From: Erythrobacter mangrovi
GTDB lineage: Bacteria; Pseudomonadota; Alphaproteobacteria; Sphingomonadales; Sphingomonadaceae
Assembly: GCF_013260645.1 (NCBI RefSeq)
Contig: NZ_CP053921.1
Coordinates: forward strand, 310,001-374,000
DNA: 64,000 bases
Direction: 5' to 3'
The translations under genes and the position numbers were made by a program. Below, piece by piece: positions 1-64,000 of the stretch (position 1 is its first letter; every line of letters starts with the position of its first letter). Below the pieces are notes generated by a model that had not been told where the DNA came from, made no database searches, and saw only the letters and a program-made list of their open reading frames with translations.

Positions 1-236
1 CGCTCGAGGTGGGCGATGATCTTTTCGGCGAGCGCGCGGGGATTGGTACTCGCCTGCTTGGCGAGAACCATGGCCGCATTGGTCGCGAGGTCCCCATGCG
101 AGGGATCGCGGGGAGGCTCTACTGCAACGTTGGCGCGCGACACACCCGCCGGAAGGACGCCCTCCGCTTCCAGCGCGTTCAATACCGCATCGATCCGGGC
201 CGCGAAGGCCGCGTGAAGAGTCTGCATGTCAGCCAT
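1..236 (-). CDS. argS: Arginyl-tRNA synthetase, N-terminal part (gene continues past the left edge)
   Basis: Charges tRNA(Arg) with arginine in the cytoplasm. Only the first 78 codons lie in the window. They read as the ArgS-specific N-terminal domain, which binds the tRNA D-loop: a helical start followed by the typical '[18 protein letters not shown]' block at residues 38-55. The HIGH and KMSKS motifs would lie beyond the edge. The ATG at 234-236 is the natural start because the protein begins close to the usual ArgS N-terminus. A lipoprotein gene on the same strand lies just upstream and may share its transcript. The identification rests on this conserved block and is fairly safe despite the truncation. 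Confidence 0.85.
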
Positions 237-288
237 GCCGCGCGCCTAGCCCATTGGGCCAGAATCGCAAGCCGTCAGAGGCGTGCAA

Positions 289-939
289 TCAGCGAGTGGC
301 GTTGTAGCGCAGCTGCTCTTCGGTCAGCTGGAAACCGACCAGCAGTTCGAAGCTTGCGCGCTGGACGGCCGCCTTGACTGCAGGGTCGGCAAGCGGGTCG
401 AGCGCAGCGTCGGGGTCTCCGGGCCTGCGCTTGCGCGTGATCTGCTCGCGGATATCCGCAGGTAGAGAGGCATCTGCACGGTTCACAAACGCACCGGCCG
501 TGCCCCGAGCCTGCGCGCGCTCCTGCCCGTCAGCGAATTGAATCGTGACCTGGCCGACACGCTTGGTCACCACGGCGCTGCCGCCGCGCAGGACGGTAGA
601 GAAGTAGGGCAGGGTCACAGTCCGGGCGCCGCGGGTATCGCTACGCCTGGCCAGGACATCGAAGGTCGCCTCGGTATAGACCCGTTCGGGGCCATCGTCA
701 CAGCTCGAGCGCAGGTTGGTAATGACAGCACTAACATCGAGATCGGCCTGGGTGGTCGAACCGGGTGCGCGGAACGTCGTGATATCGCCGGTGTAGTCAG
801 GGATTCCAACTGCCGGGCAGGCGGTGCGGACAGCGGTGATGCCAACCCCGGCATCTAACACCAGATCGCCTTCCTTCTTGCAGCCGGTAAGCGCCAGCCC
901 GAGGGCAAGCACAGAGATGAGGCGATATCGGCTGGTCAT
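289..939 (-). CDS. Putative lipoprotein of unknown function
   Basis: A 216-residue exported protein of a type seen beside argS in sphingomonads; I do not recognise a named family. The start at 939 was chosen because it gives a clean lipoprotein signal peptide with lipobox LTGC (Cys20), and AAGGGA lies upstream. A longer frame reaching 996 would put a charged stretch before the signal. The mature part is soluble and rich in beta-strand-like segments. It has Cys pairs near residues 40 and 80 and a basic-acidic stretch (TRKRRPGDPDAALDPLADP) near residue 170. It is probably anchored in the inner leaflet of the outer membrane. The gap to argS is about 50 bp, so the two may be cotranscribed. Function unknown. 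Confidence 0.75.
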   Translation of the reverse strand: MTSRYRLISVLALGLALTGCKKEGDLVLDAGVGITAVRTACPAVGIPDYTGDITTFRAPGSTTQADLDVSAVITNLRSSCDDGPERVYTEATFDVLARRSDTRGARTVTLPYFSTVLRGGSAVVTKRVGQVTIQFADGQERAQARGTAGAFVNRADASLPADIREQITRKRRPGDPDAALDPLADPAVKAAVQRASFELLVGFQLTEEQLRYNATR

Positions 940-1036
940 GCGGCTTCGATTCCCTTGTCGCAATTCGTATTCTTGCCCCTCTTGGGGTGCGGACACGCCC
1001 TAGCTTGGGTCGGGCGAAAGCGCTAGAGGGCGGCAC

Positions 1037-2020
1037 ATGAACGCCCCCTTTCCATCCACCGCGCCTTCGCACGAGGGTTCCGAACGCCCCGTTCTCAAGC
1101 TGTTGATCGCAGCCCCGCGGGGTTTCTGCGCCGGCGTCGACCGGGCGATCGAAATCGTCGAGCGCGCGCTCGAAAAGTTTGGTTCTCCCGTCTACGTCCG
1201 GCACGAGATCGTCCACAACCGCTACGTGGTGGATTGCCTCAAGGACAAGGGCGCAATCTTTGTCGAGGAACTCGACGAGGTTCCTGACGATGCCCCTGTG
1301 GTGTTCAGCGCCCATGGCGTGCCCAAGTCTGTCCCGGCTGAAGCAGAGCGCCGCCAGCTGCTTTATGTCGACGCAACTTGCCCGCTGGTCAGCAAGGTTC
1401 ACCGTCAGGCCGAACGGCAAATCGAAAAGGGCCAGCACATCATCTTCATCGGCCATGCGGGGCACCCCGAGGTAATCGGGACGATGGGACAGGTGCCCGA
1501 AGGCAGAATCACGCTGGTCGAGACAATCGAAGATATTGCCGAGCTCAGCTTCACAGAGGCGGATGACATTTCCTTCCTCACGCAGACTACCTTGTCTGTC
1601 GACGACACGCGCGAGATCGTGGAAGCGCTGCAGGCACGTTATCCGCATATCGTGGCACCAAGGGCGGAAGACATCTGCTACGCGACCAGCAATCGCCAAG
1701 CGGCGGTCAAGCAGATTGCTCCCCAATGTGATTTGGTGCTGGTGATCGGTGCCCCAAATTCGTCCAATTCGCTACGACTGGTCGAAGTCGCGCAAAGGCT
1801 TGGCACGCAGGCGCGGCTGATCCAACGTGCGAGCGAGATCGATCCTGAGTGGATTGCGAACGTCAGCACGATCGGCCTTACTGCCGGGGCTTCTGCCCCG
1901 GAGAAGCTCGTGCGCGAGGTTGTCGATCGACTCGGCGAATGGCGCACTGTCGAAGAGGAAACCGTCGCTACCGCCGAAGAGAACATGGTCTTCAAGCTGC
2001 CCAGGCAGCTCACCGAATAA
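1037..2020 (+). CDS. ispH: 4-hydroxy-3-methylbut-2-enyl diphosphate reductase
   Basis: Last step of the MEP isoprenoid pathway: a [4Fe-4S] enzyme that converts HMBPP to IPP and DMAPP in the cytoplasm. The 327-residue protein has the normal IspH length plus a short N-terminal extension of about 20 residues. Three cluster cysteines are visible in family context: Cys31 in '[13 protein letters not shown]', Cys115 in '[11 protein letters not shown]', and the Cys near 214 in '[11 protein letters not shown]'. The acid-base Glu/His environment (VFSAHGVP) is present. The stop codon abuts the GTG start of thrB, so the two are probably translationally coupled in one operon with rnhA. Confidence 0.97.
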
Positions 2021-2980
2021 GTGGCGGTCTACACTCATCTCGGTGCCGAAGACCTGGCGGAATTGATCGCGGCCTATGACGTCGGCGAACTGGTTTCGGC
2101 CAAGGGCATTGCCGAAGGCGTTTCCAATTCGAACTGGCTGATCGAAACCACCCGTGCCCGCTATATCCTGACGATGTACGAGCTGCGCATTGACACAGCG
2201 CATCTCCCTTTCTTCCTTGGCCTGCTCGATCATCTTTCTGCTAAGGGCTGCCCAGTCCCGCGCACGATCCACGATTGTGATGGCGCTGCCTTCCGCATGA
2301 TCGAAGACAAGGCTGTGGCACTGATCGAATTCTTGCCCGGTGTTTCGGTCGATCACCCCACGCCGGGTCAGGCCAAGGCTGTTGGTAGTGCATTGGCGCA
2401 ATTGCACCATGCCGTTGCCGATTTCCCGATGCAGGGCATACAGACGATGGGCCTGGCCGAATGGGACCGCCTGATCCACCAATGCGGTTCGGAGAGGCTC
2501 GACACGATTTCACCCGGCCTGTCTGACTTGGCCTATGAAGAACTGTCTTATCTCGCGATGCACTGGCCCGGCGGCCTGCCGCATGGGGTGGTTCACTGTG
2601 ACCTCTTCCCCGACAATGTGCTGATGCTCGGCGACAGGGTATCGGGCCTCATCGACTTCTACTTCTCGGCCGACGACTTTTTTGCCTACGATCTGGCCGT
2701 CACCCACGCGGCGTGGTGCTTCAGTCCCGGCGGGCACCAGTTCCGACCGGAGATTTCCAGCGCGCTCCTTGCCGGATATGCCTCCGGTCGCGCGCTTTCT
2801 GATGAAGAGCGCGATCAGATGCCCGTCCTCCTGCGCGGTGCCTGCATGCGCTTCCTGTCATCGCGCGCCTACGACTGGGTCTTTACCCCGACCGATGCCC
2901 TGGTGGTCCGCAAGGACCCAATGGATTTTGCGCGGAGGCTGGATTTCTACCGAGCGAACGGCAAAGAGCTGTTTGCATGA
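2021..2980 (+). CDS. thrB: Homoserine kinase (aminoglycoside-phosphotransferase-fold type)
   Basis: Phosphorylates L-homoserine on the way to threonine. At 319 residues it matches the APH-fold ThrB of proteobacteria rather than the GHMP-fold enzyme of E. coli. The N-lobe has the 'GVSNSNW' nucleotide loop at residues 33-39. The C-lobe carries the kinase catalytic loop '[13 protein letters not shown]' near residue 195 and a DFG-equivalent 'IDFYFS' shortly after. The GTG start directly follows the ispH stop, and the stop overlaps the rnhA ATG by 4 bp (ATGA). The ispH-thrB-rnhA order is a recurrent alphaproteobacterial arrangement. Confidence 0.95.
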
Positions 2981-3423
2981 AGAAAATCGAATTGTTCACT
3001 GACGGCGCCTGCAAAGGGAATCCCGGTCCAGGCGGCTGGGGAGCGCTGTTGCGCATGGGTCGTCACGAAAAGGAAATGTCGGGCGGCGAATCCGACACGA
3101 CCAACAATCGCATGGAAATGACTGCCGCGATCCAGGGGTTGTCGGCGCTGATCGAACCGTGCGAGGTCGATCTCTATACCGACAGCAAGTACCTGATCGA
3201 CGGAATCACCCGTTGGGTTCATGGCTGGAAGAAGAACGGCTGGGTAAACGCCAGCAAGAAACCGGTCCGCAACCCCGAACTATGGCATGACCTGATCGAA
3301 CTGACGGCGCGACACAAGGTCACCTGGCATTGGGTCAGGGGCCACAATGGCCATCCGGAAAACGAGCGGGTCGATCGCCTCGCCAGCGACGCCGCAGAAC
3401 GCATCGCCGCCGGCGAAGGCTAA
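2977..3423 (+). CDS. rnhA: Ribonuclease HI
   Basis: Cleaves the RNA strand of RNA-DNA hybrids, for example R-loops and Okazaki primers. At 148 residues it is the normal bacterial RNase HI size. All four metal-binding acids of the family are present in context: Asp9 ([12 protein letters not shown]), Glu47 (NNRMEM), Asp69 ([11 protein letters not shown]) and Asp133 (ENERVDRLA). The basic 'handle' segment [15 protein letters not shown] (residues 83-97) is intact. It starts inside thrB with a 4-bp overlap, so translation is probably coupled. It converges with the DUF1508 gene 7 bp downstream. Confidence 0.97.
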
Positions 3424-3429
3424 GGCCGC

Positions 3430-3606
3430 TCAACTGTTGTCGATAACCTCAGCGCCCGGGCCGTTCTTCTTGATGGAGTCGATAGCGTTCTGCGCGCTCG
3501 CCTTGGTGCTGTAACCTTCGGTCGAGAACATCACTTCCGAATTGTACTTGAAGCGCACTCGGAACTCGCCAGCCTTGTCCTTATAGATCTCGAAGTGGTG
3601 TGCCAT
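3430..3606 (-). CDS. DUF1508 (YegP-like) small protein
   Basis: A 58-residue protein with a single YegP/DUF1508 repeat: it opens 'MAHHFEIYKDKAGEFRVRFK', then has a 'STEGYSTKASAQNAIDSIKK' block and ends 'GAEVIDNS'. E. coli YegP carries two such repeats; single-repeat forms are common in alphaproteobacteria. The molecular role is unknown. It lies 63 bp downstream of the FAD oxidoreductase gene on the same strand and may be the last gene of that transcript, or have its own promoter. The family call is confident from the repeat pattern. Confidence 0.88.
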   Translation of the reverse strand: MAHHFEIYKDKAGEFRVRFKYNSEVMFSTEGYSTKASAQNAIDSIKKNGPGAEVIDNS

Positions 3607-3669
3607 CCCAGCAGCTCTCCTACTTTGGTGTTGTTTCGTCCACCAGCCTAACGACTTTGTCGAGCTTGG

Positions 3670-4761
3670 CTAGCCGAAGCGCGCCGGGTCATAAATTGTC
3701 GCGTCTATCGCGCTCGTCATTTCGTCGCGCTCGCTACCAAGGAGTAGCTGTGCCGCAAGTCGTGCCGCGGCCGGGGATGTCTGGATGCCGTAGCCACCTT
3801 GGCCGGCGAACCAGGCAAACCCTTCGCAGCGGGGATCCTTCCCATAGACCGGACAGCGATCGGGCGCGAAGCTGCGCAATCCTGCCCACTTGCGCTCGAT
3901 CGCACCAATTTTCCATTCGACCGCGCGTTCGAAGCGGTCGATCGCTTCTGCTACGTCCAGTTCTTCGGGTGCGGCATCGCAGGGCACACTGGGCGTCTCA
4001 TCATGCGGGCACAGCCAGAGCCGCCCGGACTCAGGCTTGAAATAGAAGCCTCCGGCAATGTCGAGCACAAGCGGCAGATCCGCTGGCGCCGGTGGATCGA
4101 CCCGCAACTGCACCACGGTACGGCGTAGCGGCACAATCCCGAGCGGACGTGCGCCGGCAATGTCTGCGATCTCATCGGCCCACGCCCCCGCGGCGTTGAC
4201 CAGGGTCTGCGCGCGAAATGTATCGCCGCGCTCGGTTGCAAGGTTCCACACGCCTCCGCGCCGCTCCGCCCTTGCAAGTCGCGCACGCACCTGCAGATCG
4301 ACCCCGCCGTGCTTCGCGAGTGAAAGATAATGGGCATGCAACGCGGCAACGTCGATATCGGCGCAGGCCGGCTCCCACACCGCGCCGGTCCAGTCCGCGC
4401 GCAACCCGGGCAAGCGCTGCGCAAGGCTCGCGGCATCGAGACGCTCGATGGTGACGCCGGTGGGCGCGAAGCGCTCCATGAATGCGTCCAGCTCGGACTC
4501 ATCCGCCGCCCGCGCGATGTAAAGTGCGCCTCGCGGTGTGAGGAACCCGCCGTCGCGCAGATAGGGTCCGGAAGCCAGCGTGAGGGGAACGATCTCGGGC
4601 CCACCATAGCATTCTTCCCAGAATGCGGCGGACCGCCCAGTCGCATGGTAGCCGGGATGATCCTCGGCCTCGAGCAACACCACACTGACGCCCTCTGCCG
4701 CAAGTTCGGCGGCAAGGCTGGCCCCGGCTATACCGGCCCCTATTATCGCGAAGTCATGCAT
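3670..4761 (-). CDS. FAD-dependent amine/amino-acid oxidoreductase (DAO family)
   Basis: A 363-residue flavoprotein of the D-amino-acid oxidase/dehydrogenase superfamily (DadA, glycine oxidase, sarcosine oxidase relatives). The Rossmann FAD motif GAGIAG is at residues 8-13, right at the N-terminus. It is followed by the acidic ribose-binding end of strand 2 (VVLLEAEDHPG) and the 'HATGRSAA' segment that contacts FAD. The C-terminal 'WFAGQGGYGIQTSPAAARLAA' region is the usual second FAD contact. No signal peptide or membrane segment is seen, so it is cytoplasmic or peripheral. The substrate cannot be told from sequence. It begins 2 bp after the hydrolase stop, so the two form an operon. Confidence 0.85.
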   Translation of the reverse strand: MHDFAIIGAGIAGASLAAELAAEGVSVVLLEAEDHPGYHATGRSAAFWEECYGGPEIVPLTLASGPYLRDGGFLTPRGALYIARAADESELDAFMERFAPTGVTIERLDAASLAQRLPGLRADWTGAVWEPACADIDVAALHAHYLSLAKHGGVDLQVRARLARAERRGGVWNLATERGDTFRAQTLVNAAGAWADEIADIAGARPLGIVPLRRTVVQLRVDPPAPADLPLVLDIAGGFYFKPESGRLWLCPHDETPSVPCDAAPEELDVAEAIDRFERAVEWKIGAIERKWAGLRSFAPDRCPVYGKDPRCEGFAWFAGQGGYGIQTSPAAARLAAQLLLGSERDEMTSAIDATIYDPARFG

Positions 4762-4763
4762 GA

Positions 4764-5726
4764 TCAGGTTCGGGCTGGCGCTACCCGGTCAAGGAATTCG
4801 GCGATCGCCGCCATCGCCTGGTCACGCACAGCATCCACTTCCCTCAGTATCTCATGGTGCGCTTCCTTGCCGAAGACGACCAGCTCGCCCTGGGGCAGGC
4901 GTTCGGCGGCACGTACCGCCGCCGGATGGCTGACCAGCTTGTCGTTCGAGGTTGAAACCATCAACACCGGTACGTGGACCGCCTCGAGTGCACCCTTGGC
5001 TTCAAGCACACGGCTCGAGGCATAGGCCCGCTCGACCCAGCCCCAGCTTCCCGGCCCCATCACCAGTTCGGGCCGCTTCTCGCGCCACCACAGCTCATCG
5101 GCATAGCGTTCGCCATCATGGCTGAGCAGGTCGCGCCGACGCGCTGGGATTTCCCCGGGCTTCTCGCTCCACTTCCAGGCGGGACGGGTTGGCTTGCCGA
5201 CCATGCACATCAACTTGGCCACTCCCTGGAGCAAGAACAGCGGAAGCGGCGGCCCCGACATGCCCAGCATTGGCGCACTGAGCACTACCGCATCCGGATC
5301 AACTGCATGCGCGACAAGGGCACGCATCACGACATGGCCGCCCATCGAATGTGCAGCGAGGATATGCGGCCCGGGCGTCGCCGCCTTCCAGTCGCTCCAC
5401 AATGCGGTCAGATCATCGACCCATTGCGAGAAGTCGCCGATATGCCCTGTAACCGCGTCGTCACCCAAGCGACCTGAACCGGCCTGCCCGCGCCAGTCGG
5501 TAGCGGTAACCCGCCAACCCGCACGGTTCCATTGATCGAGCGTCTCAAGGTATTTCTCGTAGAAATCGCCTCGCCCTGGCAGGAACAGGATCGAGCCGCG
5601 CGGCGGCGCACCGGCCGGCCAGTCGATCCTGCGCAACGCGTAGCCGTCAGGCGCTTCCCAGCTGCTTTCACGCGCCCGAGCAGGAATGGCTCGACGATCG
5701 ATCTTTGGTAAGGCTGGCTGATCCAA
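4764..5726 (-). CDS. Alpha/beta hydrolase (serine aminopeptidase / lysophospholipase type)
   Basis: A cytoplasmic alpha/beta-fold hydrolase of the Hydrolase_4 type related to monoacylglycerol lipases and PldB. With the TTG start at 5726 it has 320 residues. This start has GGAG/GGGAA upstream, whereas extending to an ATG at 5828 would run past the divergent cpaA start. The nucleophile elbow is AHSMGG (Ser127), a variant of GxSxG with Ala at the first position. An Asp candidate (STSNDKLVS) and a His candidate (KEAHHEI) follow in the expected order. The oxyanion strand is 'GSILFLPGRG'. It is the first gene of a minus-strand pair with the FAD oxidoreductase. Substrate unknown; the start choice is moderately certain. 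Confidence 0.85.
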   Translation of the reverse strand: MDQPALPKIDRRAIPARARESSWEAPDGYALRRIDWPAGAPPRGSILFLPGRGDFYEKYLETLDQWNRAGWRVTATDWRGQAGSGRLGDDAVTGHIGDFSQWVDDLTALWSDWKAATPGPHILAAHSMGGHVVMRALVAHAVDPDAVVLSAPMLGMSGPPLPLFLLQGVAKLMCMVGKPTRPAWKWSEKPGEIPARRRDLLSHDGERYADELWWREKRPELVMGPGSWGWVERAYASSRVLEAKGALEAVHVPVLMVSTSNDKLVSHPAAVRAAERLPQGELVVFGKEAHHEILREVDAVRDQAMAAIAEFLDRVAPART

Positions 5727-5808
5727 GGCTTCCCGCGCTCCGCTATGGTTACTATTTGGTAAGCCATGTTCTGTAGCACTCCCGACGGCAAGACCTTCGG
5801 GGGGCAAG

Positions 5809-6300
5809 ATGGCCAGTTTCGATTTCACCTACGTATTGCTCGGCGGCTTGGCAATCGCACTGCTGATTGCTGCCGCTACCGACCTCAAGAGTCGACAGAT
5901 CGGTAACAAGCTCAACGCCGCCATCGCCCTTGCAGCACCGCTCTGGTGGTGGACAAGCGGCCTCTCGCTTTGGCCGGATGCGGCAACTCAGCTGGGTTTT
6001 GCCGCGATCGTATTCTCGATCTGCTGCTTGCTCTTTGCGATCCGCCAGATGGGCGGTGGCGACGTCAAGCTGCTGACCGCGCTTGCGCTTTGGATACCAC
6101 CCTATCCATTCCTCAAGCTCGTGATCGTCATGGCGCTCGTTGGTGGGCTCCTGACGGTCGTATTTGCCGCAATTCACTTTCTGCGCCGCCGCAAGGATCG
6201 CATTGCGATCCCCTACGGCCTCGCCATCGCTGTCGCTGGTCTTTGGGTGCTTGGTACCGAACCGCTTGGCCGCGCCGCATCGGCGACAGGAATGGGTTGA
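5809..6300 (+). CDS. cpaA: Type IV prepilin peptidase of the Tad system
   Basis: An integral inner-membrane aspartyl protease (A24 family) that cleaves the leader from Flp-type prepilins. The 163-residue protein is the short CpaA/TadV form without the methylase domain. Both catalytic aspartates are present: Asp25 in ATDLKSRQI and Asp85 in MGGGDVKLL (the GxGD-type site). About five hydrophobic segments are visible. A strong ribosome site (GGGGGG) precedes the ATG. It heads the Tad locus, 92 bp before cpaB, and is divergent from the hydrolase gene. No Flp pilin gene, its expected substrate, is found in the window. Confidence 0.93.
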   Translation: MASFDFTYVLLGGLAIALLIAAATDLKSRQIGNKLNAAIALAAPLWWWTSGLSLWPDAATQLGFAAIVFSICCLLFAIRQMGGGDVKLLTALALWIPPYPFLKLVIVMALVGGLLTVVFAAIHFLRRRKDRIAIPYGLAIAVAGLWVLGTEPLGRAASATGMG

Positions 6301-6392
6301 AAACCCGATTTTAACCAATTCGGCCGTAAGGCTTGAAACCATACTTGCCCGCATCGGGATTACCGCGGGTCATTTGAGGGGGCTAAATAGCC

Positions 6393-7484
6393 ATGGATAG
6401 GAAGAAGCTGCTTCTGCTGGTAGGTGCGCTGATCATCGCGGTCGGGACTGCTCTGATTGCACGAAGCATGTTCGCGGGTGCTTCGGCGCCGCAGGCCGAA
6501 GCCGCACAGGTCGAACCGCAGGGCCCGAAGGTCCTCGTTGCCCAGCGTGCACTGCCGGTTGGCACTATCATTTCGGCCGATGCCATCGGTTATCAGCTGT
6601 GGCCTCAAGAACTGGTGCAGGATGCGTACTTCCTCGAAGGCGAGGCCGACATGGCCAAGCTACTCGGAACCGTGGTCCGCCACCCCATCACCGCGGGTGA
6701 GCCAGTCACCCAAGGCTCGTTGGTAAGTCCGGGCGACCGCGGCTTCCTCGCTGCCGCCCTCACTCCAGGCATGCGCGCCATTACCGTTCCCGTTTCGGCC
6801 CAGTCGGGCGTCGCGGGCTTCGTCTTCCCGGGCGACCGGGTCGACATGGTGCTGACCCAGACCATCACGGGCGCTGAAGAGAGCTCACTGAAAGCGTCGG
6901 AAACCATCATTCGTAACCTTCGTGTGCTGGCAACCGACCAGTCAACCACGCAGGAAAAGGGCGAAGATGGTTCGACCATCGTCAAGGCTTTCCGGACGGT
7001 CACGCTCGAAGTGACACCGGTCATCGCCGAAAAGATCGCGGTAGCTCAGACCATCGGCACGCTAAGCCTATCGCTGCGTTCGCTGGCGGACGGTCAGAGC
7101 GACCTCGAGCGTCGCATTGCTTCGGGCGATGTCAGGATCCCCGATGGCGTCTCGCCCGAGGAAGAAGAAAAAATGCTGCGCGATGCAATGGCTCGTCCCG
7201 ATGACAGCAAGAGCACCTATGTGACCGGTGGCGACGTGTCACGCTTCCAGCGTAGCACAATTCCCGCCCAGAGGGCACCGACCGGTTCGTCGGCTTCGGG
7301 AGCGTCCCCCTCAGGCTTTGGAGGTCCGGCTCGCACGGGCCCTAGCGTCCGAGTGACTCGTGGCAAAACCACCGAGGAGGTCCCCGTTGAAAAGGGCGCA
7401 GGCCGCATCCTTTCAGCCCAGTCGCAGGGCCTCAACAGCGCAGCACAGACCGTGCCAGTCGCCAGTGCATCGATGATCCGATGA
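6393..7484 (+). CDS. cpaB: Flp pilus assembly protein CpaB
   Basis: A periplasmic/inner-membrane component of the Tad pilus machine, thought to connect with the CpaC secretin. The 363-residue protein has one N-terminal transmembrane segment (residues 6-23). A SAF domain begins 'VLVAQRALPVGTIISADA' (residues 47-64), followed by the RcpC/CpaB domain with 'AITVPVSAQSGVAGFVFPGD' near residue 130. The last 90 residues are a low-complexity Ser/Pro/Gly-rich tail. GAGGGGG precedes the ATG. The stop overlaps an upstream alternative ATG of cpaC. Confidence 0.94.
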   Translation: MDRKKLLLLVGALIIAVGTALIARSMFAGASAPQAEAAQVEPQGPKVLVAQRALPVGTIISADAIGYQLWPQELVQDAYFLEGEADMAKLLGTVVRHPITAGEPVTQGSLVSPGDRGFLAAALTPGMRAITVPVSAQSGVAGFVFPGDRVDMVLTQTITGAEESSLKASETIIRNLRVLATDQSTTQEKGEDGSTIVKAFRTVTLEVTPVIAEKIAVAQTIGTLSLSLRSLADGQSDLERRIASGDVRIPDGVSPEEEEKMLRDAMARPDDSKSTYVTGGDVSRFQRSTIPAQRAPTGSSASGASPSGFGGPARTGPSVRVTRGKTTEEVPVEKGAGRILSAQSQGLNSAAQTVPVASASMIR

Positions 7485-7525
7485 GCCAGAACCAGCAGAC
7501 AGGAAGCCATTCAGGGGGCAATTCC

Positions 7526-9112
7526 ATGAACCGTCGTCTCTCCACTAAAGTGCTGCTCGCCAGCCTGGCGTTCGCGCCGCTGATCAGCATCCCGGCGAAT
7601 GTCGCAACCGCACAGTCGGTTGCCCGGCCGGCCAATGATCTCGTCCTTTCGATCGGTCGCGGTGAGCTTGTCACCGTGCCCGGTACGATGGCGGACGTCT
7701 TCGTCGCGGACGACAGCATTGCGGACGTTCAGGTCAAGTCACAGCGACAGCTATACGTCTTCGGCAAGGCCGGCGGCGAAACGACGGTCTACGCCAGCAA
7801 CGCTGCAGGCGACATCGTCTGGTCGACCAACGTTCGCGTCGGTTCGAACATCGACAGCATCGACCAGATGCTCGCGCTGGCGATGCCTGCAGCTAAAGTC
7901 GCCGTTTCCACCATGGGTACCAATACGGTGCTGCTGACGGGGACCGTCGCAGCGCCCGAAGATGCTTCGGAGGCCCAGCGCCTGGTTGAAGCATTTGTCG
8001 GTGAGGATACCAACGTGATCAGCCGTCTCAAGATGGCTACGCCGCTGCAGGTCAACCTGCAGGTGCGCTTCGCCGAGGTCAGCCGCACATTGGTACGCGA
8101 TATCGGTAGCAACCTGACGACGGTCGATAGCACTGGCGGCTTCAAGTTTGGGGTCGGTACCGGTCGCGGAGCCTTCTCCCAGGTTACTCCTTCAGGCATC
8201 GACCCAACGACAGGTCAGCGCTTTCCGGCGGGCCCAGTCGCCGTCGGTACCAACTACGAAGGCGATGGCTTCACGATCGTCGACCAAGTCAACCGAGGCA
8301 GCACTATCGCTGGTTTCGGTCGCTTTCTCGGCTTGGACTTGCTCGGTGCGCTCGACCTTGGTGAACAGGTCGGCCTCGTCACGACCCTGTCAGAGCCTAA
8401 CCTGACCGCGTTGTCGGGTGAGACAGCAGAATTCCTTGCAGGTGGTGAATTCCCGATCCCGCAAAGTCAGGGACTCGGCACGACTTCGGTCGAGTACAAG
8501 AAGTACGGTGTCAGCCTGACCTACACACCAACAGTGTTGTCGAACGGTCGCATCTCAATCCGCGTTCGTCCGGAAGTTTCCGAACTTTCGACCCGCGGCG
8601 CAGTGATCGTCAACGGCTTCCAGATCCCGGCTCTCACGACACGCCGGGCCGAGACCACGATCGAACTCGGCTCGGGTCAGAGCTTCATGATTGCCGGTCT
8701 GATGCAGAATAGTTCGCAAAACCAGCTGCAGAAGACTCCTGGGCTCGGTGATGTGCCGATCCTTGGCAACCTGTTCCGTTCGAAGAGCTACCAAAAGGGC
8801 GAGACCGAGCTTGTGATCGTCGTCACCCCTTACCTGGTCAAGCCCGTCAATGCGAACGACATTGTCCTGCCGACGGATGGTTTCCGGGCTCCCAATGAGA
8901 TCCAGAGCATCATCGGTTACATGGAGAACAACGGCAAGAGTGGCGAACAGCGCCCGTCGCCGACGATGCGCGAGAGCACCGAGCCGCCGACCCCGGGCCT
9001 GTCGCAGGCTCAGCCCGTCGGACAAGCCAATGTCGCAACCGGCCCGGCCCAGCCGCGCCGTGCCGAGGCTGATGTCGATACCGACGCCAAGCCCGGCTTC
9101 AGCTTCGAGTGA
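7526..9112 (+). CDS. cpaC: Tad pilus outer-membrane secretin CpaC (RcpA)
   Basis: Forms the outer-membrane channel of the Tad pilus. The start at 7526 is preferred over an ATG at 7481 because GGGGGC lies just upstream and it gives a standard signal peptide ending ...NVATAQS (cleavage near residue 30). The 528-residue protein has an N-terminal pilus/secretin N0-like domain (about 35-105), a BON-like region, and the secretin domain (about 250-440). The latter includes the 'VGLVTTLSEPNLTALSGETA' motif and the conserved 'LGDVPILGNLFRSK' near residue 400. The tail is Pro/Ser-rich. The stop is 14 bp before cpaD. Confidence 0.95.
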   Translation: MNRRLSTKVLLASLAFAPLISIPANVATAQSVARPANDLVLSIGRGELVTVPGTMADVFVADDSIADVQVKSQRQLYVFGKAGGETTVYASNAAGDIVWSTNVRVGSNIDSIDQMLALAMPAAKVAVSTMGTNTVLLTGTVAAPEDASEAQRLVEAFVGEDTNVISRLKMATPLQVNLQVRFAEVSRTLVRDIGSNLTTVDSTGGFKFGVGTGRGAFSQVTPSGIDPTTGQRFPAGPVAVGTNYEGDGFTIVDQVNRGSTIAGFGRFLGLDLLGALDLGEQVGLVTTLSEPNLTALSGETAEFLAGGEFPIPQSQGLGTTSVEYKKYGVSLTYTPTVLSNGRISIRVRPEVSELSTRGAVIVNGFQIPALTTRRAETTIELGSGQSFMIAGLMQNSSQNQLQKTPGLGDVPILGNLFRSKSYQKGETELVIVVTPYLVKPVNANDIVLPTDGFRAPNEIQSIIGYMENNGKSGEQRPSPTMRESTEPPTPGLSQAQPVGQANVATGPAQPRRAEADVDTDAKPGFSFE

Positions 9113-9126
9113 GAAGGACAAGAGTG

Positions 9127-9777
9127 ATGCGTAACGATCTGACCAGGAAGACGGCAGCCGCGCTGGCCCTCTCGCTCTCGCTGGGACTGGGTGCCTGCGG
9201 CGGTGTTGCCGACAACCCCTCGCTCTACAGCACCAAGCAGCCGGTGGTTGAGCGGACCCACTACACGCTCGACGTATCGACTGGCGGGGACAGCCTGCCA
9301 GTTAGCGAACAGCAGCGCCTTGTCGGTTGGTTTGACTCGATGAGCCTGCGATACGGAGATCGCATTTCGATCGACGATCCGTCCAACAACGCAAGCGTGC
9401 GCGATGCAGTGGCACGGCTGGCTGGTCGCTACGGCCTGCTGGTCAGCGAAGGCGCACCCCCGACCGCTGGTTACGTCAATCCGGGCCAGGCCCGCGTGGT
9501 CATTTCGCGCACGCTCGCTAGCGTGCCGGGTTGCCCCGACTGGTCGGCCAAAAGCGACATCAACTACGGCAACGCCACCTATCCGAACTACGGTTGTGCG
9601 GTGAACTCGAACATGGCTGCAATGGTGGCCAACCCCGAGGACCTGATCCACGGCCAGCAGGGCAGCGGCGAGACCGTGATCCTGAGTTCCAACAAGGCCA
9701 TCGATTCCTATCGTGAAGCGGCGCCCACGGGTGCCCTAGGCCTACCGGAAGTCACCACCTCAGAAGGAGGCAACTAA
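9127..9777 (+). CDS. cpaD: Tad pilus lipoprotein CpaD
   Basis: An outer-membrane lipoprotein that helps the CpaC secretin assemble. The ATG at 9127 has AAGGA 8 bases upstream and gives a lipoprotein signal peptide ending LGLGAC (Cys24), so it is preferred over the in-frame GTG at 9109. The 216-residue mature region matches the CpaD pattern: 'ERTHYTLDV', 'LSVSEQQRLVGWF'-like segments, and the conserved 'NYGNATYPNYGCAVNSNMAAMVANPEDL' region (only partly quoted by position, about residues 145-170), with two conserved cysteines. It sits between cpaC and cpaE with minimal spacing. Confidence 0.92.
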   Translation: MRNDLTRKTAAALALSLSLGLGACGGVADNPSLYSTKQPVVERTHYTLDVSTGGDSLPVSEQQRLVGWFDSMSLRYGDRISIDDPSNNASVRDAVARLAGRYGLLVSEGAPPTAGYVNPGQARVVISRTLASVPGCPDWSAKSDINYGNATYPNYGCAVNSNMAAMVANPEDLIHGQQGSGETVILSSNKAIDSYREAAPTGALGLPEVTTSEGGN

Positions 9778-9780
9778 GCC

Positions 9781-11076
9781 ATGAGCGCGTCGTTGAAATC
9801 AGCCATTTCCGGCAATCGCGATCCATTCGCCGCCTATCTGTGCGACGAAGCTGCGCTCGATGTTCTGCGCCCGGTGGTGATCGAACTCGGCTGGCAACCG
9901 GAGAAGTGCAACAAGGGTGGACTGCGCAATGCGGTCCAGTCGCTATCGGTTTCGGCTAGCCCGAACATCCTGATGGTCGACCTGTCGGAGAGCGGAGACC
10001 CTCTCAATGACATCAACGCCCTCGCCGAGGTTTGCGAGCCTGGAACGGTGGTGATCGCTGTCGGACAGGTCAATGACGTGCGCCTCTATCGCGATCTGCT
10101 TGCAAGCGGCATTCACGACTACCTGCTGAAGCCGCTCTCGCCGGCCACGCTGCGTGACTCGCTCAATCAAGCGCAGGCGATCTTCGCCGCCCCTCGTCTG
10201 AGCGATGAAGAAATGGCCAAACGCCACATATCGACTGCAGTCATCGGCACTCGCGGCGGGGTAGGTGCATCGACCTTGGTGACATCGCTTGCCTGGACCT
10301 TTGCAAGTGACCGCAAGATGTCGACGGCCATGCTCGATCTCGACGTTCATTTCGGTACCGGCGCCCTAGCGCTCGACCTTGAACCGGGCCGTGGCCTGAC
10401 TGACGCTATCGACAATCCAAGCCGTATCGACGGGCTGTTTATTGAACGCGCAATGATCCGCGCGAACGACAACCTTGCTATTCTTTCGGCCGAGGCCCCG
10501 ATCAATCAGCCGCTGATGACTGACGGGTCGGCCTTCATGCAACTGCAGGACGAGTTCCGCCACGCTTTCGAGATGACGGTCGTCGACTTGCCGCGCAATA
10601 TGATGATCAACTTCCCACACCTTCTCAATGAGGTGAATGTAGTTGTCCTGACAACCGAAATGTCGCTTGCTTCGGCCCGCGATACGATCCGGATCTTGTC
10701 GTGGCTAAAGACCAACGCTCCGCAAGCGAAGCCGTTGATCGTAGCAAACAAGGTACAGCCCGGCGTGGCGGAGATTAGCAAGGCCGACTTCGAGGCCTCG
10801 ATCGAGCGCAAGATCGACGTCACGATCCCGTTCGACCAGAAGGCTGCCGCCAATGCAGCCAAACTGGGCAAGACCTTCGTCGACGCCAACGGCGGGTCGA
10901 AGGCGGCCGCGGCCATCAAGCAGGTTGCGGCACGGATTATCGGTATCGGAAGCGAAGAGGAAGGCGGCGCGGAAGCGAGTACTGGCGCCAAGAAGTCATT
11001 GCTTGGCGGGCTCGATCTCAAGGGTCTGTTGCCGAGGAAGAAAGAGGCGGTCACTTTCGAGGCAGCCGCGGAATAA
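9781..11076 (+). CDS. cpaE: Tad pilus localisation ATPase CpaE (TadZ)
   Basis: A MinD/ParA-like ATPase that places the Tad machine, often at a pole. The 431-residue protein has an N-terminal pseudo-receiver domain (about 15-135, ending 'GIHDYLLKPLSPATL') and then a MinD fold. The fold has the CpaE-type P-loop GTRGGVGAST near residue 160, where the usual terminal GKT is altered, and 'MLDLDVHFGT' as the switch strand. 'VVDLPRNM' acts as the Walker B strand. A basic C-terminal tail may contact membrane or partners. GGAGG precedes the ATG. In most Tad loci cpaF follows at once; here tadB does, after 72 bp. Confidence 0.94.
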   Translation: MSASLKSAISGNRDPFAAYLCDEAALDVLRPVVIELGWQPEKCNKGGLRNAVQSLSVSASPNILMVDLSESGDPLNDINALAEVCEPGTVVIAVGQVNDVRLYRDLLASGIHDYLLKPLSPATLRDSLNQAQAIFAAPRLSDEEMAKRHISTAVIGTRGGVGASTLVTSLAWTFASDRKMSTAMLDLDVHFGTGALALDLEPGRGLTDAIDNPSRIDGLFIERAMIRANDNLAILSAEAPINQPLMTDGSAFMQLQDEFRHAFEMTVVDLPRNMMINFPHLLNEVNVVVLTTEMSLASARDTIRILSWLKTNAPQAKPLIVANKVQPGVAEISKADFEASIERKIDVTIPFDQKAAANAAKLGKTFVDANGGSKAAAAIKQVAARIIGIGSEEEGGAEASTGAKKSLLGGLDLKGLLPRKKEAVTFEAAAE

Positions 11077-11148
11077 TCATTCGGTTTGAATCGTCGCCGC
11101 AACCGGCGCGATCTCGCTGCGTGTCAAAGGTTAGGAACGGATTCAGCG

Positions 11149-12120
11149 ATGGATATCATTCAGCTATTGCTAGTTGTGGTCGGTGTACTGGCTTTGCTGG
11201 TGCTGGGCTACACGGCGCTGTCCGGTCCCAACGCGGCGAAGTCGGGTCAGCGCCGCCTGCAGCAGCTTCGCTATCGTCACTCCGAAAGTACCGACGCCAA
11301 GGTTGAATCGCAGCTCAAGAAGGCGCTGGCCGCCCGCAAGCCCAAGCGCTACAAGGTGGCAGGATCAGACTCTCGCCTGGACGCGCTGGCCACAAGGCTA
11401 GACCGGACAGGCAAGAACTGGACGCTTACCCAGTACGCCTACACCTCGATCGGGATCGGTTTGGGCGTCGCCCTTCTGCTATTCTTGCGTAGCGGATCAT
11501 TTCCGCTCTCGCTCGGCATCGGAACTCTGTTTGGTGCTGGCATACCGCACTTCATTGTGGGTCGTCAGATCAAGAAGCGCACGAACCAATTCAATACCAA
11601 ATTCCCGGATGGGATCGAGCTGCTCGTGCGCGGCCTGCGCTCAGGCTTGCCTGTTACAGAGACGCTGGGAGTCGTCGCACAGGAAGTCCCCGGCCCAGTG
11701 GGTCAGGAGTTCAAGAGCATCGTCGAGCGAATCAAGATCGGCAAGACGATGGAGGATGCACTCCAGGACACGGCCGATCGCCTTGGTATCGCGGAATTCA
11801 ACTTCTTCTGCATCACGCTTGCGATCCAGCGGGAGACGGGTGGCAATCTCGCCGAAACGCTGTCGAACCTTGCTGACGTTCTGCGCAAGCGCGCCCAGAT
11901 GAAACTAAAGATCAAGGCAATGAGTTCGGAATCGAAAGCCTCGGCATATATCGTTGGCGCCCTTCCCTTCATTGTCTTCTCGATGATCTTGTGGATCAAT
12001 CCGAGCTATATCGGTGGGTTCTTCGAGGATGATCGTCTCATTATTACTGGCCTCGGCGGGTTGGTGTGGATGTCGATTGGCGCCTTCATCATGGCCAAGA
12101 TGGTCAGTTTCGAAATCTGA
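11149..12120 (+). CDS. tadB: Tad inner-membrane platform protein TadB (CpaG)
   Basis: One of the two T2SSF-type membrane proteins that form the Tad platform and normally work with the CpaF ATPase. The 323-residue protein has an N-terminal membrane segment (2-22), a basic cytoplasmic stretch, two more hydrophobic segments (about 98-140) and then the T2SSF domain (about 160-285). The domain has the signature 'FPDGIELLVRGLRSGLPVTE' and 'QRETGGNLAETLSNLADVLR'. A final pair of hydrophobic segments closes the protein. The start at 11149 has AGGAACGG upstream; an in-frame start at 11086 would add an unrelated Arg-rich stretch. Confidence 0.93.
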   Translation: MDIIQLLLVVVGVLALLVLGYTALSGPNAAKSGQRRLQQLRYRHSESTDAKVESQLKKALAARKPKRYKVAGSDSRLDALATRLDRTGKNWTLTQYAYTSIGIGLGVALLLFLRSGSFPLSLGIGTLFGAGIPHFIVGRQIKKRTNQFNTKFPDGIELLVRGLRSGLPVTETLGVVAQEVPGPVGQEFKSIVERIKIGKTMEDALQDTADRLGIAEFNFFCITLAIQRETGGNLAETLSNLADVLRKRAQMKLKIKAMSSESKASAYIVGALPFIVFSMILWINPSYIGGFFEDDRLIITGLGGLVWMSIGAFIMAKMVSFEI

Positions 12121-12140
12121 GCAAGGAAGAGTAAAGACCA

Positions 12141-13139
12141 ATGGATCCCTCGACCGGCCCCAAGCTTCTTGGCTTCGACGTCATCCTGATCGGCTCAATC
12201 CTTGCCGGGATCGCTGCCTTGGCAGTGCTCGTCGCAATCTATTCGGCTGTCACCATCAAGGACCCGATGGCCAAACGCGTGCGCGCACTGGAAGGGCGAC
12301 GTGAGGAATTGAAGCTTGGCCTGGTGACCTCGAACGCAAAGAAGCGCCAGAGCCTGGTCCGCAAGACAGACAAGACCGAAAAGATCAGGGACACGCTCGA
12401 CAGCATGAAGGTGCTGCAGCAGAGCCAGATCGAGGTCGTACAGCAAAAGCTCGCCCATGCGGGTATACGCAACAAGGAACTCGCAGTGCTGATAATCGGC
12501 CTGCGCATGGTCCTGCCGATTGTGCTCGGCGGCACTGCCTTTATCCTGCTCTATGTCGCGGAAATCTATCCCGACTGGCAGATCAAGCGGGTGCTGGCGC
12601 TCGCAGCCGCACTGTTCATCGGTTACAAGGGGCCCGAGCTTTATCTCGGCAACATCGCCAAGAAGCGTTCGGATGCCATCCGGAAAGGCTTGCCCGATGC
12701 GCTCGACCTCCTCGTGATTTGCGCGGAGGCTGGTCTTACTGTCGATGCTGCGTTCAATCGCGTCGCCAAGGAACTAGGGCGCGCTTATCCCGAACTGGGT
12801 GACGAGTTCACCTTAACCGCAATCGAGCTTTCGTTCCTCAACGAACGTCGCATGGCCTTCAACAACCTCGCTTACCGCGTCGACCTCGAAGCAGTGAAAG
12901 GGGTGGTCACGACCATGGTCCAGACCGAACGCTATGGTACGCCGCTAGCGTCGGCGCTACGCGTTCTATCCGCCGAGTTCCGCAACGAACGCATGATGCG
13001 TGCGGAAGAAAAGGCTGCGCGCCTTCCCGCGATCATGACGGTGCCGCTGATCCTGTTCATCCTTCCGGTGTTGTTCATCGTCATTCTCGGCCCGGCGGCC
13101 TGTTCAATCTCTGACGCCTTCAGTGGCGGGATCGGCTAG
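12141..13139 (+). CDS. tadC: Tad inner-membrane platform protein TadC (CpaH)
   Basis: Second T2SSF-type platform protein of the Tad pilus. The 332-residue protein has an N-terminal membrane helix (about 12-34), a charged cytoplasmic region with coiled-coil character (about 40-115), two membrane segments (about 118-165) and the T2SSF domain. The domain has 'LPDALDLLVICAEAGLTVDA' and the TadC-typical 'NLAYRVDLEAVKGVVTTMVQ' around residue 240. It closes with 'MTVPLILFILPVLFIVILGP'. It follows tadB by 20 bp and is the last gene of the locus before a hairpin and a convergent MarR gene. Confidence 0.93.
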   Translation: MDPSTGPKLLGFDVILIGSILAGIAALAVLVAIYSAVTIKDPMAKRVRALEGRREELKLGLVTSNAKKRQSLVRKTDKTEKIRDTLDSMKVLQQSQIEVVQQKLAHAGIRNKELAVLIIGLRMVLPIVLGGTAFILLYVAEIYPDWQIKRVLALAAALFIGYKGPELYLGNIAKKRSDAIRKGLPDALDLLVICAEAGLTVDAAFNRVAKELGRAYPELGDEFTLTAIELSFLNERRMAFNNLAYRVDLEAVKGVVTTMVQTERYGTPLASALRVLSAEFRNERMMRAEEKAARLPAIMTVPLILFILPVLFIVILGPAACSISDAFSGGIG

Positions 13140-13169
13140 CCAGTCCGAATCTAAAGGATTGGGGCGCAA

Positions 13170-13202
13170 GAAAGCCTGGGCGACCTAGTCGGCCAGGCTT
13201 TC
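13170..13202. terminator. Hairpin between convergent tadC and marR
   Basis: GAAAGCCTGG and CCAGGCTTTC form a perfect 10-bp stem. An inner CGAC/GTCG helix sits behind one mismatch, with a 3-base loop. The arm overlaps the marR stop codon. The T-tracts are short on both sides (TTTCC on plus, TTTCTTG on minus), so efficiency is uncertain. Its position between convergent genes favours a shared terminator. Confidence 0.55.
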
Positions 13203-13667
13203 CGCGTCGAAATCACCAGCATTCTTGCGGATGCGGTGCAGCATGTCGTGGAGCGCCTCGCGCTCCTCAGCGCTCAGTACGGCAAACATTTCCGCTTCGA
13301 TCTTCAGCGCCAGAGGCATCACCCCGCCATGCACGGCCCAGCCCTCCTCTGTGAGTTCGAGCAGGTGTGACCGTCCGTCGCGGGTGTTCGGGGTTCGGCG
13401 GACCAGGCCGCGATCTTCCAGTCGTTTGCACGCACGATTGACCGGCACCTTGTCCATCAATGTCAGCTGCGACAACTCTCGCTGGGTCTGGGCCCCACTG
13501 TCGCCGAGCACCGCCATGATGCGCCATTCGGTTGTTTTAAGCCCGAAACGCTGGCGATATTGCTGCGCGATCCGGGTCGACACCGCATTGGACGCAACCG
13601 AGAGTTGGTATGGCAGGAAATCGGCGAGGCGCGGAGCGGGTTGGCGTTTGGACATTTCGCAATTCAT
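13185..13667 (-). CDS. MarR family transcriptional regulator
   Basis: A 160-residue winged-helix DNA-binding protein, a normal MarR length. The core 'TTEWRIMAVLGDSGAQTQRE' (residues 45-64) starts the DNA-binding domain. It is followed by the recognition helix region 'LTLMDKVPVNRACKRLEDRG' and the wing 'RTPNTRDGRSHLLELTEEG', all in MarR order. N- and C-terminal helices for dimerisation are present. No clear ribosome site marks the start; the ATG at 13655 is an alternative. It lies upstream of nothing on its own strand but converges with the Tad locus, and the crotonase gene ends 55 bp upstream on the same strand. Its effector and targets are unknown; the neighbouring fatty-acid genes are one guess. 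Confidence 0.88.
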   Translation of the reverse strand: MNCEMSKRQPAPRLADFLPYQLSVASNAVSTRIAQQYRQRFGLKTTEWRIMAVLGDSGAQTQRELSQLTLMDKVPVNRACKRLEDRGLVRRTPNTRDGRSHLLELTEEGWAVHGGVMPLALKIEAEMFAVLSAEEREALHDMLHRIRKNAGDFDAESLAD

Positions 13668-13722
13668 AAGTTCAACAGCCCGCTTGGCAAGGCGGTTGCC
13701 TGTGTGACCATCTCATGTGCAA

Positions 13723-14595
13723 CTATTCGAAGCCCGGTTCGTCCCACCACGGATAGAAATCGGGCATGTTGGCACTGACCGTGTCGGGATAGGCAGGCGT
13801 TCGCTTCTCGAGGAAACTGGCCACGCCCTCCCGAGCATCAGCGCTGCGGCTGAGGCGATAGATTGCACGGCTATCGATGCGATGCGCCATCATTGGGTGC
13901 TCCAGCGGTGACAGGCGCCAGAGCATCGCCCGCGTCATCGCGACCGAGACCGCGGAGGTGTTGTCGGCGATCTCGCGCGCAATACCAATTGCCGCCTGCA
14001 TCAGTTCGCCCTGTGGGTGTACCGACCGCACCAGACCGCGTTCCTTCGCTTCAGCAGCATCGAAGATCCGGCCGGTCATGCACCATTCGAGCGCCGTTTG
14101 CAGCCCAACCAGGCGCGGCAGGAACCAGCTCGATGCCGCTTCGGGCGTAATACCGCGGCGGGCGAACACGAAACCGAAACGCGCATTGTCCGAACACAGG
14201 CGGATGTCGAAGGGCAGTTGCATCGTTGCCCCAACGCCCACCGCCACGCCGTTGCAGGCCCCGATCAGCGGCTTCTGCGAGTTGAACAGTCGCAGCGTCA
14301 ACCGCCCGCCCCCGTCGCGCACACGTTCGTCCGACAGGTCTTCAACGGGATTGGGATCGGAGAAAACATGACCGCCACCTTCAGGGGTGAGATCCGCACC
14401 CGCGCAAAAGGCGCGATCGCCCGAACCCGTCACGATCACCGCGCGGACACTGTCATCGGCGTCGGTCACGTCCATCGCGTGGATGAATTCGTCCATCATC
14501 ACCCGAGTGAAGGCATTCATCTTTTCAGGCCGGTTGAGCGTGACGGTCGCGATGCCGTCGGCGATGTCGAGCTTGATCTGCGTGTAGGAGCTCAT
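13723..14595 (-). CDS. Enoyl-CoA hydratase / crotonase family protein
   Basis: A crotonase-fold enzyme, probably hydrating 2-enoyl-CoA in fatty-acid or related acyl-CoA breakdown. The ATG at 14595 is chosen because it is preceded by GGGGGAA and gives the normal N-terminus MSSYTQIKLDIADG. A frame open to 14685 adds an atypical stretch. The 290-residue protein has the first oxyanion-hole segment 'GDRAFCAGADL' (residues 59-69) and the second 'ACNGVAVGVGATMQLPFDIR' near residue 120, then 'SWFLPRLVG'. The exact substrate cannot be fixed: the usual Glu at the active site is replaced by other residues in many subfamilies, and I cannot align it here. It is separated from the SDR gene by a terminator. 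Confidence 0.85.
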   Translation of the reverse strand: MSSYTQIKLDIADGIATVTLNRPEKMNAFTRVMMDEFIHAMDVTDADDSVRAVIVTGSGDRAFCAGADLTPEGGGHVFSDPNPVEDLSDERVRDGGGRLTLRLFNSQKPLIGACNGVAVGVGATMQLPFDIRLCSDNARFGFVFARRGITPEAASSWFLPRLVGLQTALEWCMTGRIFDAAEAKERGLVRSVHPQGELMQAAIGIAREIADNTSAVSVAMTRAMLWRLSPLEHPMMAHRIDSRAIYRLSRSADAREGVASFLEKRTPAYPDTVSANMPDFYPWWDEPGFE

Positions 14596-14652
14596 TTGGA
14601 TTTCCCCCGGGTCAGTCCGTCTGGTTGGAACACGTGGAACACGGTCCTCGAA

Positions 14653-14707
14653 TATAAAAGAAAGCGCCCCCGATTGCAGCGTCACTGACGGGCAAGCGGG
14701 GGCGCTT
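14653..14707 (-). terminator. Intrinsic terminator after the thiolase-SDR pair
   Basis: A perfect 11-bp inverted repeat, AAGCGCCCCCG (14662-14672) and CGGGGGCGCTT (14697-14707), with a 24-base spacer. Read on the minus strand the stem is followed by TTTCTTTTATA. That fits termination or attenuation after the SDR gene and before the crotonase gene. Confidence 0.75.
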
Positions 14708-14767
14708 CGGATCGCTCATAACGGCAAGGCTATTCTTCGCCCCGCCGGTAGGAAAGAATTGGTCGGA

Positions 14768-15553
14768 TCACCGCGGTGCCATCCGGATGGCACCGTCGAG
14801 ACGCACGTCCTCGCCGTTGAAATAGCCGGTTTCGATCATGCACATGGCAAGCTTGGCATATTCGGTCGGCTGGCCGAGGCGCTTGGGGAACGGGACCGAA
14901 GCGGCCAGCGCGTCCTTCACGTTCTGCGGAGCGGCCTGCAGCAGCGGGGTGTCGAAAATGCCCGGCAGGATCGTGTTGACGCGGATGCCTTCGTTCATGA
15001 GATCGCGCGCGATCGGTAGAGTCATGCCGATGACACCGGCCTTAGACGCCGAATAGGCGGCCTGGCCGATTTGACCGTCCTCGCCCGCTACCGAAGCGGT
15101 GTTCACGATCGCGCCACGCTCACCATTCTCGTCAAGCGGGTCGAGTGTGAGCATGCCGGCCGCCGACTTGGCGATGCAGCGAAAGGTGCCGATCAGATTG
15201 ACCTGGATGACGAAGTCAAAGGCGGAGATCGGGAAATGCTTGATCGAGCCGTCTTCCTTCGAGCGGCTGGCGGTCTTGATCGCATTGCCGATGCCCGCGC
15301 AGTTGACGAGGATGCGTTCCTGCCCATGCGCGGCGCGGGCCTTGGCAAAGCCCGCATCGACGTCTTCGTCGCTGGTCACATTGACCTTGCAGAATACCCC
15401 GCCGATCTCGGCGGCGAGCGCCTCGCCCTTCTCTTCGTTCATGTCGAAGATCGCGACCTTGGCGCCCTTGGCGGCAAGCGCGCGAGCGGTCGCCGCGCCG
15501 AGGCCAGAGGCACCGCCGGTCACGACGGCGGGAGTGTTTGCACCAACTTCCAT
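14768..15553 (-). CDS. SDR-family dehydrogenase, 3-hydroxyacyl-CoA dehydrogenase-like
   Basis: A 261-residue classical short-chain dehydrogenase. The NAD-binding motif TGGASGLG is at residues 12-19. An acidic residue at the end of strand 2 (IFDMNE, Asp37) argues for NAD(H) rather than NADP(H). The NCAG motif is at 84-87, with catalytic Ser154, Tyr167 and Lys171 (YSASK). The overall pattern, including the insertion around 95-110, resembles the 17-beta-HSD10 / type II 3-hydroxyacyl-CoA dehydrogenase group. Placement 27 bp after the thiolase gene supports a beta-oxidation role. The precise substrate is inferred. Confidence 0.88.
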   Translation of the reverse strand: MEVGANTPAVVTGGASGLGAATARALAAKGAKVAIFDMNEEKGEALAAEIGGVFCKVNVTSDEDVDAGFAKARAAHGQERILVNCAGIGNAIKTASRSKEDGSIKHFPISAFDFVIQVNLIGTFRCIAKSAAGMLTLDPLDENGERGAIVNTASVAGEDGQIGQAAYSASKAGVIGMTLPIARDLMNEGIRVNTILPGIFDTPLLQAAPQNVKDALAASVPFPKRLGQPTEYAKLAMCMIETGYFNGEDVRLDGAIRMAPR

Positions 15554-15580
15554 GGAAATAGTCCTCTCAAATAGAACGAA

Positions 15581-16753
15581 TCAAAGCGCTTCGATGATGG
15601 TGACGTTAGCGACGCCGCCGCCTTCGCACATCGTCTGCAGACCGTATTTCTTACCGCGAGCGCGCAGTGCGTGGACCAGCGTCGCCATCAGCTTGGTGCC
15701 CGAGGCTCCGAGCGGGTGGCCGAGCGCGATCGCGCCGCCGTTGACGTTGAGCTTTTCCGGGTCGGCCCCGGTGTGCTTGAGCCAGGCGAGCGGAACCGGC
15801 GCAAAGGCCTCGTTGACTTCGTAAAGATCGATGTCCGAAATCTTCATACCCGCGCGCTCGAGCGCGCGATCGGTGGCGAACAGCGGCTCTTCCAACATGA
15901 TCACAGGATCGCCCGCAGTCACCGTGAGGTTATGGATACGCGCCATGGGTGTCAGCCCGTATTGCTTCAATGCCTTCTCGCTGACGACAAGCACGGCGCT
16001 TGACCCGTCGCAGATCTGGCTGCTGGTGGCCGCAGTGATCGATCCTTCGGGGCTGAGCAATTTGACCCCTGAGATGCTTTCGAACGTTGCGTCGAAGCGG
16101 ATACCTTCGTCGACAGTGTGCAGTTGAGCACCCTCGGGAGTTTCAATCTCAACCGGGACAATCTCATTCGCGAAGGCCCCGCCCTGCGTCGCTGCGATCG
16201 CTTTCTCGTGACTGCCGAGTCCGAAACGATCGAGGTCCTCCTTGGTGAAGCCGTGCTTGCGCGCGATCATCTCCGCACCGACGAACTGCGACCACTGGAT
16301 ACCGGGGTACTTTTCCTCGAGGCCCGGCGACTTGTAGTTCCCCAGGCCTTCTTTCATGTGGAACATGGCGGTCGAACCCATCGGCACGCGGCTCATGCTT
16401 TCGACACCAGCAGCGATCACCACGTCTTGCGTCCCGCTCATCACCGCCTGCGCGGCGAACTGGACCGCCTGTTGCGAAGAACCGCACTGGCGGTCGATCG
16501 TCACTGCCGGCACGCCCTCGCCCAGGCGCTTGCTCGCCAGCACCGCATTGCGCCCGACTTGCATCGCCTGTTCGCCACCCTGGCTGACACAGCCCATCAC
16601 GACATCGTCGATCACTTGAGCCTCGAGACCGGCACGCTCCATGATCGCATCGAGCGATTTGGCGGCAAGATCGACCGGATGGACCCCGGCGAGTCGACCC
16701 CCTCGGCGGCCACCTGCCGTGCGCACGGCTTCCACGATATAGGCTTCAGGCAT
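15581..16753 (-). CDS. Acetyl-CoA C-acyltransferase (thiolase)
   Basis: A 390-residue thiolase; it could act in degradation (3-ketoacyl-CoA thiolase) or as an acetoacetyl-CoA thiolase. The nucleophilic Cys90 is in DRQCGSSQQ, the active-site His is near 346 in GGAIALGHPLGASG, and the second Cys is near 376 in MCEGGGVANV. All three family signatures are intact. The 'RQCGSSQQA' variant is typical of acyl-CoA thiolases in steroid and fatty-acid catabolism of actinobacteria and alphaproteobacteria, which favours a degradative role. It is the first gene of a minus-strand operon with the SDR. A palindromic site lies about 100 bp upstream. Confidence 0.93.
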   Translation of the reverse strand: MPEAYIVEAVRTAGGRRGGRLAGVHPVDLAAKSLDAIMERAGLEAQVIDDVVMGCVSQGGEQAMQVGRNAVLASKRLGEGVPAVTIDRQCGSSQQAVQFAAQAVMSGTQDVVIAAGVESMSRVPMGSTAMFHMKEGLGNYKSPGLEEKYPGIQWSQFVGAEMIARKHGFTKEDLDRFGLGSHEKAIAATQGGAFANEIVPVEIETPEGAQLHTVDEGIRFDATFESISGVKLLSPEGSITAATSSQICDGSSAVLVVSEKALKQYGLTPMARIHNLTVTAGDPVIMLEEPLFATDRALERAGMKISDIDLYEVNEAFAPVPLAWLKHTGADPEKLNVNGGAIALGHPLGASGTKLMATLVHALRARGKKYGLQTMCEGGGVANVTIIEAL

Positions 16754-17093
16754 CGGAATGAGCTCCTTTTGAGTTTCGAATTGCTACTGGCGTTAGGTCG
16801 CCCGCAATTCCCGGTCAAGTTTCGGACTCCAAGCGACGAATTGTGTCGCGTGCATACGTAGTCACGAGAGCTACGTAAGGCCGACACACAGGGGGTGTGT
16901 TCCAGACGCCACACAGGGCAAACCAATCCCGATCGGGGCTGAGAATTACTTTGCAATGTAACTATCTCCGGATGCAGATAGCCGGTTCCGCCGATGGCCG
17001 TTGTGCGGCATTGCTGCATCACGCGGTCAATCCATGGGGGTTCTTAAGTCCCGTTCGATTAGTGATCGGGAAACGGAAGAAGGACTGAAAAGA
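16754..17093. other. Gene-free divergent intergenic region (340 bp)
   Basis: No convincing coding frame. It holds the start regions of the minus-strand thiolase operon and the plus-strand TonB receptor gene. Visible structure: a 7-bp inverted repeat at 16855-16877, an ACACAC-N5-GTGTGT repeat at 16884-16900, a CCCGATCGGG palindrome at 16928-16937, and an A/T-rich TTAC...GTAA dyad near 16946-16962. Any of these could be operator sites; none could be matched to a known regulator. Confidence 0.6.
16855..16877. promoter_or_regulatory. Operator-like inverted repeat upstream of the thiolase gene
   Basis: TACGTAG-N9-CTACGTA is a perfect 7-bp inverted repeat spanning 23 bp, the size and symmetry expected for a dimeric (for example TetR- or GntR-type) repressor. 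It is about 100 bp upstream of the thiolase start and 217 bp upstream of the receptor start. The regulator is not identified. Confidence 0.45.
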
Positions 17094-20000
17094 GTGAAAC
17101 TCCAGACATATTTCAAAGCCAGCACGGCCCCGGCCGTACTCGGTCTTGCGCTCATCGCGCAGCCGGCAATGGCACAGGACGCGGATGAGGGCGCTGACGA
17201 AGCTCCCGCCGCTTCCATCGTCGTTACCGGTTCGCGCATCAAGCAGCCAAACCTCGAATCGGCTAGCCCGATCACGGTCGTTAGCGCTGCCGAGATCACG
17301 CAGACTGGCACGACTCGCGTCGAAGACCTCGTCAACTCGCTGCCGCAGGTTTTCGCCGGCCAGGGTTCGAACGTCTCGAACGGCGCAACCGGTACCGCCA
17401 CGCTGAACCTGCGTGGCTTGGGCTCGGAGCGTACGCTGGTTCTCCTGAACGGCCGTCGTCTTGTCCCGGGTGACCCGACCACTTCGGCTGCCGACATCAA
17501 CGTCATCCCGGCTGCGCTGATCAAGCGCGTCGACGTGCTTACCGGCGGTGCTTCGTCGGTGTACGGCGCCGACGCCGTATCGGGCGTCGTCAACTTCGTC
17601 CTCGACACCGAGTTCGAAGGGTTCAAGCTCGACACTCAGTATTCCGTTTACAGCCACAAGAACCGTGCCGGTTCCAGCATTACGGATGCACTGGACGCAC
17701 GCAACTTCCCGTACCCGAGCGGTACCACGACGGACGGCGGCACCTTCGATGCCACGCTGGCGTTTGGTACCAGCTTCGACGACGGCCGTGGTCACGCCAC
17801 CGCCTACGTCGGCTACCGCAAGATCAAGGCTGTCAACCAGTCACGTCGCGACTACTCGGCTTGTGCGCTCTCGGGACGTACTGCAGCTCAGGTTCAGGCC
17901 AACGGCCAGCTCTACAGCTGCGGCGGCTCGGCAACTTCGCCGACCGGGACGGTCTTCGCCTTTGACAGTGACGATCCGCGGACCAGCTCGTTCACCTCGC
18001 TGACCTATCAGTTCGGTCCGAACGCCACGATCCTTCCGGGCTTTACCGCATTCAACTTCGCGCCGACCAACTACTTCCAGCGTCCGGACGAACGTTATAC
18101 GGCTGGCGTATTCGCGGATTACGAAATTTCCGAAGCGCTGCACCCCTATATGGAGTTCAACTTCATGGACGACCGCACGGTCGCCCAGATTGCTCCGTCG
18201 GGTAACTTCGGCAACACGCTTTCGCTCAACTGCGACAACCCGCTGCTGGGTGCCGATCAGCTCGCGCTGATCTGCGACACCGAGAACCTGCTCGTCAGCC
18301 CAGCGCCCGGCGATGCATTCTTCGTTGTCGGTAACGCCGCAGCTGAGAACGCTGCTCGTACCGCTCGCAACATCGGTGAACCGCTGCTTGGCCTGACGCC
18401 GTTCAACTTCATCGATCCGACCACTGGAGCGACCTACAATCGCGGTTTCGCGCAGATTCTGCGTCGTAACATCGAAGGTGGCTCGCGTCGCGATGACCTG
18501 CAGCACACCAGCTATCGCGCAGTGATCGGTTCGCGCGGTGATCTGGGCTCGGCATGGTCGTACGACCTTTATTACCAGTATGGTCGGACCAACTTCGCAC
18601 AGACCTACCAGAATGACCTCTCGGTGACGCGTATCACTCGCGCCCTCGACGTGGTGGACGATGGAAATGGTAACGCGGTCTGCCGTTCGGTGCTCGACGG
18701 TTCGGATCCGAATTGCGTTCCCTGGAACATCTTCTCGCCGGGTACTGTGACTCCGGACGCTGCAGCAACAGCCTACCTTTCGACCCCTGGCTTCTCTCGC
18801 GGCATCGTTTCCGAGCAGGTCTTGTCGGGCTATGTCTCGGGTGCGCTGGGCGAATATGGCGTACAGTCGCCGTGGGCCTCGGAAGGTGTCGGCATCGTGC
18901 TTGGTGGCGAATACCGCAAGGAGAAGCTTGAGTTCCTTTCGGACCTCGCCTTCCAGACCGGCGACCTCGCAGGCCAGGGCGCTCCGACGCTCCCGGTTTC
19001 GGGTTCGTTCAATGTGAAGGAGGTCTTCACCGAAGTCCGTGTGCCTGTGGCGCAGGACAGCTGGGTGTATGACTTCACCATCACCGGTGGCTACCGCTAT
19101 TCGGACTACAGCACGGGTGCGACGACCGATACCTACAAGATCGAAGCCGAGTTTGCTCCGACGGCGGACATTCGTCTCCGTGGCGGTTATAACCGCGCGG
19201 TGCGCGCGCCGACGGTGCAGGATCTCTTCGCTCCGCAGCGTGTCGCTCTCGATGGTTCGACCGATCCGTGCTCGGACTTCGCGATCACTGCTGCAGACGT
19301 TGGCTGTATTGCCCAGGGTCTCTCGGTGGGTCAGGTCGTCCCCTCGAACCCGGCAAGCCAGTACAATGGCCTGATCGGCGGCAACCCGGACCTTGTTCCG
19401 GAATCCGCAGACACCTACACGGTGGGTCTCGTGTTCACGCCGACGTTCATTCCGGGCTTCAGCGCCACGGTCGACTACTTCAACATCAAGGTGAAGGACG
19501 CGATCCAGGGCATCGGTGCAGACACCATTCTTTCTGCCTGTACCGCTACGGCTGACCCCACGTACTGCTCGCTGATCAACCGCGATGCCTCGGGCTCCAT
19601 CTGGCGTTCGTCGGGTGGCTTCGTGAACGATCTGTCGCAGAACATCGGCGGCGTGGAAACGTCGGGCATCGACGTAAACGTTGCGTACAGCCGTCAGATT
19701 GGGAACGCCGGTCGCCTGTCGTTCACCTTTATCGGCACGTACCTGGACGAGCTGGTTACCGACACGGGTGTTGATGTCCCGGGTCTCGACCAGACCTACG
19801 ATTGCGTAGGGCTCTACGGCAACGCCTGCGGCACGCCGAATCCGGAGTGGCGTCATCAGGCTCGCCTGAGCTTCGACATGCCCAGCGGCATTGGAGCATC
19901 GATCCGCTGGCGTTATTTCGGGTCCGTCTCGCTTGACGCACTCGAATCGAACACCAACCTGAGCAGCACCGGCAACTCGGGCCCTGCACCGGGTGGCGTT

Positions 20001-20234
20001 GCCCGTCCGGGTCTCGCTGGCTTCAACTCGGTCAACTACTTCGATCTGGCACTGACCTTCGAAGTTGGCGACCACTACAAGTTCCGCCTGGGTGCCAACA
20101 ACATCTTCGACAAGGCGCCGCCGGTTACCGGTTCGCAGGCCTGCCCGGCCGGCTTCTGTAACGGCAATACCTTTGCGCAGGTGTACGACGCTATCGGTCG
20201 TTACCTCTACGCTGGCGTGACGCTTGAATTCTAA
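17094..20234 (+). CDS. TonB-dependent outer-membrane receptor (first of a pair)
   Basis: A large 1046-residue outer-membrane transporter of the CirA/OMR type common in sphingomonads and Caulobacter. The GTG at 17094 has AAGGA 9 bases upstream and leads into a signal peptide ending 'AQPAMAQ'. A longer frame to 17001 adds an implausible N-terminus. After the signal come an acidic linker and the TonB box region (ASIVVTGSRI). The plug domain has 'LNLRGLGSERTLVLLNGRR' and 'DVLTGGASSVYGADAVSGVVNFVL'. The long beta-barrel ends in an aromatic C-terminal Phe (GVTLEF), as expected for Bam insertion. There is no STN signalling domain. The ligand is unknown. A terminator and then a TPR-oxygenase and TPR-sulfotransferase pair follow. 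Confidence 0.93.
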   Translation: MKLQTYFKASTAPAVLGLALIAQPAMAQDADEGADEAPAASIVVTGSRIKQPNLESASPITVVSAAEITQTGTTRVEDLVNSLPQVFAGQGSNVSNGATGTATLNLRGLGSERTLVLLNGRRLVPGDPTTSAADINVIPAALIKRVDVLTGGASSVYGADAVSGVVNFVLDTEFEGFKLDTQYSVYSHKNRAGSSITDALDARNFPYPSGTTTDGGTFDATLAFGTSFDDGRGHATAYVGYRKIKAVNQSRRDYSACALSGRTAAQVQANGQLYSCGGSATSPTGTVFAFDSDDPRTSSFTSLTYQFGPNATILPGFTAFNFAPTNYFQRPDERYTAGVFADYEISEALHPYMEFNFMDDRTVAQIAPSGNFGNTLSLNCDNPLLGADQLALICDTENLLVSPAPGDAFFVVGNAAAENAARTARNIGEPLLGLTPFNFIDPTTGATYNRGFAQILRRNIEGGSRRDDLQHTSYRAVIGSRGDLGSAWSYDLYYQYGRTNFAQTYQNDLSVTRITRALDVVDDGNGNAVCRSVLDGSDPNCVPWNIFSPGTVTPDAAATAYLSTPGFSRGIVSEQVLSGYVSGALGEYGVQSPWASEGVGIVLGGEYRKEKLEFLSDLAFQTGDLAGQGAPTLPVSGSFNVKEVFTEVRVPVAQDSWVYDFTITGGYRYSDYSTGATTDTYKIEAEFAPTADIRLRGGYNRAVRAPTVQDLFAPQRVALDGSTDPCSDFAITAADVGCIAQGLSVGQVVPSNPASQYNGLIGGNPDLVPESADTYTVGLVFTPTFIPGFSATVDYFNIKVKDAIQGIGADTILSACTATADPTYCSLINRDASGSIWRSSGGFVNDLSQNIGGVETSGIDVNVAYSRQIGNAGRLSFTFIGTYLDELVTDTGVDVPGLDQTYDCVGLYGNACGTPNPEWRHQARLSFDMPSGIGASIRWRYFGSVSLDALESNTNLSSTGNSGPAPGGVARPGLAGFNSVNYFDLALTFEVGDHYKFRLGANNIFDKAPPVTGSQACPAGFCNGNTFAQVYDAIGRYLYAGVTLEF

Positions 20235-20256
20235 GCGTTACCCACATTGAATTGGG

Positions 20257-20285
20257 AATGGCGGGCCGTCAGGTCCGCCATTTTC
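20257..20285 (+). terminator. Intrinsic terminator / attenuator after the first TonB receptor gene
   Basis: AATGGCGGGCC and GGTCCGCCATT form an 11-bp stem with one G-U pair and a 4-base loop (GTCA), followed by TTTTC. It sits 23 bp after the receptor stop and 31 bp before the oxygenase GTG. It can cut the abundant receptor transcript while letting some read-through into the two enzyme genes. Confidence 0.8.
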
Positions 20286-20315
20286 ATTTGGGCTTTCGGT
20301 GAGGAAATTAGACCC

Positions 20316-21836
20316 GTGACCAAGGATGAAGCGGAAGCGCTCGTCAGGGCACTCGCAACCAACAATGCGCGGCACCTATTCACTCGCGGAATCGACCTCA
20401 TCAAGGCCGACTATCCCGAAATACTACTCCCTGTTGCGAAGACCGCAACGCGACAGTTTCCCGATGATCCGCGAGTTCACCAGCTCTTGGGGCTGGCAGC
20501 GCGCGCAGTCGGCGAGAGCCATGAAGCACTGGAGGCGTTCTCACGGGCCGCACAGTTGGCTCCAAACGACGCTTTGATCGCTCACTCTCATGCCCGTGTT
20601 GCGCTCGAAGCCGGCCGTCCCTCTTCTGGCCTGTTTGAAAGGGCGCGCCTTCTCAGCCCGAACGACGGAGCCGTCTTATTGGGACGTTCCGCTGCACGAG
20701 TTCAGGAGGGCAATGCAACTCTTGCGATTGAGGAGCTGGAAGATATCCTTCAATCCAATCCATTGTGGACCGACGGACATCGCGCCGCTGCCCAGATCAG
20801 GGCGCAGGAGGGGCTCGAGTTGGACGCAACATTACGCGCTGCAATCGCCCTGCATCCTTCGCAACCTGACCTCCGTCGACTTCACATCTCACTCCTTTTG
20901 GAGGCGAGGGACTTGCCTGCTGCAGATCGAGCGGCAATTGACGCGTTCAAAATGCTCGGTGATCAGCCGTGGCTTACTTTTCTTGCCGCGCATATCGCTT
21001 CTGAACGAGGCGACCTCATCGCGGCCGACCGACTGTTCTCCAAAACACCGGTGCCATCCACGCCAGAGGACGTCTCACTTTTGGCACGTCATGCAATTCG
21101 CGCGCGACGACCAGAAGTTGCTGTTGGTCTGCTTGAGCAATGGATTGAACAGGATCGCAATCATCTCCTGTGGCCGTATCTTTCCTTAGCTTGGCGAATG
21201 ACTGGGGATAGGCGCTGGCACTGGCTTGAGGGTGATGAACGCTTGGTCGGAGTGTATGACCTAGCAGAGCGCTTCGATAACCTCGATGGACTAGCTGAGC
21301 ATCTCCGCGCGCTCCATGTTGCGCGTGAGGCACCGCTCGATCAGTCTGTCCGTGGGGGAACCCAGACGGACGGCAACCTGCTCTTGCGGGACGAACCGCA
21401 AATTCGTGCTTTACGCGCACTGCTCCTCGAGACGGTCAGCCGCCATGTAGCCCAATTGCCGGATCATGCTGAAGGACACCCCACCCTGCCCCGGCAGCGC
21501 GAATGTCAACGCATTTCAGGATCGTGGTCAGTTCGCCTAAAGGACTCCGGCTTCCATAGCGACCACGTCCATAGTCAGGGGTGGCTCAGTTCGGCACTAT
21601 ATGTTTCGCTTCCAGATTCGCTTTCCAGCCCAGGTAAAGATTCATCACACGAGGGATGGCTTTCTCTCGGCGAATGTCGTGACCTGTTGCCCGAGCTCGA
21701 GCCAATCCGACTGATCGAGCCGCGACCTGGCCGACTCGTGCTGTTTCCTTCGACTATGTGGCATGGTACGCGCGCCTTCCCTGCCGGTGAACGCATGACC
21801 GTCGCATTCGATATTGCCTTACCACGACAAAGTTGA
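20316..21836 (+). CDS. TPR protein with C-terminal 2OG-Fe(II) oxygenase domain
   Basis: A 506-residue protein: the N-terminal two thirds are TPR-like helical repeats (for example 'DDPRVHQLLGLAARAVGESH' near residue 50). The C-terminal about 150 residues resemble the putative 2OG-Fe(II) oxygenase family PF13759. Candidate iron ligands are His417/His419 in FHSDHVHSQGW and His483 in MWHGTRAF, and a 2OG-binding Arg493 lies in GERMTVAFD. GTG 20316 is chosen because GAGGA precedes it and an upstream frame to 20247 would begin inside the terminator. GC is visibly lower than in the receptor genes. It is followed after 5 bp by the sulfotransferase gene. It probably hydroxylates a protein or peptide; the substrate is unknown. 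Confidence 0.8.
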   Translation: MTKDEAEALVRALATNNARHLFTRGIDLIKADYPEILLPVAKTATRQFPDDPRVHQLLGLAARAVGESHEALEAFSRAAQLAPNDALIAHSHARVALEAGRPSSGLFERARLLSPNDGAVLLGRSAARVQEGNATLAIEELEDILQSNPLWTDGHRAAAQIRAQEGLELDATLRAAIALHPSQPDLRRLHISLLLEARDLPAADRAAIDAFKMLGDQPWLTFLAAHIASERGDLIAADRLFSKTPVPSTPEDVSLLARHAIRARRPEVAVGLLEQWIEQDRNHLLWPYLSLAWRMTGDRRWHWLEGDERLVGVYDLAERFDNLDGLAEHLRALHVAREAPLDQSVRGGTQTDGNLLLRDEPQIRALRALLLETVSRHVAQLPDHAEGHPTLPRQRECQRISGSWSVRLKDSGFHSDHVHSQGWLSSALYVSLPDSLSSPGKDSSHEGWLSLGECRDLLPELEPIRLIEPRPGRLVLFPSTMWHGTRAFPAGERMTVAFDIALPRQS

Positions 21837-21841
21837 GCTGA

Positions 21842-23731
21842 ATGACACACCCTTCCGCAATCCCCTCGCACCTTTCGCCGCAGGTACTGGAAGCGATGTC
21901 GCGCTTCAGGATGGATGACAATCATGGAGCGCTTTCCATTGCCGAGGCGGCGCTCGTCGAGGCGGCTGACAAGGCACCGCTGATGGCGGTCGCAAGTCTC
22001 GCTGCCTTGCGGCTCGGTCTGCCCCAACGGGCCATTCCACATCTCGAGTCATTAATTGCACTTAATCCAGGCGATCGGGCATCGCGAGCGAACTTGGCCA
22101 ACGCCTATGTCCAGGTGGGTAAGCACGAACTGGCCCTGGAACTGGTGCGGGGAGAGACCGCTCCAGGGCTAGCGAGAATCGAAGGCTTCATCCTGCAAGA
22201 AGCGAATGATTTTGCAGGAGCAGTCGCTGCGTATCGCAGAGCCATTGCTGGAGATCCGAACGATCTGTCTTCATGGAACAACTTGGGGAACGTTCTTTCC
22301 GCGAGCGGCGACGTTGACGGAGCAATCGAAGCCCTTGAGAGGGCCATATCGATTGCTCCGGGCGAACTGCGGATATATTTGAATCTAGCGGAAGTCCTCA
22401 AAGAGGCAGATCGACCGGAAGCACGACTCAGAGTATTGACGGATGCGCGAAAGCTCGCGCCTGAAGACCAGCAGGTATTGGTCGAACTTGGGATGACCTA
22501 TGCGCGCGTCGACGATCTAGACTCCGCCATCTCGACTATGAAACACGCGATAAATCTGTCTCCCGGTTTTTGCGACGCGCATATCGAGCTGGGTATGATT
22601 TATGAAAACTTGAATCGTGTTGAGGAACTGACAGAACTAGTCGGGAGCGTGGACCAGACAAAGGCACCGGCGGAATTCGCATTCCTGCTGGCCTGGCAGG
22701 CACGGAGAGAAGGACGTTTCGAAGACGCTGCCGAACTGGCGTCCAGGATACCGGAGACGGTTCATCCTCGGCGCCGATTCCACCTGATCGGTGGGATCGA
22801 AGATCGCCGTGGCAATGCTAACGAGGCCTTTGCAGCATTCGAGCAAATGAACCGCGAAGCCATCGATTCTTCGCCGCCGCCTATTGGTCCAACCTACCGC
22901 GAAGAGGTAACGAGCGACCTAGCCAAGTGGACTGATGAATGGGCCCGGGAATGGCCGCCATTCGAGCCCAGTGATCAATATCGAGATCCCGTTTTCCTAG
23001 TTGGTTTTCCGCGCTCGGGCACGACACTACTCGATACAATGCTCATGGGTCAGGGTGAACTTTCGGTGCTCGAAGAGCGACCAATGATGGCACGCACGAT
23101 CAGGCAGTTGGGAGAGAACGAAGATCTACCGAGTTTAACCCCTGAACGAGTTCATGAGTTGCGCGAAATGTATTTCACCTACGCTCGCGAATTCGGCTGG
23201 GATGGCACCAGATGGCTGGTCGACAAGCACCCGCTCAATATGGAGCGCGTGCCTACAATCCACCGCCTGTTTCCCAATGCTCGGGTAATACTGGCCGAGC
23301 GGCATCCTTACGACGTTGTGCTCAGCTGTTTCATGGCAAATTTCCAACTCAACCTTGCGATGCGCAGCTTTGCTGACCTTGAAGAAGCAGCGCGGACCTA
23401 CGATGCGGTATGGCGGGCTTGGCAGCGCGGGATCGAACTATTCCCGGTCGACTGGCGCGCGGTGCGATACGAGCGATTAGTGGCCGACCCGCGAGCCGAA
23501 CTCGAACCGTTGGTATCCTGGCTCGGCCTCGGATGGAATGACCGCCTGCTCGACCATACAACAACGGCGCGCGAACGTGGGCGCGTGCGGACTGCGAGCT
23601 ACTCGCAGATCGGTGAATCGCTTTACATCCGGGCGACCGATCGTTGGAAACGCTACGCCGAGCACCTCAAGCCCGTAATCCCTATTCTAAGGCCGTGGGC
23701 AGAGAAAATGGACTATCTTCAAGAACGCTAA
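21842..23731 (+). CDS. TPR-containing sulfotransferase
   Basis: A 629-residue two-part protein. Residues about 10-300 are tandem TPR repeats (clear units near 145-180 and 210-245). Residues about 383-620 are a PAPS-dependent sulfotransferase domain. The 5'-phosphosulfate loop is 'FLVGFPRSGTTLLDTM' (FPRSGTT at 389-395), and the 3'-phosphate-binding segment is 'ERHPYDVVLSCF' (486-497). A catalytic-type 'VDKHPLN' follows strand 3. The same architecture is seen in many alphaproteobacterial TPR sulfotransferases, some near TonB receptors. No signal peptide is seen, so it acts in the cytoplasm. GC drops to about 47% in some 60-base stretches. Substrate unknown. Confidence 0.88.
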   Translation: MTHPSAIPSHLSPQVLEAMSRFRMDDNHGALSIAEAALVEAADKAPLMAVASLAALRLGLPQRAIPHLESLIALNPGDRASRANLANAYVQVGKHELALELVRGETAPGLARIEGFILQEANDFAGAVAAYRRAIAGDPNDLSSWNNLGNVLSASGDVDGAIEALERAISIAPGELRIYLNLAEVLKEADRPEARLRVLTDARKLAPEDQQVLVELGMTYARVDDLDSAISTMKHAINLSPGFCDAHIELGMIYENLNRVEELTELVGSVDQTKAPAEFAFLLAWQARREGRFEDAAELASRIPETVHPRRRFHLIGGIEDRRGNANEAFAAFEQMNREAIDSSPPPIGPTYREEVTSDLAKWTDEWAREWPPFEPSDQYRDPVFLVGFPRSGTTLLDTMLMGQGELSVLEERPMMARTIRQLGENEDLPSLTPERVHELREMYFTYAREFGWDGTRWLVDKHPLNMERVPTIHRLFPNARVILAERHPYDVVLSCFMANFQLNLAMRSFADLEEAARTYDAVWRAWQRGIELFPVDWRAVRYERLVADPRAELEPLVSWLGLGWNDRLLDHTTTARERGRVRTASYSQIGESLYIRATDRWKRYAEHLKPVIPILRPWAEKMDYLQER

Positions 23732-23780
23732 AGCCGCAGGCGATCATCGTGCTGGCAGACTTTGCTGCCAACTATTAACT

Positions 23781-23805
23781 GTGGCGATGGCCCGACAATC
23801 GCCAC
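23781..23805 (+). terminator. Possible terminator hairpin after the sulfotransferase gene
   Basis: GTGGCGAT (23781-23788) and ATCGCCAC (23798-23805) pair perfectly around a 9-base loop. No T-tract follows, so this is a weak candidate. It lies between the sulfotransferase stop and the convergent small exported protein gene. Confidence 0.35.
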
Positions 23806-23866
23806 GGCGCGAGATACTCTATGCAACCGAGCGTCAAGAACTCGATTGTCTTAACAGAACACAAGG

Positions 23867-24166
23867 TCAGCCACCGCCGGCGGTCTCGCGAGAGTTTTGA
23901 ATGCGCTCTATGTCTCTGCGATCCTGGGCCCGATCCGCTGCCCACTGGCGCCGTGTTTGGCAACGTTTGGCAGTAGCAAGGCGCGAGCCAACGATCCGTT
24001 CGGTTCTGCACACTACCTTGTCGAGTTTCGAATCTTCTTTCTCGCCCTCGACCACAATCTCCTTGTCTACGGCTGCCGTCTCATCTGTGGCAGGTTGCGA
24101 TTCTTGCGCGATGACCGGAGCTGCAACAACAAGGATGGCGGCAGCCGAAGTAGCGAGAAACCTCAT
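23867..24166 (-). CDS. Small exported protein with a conserved cysteine pair
   Basis: A 99-residue protein with a Sec signal peptide ending 'VAAPVIAQ' (cleavage near residue 21), an acidic linker and a basic C-terminal half. The pattern 'VCRTERIVGSRLATAKRCQTRRQW' (residues 51-74, given in part) with Cys52 and Cys69 is a motif I recall from many short periplasmic proteins of sphingomonads. The two cysteines probably form a disulfide. The start at 24166 is chosen for the signal peptide; a frame to 24235 adds an unlikely N-terminus. It is divergent from the exported protein at 24319 and lies between two TonB receptor genes. Function unknown. Confidence 0.7.
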   Translation of the reverse strand: MRFLATSAAAILVVAAPVIAQESQPATDETAAVDKEIVVEGEKEDSKLDKVVCRTERIVGSRLATAKRCQTRRQWAADRAQDRRDIERIQNSRETAGGG

Positions 24167-24318
24167 GTCGAATCCAATATCCAGTTTTATTCCAAAGGCT
24201 AAGTGTATCTTTTCTCGATCAGGAAGGCTATCCAAAATCGGTACTATCTACGGACTGGATTTCGCTGGATAAGCGGATATCGTTACACCGAAACAAGAAT
24301 GCCAAGCAGGAGAGAGTT

Positions 24319-24867
24319 GTGATTTCCAGGGCCAAAGTGGGCAAGGTCGCTGTGGTGGCCTTTGTCATCATGACCGCCGCATACAGTGCGTCGGCCGAAG
24401 ACGAGCCGGCCGAAAACTCCTATCTCGCTGCACTCAAGGCCTGCCAACAGGAGCAAGATTCGGCCGCAAGACTCGCCTGCTTCGATGCTGCTGCGGCGAC
24501 GATCGTTGGCGCAAGCGAGACCGGTGATCTCCGATTGGTAGACCGCGAGGAGGTGCGAAAAACACGCCGGAATTTCTTCGGCCTATCTCTCCCTGATTTC
24601 GGAATATTCGGCAAACGCGACAAAGACGGTGAAGATCAGGACGAGATCCAGGAACTCGAAACCAAGATCGTGTCCGTTTCAGGATCGCACGGAAGCGGCT
24701 ATGTTATTCGTACTACCGAGGGCGCCTTATGGCGGATTGATGTCGTTCCCAGGCGTCTGCTCGAGCCCAAATCCGGGGATACGCTGCTTATCAAGAATGC
24801 CGCTCTCTCATCATATTTCTTACGGATCAATGGCCAAGGCGGAGTAAGGGGCACGCGGATTCGCTAG
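24319..24867 (+). CDS. Exported protein of unknown function
   Basis: A 182-residue protein with a GTG start and a strong AGGAGAGAG ribosome site. The signal peptide ends 'YSASAED' (cleavage near residue 26). Next comes a short helical segment 'LAALKACQQEQDSAARLACF' with two cysteines, typical of a helical hairpin held by a disulfide. A charged linker and a small beta-rich domain (about 115-182, 'GYVIRTTEGALWRID') follow. I do not recognise a named family. It lies between the sulfotransferase region and the second TonB receptor, with 234 bp of non-coding DNA after it, and has somewhat lower GC than the receptors. Confidence 0.72.
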   Translation: MISRAKVGKVAVVAFVIMTAAYSASAEDEPAENSYLAALKACQQEQDSAARLACFDAAAATIVGASETGDLRLVDREEVRKTRRNFFGLSLPDFGIFGKRDKDGEDQDEIQELETKIVSVSGSHGSGYVIRTTEGALWRIDVVPRRLLEPKSGDTLLIKNAALSSYFLRINGQGGVRGTRIR

Positions 24868-25101
24868 GGCCGCCTTGTTTAAGAACAACCGAAAATTCCA
24901 CAGAAAAGCACGCGCTTGGAATATTTTTGCGGCCGGATGGGAGATCAGAACCCAACCTGTTGCAAATCGGTGACCCACTTGACCCGAAGTTCGCATTTTT
25001 GACGTTTTGCGGCTGGTCTCCCTTGCCACAAGATGAACGGATTGCTTTTATGTCTCCATCGAGCCGGTCGGGTCCGGCTCGCATTGTGGGGACTGAAATC
25101 C

Positions 25102-28100
25102 ATGAAAAAGAGAACTTCCACCTTGGGTGGACGTGCCGCTTTGTTTAGCAGCGCCGGTTTGGCCGCCTTGTCACTGACGATTGCAGCACCGGCCTTCGCC
25201 CAGGACCAAGAGGACACGGACGAAGCGGCAGCTGACGAATCGATCGCTGACGACACAACCGAAACCTTCGATGGTGCGATCCTGGTGACCGGCACGCGCA
25301 TCGCTCGGCCGACCCTTTCTTCGCCAGTTCCCGTGACCACGGTGTCGGCAGCTGAATTGACGGACAATGGCGATACCTCGCTGGGCGACGCGCTCAACGA
25401 TCTGCCTTCGCTCCGTTCCACCTTCAGCCAGGGCAACTCGACCCGCTTCATCGGTACCGCCGGTCTCAACCTGCTCGACCTGCGTGGCCTGGGCACCAGC
25501 CGTACACTGGTTCTGGTCAACGGCCGCCGCCACGTGACGGCTTCGCCGGGTGATTACCTGGTCGACGTCAACACCATCCCGGTCGATTTGCTCGAACGCG
25601 TCGACGTGGTGACTGGCGGCAATTCCGCAGTCTATGGTTCGGACGCGGTGGCGGGCGTCGTCAACTTCGTCCTCAAGCGCGACTACGAAGGTATCTCGCT
25701 CAAGGGGCAGGCTGGCGTTTCATCGCGCGGCGATCGCGAGAACTATTTCCTTGCCGGCGTTTACGGCAAGAATTTTGCGGACGGCCGCGGCAATGTCGCC
25801 GTAGCAGTCGAATATGCCAAGTCCGAGCCGTTGTACTTCCGCGAACGCGATGGCCTGACCGGCGCCTATAGCGGACGCTGCCAGTACAACAACGTTGGCG
25901 ACAGCCAGGCCGACGAAGGGCCGTTCGGCTCCGACGGCATTCCTGATCTCGAGCCGGTCTGCGGTATCCGCAACGGCTCGATTTCGGACGGCGGCACGAT
26001 CGGCGGTTTGGGCCAGGGTCAGTTCCTGCGCTTCGACAGCAACGGCAACATTTTTGTCGACGTACCTGACCAGTTCCTGCCGTTCAGCGGCAACGTGATC
26101 GGCGGCAACGGATCGACCCTGCGCAACACTGGCCAGCTTGCTGCCGGCTTGGAGCGTATCTCGGTCAACCTGCTAGCTCACTTTGAGATAAGCGAAGCCT
26201 TCGTTCCGTTCGTCGAAGCCAAGTATGTCCATGTCGACGCACTTCAGGAAGGTCAGCCGAGCTTCTTCGTAGGCGGTCCGGACTCGTTCTTCGGTGGTCC
26301 TGCCATCACCTGTGACAACGCATTCCTGAATGCCCAGGCACTCTCGACGCTCCAGAGCTTCGGACTGTGCGCGACACCGACCGGCCGCATCCCTCTCACG
26401 CGCTTCAACATCGACTTCGGGGGCCGCGGTGAAATCCACGATCGCGACACCTATCGTATCGTTGCCGGTGTGGAAGGCACCTTCAACGAAGACTGGCGCT
26501 ACGAATTGTCGGTCAACTATGGCCGCCTTGAAACCAAGCTGGATTCGCTGAACAACCTCCTGCTCTACACGCAGGATGGTAACAACCTTGCCGGGTTCAA
26601 CCTGGCGGTTGACGCGGTTCGCGACGTCAATGGCAACCCGGTCTGCCGCATCAACGTCGATGCGGATCCGAACAACAATGATCCAGCCTGTGTGCCGATC
26701 AACGTTTTCGGCTTCGGCGCGCCTAGCCAAGCCGCCCTGGACTATGTGAACACAACCGGCCATCGCGAAGAAACGGCGGAAGAATTTGACATTCTCGCCA
26801 CGGTTTCAGGCGATCTGTCGCAGCTGTTCGAACTGCCTGGCGGTCCGATCGCTTTCGCTCTCGGCGGGGAATACCGGTCCGAGAAGGCCTACAGCGCCTT
26901 TGACGAGTTGACCGCAAGCGGTGCCACCTTCCTCAACGCGATCCAGCCCTTCGACCCGCCGAAGCTGACCGTGAAGGAAGCTTTCGGCGAGCTCAGCATT
27001 CCGCTCCTGGCGAACGTGCCGCTGGCGGAAGAGCTGACCGTAAGCGCTGCAGGCCGCGTGTCGGACTATAACAATGCAACTGGAACGGTTTACGCCTACA
27101 ACGTCCAGGGCATTTACGCTCCGGTCCCGGACATTCGCTTCCGTGCCGCCTACGCAACTTCGGTTCGTGCACCGACGCAAGCCGACCTCTTTTCGCCGCA
27201 GTCGCAGAACTTTGCATTCATCGCTGACCCCTGCGACCAGGCGACGGGTGCGATCAATACCGATCCTAACCGCGTAGCCAACTGTGCGGCGGCGGGCGTA
27301 CCGACGACTGCCAATGCCGCTCTGGTGGCGGCATGCGCAGGCACCTCGTTCGCAGTGGCACTTGGCGATCCCTACACCAACTGTACGGCTCGCACCTCGT
27401 CAACCGGCTTCCTCTCGGGCGGCAACCCCGCGCTGGTTGAAGAACGCGGCAAGTCGCTAACCGTCGGCGTGGTGGTTGAACCACGGTTCATTCCGGGCCT
27501 AAACTTCACGGTCGACTACTATCGGATCAAGGTGAACAGCCTGATTTCCACGCTGACCGCCCAAACGATCATCAACCAGTGCTACAGCGACGCCAACGGT
27601 ATCAGCAACCAGTTCTGCGCCAACGTCAATCGTGATCCGACAACCGGACTCTTCATTGATCCCGCGACGATTTCTGGTGGCGTCAACTTCGCTGCACAAA
27701 AGACCGAAGGCATCGACTTCGATCTTCAGTACAACCATACCTTCGACAATGGTCACAGGTTGCGGTTCCGTGGCATCGCGACCTACCTCATCAGGCTGGA
27801 CAACTTCCTCAACCCGGTGGATCCTGAAGTACCGAACCGTCAACGGAGTGAGCTGGGCGACCCGAAGTGGGCCGCTTCGACGAACTTCAACTACGACTTT
27901 GGCGATGTCGACTTCACTTGGTCGATGCGTTATCTCGGACCGCAGACCAAGTCGGCCTATGAGAACGCATTCTCCTATATCGGGCGTTGCCCCGCGTCGG
28001 GCGTCACGGGTTCTTCGGGTGGCACTTGTACCCCCGGCGAACTCACCCGCCTGGATCCCGCGAACGCGGACCAGTATGAGGATCCGACCTTCCCGGTGAA

Positions 28101-28275
28101 GATCTACAATAACTTCCGGCTCAGCTTCGATGTTGAAGGTGGTTACAACTTCTACATCGGCGTCGATAACGCCTTCGACGTACAGCCGCCCTTCGGTCAG
28201 TTGGGCACCGCCGGTGGCGATCCGTACGACACCTTCGGTCGCTACTTCTACGCGGGCTTCCGCCTCGAACTCTGA
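25102..28275 (+). CDS. TonB-dependent outer-membrane receptor (second of the pair)
   Basis: A 1057-residue receptor of the same subfamily as the one at 17094. ATG 25102 gives a signal peptide ending 'APAFAQ'. A frame open from 25033 is rejected because it starts before the signal. The TonB box region (ILVTGTRIARP), the plug with 'LDLRGLGTSRTLVLVNGRR' and 'DVVTGGNSAVYGSDAVAGVV', and a long barrel are all present. The C-terminus 'YFYAGFRLEL' is a hydrophobic variant of the usual terminal Phe. The barrel has several Cys-containing loops, as in its partner. No STN domain. It ends just before a strong bidirectional terminator shared with clpB. Confidence 0.93.
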   Translation: MKKRTSTLGGRAALFSSAGLAALSLTIAAPAFAQDQEDTDEAAADESIADDTTETFDGAILVTGTRIARPTLSSPVPVTTVSAAELTDNGDTSLGDALNDLPSLRSTFSQGNSTRFIGTAGLNLLDLRGLGTSRTLVLVNGRRHVTASPGDYLVDVNTIPVDLLERVDVVTGGNSAVYGSDAVAGVVNFVLKRDYEGISLKGQAGVSSRGDRENYFLAGVYGKNFADGRGNVAVAVEYAKSEPLYFRERDGLTGAYSGRCQYNNVGDSQADEGPFGSDGIPDLEPVCGIRNGSISDGGTIGGLGQGQFLRFDSNGNIFVDVPDQFLPFSGNVIGGNGSTLRNTGQLAAGLERISVNLLAHFEISEAFVPFVEAKYVHVDALQEGQPSFFVGGPDSFFGGPAITCDNAFLNAQALSTLQSFGLCATPTGRIPLTRFNIDFGGRGEIHDRDTYRIVAGVEGTFNEDWRYELSVNYGRLETKLDSLNNLLLYTQDGNNLAGFNLAVDAVRDVNGNPVCRINVDADPNNNDPACVPINVFGFGAPSQAALDYVNTTGHREETAEEFDILATVSGDLSQLFELPGGPIAFALGGEYRSEKAYSAFDELTASGATFLNAIQPFDPPKLTVKEAFGELSIPLLANVPLAEELTVSAAGRVSDYNNATGTVYAYNVQGIYAPVPDIRFRAAYATSVRAPTQADLFSPQSQNFAFIADPCDQATGAINTDPNRVANCAAAGVPTTANAALVAACAGTSFAVALGDPYTNCTARTSSTGFLSGGNPALVEERGKSLTVGVVVEPRFIPGLNFTVDYYRIKVNSLISTLTAQTIINQCYSDANGISNQFCANVNRDPTTGLFIDPATISGGVNFAAQKTEGIDFDLQYNHTFDNGHRLRFRGIATYLIRLDNFLNPVDPEVPNRQRSELGDPKWAASTNFNYDFGDVDFTWSMRYLGPQTKSAYENAFSYIGRCPASGVTGSSGGTCTPGELTRLDPANADQYEDPTFPVKIYNNFRLSFDVEGGYNFYIGVDNAFDVQPPFGQLGTAGGDPYDTFGRYFYAGFRLEL

Positions 28276-28290
28276 TCGATCTTGTAAGAT

Positions 28291-28328
28291 AAAAAGAAAG
28301 GGCCCCGGGAAACCGGGGCCCTTTTTTT
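28291..28328. terminator. Bidirectional intrinsic terminator
   Basis: AAAGGGCCCCGG and CCGGGGCCCTTT pair perfectly over 12 bp with a GAAA tetraloop. T7 follows on the plus strand and TTTCTTTTT on the minus strand. It ends both the receptor and the convergent clpB transcripts. Confidence 0.92.
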
Positions 28329-28371
28329 AAGACGTCCTGAGTGTTTAGCGGACCAGCGATCCGTCCAGCCT

Positions 28372-30948
<2,577 letters not shown>

Positions 30949-30979
30949 GCAAACACCCCAAACCTGAATTACCGCCCGG

Positions 30980-31007
30980 ATATGGTGTGGCGATAATGCA
31001 ACACAAG
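30980..31007 (-). promoter_or_regulatory. Sigma-32 (heat-shock) type promoter of clpB
   Basis: On the minus strand: CTTGTG (31007-31002), 14 bases, then CACCATAT (30987-30980). This matches the RpoH form CTTGAA-N13-15-CCCCATnT, with differences at two -35 bases and one -10 base. It is about 32 bp upstream of the clpB ATG, as expected for a class-I heat-shock gene. Confidence 0.65.
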
Positions 31008-31281
31008 CCCTCCCCGCCAAATTTTGCGAGGTGTATTAGTGGAATATAGGAGTCGGGTGAGAATTGGCGAGAGGGAATTGCCGATAATTCTCCACCCTGC
31101 CCGCGCTGTCTCCAAACTGCCGCGCGAGATTCTCCAAGCCGTCATCGCACTGAACCCGATCGGTCACCAAGCACCTCTAGTGGCGCGGTGGAACCGTTCG
31201 AACGGGAATGCATGCGGCGCAGCACGACGTCGCTCCTTCCCCCGTTCGATGCGCTTCGCCATCACAATGAGGGAAACAATC
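31008..31281. other. Gene-free upstream region of the third TonB receptor (274 bp)
   Basis: No credible coding frame; an open frame from 31024 is not supported by a signal peptide. The region carries the repeats at 31059-31093 and a GAGATTCTCC sequence near 31130 that echoes them. I see no riboswitch or other RNA. It probably carries the receptor promoter and its regulation. Confidence 0.5.
31059..31093. promoter_or_regulatory. Clustered repeats, operator-like
   Basis: GAGAATTGGCGA (31059-31070) and GGGAATTGCCGA (31073-31084) are direct repeats matching at 10 of 12 positions, spaced 14 bp apart. They are followed by the inverted half-site AATTCTCC (31086-31093). The arrangement suggests a regulator binding site between clpB and the receptor at 31282. 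The regulator is not identified. Confidence 0.4.
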
Positions 31282-33558
31282 ATGATGCGCTCCACGCTCC
31301 TGTGCCTGCTTGCAGGGACCGCCCTGGTCCCGTTCCAGGCAGTCCACGCCACCGAAAGCGAAATCGCGGACTCCGGCGAAGCCGCCGCCAGCGACGAAAA
31401 CCAGATCATCGTTTTCGGCAAGGGTCAGACCCGCCAGACCGGCACGCTGGACGAAGAACGGATCGCCATTTCGACCCCGGCGATCAGCCCGCTCAAGGCG
31501 ATCGCGCGACTTCCCGGCGTGAACTTCCAGTCGTCGGATCCATTCGGCAACTACGAATGGTCGCAGCGCATCTCGATCCGCGGCTTCAACCAGAACCAGC
31601 TGGGCTACACCTTCGACGGCGTGCCGCTGGGCGATGCCAGCTACGGCAATCACAACGGTCTGCACATCAGCCGAGTGATTTCGCAGGAGAACATCGGTTC
31701 GATCGCAGTCACACAAGGCGCAGGGAACATCGGGGTCGCGTCCACCAACAACCTGGGCGGCACGGTGGAGACGAGCTCGCAGGATCCGGAAGGGCGCCTC
31801 GCCGTACTGGGTGATGCGACCTATGGCCGGTTTGATACCTATCGCGGTTTCCTGCGCCTGAACTATGGCACGCCGGGCGGCGCGTCGGGCTATGTCAGCT
31901 ATGGCTACTACCAGACCGACAAATGGAAGGGTTACGGCGAGCAGCGCCAGCACATGGTCAACGCCAAGCTGACTATCCCTGTCGGCAGCTTCGCGATCGA
32001 CGGCTGGTACAGCTATTCCGACCGTGCCGAGCAGGATTACCAGGACTTCAGCCTCGAGCAGATCGACCGCCTTGGCTACTTCGCCGACAATCTCAGCTAC
32101 GAACGGCTGGAACTGGCCAACCTTGTCGCCGATGTCGGGGCCAACACGGGCTATACCGGCGCGACACCGCAAAATCCGGCGGCCGGGACTACCTACCCTG
32201 CCCCCTATACCTCGCCCGACGATGCCTATCTCGACGCCGCGGGCCTGCGTCGAGATCACCTCGCCTACCTGCGCCTGCACGGCGACGCCGGGCAGGCGAA
32301 GCTGGCCTTGACCGGCTACTATCACACCAATGAAGGCCAGGGATTGTGGGGCACGCCCTATGTGCCGAGCCCGACCGGTGGATCGCCCTATTCGATCCGT
32401 ACCACCGAATACGACATCGAGCGCACGGGCGTGCTCGGTACCGCGTCGCTTCCGGTCGCAGGCACCGACCTGACCCTGGGCCTGTGGTACGAGAACAATG
32501 ATTTCCACCAGGCGCGGCGCTTCTACGCGCTGACCAGCCGCACCGAACCGGGCCGCAGCTTCCTGGAATTCCAGAGCGATCCGTTCTTCACCCAGTGGGA
32601 ATTCGACTTCAACACCAAGACCTACCAGTACCATGTCGAGGACTCGATCCAGCTCGATGCGCTCAAGCTGAACCTGGGCTGGAAGGGCTTCCGCGTCGAA
32701 AACAATGCCGATCCGGTGATCTCTGGAGGTCGCGCCGTGGGCTCTTTCGCAGTCGAGGACTGGTTCCAGCCGCACGCAGGCGTAACCTATGATCTGGGTC
32801 AGGCGGAAATCTTCGCCGGCTTCACGCAGGTCACCCGCGCCTTCGCCAGCGCCACCACCGCCGGTCCCTTCGCGACCAGCCAGGCCGGCTTCGATTCGCT
32901 CCAGGCAGACGGGCTTCGGCCGGAAACCTCGAACACCTATGAGATTGGCGTACGCTACAACACGCCGATCGTGAACGCAGTGCTCGCCGGTTATTACGTC
33001 GACTTCGACAACCGCATCATCGCCTTCGCCAATGGCGCGGGGATCGTCGGCAACCCGGCTATCCTGCGCAATGTCGGTTCGGTGCGCTCGATCGGCATCG
33101 AAGCGGCGGCAGACGTGAAGCTGAACGACATCGTCGGCTTCTACGCCAGCTACGCCTACAACGATTCGACCTATCGCAACGACGTTCTCAACGCCGACTC
33201 AACGCTCTATGCGGCGACCCGTGGCAAGACGGTGGTCGACAGCCCGAAGCACATCCTCCACGCCGAAGTGAACTTCGACACTGTGGGTTTCTTCGGCAAT
33301 CTGGGCATGGATTATCAATCCAAGCGCTACTTCACCTATGAGAACGACCAGTCGGTCGGCGGGCGGGTGACCGTCGATGCTGCGCTCGGCTATCGTTTCG
33401 ACGATCACTTCGAACTGCGTCTCAACGCGACGAACCTGTTCAACGAACGCTATATCGGCACGATCGGGACCAATGGCTTCGGCAACCGTGGTGACAACCA
33501 GACGCTGCAGACAGCTGCCCCGCGCGCGGTGTTTGCCACGCTGACAGTCAAGAACTGA
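31282..33558 (+). CDS. TonB-dependent receptor, siderophore-receptor-like
   Basis: A 758-residue outer-membrane receptor that differs from the two upstream ones. ATG 31282 has GAGGGAA before it and a signal peptide ending 'VHATES' (about residue 23). The plug has 'ISIRGFNQNQLGYTFDGVPL' and 'IAVTQGAGNIGVASTNNLGG', the pattern of receptors for siderophores, hemes or small ligands. The barrel contains 'FSLEQIDRLGYFADNLSYER' and ends 'VFATLTVKN' rather than the aromatic terminal residue typical of most barrels. No STN domain. A GC-rich hairpin follows, then the acyl-CoA dehydrogenase gene. The ligand is unknown. Confidence 0.9.
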   Translation: MMRSTLLCLLAGTALVPFQAVHATESEIADSGEAAASDENQIIVFGKGQTRQTGTLDEERIAISTPAISPLKAIARLPGVNFQSSDPFGNYEWSQRISIRGFNQNQLGYTFDGVPLGDASYGNHNGLHISRVISQENIGSIAVTQGAGNIGVASTNNLGGTVETSSQDPEGRLAVLGDATYGRFDTYRGFLRLNYGTPGGASGYVSYGYYQTDKWKGYGEQRQHMVNAKLTIPVGSFAIDGWYSYSDRAEQDYQDFSLEQIDRLGYFADNLSYERLELANLVADVGANTGYTGATPQNPAAGTTYPAPYTSPDDAYLDAAGLRRDHLAYLRLHGDAGQAKLALTGYYHTNEGQGLWGTPYVPSPTGGSPYSIRTTEYDIERTGVLGTASLPVAGTDLTLGLWYENNDFHQARRFYALTSRTEPGRSFLEFQSDPFFTQWEFDFNTKTYQYHVEDSIQLDALKLNLGWKGFRVENNADPVISGGRAVGSFAVEDWFQPHAGVTYDLGQAEIFAGFTQVTRAFASATTAGPFATSQAGFDSLQADGLRPETSNTYEIGVRYNTPIVNAVLAGYYVDFDNRIIAFANGAGIVGNPAILRNVGSVRSIGIEAAADVKLNDIVGFYASYAYNDSTYRNDVLNADSTLYAATRGKTVVDSPKHILHAEVNFDTVGFFGNLGMDYQSKRYFTYENDQSVGGRVTVDAALGYRFDDHFELRLNATNLFNERYIGTIGTNGFGNRGDNQTLQTAAPRAVFATLTVKN

Positions 33559-33574
33559 TCGCCGCACCATGATC

Positions 33575-33608
33575 GGCGGGGGCGCACCTTCGGGCCAGCG
33601 CCCCCGCC
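33575..33608 (+). terminator. GC-rich hairpin after the third TonB receptor gene
   Basis: GGCGGGGGCGC (33575-33585) and GCGCCCCCGCC (33598-33608) form a perfect 11-bp stem with a 12-base loop. Only CTTC follows, so termination would rely on the strong stem rather than a T-tract. Confidence 0.5.
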
Positions 33609-33661
33609 CTTCATCCAATCGCGGAGATTGACTGTCCTGCCGTGTCGCACAAGGATGCGGC

Positions 33662-34837
33662 ATGACCGCATTCGACGACTGGCGCGCCCGCTCTCCCTTC
33701 TACGACGAAAGCCACGAGGCGCTGTCCGCCAGCGTCCGCCGTTTCGTCGAGCGCGAAATTGCGCCCTACGTGGACCGGTGGGAGGCGGAAGGCGAATTGC
33801 CGCGCGAGTTGCACCGCAAGGCGGCCGAAGCGGGCATCCTGGGCCTGCGCTATCCCGAGCAATATGGCGGGCACGAGGAAGGCTTCGACATCTTCCACTC
33901 GCTGGTGGTGACCGAGGAACTCGCGTCCTGCGGCGCCGGCGGTGTCGGCGCCTCGCTGATGACCCATGGCATCGGCCTGCCTCCGGTCCTTGCGCTCGGC
34001 TCCGACGAATTGAAACAACGCGTCGCCCCGCCGGTACTCGCGGGCGAGAAGATCATCGCGCTCGGCATCACCGAGGCTGGCGGCGGTTCAGACGTCGCCA
34101 ACCTCAAGACCACGGCACGGCGCGAAGGCGACCATTACGTCGTCAACGGCGGCAAGATGTTCATTACCAGCGGCATGCGCGCCGATTGGCTTACCTGCGC
34201 GGTGCGCACCGGCGGCCCCGGGGCGGGCGGCATCTCGCTGCTGCTGATCGACATGGCGAGCGAAGGCGTCGAACGCACCCGGCTCGACAAGATGGGCTGG
34301 CGCTGTTCGGACACCGCGGCGATCCACTTCTCCGACGTGCGAGTGCCCGCAGAGAACCTGATCGGGCCCGAGAATGGCGGCTTCATCGGGATCATGCGTA
34401 ATTTCAACGGCGAACGGCTGGGCATGGCCATGGGCTGCTGCGCCTATGCCCGCGTGGCGATGGCCGAAGCCGCGGAATGGGCGCAGCAGCGCGAAACTTT
34501 CGGCAAGCCGCTGGTCGGACACCAGTCGATCCGCATCAAGCTGGCCGATATGGAGCGCCAGATCGAGGCAACGCAGGCCTGGGTGGACCTCTGCGCCTGG
34601 CAGGTGCGCGAGGGACGCGATCGCCCGGCCGATTTCGCCATGCTCAAGGTGCAGGCCACGCGCATGCTCGAAGCCGTCGCGCGCGAAGCGGCGCAGGTGC
34701 TCGGCGGGGCGAGCTACATCACCGGTAGCAAGGTCGAACGAATCTATCGCGAGGTACGCGTCAATGCGATCGGTGGCGGGAGCGAGGAGATCATGCTCGA
34801 CCTCGCCGGGCGGCAACTATTCGGCGGGAGTCGCTGA
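33662..34837 (+). CDS. Acyl-CoA dehydrogenase
   Basis: FAD-dependent oxidation of an acyl-CoA at the alpha-beta position. The 391-residue protein has the three ACAD domains: N-terminal helices (1-120), beta domain with 'ALGITEAGGGSDVANLKTTA' near 140, and C-terminal helices with 'ERLGMAMGCCAYARVAMAEA' near 250. The usual catalytic Glu loop reads IGGGSEE (370-376), with Gly where many ACADs have the YEGT glutamate. The base may therefore lie elsewhere, as in isovaleryl- and citronellyl-CoA dehydrogenases. Substrate not determined. Its 3' end overlaps that of the convergent ATPase gene by 21 bp. Confidence 0.93.
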   Translation: MTAFDDWRARSPFYDESHEALSASVRRFVEREIAPYVDRWEAEGELPRELHRKAAEAGILGLRYPEQYGGHEEGFDIFHSLVVTEELASCGAGGVGASLMTHGIGLPPVLALGSDELKQRVAPPVLAGEKIIALGITEAGGGSDVANLKTTARREGDHYVVNGGKMFITSGMRADWLTCAVRTGGPGAGGISLLLIDMASEGVERTRLDKMGWRCSDTAAIHFSDVRVPAENLIGPENGGFIGIMRNFNGERLGMAMGCCAYARVAMAEAAEWAQQRETFGKPLVGHQSIRIKLADMERQIEATQAWVDLCAWQVREGRDRPADFAMLKVQATRMLEAVAREAAQVLGGASYITGSKVERIYREVRVNAIGGGSEEIMLDLAGRQLFGGSR

Positions 34838-36265
34838 GCTTTCGAGCCCCGGCACCAAGACCGAGCGGCCACCGCCGAAATCCTCGCGCACGACGATCAG
34901 CCCCTGGCGTTCGAGATGGTCGAGCAGGCGACGGATACGCCCCGGCGAACTGCTGCCATAGGCACGCCCCAGCTCGTCCTCGTCGACATCCGCCTCGCCC
35001 GCGCTCGCAGTCTTGGCCAGTACCAGGAAAGGCGCGAGTAGGTCGTCTTCTACCCCGCGTGCGAGCTGCATGATCCGCTCACGCAGATCTTCGTCGAGCA
35101 AGTCGAGGCCGGCACCCGCCATGGCGAAGCGACGGCGGAAGCTGCCCATGTCGGGCATCGGCCCGATTATCCGTTCACGCCGGCAGCGCGAGAGAAAGGT
35201 CTGGTACTGCGTGCTGGCCGACTGGAAGGCGATGCCTTCCTCCGCAGCCAGCGTGGAGATGATCGTGTCGATCTGTTGGGCCACGGCGGAGGTGTCGACG
35301 GGCGCGCGCGGCGCCTCGACCTGGCGCTCTTCTGCCTGGGCGATCGAATCCTCGACATCCTCCCAGCGCGGCGGAGGTGGCGCGGGCGGCGGCGCCTTGG
35401 CGACCTCGCTCGCGAGGTCGCGGGTGAGCAGCGCCTCCATGTCGGCGGGCGCGGTTTCGGGCATCGCCATCAGCCCTTCGGCGCGCGCCTTGAGGCCCGA
35501 TTGGACAGGCCCGATCTTCACCGCGACAGGCAACCGCGTAATTGCCGGACCCAGCGCGAGGAAGTGCCCGCGCTCGAGCTCGCGGATGCGTTCCGCTTGC
35601 CGCCGCTCCATGCCGAGCAGGTCGGCCGCGCGGACCATGTCGATATCGAGGAAGGTACGCCCCATGAGGAAGTTCGAGGCTTCAGCCGCGACGTTCTTGG
35701 CCAGCTTCGCCAGCCGCTGCGTTGCGACGATCCCCGCCAGCCCGCGCTTGCGCCCGCGACACATCAGATTGGTCATCGCCGACAACGTCATGCGCCGCGT
35801 GTCCTCGGCGATCTCCCCCGCGACCGCGGGCGCGAACATCTGCGCTTCGTCGACCACCACGAGCGCGGGGAACCAGTGCTCGCGCGGGGCATCGAACAGT
35901 GCGGTCAGGAACTGCGCGGCGCAGCGGATCTGCTGTTCGACCTCGAGTCCTTCCAGCGCCAGCACCACGCTTGCCCGGTGTTCGCGGATACGGCGCGCCA
36001 GTGCCTCGATCTCGGCGGGCGAATAAGCCGCGCCGTCGATCACGATATGCCCGAAGGGTTCGGCCAGGGTGACGAAATCGCCTTCTGGGTCGATCACCAC
36101 CTGCTGGACCATCCGCGCGCTCTCTTCAAGCAGGCGGCGCAGCAGGTGCGACTTGCCGCTGCCCGAATTGCCCTGGACGAGCAGGCGGGTCGCGAGGAGC
36201 TCCTCGATATCGAACTCGACCGGCTTGCCGGACGCGTCGTTGCCGATGGTGATGCGGGCTGTCAC
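34817..36265 (-). CDS. HerA-like P-loop ATPase (DUF87)
   Basis: A 482-residue DUF87/HerA-type ATPase of unknown cellular role. Walker A GNSGSGKS is at 32-39, very near the N-terminus, and Walker B VVVDEAQMF around 136-144 has Glu140 next to the metal Asp139. A 'GRKRGLAGIVATQRLAKLAK' segment supplies the sensor and Arg-finger region. The C-terminal 200 residues are acidic/Pro-rich, with a possible winged helix near the end (RIRRLLDHLERQGLIVV). Unlike archaeal HerA, no N-terminal HAS-barrel is seen. It lies on its own, convergent with the acyl-CoA dehydrogenase. A second DUF87 ATPase is at the right edge. Confidence 0.85.
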   Translation of the reverse strand: MTARITIGNDASGKPVEFDIEELLATRLLVQGNSGSGKSHLLRRLLEESARMVQQVVIDPEGDFVTLAEPFGHIVIDGAAYSPAEIEALARRIREHRASVVLALEGLEVEQQIRCAAQFLTALFDAPREHWFPALVVVDEAQMFAPAVAGEIAEDTRRMTLSAMTNLMCRGRKRGLAGIVATQRLAKLAKNVAAEASNFLMGRTFLDIDMVRAADLLGMERRQAERIRELERGHFLALGPAITRLPVAVKIGPVQSGLKARAEGLMAMPETAPADMEALLTRDLASEVAKAPPPAPPPPRWEDVEDSIAQAEERQVEAPRAPVDTSAVAQQIDTIISTLAAEEGIAFQSASTQYQTFLSRCRRERIIGPMPDMGSFRRRFAMAGAGLDLLDEDLRERIMQLARGVEDDLLAPFLVLAKTASAGEADVDEDELGRAYGSSSPGRIRRLLDHLERQGLIVVREDFGGGRSVLVPGLESSATPAE

Positions 36266-36392
36266 GTGTGTGGAGCTAGCGGGTCGAATCCCGTTAACGA
36301 AATAGGCCGGCGACGGTTTTACCCAACCGAAAGAGCTGCTTCCCGCCCCGTGCGATTCCCGCTAGGTCGGTTGCAAGAGAGGACTTGCCTAC

Positions 36393-38564
36393 ATGCGGAA
36401 ATGGTTAGGGCGCATCGGATTTGCGCTGGTGGTGATTTTGATCGCCGGCTTCATAGTGCTGGCTACGTGGGAACCGTTCTGGGCCGAACGAGACGATGTC
36501 CGCCTGTCGGACCGCTCCTATTCCGCCGAAATCGTGCGCGACGATTTCGGCGTCCCGCATATCTACGGCAAGACCGACGCCGATGTCGCCTACGGCGTGG
36601 CTGTGGCGCACGCACAGGATGATTTCGCGACACTCCAGGACGTCGTCGCCATGGCCCGCGGTCGCTATGGCGCGATCGCCGGACAGGACGGTGCGGCGGT
36701 GGACTATGTCTACCACCTGCTCGATGCACGCGGCACGGCAGAACGCCACTATCCCAAACTGCCCGAAGATACGCGGGCGCTGTTCGAAGCCTATGCGACT
36801 GGCCTCAACGACTATGCCAAGGACCATCCTGACGAGGTCGCCCTCGCCAACCTGTTCCCCGTCGACGGGACCGACATCGCCGCGGGTTTCGCATTGCGCC
36901 AGCCGTTCTTCTTCGGCCTCAACAATGTCATCGAACCCTTGGTGACGGGCACGGATCTCCTGCCAGAGTTCGGCCCGCCAACCCCCAAGGGCAAGCAGGC
37001 CCGCGCCTACCCGCTACCTTGGGGTGAAGACGGGGCGCTGTCCGGCTCGAACGCCTTCGCGATCGCCCCGCAGAAATCGGGCGATGGCGCCACCCGCCTG
37101 GTATCGAACAGCCACCAACCGTGGCGCGGCGGCGTTGCCTGGTACGAACTCGTCGTCGAGAGCGGTGAGGGCTGGCACTATGCCGGCGCGAACTTCCCGG
37201 GCAGCCCCTACCCCTTCCTCGGCCACAATGAGGACCTCGGCTGGACCAATACGGTCAACCGTCCCGACATGGCCGACGTCTACCAGCTGGTGATGGACGA
37301 TAGCGGCACCAAATACCGCATGGGGGACAAGTGGTTAGCGCTCGAGGAAAACATCGTCACCCTGCCGGTAAAGCTCGGCCCGCTAGTGCTTCCGATCCCG
37401 CGCAAGGTCTATCGCAGCGTACACGGTCCGGTGATCCGGAACGAGCGGGGCACCTTCGCGATCCGCTATGGCGGGATCGACAATATCGGCCAGCTCGACG
37501 CCTATTACCGGCTCAACAAGGCCAAGAGCCTCGATGAATGGCAGGCCATCCTTGCGCGGATGGACATCCCGTCCACCAACTTCATCTACGGCGATGCCAA
37601 GGGCAATATCGCCTATGTCTACAATGCGGCGATCCCCGATCGGCCCAAGGGATATGATTGGCGGGGCATCTTGCCCGGCGACGATGCAAAGGCGATCTGG
37701 AAGGGCCCCGTCGCTTACGAGGCGCTCCCGCGCTACATCAATCCCGCAAGCGGATGGCTCTACAACTCGAACAACACCCCCTTTACCGCCGCGGGGCCGG
37801 GCAGCGACCTGTCACCCGGCAGCGTGCCGCCGGAAATGGGGGTCGAACTCAAGCAGACCAATCGTTCGCACCGCGCGTGGAAGCTGATGAGCGAAGCTGC
37901 GGTGATCGACCTGCCGACACTGAAGCGGATCAAGTATGACACTGGCTACGCACGCGAAGGCTATGTTGCCGATCTCTGGGCCGAACTGGAAACACTGCAG
38001 CTCGACCCCAAGAGCGAGCTTGGCAAAGCACGCCAGCTGTTGATCGACTGGGATTTCGACGCCGACAGCAAGGGACCGGGCGATGCGCTGGCGCTGTTGA
38101 TGATCAAGGATTTCATGTCGGCCGAATACCAGAACAAGCCGCTCCCCAATGTGCGGGAGAAGCTGGCTTGGGCAGTCGACCACCTTAAGGCGCACTTCGG
38201 GCGCATCGATCCGCCGGCGGGCGAGTTGCTGCGCCTCCGGCTCGGCCAGGTCGACCTGCCACTCGACGGCGGATCGGACACGCTGCGGGCTTCGACCACC
38301 TGGGACGTCGCAGACGATGGTCGCCTGGCGGTCAAGCACGGCGACAGCTTCATCCAGTTCATCGAATGGCTCCCGGGCAAGCGGGTCAGCTCGCAGTCGA
38401 TCCAGCCCTTCGGCGCGGCTACCACACGGCCCAATTCCCCGCATTACACCGATCAGGCGGCGCTGTTCGTCCAGCATCGCTTGAAGCCGGTCCATTTCTG
38501 GCGCGAAGACGTGCTCGCCAACGCGAAGTCCCGCACCACCGTCACACACCGACCCAATCGCTAA
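36393..38564 (+). CDS. Penicillin acylase family Ntn hydrolase
   Basis: A self-cleaving periplasmic amidase family whose members cut beta-lactams, acyl-homoserine lactones or acylated peptides. The 723-residue precursor has an N-terminal hydrophobic segment (7-24), an alpha-chain region with 'VRDDFGVPHIYGKTDADVAY', and the autoprocessing Ser219 in LSGSNAFAIAP. After cleavage the new N-terminal Ser would be the nucleophile. The conserved 'NGTN'-like oxyanion segment and 'VNRPDMADVYQL' follow in the beta chain. It precedes the M16 peptidase gene by 11 bp, so they are probably cotranscribed. The native substrate cannot be told from sequence. Confidence 0.9.
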   Translation: MRKWLGRIGFALVVILIAGFIVLATWEPFWAERDDVRLSDRSYSAEIVRDDFGVPHIYGKTDADVAYGVAVAHAQDDFATLQDVVAMARGRYGAIAGQDGAAVDYVYHLLDARGTAERHYPKLPEDTRALFEAYATGLNDYAKDHPDEVALANLFPVDGTDIAAGFALRQPFFFGLNNVIEPLVTGTDLLPEFGPPTPKGKQARAYPLPWGEDGALSGSNAFAIAPQKSGDGATRLVSNSHQPWRGGVAWYELVVESGEGWHYAGANFPGSPYPFLGHNEDLGWTNTVNRPDMADVYQLVMDDSGTKYRMGDKWLALEENIVTLPVKLGPLVLPIPRKVYRSVHGPVIRNERGTFAIRYGGIDNIGQLDAYYRLNKAKSLDEWQAILARMDIPSTNFIYGDAKGNIAYVYNAAIPDRPKGYDWRGILPGDDAKAIWKGPVAYEALPRYINPASGWLYNSNNTPFTAAGPGSDLSPGSVPPEMGVELKQTNRSHRAWKLMSEAAVIDLPTLKRIKYDTGYAREGYVADLWAELETLQLDPKSELGKARQLLIDWDFDADSKGPGDALALLMIKDFMSAEYQNKPLPNVREKLAWAVDHLKAHFGRIDPPAGELLRLRLGQVDLPLDGGSDTLRASTTWDVADDGRLAVKHGDSFIQFIEWLPGKRVSSQSIQPFGAATTRPNSPHYTDQAALFVQHRLKPVHFWREDVLANAKSRTTVTHRPNR

Positions 38565-38575
38565 CAGGAGCCTCG

Positions 38576-41446
38576 ATGCGTCCCCATCTCCTCAGCAGCC
38601 TTGCCGCAATCGCGCTTGTCGCCGGATCGGCGGCCCACGCTGACACACCGCTAAAGCCCGCACCTGTCACCGAGGCATCGACGCTCTCCGAACTCGTCGA
38701 GAAGGTCGATATTCCCTATGAGAGTTTCACACTCGAAAACGGCCTGACCGTGCTGGTCCATACCGACCGCAAGGCGCCGATCGTGGGCGTCACGACCTAT
38801 TACCGGGTCGGCTCCAAGCATGAACCACGCGGCCGCACCGGCTTCGCCCACCTGTTCGAGCACTTGATGTTTGGCGGCAGCGAGAACGTCGAGAACTTCG
38901 ATATCCCGCTCGAGGCTGCCGGTTCGACCAGCACCAACGGTTCGACCAACTTCGACCGCACCAACTACGTCGAAACTGTGCCGACCGGTGCACTCGACCT
39001 GGCGCTGATGATGGAAAGCGACCGTATGGGCTATCTGCTTGGCGCGATCAGCCAGGAGAAGCTCGATAAGCAGCGCGGCGTCGTCCAGAACGAGAAGCGC
39101 CAGGGCGACAACCAGCCCTATGGCCTGACCTTCTACGCCCTGCTGGAGGGGCTCTTCCCCGTGGGGCACCCCTATCGTCATTCGACCATCGGTTCGATGG
39201 CCGACCTCGATGCCGCGAGCCTTACCGACGTACGCAAGTGGTTCACGGACAATTACGCGCCCAACAATGTGGTGCTGTCGCTGACCGGCGACATCGATGC
39301 CGCGACCGCCCGGCCGATGGTCGAAAGGTGGTTTGGTGCGATCCCGCGCGGACCCGAAGTGACCCCAGTCCAGGCAGCTCCTGTGACGCTCGCCACGGAA
39401 AAGACCCGCGAATTGATCGACCAGGTCCCGCAGACGCGCATCTATCGCGCCTGGACCGGACCGAGCCTCAATCACGCCGACGCGGTTCCTTTGAGCATCG
39501 GGATGAGCGTACTCGGCGGCCTTGCCAGTTCACGGCTCGACAATGTGCTGGTGCGTGACGAGCAGCTCGCCACGAGTGTTAGCGCCTTCAACTGGCAGTC
39601 CGAGCAGGTCTCGGTGCTCGTCGCACAGATGGACATCAAGCCCGGGATCGATCGTGCGATAGCCGAGAAACGCCTCGACGAGGTGATTGCCGAAATGCTG
39701 GCGAAGGGCCCCACTGCAGACGAGCTGACCCGCGCCGCCACCAGCCTGGTGTCGAGCGAGATCGACGGCTTGGAACGCGTCGGCGGCTTCGGCGGTAAGG
39801 GCGCAACACTGGCCGAAGGCCTGCTCTATTCGCAGGATCCCGCGTTCTACAAGTCCACGCTCGAGCAGGTCGCCGCACTGAAGCCCGCACAGGTGACCGA
39901 GGCGCTGGGTCGCTGGATGACGCGCCCTGCCTACCGCCTCGCCATCGTACCCGGCGAACGTGTGGAAAGCGGCGCCACCATGGGTGGCTGGGGCGATGAG
40001 GGCAGCGTTGCCGCGCCGCCGCCCGATGCCAAGGCACCAATCGAGGTCACTCGCACCGGTCCGCCGCGCGAATTGCCGACGCCGCAGCCGGTCGGCCCGC
40101 TGACCTTCCCGACGGTCGAGCGCGCCAAACTAGAAAACGGGATCGAAGTCACACTCGCTCGCCGCACGGCGATCCCCAAGGTGGCCATCTCGGTCGAATT
40201 CGACGCAGGCTATGCCGCCGACGGCGCGGCCAATGCCGGCACACAGTCGCTGATGATGGACCTGCTCGAGGAAGGTACAACCAGCCGCAGCGCGCTCCAA
40301 ATCGCCGAGGAGCAGGAGCGACTCGGCGCAGAGATTGGCACGGGCAGCTCGCTCGATACCAGCTCGGTGTCGATGAATGCGCTCACCTCCAACCTGGCGC
40401 CATCCCTGGCGCTGATGGCCGACATCGTGCGCAACCCGGCCTTCGCCGAAACCGAGGTACAGCGGGTGCGCGACCAGCGGCTCGCCGAAATCGGCCAGCA
40501 GCTCTCATCGCCCGGTGGCCTGGCCGGCCGCACACTGCGCCCGCTCGTGTTCGGCGAGAACCACCCCTATGGCTCGGTCGGATCGCTCGGGCTGGTACCG
40601 GTGGTCGAAGCGATCGGTCCGGCCAAGCTGCGTGCCGAGCACCAGGCATGGATCCGGCCCGAGAACGCCAAGATCTTCGTCGTCGGCGACGTGACCATGG
40701 GCGAGCTCAAGCCGCAGCTTGAGCGCGCCTTTGGCGACTGGCAGGGCACCGGCGAGGCAGCACCTGCCAAGGTCCTGGACGGCGCGATTCCTGCGCCCCA
40801 GACCAAGTTGGTGGTGATCGACCGGCCCAATTCGCCGCAATCGGTGATCTACGCCGGTCGGGTCCTGCCGATCACCGGACCCACGTCCGGTCTTGAATCG
40901 CTCGATCTGGCCAACGAAGTGCTCGGCAACGGTTTCCTCAGCCGTATCAACATGGTGATCCGCGAGGAAAAGGGCTGGAGCTACGGCGCGCGCAGCGGGG
41001 TGGACGACCCGGCCGGCCCGCGCCTGTTCACGATCAGCACCGCGGTCCAGTCGGACCGCACCGCGGATTCGGTCCAGTTGATCCTCGATATCGCGCGCGA
41101 TTTCGCCAATGGCGCGCAGGGGGTCGACGACACCGAATTCAATCGTGTGACCGACGGCAATATCCGCGGGCTGCCCAATCGCTTCGAGACCAATTTCCAG
41201 GTTCTCGGCGCGATCGAGGAGAATGATCGCCTTGGTCGGCCTGACGATTATTACACCACCCTGCCCGACCGCTATCGCGCGATTACCAAGGATGCGATCG
41301 ACGCCGCGGCCAAGCAGTATCTCGGCCCCGATAATCTCACCATCGTGGTGGTCGGGGACCGCAAGCTGATCGACGCGCAGCTCGCCAAACTCGGCCTGCC
41401 GATCACCTATCTCGCTGTTGACACGAGTGTCAGCAACGCGGAATAA
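38576..41446 (+). CDS. M16 family zinc metallopeptidase (two-domain, periplasmic)
   Basis: A 956-residue inverzincin peptidase. ATG 38576 has ACAGGAG upstream and a signal peptide ending 'AAHADT' (residue 22). The first M16 domain carries the reversed zinc motif HLFEH (92-96), with a distal Glu in the VVQNEKRQ region near 173. The second M16 domain (from about 510) has lost the motif, as is normal for the non-catalytic half. It degrades or processes peptides in the periplasm, and the partner is likely the upstream acylase product. The frame open to 38366 is the shadow of the previous gene. Confidence 0.93.
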   Translation: MRPHLLSSLAAIALVAGSAAHADTPLKPAPVTEASTLSELVEKVDIPYESFTLENGLTVLVHTDRKAPIVGVTTYYRVGSKHEPRGRTGFAHLFEHLMFGGSENVENFDIPLEAAGSTSTNGSTNFDRTNYVETVPTGALDLALMMESDRMGYLLGAISQEKLDKQRGVVQNEKRQGDNQPYGLTFYALLEGLFPVGHPYRHSTIGSMADLDAASLTDVRKWFTDNYAPNNVVLSLTGDIDAATARPMVERWFGAIPRGPEVTPVQAAPVTLATEKTRELIDQVPQTRIYRAWTGPSLNHADAVPLSIGMSVLGGLASSRLDNVLVRDEQLATSVSAFNWQSEQVSVLVAQMDIKPGIDRAIAEKRLDEVIAEMLAKGPTADELTRAATSLVSSEIDGLERVGGFGGKGATLAEGLLYSQDPAFYKSTLEQVAALKPAQVTEALGRWMTRPAYRLAIVPGERVESGATMGGWGDEGSVAAPPPDAKAPIEVTRTGPPRELPTPQPVGPLTFPTVERAKLENGIEVTLARRTAIPKVAISVEFDAGYAADGAANAGTQSLMMDLLEEGTTSRSALQIAEEQERLGAEIGTGSSLDTSSVSMNALTSNLAPSLALMADIVRNPAFAETEVQRVRDQRLAEIGQQLSSPGGLAGRTLRPLVFGENHPYGSVGSLGLVPVVEAIGPAKLRAEHQAWIRPENAKIFVVGDVTMGELKPQLERAFGDWQGTGEAAPAKVLDGAIPAPQTKLVVIDRPNSPQSVIYAGRVLPITGPTSGLESLDLANEVLGNGFLSRINMVIREEKGWSYGARSGVDDPAGPRLFTISTAVQSDRTADSVQLILDIARDFANGAQGVDDTEFNRVTDGNIRGLPNRFETNFQVLGAIEENDRLGRPDDYYTTLPDRYRAITKDAIDAAAKQYLGPDNLTIVVVGDRKLIDAQLAKLGLPITYLAVDTSVSNAE

Positions 41447-41485
41447 GCGTCACCAATCCAACCTCAAGCGAAGAGAGGAAATGCC

Positions 41486-41791
41486 ATGTCCGTAGCCGGT
41501 ACCTATGAGACCACCGTCAAGAGCCCGATGGGCGACCAGAAGGGCACGCTGACCGTCAATCCCAGCGACGATGGCACCAGCTTCACCGGCTCGATGGCCG
41601 GCGGCATGGGCGCGATGGACATCGCCGACGGGTCGGTCGATGGCAACACCATCAGCTGGAAGATGAACATGACGGTGCCGATGCCGATGACGCTGACCTG
41701 CACCGCCACCATCGACGGCGACAGCCTGACCGGCAAGGTCAATGCCGGCGCCTTTGGCGACATGCCGCTGACGGGCACGCGCAAGGCCTGA
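41486..41791 (+). CDS. Conserved small protein, unknown function
   Basis: A 101-residue protein made mostly of short beta strands, rich in Met, Gly, Thr and Asp, with no signal peptide. A good ribosome site (GAGAGGAAATGCC) precedes the ATG. 'MGDQKGTLTV' and 'TGSMAGGMGAMDI' repeats suggest a lipocalin- or START-like beta structure, but I do not recognise the family. It is 39 bp after the M16 peptidase, may share its transcript, and is followed by a strong terminator. Confidence 0.7.
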   Translation: MSVAGTYETTVKSPMGDQKGTLTVNPSDDGTSFTGSMAGGMGAMDIADGSVDGNTISWKMNMTVPMPMTLTCTATIDGDSLTGKVNAGAFGDMPLTGTRKA

Positions 41792-41812
41792 TCCGGCCAA
41801 GTAACGAGCAAC

Positions 41813-41852
41813 AAAAAAGGGCGTCGGGATTTGATTCCGGCGCCCTTTTCTT
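41813..41852 (+). terminator. Intrinsic terminator after the M16-peptidase operon
   Basis: AAGGGCGTCGG and CCGGCGCCCTT form an 11-bp stem with one G-U pair and a loop of about 9 bases. It is flanked by A6 upstream and TTTTCTT downstream, a classic intrinsic terminator. Confidence 0.9.
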
Positions 41853-41987
41853 GCGCCATTCACAATGCGCAAGAGAAGCACGGCCTTGCCATCGTGAGAT
41901 GGTTGTGGCCAAATCGACGTCAAGAATCAGTGGTCGCGTCCGCGTCTCGAGTGAGACAATCGCAATCGTTCCTCAGGGAGAGTGAGG

Positions 41988-42776
41988 ATGACCACGTTAC
42001 TTTCGAAATTTGTCGGCGTGGCAGGCGCTGCCGCCCTCGTTGCCACCCCCGCCCTGGCGGAAAAGGCCGATCAGCTGATCGATATCAACGGCTCCTATGG
42101 CCGGGATGCGGAATCAGCGCTGCAATCGCGCGGGTTCAGCCACGTTTCGACCAACAAGAAGTCGTCGGGCTACGTCTACAGCTATTGGTGGAACGAGCGC
42201 GATGACGACTGCGTCCAGGTCGAAGTCTACAATGGCCGGGTCGAAACGATCACCGATGCCAGCGACCAGGATTGCGGCCATCACAAGGGCGGTAATGCCG
42301 CAGCGGCGGTCGGCGTCGTCGCAGGGGCGGCATTGCTAGGCGCCTTGTTGAGCCACAAGGGCAGCCATCACGACGACGGTCAGCATTCATCCGACCATCA
42401 GGCCGAGGCGCAGTACGAACGTGGTTATAACGACGGCCTGCACAATGCGGCCTACCACAATTACGATCGTTCGGACGCCTATTCGAGCGGCTATTCCGCG
42501 GGCGTCGACCAGCGCAATGCCAACCTCTCGCATCATTCGGGCCGCGGCGGCTATGCCCAGCACGTTGCTTTCAACGATCTCCAGGGTGCGCGCGCGGCGG
42601 GCGGTATGGATGAACTCGAGCGGCGCGGCTTCAGCCAGGTCGATAACTTCACTTCGGGCAATACGCGCTATTCGATCCAGTGGCGCTCTGCGTCGCGCCA
42701 ATGCGTGCAGGTGACGATCGCTGACGGTCATCTCTACGACCTGCGCGATATCGGCCAGCATCCCAACTGCCGTTGA
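41988..42776 (+). CDS. Exported protein with a duplicated domain and a central glycine-rich membrane segment
   Basis: A 262-residue protein with a signal peptide ending 'ATPALA' (about residue 24). The domain 'LQSRGFSHV...YSYWW...DCVQVEVYNGRV...DQDCG' (about 45-98) recurs as 'LERRGFSQV...YSIQW...QCVQVTIADGHL...HPNC' (about 205-262). Between them lie a hydrophobic Gly/Ala segment 'VGVVAGAALLGALLSHK' and a His- and Tyr-rich stretch. The two halves share RGFS, Y-x-W, CVQV, G and a terminal Cys, so this is an internal duplication. The ATG at 41988 is preferred over GTG 41982 because of GGAG spacing. Function unknown; the gene may be cotranscribed with the lipoprotein that follows. Confidence 0.75.
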   Translation: MTTLLSKFVGVAGAAALVATPALAEKADQLIDINGSYGRDAESALQSRGFSHVSTNKKSSGYVYSYWWNERDDDCVQVEVYNGRVETITDASDQDCGHHKGGNAAAAVGVVAGAALLGALLSHKGSHHDDGQHSSDHQAEAQYERGYNDGLHNAAYHNYDRSDAYSSGYSAGVDQRNANLSHHSGRGGYAQHVAFNDLQGARAAGGMDELERRGFSQVDNFTSGNTRYSIQWRSASRQCVQVTIADGHLYDLRDIGQHPNCR

Positions 42777-42793
42777 TACGAGGGAGAGCAATC

Positions 42794-43486
42794 ATGCAGC
42801 GATCGATGATCATGGCGGGCGCCGCCGCGCTCGCCCTCTCCGCCTGCGGCGGAAGCCAGGCCTCGGATGATACCGGGGCGTCCTCAACCCCGGTGGAGGA
42901 CGTGGCAGTCATCCCCGAAGCCCTCGCCCCGTTCGGTGACGGTTATCCCAACCCGGGTGATGCGTGCCGCCGGCTGGGCGAGAGTGAAGCGACGTCCAAC
43001 TTCCTCGACGACAGTGCCACCCTTGTGGGCTGCCCATCGGAAGCCGCCGCCGAAGCGCTCGGCGGCACGGTCATCGGGAACATCGACGGGGTTCGCCTGG
43101 TCAGTATCCCGATGGGCAATGCCAATGTCGGCATGACCCTGCCCGTCGATGCGCCCAGCGAAGACGCGCTGGTCCCCGGAACCGACTACAATGCCACCGC
43201 CCAGATCCGCTGCGGCTTCAAGAACGCCAAGCCATCGCAGAGCTGCGATGCGGGGGTGAAGCGCAAATGGGGTGAAGACGGCACCACGCTGGTCGAAGTG
43301 CAGAAACCCGATGGCTTCAAACGCGCGATCTTCTTCAAGGGAACCGAACCCTATGGAGCGGATAGCGCTCAGTCCGACGGTTCGGCCGGGTGGACCTTCA
43401 CATCGACCCGGAGCGGCGATGAGGTCACCATCCGGTTTGGCCCGGAAACCTATGTGATCGTCGACGCTTTCGTAGAAGGCGGCTGA
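42794..43486 (+). CDS. Putative lipoprotein of unknown function
   Basis: A 230-residue exported protein. The ATG at 42794 follows GAGGGAGAG and gives a lipoprotein signal peptide ending ALSAC (Cys18). A frame from 42773 is rejected as it lacks a ribosome site. A Gly/Ser/Asp-rich linker leads to a mixed alpha/beta part with 'GDACRRLGES', 'LVGCPSEAAAEALGG' and a Cys pair, likely disulfides. No family is recognised. It starts 17 bp after the duplicated-domain protein and ends 5 bp before the convergent trmL gene. Confidence 0.72.
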   Translation: MQRSMIMAGAAALALSACGGSQASDDTGASSTPVEDVAVIPEALAPFGDGYPNPGDACRRLGESEATSNFLDDSATLVGCPSEAAAEALGGTVIGNIDGVRLVSIPMGNANVGMTLPVDAPSEDALVPGTDYNATAQIRCGFKNAKPSQSCDAGVKRKWGEDGTTLVEVQKPDGFKRAIFFKGTEPYGADSAQSDGSAGWTFTSTRSGDEVTIRFGPETYVIVDAFVEGG

Positions 43487-43491
43487 CAGGC

Positions 43492-43953
43492 CTAGCGGGG
43501 AAGGTGCGTCCGCACCGCCTGGTAGGCCGCCGCGGCGACCGTATTGGCCAGGTTGAGCGAGCGCACCTTGTCCGATCGCATCGGCAGGCTCACCATTTGC
43601 TCGCGGTGCGCCTCAACGATCGCAGGCGGGATGCCCTTGGTCTCGCGCCCAAACACGAGATAGGCGTCCGCGGGATAGTCGGGTTCGTAGAAGCTGCGCG
43701 GGGCATATTCCTCGAACAGGAACAGCTGGTCGGCACGCGGAGACCGATCTGCGATGAAGGCATCCCAACTGGCGAATTCGACCAGCCGGATATGCGGCCA
43801 GTAATCGAGACCCGATCGCTTCACCCGCTTGTCCGAAATCTCGAACCCCAGCGGATGGATCAGCACCAGTTCCATGTCGAGCGCAACGCAGGTGCGCCCC
43901 ACCGCCCCGGTATTGCCGGGTATTTCAGGCTGGACGAGGACGATGGAAGTCAC
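43492..43953 (-). CDS. trmL: tRNA (cytidine(34)-2'-O)-methyltransferase
   Basis: A SPOUT-class enzyme that 2'-O-methylates the wobble position of tRNA(Leu). The start at GTG 43953 gives 153 residues, the normal TrmL length; an open frame extends further but begins inside the upstream gene. The N-terminus is 'TSIVLVQPEIPGNTGAVGRT'. The SPOUT knot has 'DAYLVFGRETKGIPPAIVE' and 'SLPMRSDKVRSLNLANTVAA', and the C-terminal trefoil region is intact. It lies 7 bp after the GFA-protein stop at the end of the gat operon. Confidence 0.92.
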   Translation of the reverse strand: MTSIVLVQPEIPGNTGAVGRTCVALDMELVLIHPLGFEISDKRVKRSGLDYWPHIRLVEFASWDAFIADRSPRADQLFLFEEYAPRSFYEPDYPADAYLVFGRETKGIPPAIVEAHREQMVSLPMRSDKVRSLNLANTVAAAAYQAVRTHLPR

Positions 43954-43960
43954 GGCCGGC

Positions 43961-44371
43961 TCAGCCGTCGGAACCGAGGATGCTACTCTCGCGAATGTAG
44001 CCGAACTCACCCTCTCCGGACCACGCCTTGCCATCGGGAAAGCGGAGTTCAATTCCCGCCAGTTCTGCCTCTTCGGCCAAACCCATGTTGACGCCCAACA
44101 TGATGTCCCCGAATTTGACCACCGCTGCCTCGGTCAATCGGAAATGAGTGGTCGAGCCGCAACTTGGGCAAAAATGAACCTCGACGGCCGGTTCGTCCTT
44201 GTCGTGACGGCGATAGCTCGAGCTACTCCCGGTGACCGTCACCTCAGCAGGTTCGAAATAGCCCCAGCGCGCCCCAGACTTGCGGCAAAGGTCACAGTTG
44301 CACGCATGGATGAATTCCGGCCTCCTGCTAGTCGTGACCCGCACGCCTCCACAGAAGCATTCAAGTGTCAT
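43961..44371 (-). CDS. GFA/CENP-V zinc-domain protein
   Basis: A 136-residue protein of the glutathione-dependent formaldehyde-activating (GFA) family. Zinc-binding cysteines are Cys5, Cys7, Cys24, Cys26, Cys29, Cys68 and Cys71 (CFCGGV, CNCDLC, FCPSCGS), the complete family pattern. Some members act in formaldehyde metabolism; most, including this one, have no proven activity. The ATG overlaps the gatB stop by one base (TAATG), so translation is coupled to gatB. It is followed by trmL. Confidence 0.88.
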   Translation of the reverse strand: MTLECFCGGVRVTTSRRPEFIHACNCDLCRKSGARWGYFEPAEVTVTGSSSSYRRHDKDEPAVEVHFCPSCGSTTHFRLTEAAVVKFGDIMLGVNMGLAEEAELAGIELRFPDGKAWSGEGEFGYIRESSILGSDG

Positions 44372-45873
44372 TATCCCAGCTTGTCCTTGAGGATCTGGTT
44401 GACCACAGCTGGGTTGCCCTTGCCCTGCAGCGCCTTCATCGTCTGGCCGACGAAGAAGCCGAACAGCTTGTCCTTGCCGCTGCGGTATTCCTCGACCTTG
44501 TCGGCGTTGGCGGCGAGGACTTCGTCGATCACGCTTTCGATCGCGCCGGTGTCGCTGAGCTGCTTAAGCCCCTCGGTCTCGGCGATCTCTTCCGGGGTCC
44601 GGCCGGTCTTGAGGACGATCTCGAAGATCTCCTTCGCCTGGCCGCCGCTGATTTCGCCCTTGGCCTGCATATCGAGGATCGCAGCCTGCGCTTCTGCGGT
44701 GGCGAAGGCCGGATTGGCCTCTTCACCCAGCGCGTTGATCACGCCGGGTGCGACCGACAGCGCCCAGTTGGCGACCTGCGTGGCGACATCGCGTTCGGGC
44801 TTGCCGATGCCCCTGGCAGTAGCGGCGAGCAGCGTTTCGAAGCGGGCAAAGGTCTCGACTTCGGCGGTCAGTTCGCGGGCATTGTATTCGCTCAGGCCCA
44901 GGTCCCCGACATAGCGCGCGCGCTTGGCATCGGGCAGTTCGGGCAACGAGGCGCGGCACTCCTCGAGGAAAGCGTCTTCGAGCTCGAGCGGAAGCAGGTC
45001 GGGATCGGGGAAGTAGCGGTAATCATGCGCGTCTTCCTTCGAACGCATCGTCCGCGTGGTGCCCGTACCCGGATCGAACAGGCGGGTTTCCTGTTCGACC
45101 GTACCGCCATTCTCGATCACATCGACCTGGCGGTTGGCCTCATATTCGATGACCTGCATGACGAAGCGAACCGAGTTGACGTTCTTCGTCTCGGTCCGCG
45201 TGCCGAATTCCTCGCCCGGGCGACGCACCGACACATTGACGTCGGCGCGCATCGATCCTTCTTCCATATTGCCGTCGCACGAACCGACATAGCGCAGGAT
45301 CGCGCGCAGCTTGCGGACATAGGCCCCGGCCTCCGCCGGCGAACGCATGTCAGGCTTCGACACGATTTCCATCAGCGCCACACCGCTGCGGTTGAGATCG
45401 ACATAGGACATGGTCGGATGCTGGTCATGCATCAGCTTGCCCGCATCCTGTTCCACATGGATTCGCTCGATGCCGATCACCTTGTCTTCGGCGATCCCGG
45501 CCTTTTCGTCGGCGTCGATCATAAGGCTGCCCTCACCCACCAGCGGATGGTAGAGCTGGCTGATCTGGTAGCCCTGCGGCAGGTCGGCATAGAAGTAGTT
45601 CTTGCGGTCGAAACGCGACCATTTGTTGATCTGCGCCTCGATCGCCATGCCGGTGCGCACCGCCTGGCGGATGCATTCGCGGTTGGGCACCGGCAGCATG
45701 CCCGGCATCGCCGCATCGACGAGGCTGACCTGCGTGTTCGGCTCCGCCCCGAAGGCGGTGGCGGCACCGCTGAACAGCTTGGAATTCGAGACGACCTGCG
45801 CGTGGACTTCGAGGCCGATCACGACCTCCCATTCGCCCGTTGCGCCCTGGATGCGGTAAGTGCTCACCACCAT
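44371..45873 (-). CDS. gatB: Aspartyl/glutamyl-tRNA amidotransferase subunit B
   Basis: The tRNA-binding kinase-like subunit of GatCAB, which turns Glu-tRNA(Gln) and Asp-tRNA(Asn) into the correct charged tRNAs. Start 45873 is inside the end of gatA (10-bp overlap) and gives the normal 500-residue GatB. The longer frame to 46143 is only the shadow of gatA. The cradle domain shows '[19 protein letters not shown]' near residue 15 and '[17 protein letters not shown]' near 105. The C-terminal YqeY-like tail is '[20 protein letters not shown]'-like. It is the third gene of gatC-gatA-gatB. Confidence 0.95.
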
Positions 45874-47345
45874 TTCTCCGGCTGAGCGTTGAAGTTGGCG
45901 CGCTGCTGGATCGCCAGACCCGCGTTCAGCACGCCCTGTTCGTCGAAGGGCCTGCCGACGATCTGCAGGCCGAGCGGCAGGCCGTCTCCGTTGAGCATGG
46001 CGGGGACGCTCATCGCGGGCAGGCCGGCAAGGCTCGCAGGCACGGAAAAGACGTCGTTGAGGTACATCGCCAGCGGATCGTCGGTCTTCTCGCCCAGCGG
46101 GAAGCTGGCGGTCGGCGTGGTCGGGGCGAGGATCACGTCGCACTGGGTGAAGGCCTCGGCATAGTCGCGGCTCACCAGCGCGCGAACCTTCTGTGCCTGC
46201 GTGTAATAGGCATCGTAGAAGCCCGCGCTGAGCACATAGGTGCCCATCAGGATGCGGCGCTTGACCTCATCGCCGAAACCGGCGGCACGGGTGGCGGCAT
46301 ACATGTCCTGCAAACCCGCCCCATCGGGCAGGTCGCGCAGGCCGTAGCGCACGCCGTCATAGCGCGCGAGATTGCTCGAAGCTTCGGCGGGCGCGACGAT
46401 GTAATAGGCAGGCAGCGCATACTTGGTATGCGGCAGCGAGATATCGACCACCTCGGCCCCCGCGTCGCGCAGCCATTCCATGCCGCGATCCCAGCTGGCC
46501 AGCACTTCGGCGTCGGTCCCTTCCATGCGGTATTCGCGCGGGATGCCGATCTTCTTGCCGCGCAAGTCGGCCGACAAATCGGCTTCCCAATTCGGCACCG
46601 GCATGTCGAGGCTGGTGGAATCCTTGGGATCGAAGCCGGCCATGGCTTCGAGCATGATCGCGCAATCCTCGACGCTGCGCGCCATCGGCCCGGCCTGGTC
46701 GAGGCTGGAGGCGAAGGCGACGACGCCCCAGCGGCTACAGCGGCCATAGGTCGGCTTGATTCCGCAAATGCCGGTGAAGGCGGCGGGCTGGCGGATCGAG
46801 CCGCCGGTATCGGTGCCGGTTGCGGCCGGAGCGATGCGCGCGGCGACTGCGGCAGAGGAACCGCCCGAGGAACCGCCCGGGCTCATCGCGGCATTGGTGC
46901 CCGACTTCTTCCACGGCGAGGAGACATTGCCGAAATAGCTGGTCTCGTTCGAGCTGCCCATGGCGAACTGGTCGAGGTTGAGCTTGCCCAGCATGCCCGC
47001 GCCGGCATCCCACAGGTTCTGCGAAACGGTGCTCTCATACTCGGGCTTGAAGCCTTCGAGGATATGGCTTGCGGCGGTAGTCTGGACGCCGCGGGTGGCG
47101 AAGAGGTCCTTCATGCCGATCGGCACGCCGCCCATCTTGCCCAGGTCCTCGCCCCTGGCGCGCTTGGCATCGACCGCATCGGCGGCGGCGAGCGCATGAT
47201 CGGGGGTGGTGACAATGAAGGCGTTGAGCACGGCGGCTTCGGCCACGGCAGCGTTGAAGGCTTCGGCCACTTCGCGCGCGGTAAAGGTTCCGGCGGCCAC
47301 GCCGTCACGGATGGGCTTGACGCCGAGTTCGGTCAGGCTGGTCAT
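45864..47345 (-). CDS. gatA: Aspartyl/glutamyl-tRNA amidotransferase subunit A
   Basis: The glutaminase/amidase subunit of GatCAB. The 493-residue protein has the amidase-signature catalytic triad Lys79 (GMKDLF), cis-Ser159 in '[16 protein letters not shown]' and nucleophile Ser183 ([10 protein letters not shown]). The 80-residue and 24-residue spacings match known GatA enzymes. The ammonia released is channelled to GatB. The start overlaps the gatC stop (TAATG), and gatB begins inside its 3' end. Confidence 0.97.
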
Positions 47346-47647
47346 TATTCGATCACCTTGGGCACGCCGAAGAAGCCATGTTCGGCCGCCGGTGCATTGG
47401 CCAGAACGTCGTCGCGGCGACCGCCGCCGGTCTTGGGATCGGCATCGACCACATCATCGCGCAGGCGCAAGTGGTTGGGGATGACCGCAGTCATCGGTTC
47501 GACCCCGGACACGTCGACCTCACCGAGCTGTTCCACCCAGGCGAGGATGCCGTTCAATTCGGGCACCATGCGTTCGAGTTCCGCGTCGCCCATCTTGATC
47601 CGGGCGAGCGAGGCGATCTTCGCCACTTCTTCACGTGTTACGGACAT
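47345..47647 (-). CDS. gatC: Aspartyl/glutamyl-tRNA amidotransferase subunit C
   Basis: The small stabilising subunit of GatCAB, 100 residues. It has '[17 protein letters not shown]' at the start and the conserved '[20 protein letters not shown]' at residues 32-51. The C-terminal part includes a flexible '[12 protein letters not shown]' segment and ends in the usual '[11 protein letters not shown]'. It is the first gene of the gat operon. Confidence 0.95.
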
Positions 47648-47704
47648 GCGCGCGCCCTAGCCGCGCAGGGGCCGCGCTTCAAGCGGTCATGCTGCGCTGC
47701 GGGA

Positions 47705-49414
47705 CTATTCGAACGGCTGGCCTGCGGCCTCGCCATCGATGTAGATACGACGCCCGGTCCATTCGCGAACTTCGACCTTGGAATCAGCGGTCTGTTTGGG
47801 CGGATCGAGATCGAAATTGCCCGGCAGGTCCACCGCGACCGAAACCGCGCCATCCTTGTCCCGCTGCTGTGGCGGGGCGTCGAGCACGCGCATGTTCACC
47901 TGGCCTCCTTCGACGAAGGCAACGATGGTTCCACCCTTCTCCCCCGGACCCAGGTCGAGCACGACGCAAGTCTTGCTGCAGCGCCAGCTGTTGCCGCTGA
48001 CTTCTGCCTCCACCGCGTCGCGCAGCGGACCGGCGGGAATATCGGTACGCAGGTTCGCCATGCGAGCTTCACGCTTTTCGCTATCGTCGTCGCGCCAGCG
48101 ATAGGGGCGCTCGGTCCGATCCTGTGCCAGTTTCGCCAGCTTCGCGACTTCAGGATCGGAACTGGCGACCAGTTCGGCCAATGCGTCGCGTCCGGCTTCG
48201 CCGAAATCCCAGCGCAGCGCATCATAGTCGAAATCCTCTGCCTTGACCTTGCCCGCCTCCAGCCGTGCGAGTTGGTTTTGCGTCGAGATCGCGGCGAAAT
48301 CGGCGAGCGGCATGGCAAGCAGGAAGGCGATGGCACAGGTCGCCACCGCAAGGTGCAGGTTCGCCTGCCGCTGGGTGACCCAGCCATGCTTGCGGCTGCG
48401 GATCGCTGCGACGAAGTAGGCCACGCCATAGGCCACCGCCACCGCGATCGCTATCAGGCCCCAGATCCGCTCGGGACTGAGGCCATAGGCATCGATCCGG
48501 GTTCCCATCGAAATCACGGCCAGGATCGCCAACGGGAGGATGCCAAGCGCCAGCACAAAGGCGGCCGCGCGCATGATCCGCGATTTGCTCGCGGCTTCCT
48601 CGCTATCGCGAAGCACCGCATTGACCAGCACGAAGCTAGCCACTGCAATGGCGAGCAGCATAGGCGTGGCGCTGTGGGTCGCTTCCCACAACACGTCGAG
48701 CCCCCTCGTCGCTACCGCCGCGAGGAACAGCACCACTGCCGCCGCAAGGGGCACCGCGAGCAGCGCAAACACCAGCATGACGACATTCTGCAACGTGCCG
48801 AGGATCCGCACCTGGTTGCGCAGCACGCCCAGAGCTGCCCCGAAAGCCACGCCAGAGAACATCCAACCAAACAGTCCCTTGTCGAGGAGTTCGCGCAGAA
48901 AGTCGATCTTGATGGCGTGAAACAGCTCGGCGAGCAGCACCACGACCAGCCACGACAGGCCGGTGAACGCTAAGGCGCCACCGGCCGCGATGGCATCGGT
49001 CCACACATGGTAGTGCGCCTCGGCATAGGAGGTCTTCCAGCGGTGGCGGTGAAATCCTGCCTGGAACAACGGTACCGCGAGCAGGGCAGATACCACCCCT
49101 GCGGCCAGCCAATAGCCAGCCGCATCATGATGGTGCTCGGCACCCGCGACGCGCCAGGCGATTCCCGCCATGACAATGCCGACCCCCGCAGAAAACAGTG
49201 CTGCATGAAGCCATTTGTCCCGCTCCAGCGTAAGCCCTGCCGTTATGGTACCGAAGAAGGCAAGCGCGGTCAGCGCCGCGCGCCAGGGCTCGAACGTGCC
49301 ATTGTATCCGTCGGAGAAGAACCAGACGCCCAGGCCGCCAAGGCCAAGAATGCCTGCAAGCAGCCACGGCCGCAGCGGCCAATCGGGTTCGTGAACTGTT
49401 GTCGTCTCGTTCAA
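47705..49414 (-). CDS. DUF4153 membrane protein
   Basis: A 569-residue inner-membrane protein of the DUF4153 family. About a dozen hydrophobic segments fill residues 20-400. Examples are 'GILGLGGLGVWFF' near 22, 'LVVVLLAELFHAIKI' near 165 and 'LAIAVAVAYGVAYFVAAIRS' near 350. The last 165 residues form a soluble domain with 'DFDYDALRWDFGEAG' and a paired-cysteine segment 'GNSWRCSKTCVVLDLGPG'. No catalytic motif is recognised. It begins 25 bp from the FKBP stop, so the FKBP and DUF4153 genes may share a transcript. Confidence 0.82.
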   Translation of the reverse strand: MNETTTVHEPDWPLRPWLLAGILGLGGLGVWFFSDGYNGTFEPWRAALTALAFFGTITAGLTLERDKWLHAALFSAGVGIVMAGIAWRVAGAEHHHDAAGYWLAAGVVSALLAVPLFQAGFHRHRWKTSYAEAHYHVWTDAIAAGGALAFTGLSWLVVVLLAELFHAIKIDFLRELLDKGLFGWMFSGVAFGAALGVLRNQVRILGTLQNVVMLVFALLAVPLAAAVVLFLAAVATRGLDVLWEATHSATPMLLAIAVASFVLVNAVLRDSEEAASKSRIMRAAAFVLALGILPLAILAVISMGTRIDAYGLSPERIWGLIAIAVAVAYGVAYFVAAIRSRKHGWVTQRQANLHLAVATCAIAFLLAMPLADFAAISTQNQLARLEAGKVKAEDFDYDALRWDFGEAGRDALAELVASSDPEVAKLAKLAQDRTERPYRWRDDDSEKREARMANLRTDIPAGPLRDAVEAEVSGNSWRCSKTCVVLDLGPGEKGGTIVAFVEGGQVNMRVLDAPPQQRDKDGAVSVAVDLPGNFDLDPPKQTADSKVEVREWTGRRIYIDGEAAGQPFE

Positions 49415-49439
49415 GCGCCTTCTCCCCGGCGCCGCCGTA

Positions 49440-49985
49440 TTACTCGGTCGGGGCGGCGCCCTGCTGTTGCTGCATCATCTGCTGTATAGCAGCCGCGCGG
49501 GCCTGGAAATCGGCCTTGCTCATGAAATCAACCACTTCGACCTCGAACACCAGATCGGCGTTCGGCGGGATCGGCGAACCGGGAGGCGGCGAAGCGCCGT
49601 AGGCCTGGTCGGCCGGAATGGTCAGCGTGTACTTGCCGCCCTTCTGCATCTCCTGGATCCCGGTCAGAAAGCCGTCGATGATCGCGCCATCCTCCAGCAG
49701 CAGCGGATTGCCCTCGGGAAGCAGGCCGGGCGGGATCGGCAGTGGTTGCGAACGGTCGAACTCGGTCCCATCGGCCAGCTTGCCGACATAGTTCACGAAC
49801 ACCACGTCGCCGATCTTCGGCGATGCACCCGTGCCCTCGGTGATCGTGTCGACCGAAAGGCCCTTGGGCGCGGCGGCCCAGGCAAGACCGGCGCCGATCA
49901 GCACCGCGACGATGACACCCAGCCACAGCTTGGTGAGCGAGCCCTTGGCGATGGGCTGGAGGGGAACGCGGGTGATCTCGGTCAT
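49440..49985 (-). CDS. Membrane-anchored FKBP-type peptidyl-prolyl isomerase
   Basis: Catalyses cis-trans isomerisation of proline bonds. The 181-residue protein has one N-terminal transmembrane segment (20-38, 'WLGVIVAVLIGAGLAWAA'), so it is tethered at the inner membrane and faces the periplasm. The FKBP domain (about 50-155) has 'GDVVFVNYVGKLADGTEFD', a 'LPEGNPLLLEDGAIIDGFLTG' insert region and the 'PPNADLVFEVEVVDF' ending. A Gln-rich tail follows. It is upstream of DUF4153 and downstream of rpsU on the same strand. Confidence 0.9.
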   Translation of the reverse strand: MTEITRVPLQPIAKGSLTKLWLGVIVAVLIGAGLAWAAAPKGLSVDTITEGTGASPKIGDVVFVNYVGKLADGTEFDRSQPLPIPPGLLPEGNPLLLEDGAIIDGFLTGIQEMQKGGKYTLTIPADQAYGASPPPGSPIPPNADLVFEVEVVDFMSKADFQARAAAIQQMMQQQQGAAPTE

Positions 49986-50063
49986 GGTACTCGTGTCCTG
50001 ATACGCAAAGGGCGCGGATTTCTCCGCGCCCTCATGGCTTAGCTTGGATTGGCTGGCAACGGC

Positions 50064-50270
50064 TTACTTGACGCCGTCACGCTCCATCCGCTTGCGCTCG
50101 AGCTTGCGGGCGCGGCGAACGGCAGCAGCCTTTTCACGGGCGCGCTTTTCGCTCGGCTTCTCGAAGTGGCGGCGCAGCTTCATTTCGCGATACACCCCCT
50201 CACGCTGCAGCTTCTTCTTGAGCGCGCGCAGGGCCTGGTCGACGTTGTTATCGCGAACGATGATCTGCAT
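50064..50270 (-). CDS. rpsU: 30S ribosomal protein S21
   Basis: A 68-residue small-subunit protein, needed for mRNA base pairing with 16S rRNA at initiation. It starts '[20 protein letters not shown]' and has the family motif '[20 protein letters not shown]', followed by a very basic C-terminus. The ATG at 50270 is clear; the longer frame to 50540 is only a non-coding extension. It is transcribed away from crcB across a 226-bp gap. Confidence 0.97.
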
Positions 50271-50424
50271 AAATTCCAACACCTCACTAAGCGGGACAGA
50301 GCCCGCCGCTGCGGGGTTGCCTCCTTGATTACGGTTTCGTCTAGAGAACGAAAAACGCGCCGAATCCGTTCCGGATCGGCTCGAACGGGGGCGCACATAC
50401 GGATTCGAGCGACAAAAGGCAAGC

Positions 50425-50438
50425 GTCCTTCGACAAGC
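50425..50438. repeat. Partial copy of the 60.9-kb repeat arm
   Basis: GTCCTTCGACAAGC is identical to 60915-60928, the left arm of the inverted repeat after valS. No matching right arm lies nearby, so this is either a decayed half-copy or chance. It sits in the gene-free 226-bp region 50271-50496, in which no fluoride riboswitch or other feature was seen. Confidence 0.3.
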
Positions 50439-50496
50439 ACGGGTCGCAACAGCTGCCGCTTTCCGATTCGGGCGCAAGCCGCTAGGGGGCGAGGCA

Positions 50497-50907
50497 ATGT
50501 CATCGCTTACCCCCTTTATCGCCGCGCTGCACGTCTTCATCGGCGGCGGCTTCGGTGCGTTGCTGCGATATCAGCTCGGGCGTGCCATGACCCACTGGCT
50601 CGGCGTACAGGCCGTCTCCACTTTCCCGTGGGCGACGCTGGCCGCTAACGCGCTGGGCAGCGTGCTGATGGGCGTGCTGGCCGGCTGGCTGGCCCGCCAC
50701 GGTTCGGCCGGCGGGGAGCAATTGCGGTTGCTGCTCGGCGTCGGGCTGCTCGGCGGCTTCACCACTTTCAGCGCCTTCAGCCTCGAAATGGTCCTGCTGC
50801 TCGAACGCGGACAGTTCACATTCGCGGCACTCTATGCGGTGCTGTCCTTCGCGCTCGGCATCAGCGGACTGATCTTCGGGCTCACCATGATGCGGAGCTT
50901 CGCATGA
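50497..50907 (+). CDS. crcB: Fluoride channel CrcB (Fluc)
   Basis: A dimeric fluoride-export channel in the inner membrane. At 136 residues with four hydrophobic segments it is a normal Fluc. The family signature '[12 protein letters not shown]' (about 88-99) with the essential polar track and Phe residues is present, as is '[14 protein letters not shown]' (16-29). It overlaps the pseudouridine synthase start by 4 bp and heads a packed plus-strand chain. No fluoride riboswitch was seen upstream. Confidence 0.95.
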
Positions 50908-52058
50908 CGACGTCGGACGAAGTACGCACCTTCACCGTCGCGCCCGATGATGACGGCGTGCGGCTCGACCGCTGGTTCAAACGCCACCTGCCGCAAATCG
51001 GCTTCGGCACCGTTAGCAAATGGGCGCGCACCGGGCAGGTTCGCGTGGATGGCAAGCGCGTGAAGCCTGAAGATCGTATCGCCGCAGGCCAGACCGTCCG
51101 GGTGCCCCCAGGGGGCGACGCACCGCACAAGGCACCCAAGGCCAAGCGCGCGCTGACCGCGGCAGAGGTCGAAGCGGCGCAGGCGATGGTCATCCAGCAG
51201 GACAAGGCGGCGATCGTACTCAACAAGCCCCCCGGCCTCGCCACGCAGGGCGGCACGGGGACTACCAGCCATGTCGACGGGCTGCTCGACGCCTTCGCGC
51301 CGGGCGAGGATGAGCCGCGCCCTCGCCTCGTCCACCGGCTCGACAAGGACACGTCGGGCGTGTTGCTGATCGCCCGGACGCCGGGCAGCGCCGCATTCTT
51401 TTCCAAGCGCTTCTCGGGTCGCAGCGCCAAGAAGGTCTATTGGGCGTTGGTCGTCGGCGTGCCCGAGGTCGCACAGGGGATCATCGAGGCTCCGCTGGCC
51501 AAGCAACCGGGTTCGGGCGGCGAGAAGATGCACGTCGATCACGACGGCGGGCAGCCGGCCAAGACCAAGTATCGCGTGGTCGATAAAGCTGGGAATCGCG
51601 CCGCCTGGCTCGAACTGGAACCACTCACCGGGCGCACGCACCAATTGCGCGTCCACTGCGCGGCCATGGGCAATCCGATCGTCGGCGACGGCAAATACGG
51701 CGGCAAGGACGCCTTCCTCACCGGATCGATCAGTCGCAAGATGCACCTGCATGCGCGACGCCTGATCATCGACAGCCCGGCCGGCGGCAAGATCGATGCG
51801 ACAGCCGAACTGCCCGAGCATTTCGCGGCGAGCATGGAACAGCTCGGCTTCAACATCGGCGCCAGCGACGCCTCCCCCATGCGCGACGATCCGCCGCCCA
51901 AGAGTCGCGAGGAGAAGAAGCAGCAGGCCCGCGCCCACGCCAAGCAACTGCGCAAGAGCAAGCCCACGCGCCGTGGCCGTGCCACTGCCAATGCCGCAAG
52001 CAAGCCCAAGCCGAGGTCTCGTGCGAAACCGTCCAAGCCGCCCAGGGGCAAGCGCTGA
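50904..52058 (+). CDS. RluC/RluD-type 23S rRNA pseudouridine synthase
   Basis: Converts specific uridines to pseudouridine in RNA. The 384-residue protein has an N-terminal S4 domain (about 15-75) and the TruA/RluA catalytic core with HRLDKDTSG (144-152), Asp147 being the nucleophile. The PLTGRTHQLRVH motif follows near 245. The last 80 residues are a highly basic Lys/Arg/Pro tail, longer than usual. I cannot tell RluC from RluD by eye. The start overlaps crcB by 4 bp (ATGA), and the stop overlaps the next start by one base. Confidence 0.92.
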   Translation: MTTSDEVRTFTVAPDDDGVRLDRWFKRHLPQIGFGTVSKWARTGQVRVDGKRVKPEDRIAAGQTVRVPPGGDAPHKAPKAKRALTAAEVEAAQAMVIQQDKAAIVLNKPPGLATQGGTGTTSHVDGLLDAFAPGEDEPRPRLVHRLDKDTSGVLLIARTPGSAAFFSKRFSGRSAKKVYWALVVGVPEVAQGIIEAPLAKQPGSGGEKMHVDHDGGQPAKTKYRVVDKAGNRAAWLELEPLTGRTHQLRVHCAAMGNPIVGDGKYGGKDAFLTGSISRKMHLHARRLIIDSPAGGKIDATAELPEHFAASMEQLGFNIGASDASPMRDDPPPKSREEKKQQARAHAKQLRKSKPTRRGRATANAASKPKPRSRAKPSKPPRGKR

Positions 52059-52660
52059 TGCATCCCAATCCGGCCTTCCGCCACGATGATCGGCAGCTTT
52101 TCGAGACGCTGATCGCTGAAATCGGCTTTGGCATGGTCTTCTGCACGACGCCGGATGGGCCACGCGTGGCGCATGTCCCGCTGCACTCTACCGGCGATGG
52201 TGCCGTGCAATTCCACTTGGCACGCGGCAACGCACTGACGAAGCATCTCGAGGGCCAGACCGCCCTTGCGGTCGTCAACGGGCCGGACGGCTATGTCAGT
52301 GCGCGCTGGTATGCCGACCAGAAGCGCGTTCCGACCTGGAATTATGTAGCGCTGGAGCTTGAAGGGCGCGTCCGGCGGATGGATGGCGACGGCCTGCTTG
52401 CCCAGGTCGAGGCTGTAACCGCCCGCGAAGAAGCCCGTGTGCTCGGAGGCAAGCCCTGGACCATGGACAAGCTGCCCGACAGCCATAGGCGCGGACTGCT
52501 GGCCGCGATCGTCGGCTTCGAGCTGGAAATCTCTGCCTGGCGCCCGACCTTCAAGCTGTCGCAGAACGCCCCAGCAGAGGAACGCGAGCGCGTGATTGCC
52601 GGACTAGAGTTGCAGGGTGCACGCGCCATTGCCGACCTGATGCGCAAGCTGGTGCCCTAG
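52058..52660 (+). CDS. PaiB-like FMN-binding protein
   Basis: A 200-residue protein of the FMN-binding split-barrel PaiB family, named for a transcriptional regulator that controls sporulation genes in Bacillus; in proteobacteria its job is unknown. Landmarks: 'MHPNPAFRHDD' opening, 'VPLHSTGDGAVQFHLARGNA' near 45, 'VSARWYADQKRVPTWNY' near 82 and 'FKLSQNAPAEERERVIAGL' near 170. All are in family order. The ATG shares one base with the previous stop (TGATG), so it is probably coupled. Confidence 0.88.
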   Translation: MHPNPAFRHDDRQLFETLIAEIGFGMVFCTTPDGPRVAHVPLHSTGDGAVQFHLARGNALTKHLEGQTALAVVNGPDGYVSARWYADQKRVPTWNYVALELEGRVRRMDGDGLLAQVEAVTAREEARVLGGKPWTMDKLPDSHRRGLLAAIVGFELEISAWRPTFKLSQNAPAEERERVIAGLELQGARAIADLMRKLVP

Positions 52661-52662
52661 GC

Positions 52663-53319
52663 GTGCGGCTGGCGGTTTTCGATTGTGACGGAACGCTGGT
52701 CGATGGCCAGGCCGCGATCTGCGAAACGATGGAGCAAGCCTTCGCCACGGCGGGCTTGCCGCAGCCCGATCGTCATTCCGTGCGGCGCATGGTCGGCCTG
52801 TCGCTGCCCTATGCGCTGCGCGAGCTGGCACCCGACGCCGACGAGGAGCAAAGGACACGGGCAGTCGAGGCTTACAAGGCTGGCTATCGCGCCCTGCGCC
52901 TGTCCGGTGCGCTGCAGGAACCGCTGTATGACGGGATCGCCGAACTCATCGTGCGGCTGGCAAAGGCCGGCTGGCTGCTGGGCGTCGCCACCGGCAAGAG
53001 CGACCGTGGGCTCCATGCCTGCCTCGAAACGCATGGCATCAAGCAGCATTTCGTGACGCTGCAGACCGCCGATCGCCACCCGTCAAAACCACATCCGGCC
53101 ATGCTCGAGGCTGCATTGTTCGAGGCCGGAGTGACGCCCGCCGACGCCGTAATGATCGGCGATACCAGCTTCGACATGGAAATGGCGCGTGCCGCGCGGG
53201 TTCGCGCGATCGGGGTCGACTGGGGCTATCACGAGCCACACGAACTGTTCGAAGCGGGCGCGAGCGCGGTCGCCGGAACGATGGCACAACTTGAGGAGAT
53301 GATCCTTGGATCAGGATGA
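52663..53319 (+). CDS. HAD-family phosphatase (phosphoglycolate phosphatase-like)
   Basis: A 218-residue HAD hydrolase. Motif I is DCDGTLVD (Asp7 nucleophile, Asp9 acid), motif II is the Thr/Ser of GVATGKSD, motif III Lys is in SKPHPAML, and motif IV is GDTSFDMEMA. A helical cap fits subfamily IA, like Gph. The natural substrate is a guess. It starts with GTG 2 bp after the previous stop and overlaps the next gene by 14 bp. Confidence 0.88.
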   Translation: MRLAVFDCDGTLVDGQAAICETMEQAFATAGLPQPDRHSVRRMVGLSLPYALRELAPDADEEQRTRAVEAYKAGYRALRLSGALQEPLYDGIAELIVRLAKAGWLLGVATGKSDRGLHACLETHGIKQHFVTLQTADRHPSKPHPAMLEAALFEAGVTPADAVMIGDTSFDMEMARAARVRAIGVDWGYHEPHELFEAGASAVAGTMAQLEEMILGSG

Positions 53320-53515
53320 ACGCGCTGCCCGCCGTTTCTGGCTGTTGCAGTTCATGCGCCTGAGCGGCCTTGCACTGGTGCTGGTCGGCGCGATGATACT
53401 CGCAGGGACCATCGAACAATCCGAAGCGGTAGGTGTGGCCTTGTTTGTCATCGGCGCAGTCGACTTCTTCGTCATGCCGATAGTGCTCGCCCGCAGGTGG
53501 AAGAGCGACGAGTGA
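53306..53515 (+). CDS. Small two-helix membrane protein
   Basis: A 69-residue protein with a TTG start. A GAGGAG ribosome site sits 8 bases upstream, which decides the start. Two hydrophobic segments (about 20-36 and 43-61) are separated by an acidic loop, with a basic C-terminus ending RRWKSDE. No known motif. It overlaps the HAD gene by 14 bp and the ATP12 start by 4 bp, which suggests coupled translation. Confidence 0.72.
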   Translation: MDQDERAARRFWLLQFMRLSGLALVLVGAMILAGTIEQSEAVGVALFVIGAVDFFVMPIVLARRWKSDE

Positions 53516-54204
53516 AGCGCTTCTACAAGGACGCCGCCGTGGTGGAGACCGAACTCGGTTTCCACGTCGCGCTCGACGGTCGAGCGATCAAGTCGCAGGG
53601 CGGGCAACCGCAAGTGGTGCCAACGCGAGTGCTGGCCGAAATGATGGCGGCAGAATGGCGAGAGCAGGGCGAAGAGATCGATCCGGCGCGCTTCGTACTG
53701 CGCGATATGGTCGACTATGCGATCGACGTTCTGCCCACGGCTCGCAGCGAAACAATCGCCAAGATCCTGCGCTACGCAGAGACCGATACGTTATGCTACC
53801 GCGCCGATCCCGACGAGCCATTCTGGCGTCGCCAGATGGACGTGTGGGAGCCGCTCTTGGCAGACTTCGAGGCTCGCGAAGGCGTTCGCATGGAGCGTGT
53901 GAGCGGCGTGATGCACCGTCTGCAGCCGCCCGATACGCTGGCAAAGCTACGCACCCGCTTGGAGGAACTCGACGAATTCAGCCTCGCCGCGCTGGAGCCG
54001 CTGGCCTCGCTAGCCGCTTCGCTCAGCATAGGGCTCTCCGCACTCGAACCACACGCCGATGGGGACGCGCTGTGGAATGCTGCCAATCTCGAGGAGGACT
54101 GGCAGGTCGAGCAATGGGGTGAAGACAGCGAAGCTGCGGCTCGCCGCGCCCGCCGCAAGGCAACATTTCTCGCTGCAATGGGCTTCGCCCATGCCGTCAG
54201 GTGA
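53512..54204 (+). CDS. ATP12 chaperone for F1-ATPase assembly
   Basis: Relative of mitochondrial Atp12, which binds the alpha subunit before F1 assembly. A start at GTG 53512 gives a 230-residue protein beginning KRFYKDAAVV. Family marks are 'FHVALDGRAIKSQGGQPQVV', 'LAEMMAAEWREQGEEIDP', 'DTLCYRADPDEPFWRRQMDVW' (read in part) and 'PLASLAASLSIGLSALE'. GGAAGAG lies upstream. It overlaps the previous stop and is followed by an overlapping ABM gene. Confidence 0.9.
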   Translation: MKRFYKDAAVVETELGFHVALDGRAIKSQGGQPQVVPTRVLAEMMAAEWREQGEEIDPARFVLRDMVDYAIDVLPTARSETIAKILRYAETDTLCYRADPDEPFWRRQMDVWEPLLADFEAREGVRMERVSGVMHRLQPPDTLAKLRTRLEELDEFSLAALEPLASLAASLSIGLSALEPHADGDALWNAANLEEDWQVEQWGEDSEAAARRARRKATFLAAMGFAHAVR

Positions 54205-54526
54205 CAATCACGGTCCGGACGGCAAGGCCCTGCCCTCCCCGCATGTCGAGCTTCATGGCAGGTTGATCTGCGAGAACGCCGAGCAATCGGATTTGGTGCG
54301 AAGGCACTTGCCCGAACACATCCGTCTGACCTTGGCCGAGGATGGCTGCTTGTCCTTTCGCGTCGAGGAGACCGGTGATCCGCTTGTGTGGACTGTTGCC
54401 GAGCGCTTTGCGGACTGGGCTTCATTTGAAGCGCACCAGTCCCGAAGCAGGGCATCAGCATGGTGGGAAGCCACGGCGGCGATAAGCCGCGATTTTTCGA
54501 TCAGCGGGCCGGCCAGGGAAAGCTAG
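54191..54526 (+). CDS. ABM-type (antibiotic biosynthesis monooxygenase domain) protein
   Basis: A 111-residue protein; from about residue 18 it has the ABM/dimeric alpha-beta-barrel pattern 'VELHGRLICENAEQSD', 'HIRLTLAEDGCLSFRVEETG' and 'WTVAERFADWASFEAHQSRS'. It could be a small monooxygenase or a structural homologue. ATG 54191 lies inside the ATP12 3' end (14-bp overlap), so it is probably coupled to it. It ends 1 bp before the convergent ABC auxiliary lipoprotein gene. Confidence 0.78.
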   Translation: MPSGDNHGPDGKALPSPHVELHGRLICENAEQSDLVRRHLPEHIRLTLAEDGCLSFRVEETGDPLVWTVAERFADWASFEAHQSRSRASAWWEATAAISRDFSISGPARES

Positions 54527-54527
54527 A

Positions 54528-55112
54528 TCAGCCGATCCACTCCGCGACTTGCCCTGCCACGTCGTTCGCGGCCTGGTTGAGCGCCGGACCGACCGAACGG
54601 ACATCGGCAGGAACGCCGGACACCCGCGCCTCGAACCGCTTCGTGACCACTTGCGAACCTCCGCCACTGCGGGTCGCGTCGAACACCACCACCACCGACG
54701 ATGTGCGTGCATCATAACCGAAGTTGCGCAGCGTTCCGCTCAGGCGATCGGAGGCGCCAGCGCCCGGATCGTCACCATCGATCACCAGGCGACCCGATCT
54801 TGCTCGGATGGTCTCGGCGACCATGCGGCGGAACAGCCGCGCGGGCCGTTCGACCCACACCGCATCCTTGAGATAGGCAATCTCGGTGTCACTGACCTGC
54901 ACCGGAAGGCGGGTGACGTCGAGTGCCCGGGGAACCTCGAATTCAACCATTGCCAGTGCAGTTAGTTGCGATCCGGTCGCGCCTGTTCCGGCGGCGGCGA
55001 CCTCGGTAGGCGTCAACGTCAGCAAACTGGGAGGCGCTTCGGCGCCCAGGCTTACGCAGCCGCCAAGCAGCAGGGCAGGCGCCAGTGCGGCGATGATGGT
55101 CTTGCGGTTCAT
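54528..55112 (-). CDS. ABC-type transport auxiliary lipoprotein (PqiC/DUF330-like)
   Basis: A 194-residue lipoprotein with lipobox LGGC (Cys19). The family pattern of the ABC auxiliary component (PqiC/YmbA type) shows in 'SLLTLTPTEVA', 'VPRALDVTRLPVQVSDTEI' and 'VWVERPARLFRRMVAETIRA'. It would bridge the inner-membrane complex to the outer membrane in an Mla/Pqi-type lipid pathway. It is the last gene of the minus-strand operon, 10 bp after the MlaD-like gene. Confidence 0.85.
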   Translation of the reverse strand: MNRKTIIAALAPALLLGGCVSLGAEAPPSLLTLTPTEVAAAGTGATGSQLTALAMVEFEVPRALDVTRLPVQVSDTEIAYLKDAVWVERPARLFRRMVAETIRARSGRLVIDGDDPGAGASDRLSGTLRNFGYDARTSSVVVVFDATRSGGGSQVVTKRFEARVSGVPADVRSVGPALNQAANDVAGQVAEWIG

Positions 55113-55122
55113 GCGTCGGCCC

Positions 55123-56070
55123 TCATGGCTTGTAGTCGGGCAGCGGTGGCGGGCCCAGCAGCGCGCCTGCCCCCTGCTCGTCGAGCTTTTCGGTTACCTC
55201 GCGCAGCGCCTTGCTGGTTGCGCGCAAGTCCTTCAGCGTGGCTTCGGCGGCCGGCAAGGTGCTTTCAGTCAGTTGCCTGGTCGCAGGGCGCGCTTCCTTC
55301 AGCGTTTCCTCGAGCTCCTTCGCAGCACCGCTGGCAGACGTCAGCGTCGCGCGCAGCTGCCTGGCGATTGATTCGCCTTCGGTGTTCAGCATCCGGTCGG
55401 CCGAAGCCGAAACCTTCTCGAACTGGTCGAGCGCTTCGCTCGCTTCGCGCAGCGTCACCTGCAGTTCGGCCATTGTCCGTTCGACCTGCGGCGCCGCCTT
55501 GGCAAGGTCGAGCGTCATACGGTTGGTGTTGGCAAGGATCGCGGAGATTTCTTCCTGGTTCTTGTCCGACAGCAGAAGCGTCAACCGCTCGGTCAATGTC
55601 GCCAGGCGCTCAAGCAACAAGGGCGCATTGGCGAGGATTTCGTTGAACCCACCCGCGGCTGGCGGGATGATTGGCGCACCTTCGGTGCAGGCCGTGGTTT
55701 CGCAGGTGATCGGTGGGGCGCCCGAGCGCGCGCCATCGAGCAGGATGGTCGAAACGCCGGTGAAGCTGCCCTGTATCGTCGCCGTGGTGCCGACGAGGAT
55801 TGGCACGTCTTCCTTAACCTTGATCCGCACGCGGACGAACTCGGGATCCTTGTCCCACAATGTGATATTCGCGACCTGACCGACAGGAACACCAGCGAAG
55901 CTCACCTGGCTGCCATTGGCAAGGCCCGAGACCGACTGCTTGAAGAAGATGTCGTATTCGTTCTGCGCGCCTTCGCTCCATCGGGCGAGCCAGACAGTGA
56001 ACAGCGCCAGCGCGCCGAGCACCGCCAGTGTCACCACACCGACCCAAACGTAGTTTGCCCGCGTTTCCAT
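55123..56070 (-). CDS. MlaD-like MCE-domain protein
   Basis: A periplasmic substrate-binding component of a lipid ABC transporter. The 315-residue protein has an N-terminal membrane segment (about 8-28), one MCE domain (about 38-115, 'VSGLANGSQVSFAGVPVGQV' and 'ATIQGSFTGVSTILLDG') and a long helical coiled-coil tail (about 150-300). E. coli MlaD has no such long tail, so this is the longer alphaproteobacterial form. It lies between mlaF-like and the auxiliary lipoprotein genes. Confidence 0.9.
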   Translation of the reverse strand: METRANYVWVGVVTLAVLGALALFTVWLARWSEGAQNEYDIFFKQSVSGLANGSQVSFAGVPVGQVANITLWDKDPEFVRVRIKVKEDVPILVGTTATIQGSFTGVSTILLDGARSGAPPITCETTACTEGAPIIPPAAGGFNEILANAPLLLERLATLTERLTLLLSDKNQEEISAILANTNRMTLDLAKAAPQVERTMAELQVTLREASEALDQFEKVSASADRMLNTEGESIARQLRATLTSASGAAKELEETLKEARPATRQLTESTLPAAEATLKDLRATSKALREVTEKLDEQGAGALLGPPPLPDYKP

Positions 56071-56080
56071 CTAGCCTCGC

Positions 56081-56992
56081 TTATGCCTTGCCTTTTTCGG
56101 CTTTGTCCAACGCTTTGACCGCTTGGGCCGCCGCCGGGATATCGCTGTGCTTGCGCAATTCGTCGATCGCCTGGGCGGTCAGCGCGGCGCGTCCACGCGG
56201 GCCGTTGAAGTATTCCTGGATCCAGGGATGGTCGAGTTCCATCAGCTTGGGGACGGTGTCGACCGCGATTACCCGACGATCCGCAATCACCGCAACGCGG
56301 TCGCAGATTTCGTGCAGGGTGTCGAGGTCGTGGGTGATCAGGAACACCGTCAGGCCGAGCGTGGCCTTGAGCTCACGGGTCAGGTGATCGAACGCCGCCG
56401 CGCCGATCGGATCGAGGCCCGCGGTGGGTTCGTCGAGGAACAGTAGTTCGGGATCGAGCGCCAGCGCACGGGCGAGACCGGCGCGCTTGCGCATCCCGCC
56501 CGACAGTTCCGCCGGAAATTTGCACGCAGCCTCTCCCGGCAAGCCCGAAAGCATGACCTTGTAGCGCGCAATCTCCTCGAGCAGGTCGGGCGCAATCTCC
56601 GGATAGAACTGCTTGAGCGGGACCTGGACGTTTTCGCCCACGGTCAGCGTGGAAAACAGCGCCCCGCCCTGGAACAGCACGCCCCAGCGGTTGCGTACGC
56701 CGATCGCCGCATCGGGGTCGGCACCGTTGATCGAGCGGCCGAAAACCTGAATGTCGCCAGCCGAAGGGACCTGCAACCCGATGATCGAGCGCATCAGCAC
56801 GCTCTTACCGCTACCCGAGCCGCCTACTACGCCCAGGATCTCGCCACGCCGGACCTTAAGATCCAGATTCTGGTGGACTATCTGTTCGCCGAACCGGTTT
56901 TCCAGTCCTTCAACCACGATCGGGAACTCGCCGCGATAGCGCTCGTGCCGACCCAGCGGCCTGCCGTCTTCGTCCTGCGGCATCAGCCCCAC
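56081..56992 (-). CDS. MlaF-like ABC transporter ATP-binding protein
   Basis: The ATPase of the lipid transporter. The 303-residue protein has Walker A GGSGSGKS (57-64), signature LSGGMRKR (163-170) and Walker B LLFLDEPT (183-190), followed by a C-terminal helical tail of about 50 residues. 'MRKR' in the signature is typical of the Mla/Ttg2 group. The ATG overlaps the MlaE gene by 10 bp, so translation is coupled. Confidence 0.93.
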   Translation of the reverse strand: MGLMPQDEDGRPLGRHERYRGEFPIVVEGLENRFGEQIVHQNLDLKVRRGEILGVVGGSGSGKSVLMRSIIGLQVPSAGDIQVFGRSINGADPDAAIGVRNRWGVLFQGGALFSTLTVGENVQVPLKQFYPEIAPDLLEEIARYKVMLSGLPGEAACKFPAELSGGMRKRAGLARALALDPELLFLDEPTAGLDPIGAAAFDHLTRELKATLGLTVFLITHDLDTLHEICDRVAVIADRRVIAVDTVPKLMELDHPWIQEYFNGPRGRAALTAQAIDELRKHSDIPAAAQAVKALDKAEKGKA

Positions 56993-58128
56993 CCAATCTC
57001 GGTGAAGAACACGGCGAATATGGCATCGAGCACGATTACCGCGAAGATCGCCGAGACCACCGCCATGGTGGTACGCAGGCCCACCTGTTCAGAATTACCC
57101 TTCACCTGCATCCCGTGATAGCAGCCCGCCAGCGCCACGATCAGGCCGAACACGGGTGCCTTGAGCAGCCCGACCCACAGGTCGTGCAGCGGGACCACAT
57201 CGTGAATCCGCACCAGGAACGTCCAGAAGGGGATATTGAGCATCAAGTCCCCGATCACGGCGCCGCCGATGATCCCCATCCCTGCCGAATAGAAGCCGAG
57301 CAGCGGCATCATGATCACGGCGGCAAGTATGCGCGGGATGACCAGCGCTTCGACCGGCGAGATGCCGATCGTGCGCATCGCATCGACCTCTTCGGTCAGC
57401 TTCATCGTCCCGATCTGCGCGGCAAAGGCGCTGCCCGAACGGCCTGCCACCATGATCGCCGTCATCAGCACACCCAATTCGCGCAGGGTGATGCGGCCGA
57501 CCAGGTTCACCGTCAGTGTCTCCGCCCCGAACTGGGCGAGCTGCACAGCCCCCTGCTGGGCGATGACGATCCCAATGAGGAAACTCATCAACCCGATGAT
57601 CGGCAGCGCGGTGACCCCGACCAGTTCGAGCTGGTGGACCAGCGCCAGGATGCGAAACCGGCGCGGATGGCGAGCGAGGTGGGCGGTCGCCGAGATAATC
57701 GCACCCAGGAAGCTGAGCACGCCCATGATGCCGTCACGCGCGGCGAATACCTTTTCGCCCATCGCCAGCGGCACGCGCTCCCACACGGGCAGCATTTCGG
57801 GCACCATGCGCTCTTCGCCGCTCATGCCCTCGAGCGCCTTCAACAGTCGCTCCGCACGTGGGGTGGCCCCGCTGATCTCCGCTTGATGCTGGCTGGCAAG
57901 ATTGCCCGCGATCCAGGCCCCCACCGTATCGATTTCGCTCACATCCGACAGTTCGATGCGCGCAATTGGGCCTTCGAGCGCGCGAAGTTCCGCGTCGATC
58001 GCCCCGATCGTCGAGACAAGGTAGGGCCCCGACAGCGTCAGCAGGGTGTTCCCGCTGCCGTCCTGATCGAGCCGGTAATTCGCCAAGCCATTCATCGGCG
58101 TCGGGGTATGCGGGGAAATCCGGCACAT
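56983..58128 (-). CDS. MlaE-like permease with fused STAS domain
   Basis: The inner-membrane permease of the lipid transporter. Residues about 25-105 form a STAS (MlaB-like) domain, 'YLVSTIGAIDAELRALEG' and 'SEIDTVGAWIAGNLA'. Residues about 150-380 are the MlaE permease with 'GLMSFLIGIVIAQQGAVQLA' and 'ALVIPRILAAVIMMPLLGFY' (about five membrane segments). In E. coli MlaB is a separate gene, so here the two functions are fused. Neither start has a ribosome site; 58128 is listed, with 58095 the alternative. It heads the operon, divergent from valS. Confidence 0.92.
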   Translation of the reverse strand: MCRISPHTPTPMNGLANYRLDQDGSGNTLLTLSGPYLVSTIGAIDAELRALEGPIARIELSDVSEIDTVGAWIAGNLASQHQAEISGATPRAERLLKALEGMSGEERMVPEMLPVWERVPLAMGEKVFAARDGIMGVLSFLGAIISATAHLARHPRRFRILALVHQLELVGVTALPIIGLMSFLIGIVIAQQGAVQLAQFGAETLTVNLVGRITLRELGVLMTAIMVAGRSGSAFAAQIGTMKLTEEVDAMRTIGISPVEALVIPRILAAVIMMPLLGFYSAGMGIIGGAVIGDLMLNIPFWTFLVRIHDVVPLHDLWVGLLKAPVFGLIVALAGCYHGMQVKGNSEQVGLRTTMAVVSAIFAVIVLDAIFAVFFTEIGWG

Positions 58129-58199
58129 AACAAGCGGCTATACTGTGCACCGCAACGGAACGTTGCATCGCAGCATGGGCGCTGGCATGGGCCACCGCC

Positions 58200-60905
58200 A
58201 TGACCACTGAATTGCCCAAAACTTTCGACCCCGCCGAAATCGAGGCGCGCTGGTATGCGCATTGGGAAGAAAACGGCCTGTTCCGGCCCGAGCGTCCGGA
58301 CGCTCAGCCCTATACCATTGTGAACCCGCCGCCGAATGTGACCGGCAGCCTCCATATCGGCCACGCGCTCGACAATACGCTGCAGGACGTGATGATCCGC
58401 TACGAGCGGCTGCGCGGCAAGGACGCGCTGTGGGTCGTGGGCACCGACCACGCCGGCATCGCCACGCAGATGGTGGTCGAACGCCAGCTCGAACAGCTGC
58501 AGGACAAGCGCACCAATTATTCGCGCGAAGATTTCGTCGCCAAGGTCTGGCAGTGGAAGGAAGAAAGCGGCGGCACGATCACCCGCCAGCTGCGCCGCCT
58601 CGGCTGCTCGATGGACTGGTCGCGCGAACAGTTCACCATGGACGAACATTTCAACACCGCGGTGATGAAGGTGTTCGTGGACCTCTATAACGACGGGCTG
58701 ATCTATCGCGACAAGCGACTGGTGAACTGGGACGTCAAGCTGAAGACCGCTATCAGCGACCTTGAGGTCGAGACGCACGAGGTCAAGGGCGGCTTCTGGC
58801 ACTTCCGCTACCCATTGGCAGACGGCGTCAAGACGTCCGAGGGCAAGGATTACCTTGTCGTCGCGACCACGCGGCCTGAAACCATGCTGGCCGATATGGC
58901 AGTGGCGGTCCATCCGGATGACGCGCGCTACAAATCGGTTGTCGGCAAGGATATCCTCCAGCCGATCACCGGCCGCCGGTTCAAGGTCATCGCCGACGAG
59001 CACGCCGATCCCGAACTGGGCAGCGGCTGCGTGAAGATCACCCCGGGGCACGATTTCAACGACTTCGAAGTAGGCAAGCGCGCGGGCATGAAGCCGGGCG
59101 AAATGCTCAACATGCTCGATGCCGAAGGCAACGTCTGCCAGACCGCCGACGGGCTGGTGCCGGACGAATTCGTCGGCCTGCACCGCTTCCGCCACGATGG
59201 CAGTGACGGCGCGCGCGAACTGGTCGTCGCGCGGATGAAGGAACTCGGCTTCCTCATCCCTCATGTCACCAAGGACAAGGACGGCAACGAACTCGAGCAC
59301 GATGCCGAGCCACGCACGATCCAGACTCCCTTCGGCGATCGCGGCGGCGTGGTCGTCGAACCATGGCTGACCGATCAGTGGTATGTCGATGCCGAAAAGC
59401 TGGCCAAGGCCCCGATCGAGGCGGTCCGTTCGGGCGCGATCGAGATCGTGCCGAAGAGCTGGGAGAAGACCTTCTTCAACTGGATGGAAAACATCCAGCC
59501 CTGGTGTGTCAGCCGCCAGCTGTGGTGGGGCCACCGGATTCCAGCTTGGTACGATGAGGACGGCAATGTCTTTGTCGCCATGACCGAGGAAGAGGCGCAG
59601 GCCAAGGCCGGCAATCGCAAGCTGACCCGTGACGAGGATGTCCTCGACACCTGGTTTTCTTCCGCCCTGTGGCCATTCGCCACACTCGGCTGGCCGGAGA
59701 ACACCGAACTGCTCCAGCGCCATTATCCCAACGATCTGCTGATATCGGGCTTCGACATCCTGTTCTTCTGGGATGCGCGCATGGCGATGCAGGGGATGAA
59801 GTTCATGGGCCAGGCCCCCTGGCACCGGCTCTACCTCCATGGCCTGGTGCGCGCGGCGGACGGTCAGAAGATGTCCAAGTCCAAGGGCAATGTCGTCGAC
59901 CCACTGGGCCTGATCGACCAGTATGGTGCCGATGCGTTGCGCTTCTTCATGTGCGCGATGGAAAGCCAGGGCCGCGACATCAAAATGGATGACAAGCGGA
60001 TCGAGGGTTATCGCAACTTCGCCACCAAGCTGTGGAACGCGACCCGCTTCTGCCAGGCCAATGGCATCGGGGCGAGCGCCACGATCGAGGCCCCTGCCGC
60101 AAGCCATGCGGTCAACCGCTGGATCATCGGCGAAGTGGTCGAGACCAAGGATGCGCTGGACAAGGCATTTGCCGACCTGCGCTTCGACGCCGCGGCCAAC
60201 ACGATCTACCACTTCGTCTGGGATCGTTTCTGCGACTGGTACCTTGAGCTGATCAAGGGCCAGATCGACGAGGAGACAAAGGCCGTCGCCGGCTGGGTGC
60301 TCGACCAGATCCTCGTCATGCTCCACCCCTTCATGCCCTTCATCACCGAAGAGCTGTGGTCGAAGCAAGGCAACCGAGGCCACTACCCGCTGATCACTGC
60401 GCAATGGCCCCAGATCGACGCCGGCGTCGACCCCGACGCAAAGGCGGAAATCGACTGGCTGATCGCACTGACCAGCACGTTGCGTGCGGCGAAGAACGAG
60501 CTCGGCATTGCGCCGGGCGCCAAGCTGGAGGCCTATGTCGCCAGCCCCTCGCCGCTCGGCAAGCGCGTGATCGAGGCGAATACCGCTGCGATCGAACGCC
60601 TCGCGCGACTGACGCCCATCCACTTTTCCGAGGCACCCGCCGGTGCGGCGATGCAGGTTTCGGCAGGCGAGGATGCCTTCCTTGTCCCGCTCGAAGGTGT
60701 GATCGACATTGCGGCGGAGAAGGCGCGGCTCGAAAAGGCGCTCGCCGCCTCGGCCAAGGAAGCGAAGTCGCTCGAAGGGCGCCTTTCCAACGCCAACTTC
60801 GTCGAACGTGCGGCGCCCGAAGCTGTCGAGAAGGCCCGTGCCGACCACGCGCATCACGTCGCAGAAGTCGCGCGCCTCGAAGCAGCTTTGGCGCGATTGG
60901 GATAG
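58200..60905 (+). CDS. valS: Valyl-tRNA synthetase
   Basis: Charges tRNA(Val). At 901 residues it is a normal length. HIGH is at 52-55 in [14 protein letters not shown] at 557-561, and the editing domain lies between (about 190-340). The anticodon-binding domain and a C-terminal coiled coil ('[20 protein letters not shown]', last 60 residues) follow. The HADH-type start '[19 protein letters not shown]' is preserved. It is divergent from the mla operon. Confidence 0.97.
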
Positions 60906-60916
60906 GTGGTGGCTGT

Positions 60917-60992
60917 CCTTCGACAAGCTCAGGATCAGCAGGCTAGATTCCGGGGCAAGCACAAGACCCGTTCAGCCTGAGCTTGTCGAAGG
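60917..60992. repeat. Long inverted repeat, REP-like
   Basis: CCTTCGACAAGCTCAGG (60917-60933) and CCTGAGCTTGTCGAAGG (60976-60992) are perfect 17-bp inverted repeats with a 42-bp spacer. I recall this sequence as a dispersed REP-like element in sphingomonad and other alphaproteobacterial genomes. It may also act as the valS transcript end. Confidence 0.75.
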
Positions 60993-61154
60993 CCACGCGC
61001 CGACGGTGCACGGCCGACGGTGCCCAGTGGTTTCCTACTCGCCCGGCGCGTGTCATGACGGGCCTATTGGTGCCACCATCACTGCAAATGGGGGCCGAAA
61101 AGCACCCTAACTGTCGCCTTTAGGAGGTCAAGTGACTGGAAATAGATGGTTTTT

Positions 61155-61178
61155 AAGGGCGACACCTGAGTCGCCTTT
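61155..61178 (+). promoter_or_regulatory. Hairpin upstream of queE
   Basis: AAGGGCGAC (61155-61163) and GTCGCCTTT (61170-61178) make a 9-bp stem with one G-U pair and a 6-base loop. The motif GTCGCCTT also occurs at 61113 and 61179, so the stem could shift partners. It is about 30 bp before the queE ATG and could influence its expression. Confidence 0.4.
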
Positions 61179-61208
61179 GTCGCCTTCGACGTTCGGGCAC
61201 GGACCAGG

Positions 61209-61943
61209 ATGCCGCTAGTCCTCGCCACGCAGGCGCCGGGCGAGCCGGAAATTTTCGCCAGCGTTCAAGGCGAGGGCCCCAGTGCGGGGATGCCCTGCAC
61301 CTTCCTGCGCCTGTCGCGCTGCAATCTGGCGTGCCGGTGGTGCGATACCGCCTACACCTGGCGCTTCGAAGGCGACAATCGCCCGCACCGCGATGACGTG
61401 GACTTCGAACGCAAGACCAACCAGCTGAGCCTCGACGAGGAAGAGGTGGCGCGCCGTATTCTCGCGCTCGGGCAGAAGCGCCTTGTGATCACGGGTGGTG
61501 AGCCGCTGCTGCAGGCCCCCGCCCTGGCCCGCCTGCTCGACCTGCTGCCCGACATGCATGTGGAAGTCGAAACCAACGGGACGACCAAGGCCTCGACCGC
61601 GCTCGATATCCGTATCGACCAATTCAACGTCAGCCCCAAGCTGTCGCATAGCGGCAACCCGGCAGAACTGGCGCTGCTACCCGAACGGCTCGACGCCTAC
61701 GCCACCGATCCGCGCGCATGGTTCAAATTCGTGATCGCGCAGCCCGAAGACGTCGATGAGGTCCTGGCACTGCACGAACGCTACCGCTTCCGTCCGGACC
61801 ACGTCTTCCTGATGCCCGAAGGCACCGACAGCGAGACACTGCGCACCCGCGAGAAGTGGCTGGCACCGCTATGCGTCGAGCATGGCTTCCGCCTGTCCGA
61901 CCGCCTGCATATCCACCTGTTCGGCGATACGCGCGGGACGTGA
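61209..61943 (+). CDS. queE: 7-carboxy-7-deazaguanine synthase
   Basis: A radical SAM enzyme that makes the 7-deazaguanine core for queuosine. The 244-residue protein has the SAM cluster cysteines in CNLACRWC (Cys38, Cys42, Cys45; CxxxCxxC). The substrate-binding segment 'FASVQGEGPSAGMPCTFLRL' is at the start, 'VITGGEPLLQ' lies near 95, and the family end 'RLSDRLHIHLFGDTRGT' is present. No other queuosine gene lies in the window. Confidence 0.93.
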   Translation: MPLVLATQAPGEPEIFASVQGEGPSAGMPCTFLRLSRCNLACRWCDTAYTWRFEGDNRPHRDDVDFERKTNQLSLDEEEVARRILALGQKRLVITGGEPLLQAPALARLLDLLPDMHVEVETNGTTKASTALDIRIDQFNVSPKLSHSGNPAELALLPERLDAYATDPRAWFKFVIAQPEDVDEVLALHERYRFRPDHVFLMPEGTDSETLRTREKWLAPLCVEHGFRLSDRLHIHLFGDTRGT

Positions 61944-61950
61944 TCCACTC

Positions 61951-61993
61951 CAAAAAGAGAGGCTCCCACACGCTGGACGAAACGTGTGGGAGC
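61951..61993 (-). terminator. Intrinsic terminator of the RNA ligase gene
   Basis: GCTCCCACACG (61962-61972) and CGTGTGGGAGC (61983-61993) pair perfectly over 11 bp. On the minus strand the stem is followed by CTCTCTTTTTG, a T-tract after a few bases. It lies 11 bp past the RNA ligase stop and also ends the convergent queE region. Confidence 0.75.
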
Positions 61994-62004
61994 AACGCTG
62001 AAAG

Positions 62005-62547
62005 CTACCAACGCAGCCCGAAGTCACGTCGACGAAGCTTCGCCATTCTGCCGTCTGGATGATGGAACACGAGGCCCTCATGCTCCGGGTGCGCAACAAG
62101 CCAATCCTTCAGAGCATCGAAATTGCGCTCCACTTTTACAGGGTGACTACCATGGGGCAGCAATACGTGTCTCTCAAACTCATAGCGCCCTCCTTGAATC
62201 TTCGGGCCTAAGAGTTCGTATGTGCCGTCCGGTTCATTGCCAGTGAAGGCTTCCAGATGATATTGGCTTCCTGGGTCGTCCTCCCGCACAGGGACCCAAC
62301 CGGGGAAATGGCCCGTAACTGGATCAGGTGCGTCAGCAGCCGCGATGAAGCCGTGAGGCTTTGATCGACCCAGTTTCAAGTTATAGCGCTGGTACAATTT
62401 GCCGCCTCTGACCAGACAGGCCGTACCATCGAACTTGATTGTAGCTACACCTTCGCCAGCGAGCACCCACTTTTCGCGGCACTCGCGCGTAATGGCATGG
62501 GGTCGCGAGGTGCGATCCATGACGAAAACAGTCGGAATCTTCTTCAT
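62005..62547 (-). CDS. RNA ligase of the RLIG1 (C12orf29) type
   Basis: A 180-residue nucleotidyltransferase-fold protein. Motif I is KFDG (Lys38, the adenylate-bearing Lys). Then come 'LYQRYNLKLGR', GHFPGWVPV (79-87), TYELLGPKI (109-117), LLPHG, motif IV EGLVFHHPDG (157-166) and motif V MAKLRRRDFGLRW with Lys170. From memory this order and the GHxPGWVPV and EGxVxH motifs match human RLIG1/C12orf29, a 5'-3' RNA ligase. AAAGGGAG lies before the ATG. GC is about 50% against over 60% nearby, a sign of transfer. Activity is inferred, and the protein is shorter than human RLIG1. Confidence 0.82.
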   Translation of the reverse strand: MKKIPTVFVMDRTSRPHAITRECREKWVLAGEGVATIKFDGTACLVRGGKLYQRYNLKLGRSKPHGFIAAADAPDPVTGHFPGWVPVREDDPGSQYHLEAFTGNEPDGTYELLGPKIQGGRYEFERHVLLPHGSHPVKVERNFDALKDWLVAHPEHEGLVFHHPDGRMAKLRRRDFGLRW

Positions 62548-62616
62548 TTGGCTCCCTTTCCACGAGAATTCGAATCCAACTCGGGGAAACCAAACAAAGC
62601 GCCGTAGCGCAGGCGT

Positions 62617-62645
62617 TCTGTTCTCACAGCACGAAGAAAAGTCAA
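62617..62645 (-). promoter_or_regulatory. Possible promoter of the RNA ligase gene
   Basis: On the minus strand TTGACT (62645-62640) is followed, after 17 bases, by AACAGA (62622-62617). The -35 is good and the -10 is poor. It lies in the 109-bp gap between the ATPase stop and the ligase start, so the ligase may have its own promoter. Confidence 0.3.
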
Positions 62646-62656
62646 TCGGTTAGCAT

Positions 62657-64000
62657 TTACCCTTGCGAGCGCCAGCGCTGGACGGTGCGGTTGACGATGT
62701 CTTCCTCGCCGCCGGTCCGGTTCCACAAATCAACAAAGCTCGGGTCTTCCGATGCCGGGCGCTTGGCCTCTTCGAGATTGTCGAAGCTGACGCGAATGGG
62801 GATGGCGACACCCTCACCGCAGATGATGCACTCGCGATTGCGCAGCGCCGGGATGCTGTCGAGGAAACCGCGCGCACCTTCTGGCATGGCGGCCTTCACG
62901 AAGGCCTGGTCACGATCGTTGTTGAGGCGCATCGAGATGATCGTACCGCACTGTGACAGCACGCCTTCGGCAAGGTCAGACGGGCGCTGCGTGATCAGGC
63001 CAAGCGAGATCCCGTACTTACGACCTTCCTTGGCGATACGGCTGAGGATCTTGCCCACCGAGTTGCCGTCGGCATTCTTCTCGCTGGGAACGTAACGGTG
63101 TGCCTCTTCGCAGACCAGCAGGATCGGGTTTGTACGTTCCTCGCGGCCCCAGATCGCGAAGTCGAAGACCAGGCGGCTGAGCACGGCCACCACCGTCGCG
63201 GTGATGTCCGACGGCACGCCAGACACGTCGATGATCGAAATCGGCTTGCCGTTGGAGGGCATGCGGAAGACCTTGCCGATGAAGTCGGTCATCGTGTCCG
63301 CCACCAGCATGCCGGAGAACATGAACTGGTAGCGCGGATCGCCCTTCAACTCGTCGAGCTTGTTCTTGATCCGCATGTAGGGCGCCGAACTGGTCGCCTT
63401 GTCGAGCTTGCCCATCTGGTTCTGGATCTCGTTCGAGAGGTCCGAAAGCAGGTAAGGAATCGGGCTGTCGACGGTGATCTTGCCCATGGTCTCGGCCAAT
63501 CGGCTCTTGGTGCGCGAGGCGAGCAGGCACTTGGCAAGGATATCGGCGTCGACCTGACGTTCGTTGCCGTGACTGGTCAGCAGCACTTCGCAGTGCTCCT
63601 CGAAGTTCATGATCCAGTACGGCATCTGCAGGTTCGAGACGTCGAGGATCACGCCCGTCTGGCGGAAGGCTGCGGAATATTCACCGTGCGGGTCGATCAT
63701 CACGATGTGACCTTCAGGCGCGGCCTGGCAGATGCGGTGCAGGATCAGCGCGGCACTGGTCGACTTGCCGGTACCAGTCGAGCCGAGCAGCGCGAAGTGC
63801 TTGCCCAGCATGGCATCGATGTAGATACCGGCGCGAATGTCCTTGGTCGGGTAGACCTTGCCGATTGTGACGGCACTGCGACCGTCGCTGGCGTAGACCT
63901 GCTTGAGGTCGGGGGTCGACGCAGGGAAGACCAGCGCGCCCGGAACCGGATAGCGGGTCACACCGCGGCGAAAACCATGCAGTCGGCCCGTGAGCTTCTC
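62657..64000 (-). CDS. HerA/DUF87 ATP-binding protein, 5' end outside the window
   Basis: A P-loop ATPase of the HerA-like DUF87 group, with the reading frame open to the right edge. Counting from the GTG at 63961, Walker A GSTGTGKST starts at residue 60 (Lys66), and Walker B is 'NPILLVCEEAHRYVP' near 285. 'GRKYGISLGLITQRPSDLAE' carries sensor and Arg-finger residues. 13 more codons (EKLTGRLHGFRRG) are visible upstream and continue, so the N-terminus lies beyond 64000 and 434 residues is a minimum. HerA proteins move DNA with the NurA nuclease; no nurA is in view. Confidence 0.88.
   Translation of the reverse strand, partial: EKLTGRLHGFRRGVTRYPVPGALVFPASTPDLKQVYASDGRSAVTIGKVYPTKDIRAGIYIDAMLGKHFALLGSTGTGKSTSAALILHRICQAAPEGHIVMIDPHGEYSAAFRQTGVILDVSNLQMPYWIMNFEEHCEVLLTSHGNERQVDADILAKCLLASRTKSRLAETMGKITVDSPIPYLLSDLSNEIQNQMGKLDKATSSAPYMRIKNKLDELKGDPRYQFMFSGMLVADTMTDFIGKVFRMPSNGKPISIIDVSGVPSDITATVVAVLSRLVFDFAIWGREERTNPILLVCEEAHRYVPSEKNADGNSVGKILSRIAKEGRKYGISLGLITQRPSDLAEGVLSQCGTIISMRLNNDRDQAFVKAAMPEGARGFLDSIPALRNRECIICGEGVAIPIRVSFDNLEEAKRPASEDPSFVDLWNRTGGEEDIVNRTVQRWRSQG

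Follow-up and report, generated by a model that had tools for sequence, protein, structure and literature searches.

The minus-strand gene at 62005–62547 of the window (the whole stretch of 64,000 nucleotides of Erythrobacter mangrovi DNA analyzed here) very probably encodes a minimal, stand-alone RLIG1-type 5′–3′ RNA ligase, which was recently acquired as a single gene and is probably phage-derived. The features concerned are as follows.

62005–62547, minus strand: RLIG1-type RNA ligase gene encoding 180 aa, running from an ATG at 62547 to a stop codon that ends at 62005
Motif residues of the ligase: K38 and D40 (motif I), R54 (Ia), E111 (III), H132 (IIIa), E157 (IV), K170 (V)
61962–61993, minus strand: terminator-like hairpin immediately 3′ of the ligase gene, from a pattern scan
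61209–61943, plus strand: flanking QueE (7-carboxy-7-deazaguanine synthase) gene, convergent with the ligase gene
62657–63961, minus strand: flanking HerA-type ATPase gene, which belongs to the genus core and is not part of the ligase system
61944–62656, no strand: extra queE–herA stretch holding the ligase gene, from gap measurement and GC

Family assignment and catalytic residues

The ORF is real and intact; the first-pass annotation had left its strand unstated, and it is the minus strand that is open, the plus-strand reading of the same stretch having two stops. A GGGAG box is located 5′ of the ATG, ending 4 nt before it, and the hairpin on the 3′ side (61993..61962) consists of 13 pairs and a T-rich tail; the terminator scan found one such pattern versus a mean of 0.8 in shuffles, which is weak evidence by itself. 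The host genome contains one copy of the ligase gene. All the motifs originally quoted for the 180-residue product are present, namely KFDG (38–41), GHFPGWVPV (79–87), TYELLGPKI (109–117) and EGLVFHHPDG (157–166), and the 'terminal Lys motif' corresponds to K170 of motif V.

The proposal that this protein is a homologue of human RLIG1 is borne out by the PF17720 (RLIG1) profile score (40.3 bits versus a curated cut-off of 25), by alignments with the Yasminevirus enzyme and by the fold of the structural model. The profile search and the structural comparison, both suggested as checks in the first-pass annotation, agree: the profile match is above the curated cut-off, and the predicted model adopts the fold of RLIG1, which it resembles more closely than it does other ligases. 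No other ligase or capping family gave a better match. The protein belongs to the RLIG1 family, and it is linked to the human enzyme through the family's Pfam profile and the structure of the Yasminevirus protein. At E ≤ 1, no match was obtained to Rnl1-family profiles in Pfam or to DNA ligase family profiles in Pfam or NCBIfam, in searches whose HMMER filters can drop weak matches, and no NCBIfam model matches the ligase. It is highly improbable that the protein is a different nucleotidyltransferase (a DNA ligase, a T4 Rnl1/Rnl2-type ligase or a capping enzyme) resembling RLIG1 solely in superfamily-wide motifs.

Compared with RLIG1/C12orf29 (HsRnl), represented by a 324-position Pfam model, and with Yasminevirus RLIG1 (structures 9c6l and 9c6m; a 277-residue chain), the 180-aa protein is small, and the stretch from GHxxGW to motif III is much shorter than in Yasminevirus or PF17720 RLIG1. 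The RLIG1 homologues of bacteria and phages, phrog_14301 among them (e.g., the Brevundimonas 'RNA ligase 1 family protein' and the 'RNA ligase' gp74 of Mycobacterium phage Collard), are of the same length class and match over the full length. The present ligase is one of this group, shares at most 66% identity with its members and differs in its setting as a solitary gene on the chromosome, flanked by queE and herA. The compact form, which had been singled out, is not special: the best 120 homologues listed are 171–237 aa long (median 181) in a search that admits 0.55–1.75 times the query length and would miss longer relatives. This search retained 3713 of 3748 candidates at E up to 1e-3, and PF17720 is found in 118 of those 120, with the protein from this window itself included.

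T4 RNA ligase 1 (Rnl1) is 12% identical to this protein, and because all 180 residues of the model align inside residues 73–250 of the 375-residue Rnl1 chain, the second (RNA-binding) domain of T4 Rnl1 is absent here. The protein consists of the nucleotidyltransferase core alone. RtcB likewise seals RNA breaks, but belongs to another family with another chemistry, and the ligase gave no RtcB profile match.

The catalytic residues named for the Yasminevirus enzyme are K73, D75, R89, E174, H195, E240, and K253 (PMC11494293), a numbering one lower than that of the chain in our alignments, and they correspond in order to K38, D40, R54, E111, H132, E157, and K170. In an alignment of 143 rows (134 different), all gathered as relatives, K38, E111, E157, and K170 are identical in 143/143 rows, D40 in 142/143 and R54 and H132 in 141/143; this conservation of the ligase motif residues is far beyond chance. 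Several homologues are reported to join 5′-phosphate to 3′-OH RNA ends in the same study (PMC11494293), and an RNA ligase activity is predicted for the 180-aa protein. If the mechanism follows that of the homologous Yasminevirus and human enzymes, Lys38 would attack ATP to give the adenylated enzyme, the AMP would then be passed to the RNA 5′-phosphate, and the adjacent RNA 3′-OH would displace AMP, sealing the break.

The locus and probable acquisition of the gene

Several features of the locus point to a recent gain. The queE–herA gap, measured end to end of the protein matches, is 719 bp here versus 2–461 bp in all 29 of the other same-genus loci in which queE and herA were located (30 loci with this one included). 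The GC content of the ligase gene (0.558) is the second lowest among 50 mechanically chosen window ORFs (median 0.628), and its third-position GC is the fourth lowest; along the locus, GC is about 0.54–0.57 within the gene versus about 0.60–0.68 around it. The gene occurs sporadically: searches of the 36 other genomes of the genus did not detect it, and it was seen in 1/61 relatives and in 1/396 genomes of the order, both hits being the window's own. The names attached to relatives of the flanking QueE suggest Qipengyuania/Erythrobacter, the closest QueE proteins themselves being unnamed. The gene thus looks recently acquired as a single gene, and the earlier idea that it could show an ancestral form is unsupported, as this is the sole copy in 396 order genomes and is inserted between genes that lie close together in relatives. 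Mobile-element ends are not seen, direct repeats of at least 12 bp being absent from 61850–62760, and the window contains no tRNA genes, so that no tRNA-linked insertion is seen.

The ligase gene is on the same strand as herA, 109 bp downstream of it, and PADLOC HerA profiles match this neighbour, but a reading in which the two work together in a defence or DNA-processing unit is extremely improbable. PADLOC gives no match for the ligase, herA is present in 37/37 genus genomes as opposed to the single genome with the ligase, and the other cellular ligase loci examined have different neighbours. A HerA defence unit was rejected because herA is a genus core gene that adjoins queE without a ligase in 29/29 loci read.

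Some other elements of the region were noted by eye. Between valS and queE (60919–60994), an inverted pair, TTCGACAAGCTCAGG ... CTGAGCTTGTCGAAGG, has the look of a dispersed palindromic repeat. A GC-rich element, GAGGACGAACCCGCGGAGGCGGGTTCG, and its variants recur in both orientations in ten or more of the 29 queE–herA gaps (L036–L064) and resemble a short dispersed repeat family of the genus. Elsewhere in the window, a run of low-GC ORFs at 20247–24867 (0.527–0.581, versus the window ORF median given above) is possibly another acquired stretch. Its products are a TPR sulfotransferase, a TPR protein that also carries a 2OG-Fe(II) oxygenase domain, and a further two with no Pfam match.

Relatives, neighbours and the probable phage source

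In the genome collection, 33/86 candidate stretches encode a relative, from several bacterial phyla and archaeal MAG contigs; two contigs titled as Thermoplasmata archaeon MAGs carry RLIG1-type ligases (L010:4379–4924 and L031:8001–8546). Of 462 candidate viral contigs, 418 encode a relative (the best 80 were kept), and matches were found in 20/50,697 phage records, some being duplicates of one phage, and in 12/72,556 plasmid records. Four of the plasmid-collection hits (H23–H26) are Vibrio replicons of 0.88–0.94 Mb, on which the gene is 38% identical to the query and annotated as a DUF5565 family protein.

In a careful tree of 143 rows, containing no animal sequences, the window ligase falls within a 7-row clade (support 98/88, the bootstrap not having settled) together with five database proteins, one of which (P0008) comes from a MAG named Acidobacteria, and a 310-kb viral contig (L092). 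L092 has a long branch and is placed outside the window's 6-row group in a quick tree. The surrounding 31-row clade (98/92) includes a further pair of large viral contigs (L065, 578 kb; L066, 500 kb) and one cellular row, from Brevundimonas. Genes for a phage-type primase and DnaB helicase adjoin the ligase in L065, and the ligase neighbours in L066 include a strong match to a phage family of unknown function and a weak match to a regulator. Phage origin of this ligase gene is likely, judging from the phage-type loci of the viral contigs and the large viral contigs in the surrounding clades; it is not proved, because the proteins most similar to it (up to 66% identity) are mostly of unassigned source. 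The direction of transfer is unreadable because cellular and viral rows interleave, with well-supported branches forcing at least 7–8 label changes.

A partner search covered 2383 predicted neighbour ORFs from 113 loci, clustered after a crude longest-ORF caller that picked an antisense frame over the ligase in 12 loci. Besides the ligase, the largest real neighbour cluster reaches no more than 12/113 loci, and the cluster representatives examined proved to be of phage type: terminase in 12 loci, portal in 10, C5 cytosine methylase in 8, integrase in 6 (including one cellular locus), and DnaB helicase and capsid in 5 each; two of eight representatives had no Pfam match. No kinase, phosphatase or nuclease recurs among the tested clusters of these 113 loci, and a conserved RNA-repair partner was rejected. 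At six cellular loci, the Pfam matches of six of ten neighbours have nothing to do with RNA repair (sulfatase, sulfotransferase, beta-propeller, GDPD, isopropylmalate/homocitrate-synthase type, and DUF481), and the other four neighbours have no match. tRNA genes near the ligase are uncommon (1/33 cellular and 6/60 viral loci scanned, L092 included), and rarer than in the 390 bacterial DUF5565 neighbourhoods of a previous study, in which RNA functions were enriched and over 20% contained tRNA genes (PMC10364804).

Possible role and significance

The enzyme would likely serve to rejoin tRNA or other RNA that is cut under attack or stress. The lack of a recurring RNA-repair partner and the scarcity of nearby tRNA genes in the present sample count against this reading. 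In the one contig that offers a parallel to counter-attack, L092, the ligase gene lies beside genes for a cytidylyltransferase-Nudix protein and a nicotinamide phosphoribosyltransferase, with two tRNA genes within about 1 kb upstream and nine from 5 kb downstream. Over about 8 kb (L092:7165–15485), RLIG1, cytidylyltransferase-Nudix and NAMPT-type genes are grouped with 11 tRNA genes, forming a possible counter-defence cluster. For jumbo phages, genes of this kind (RNA ligases, tRNAs and NAD+ systems) are described as countermeasures to host attack (PMC7824862).

In the host genome, no profile match was found for RtcB or for PNK3P, and AAA_33, a broad kinase family, gave seven matches, four of which are over the cut-off. 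The ligase may therefore be the sole RNA-sealing enzyme of the cell, or it may be idle, the sequence being compatible with both. It is unlikely that a ligase functioning in phages is here an idle passenger heading for loss: its rarity in the order, the missing matches to the usual repair partners and its long end branch (0.74 versus a median of 0.37) are consistent with such decay, but the frame is intact, and the ribosome-binding box and the seven catalytic residues have all been retained. Nucleases leaving 5′-phosphate and 3′-OH ends require no healing enzyme, and two absent Pfam families leave room for others, such as the AAA_33 proteins. A broader reading, that compact RLIG1 ligases move as solitary genes of phage descent, settle between the genes of bacterial chromosomes and protect the tRNA of the host, and that in an RtcB-less cell such a ligase is the only RNA-sealing enzyme, limited to 5′-phosphate/3′-OH breaks, is improbable.

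Bacterial and phage versions of RLIG1 are already known; the plasmid list of PMC11494293 includes 'R. bacterium' and 'C. phage' homologues, and the human enzyme is the subject of other work (PMC9931718; PMC13244148; PMC13247085). A literature search by family names, judged by title and abstract, found no study on bacterial members besides PMC11494293 and PMC10364804. The present ligase is an ordinary, acquired RLIG1 member and not a new kind of enzyme, and on its own this gene leaves knowledge of RLIG1 unchanged. With 180 residues comprising the catalytic core only, it would be a convenient model for RLIG1 catalysis. It also represents a clean single-gene gain of RLIG1 in a bacterium with no detected RtcB and with the gene-free site visible in relatives, and therefore a simple knock-out could test the function of a bacterial RLIG1.
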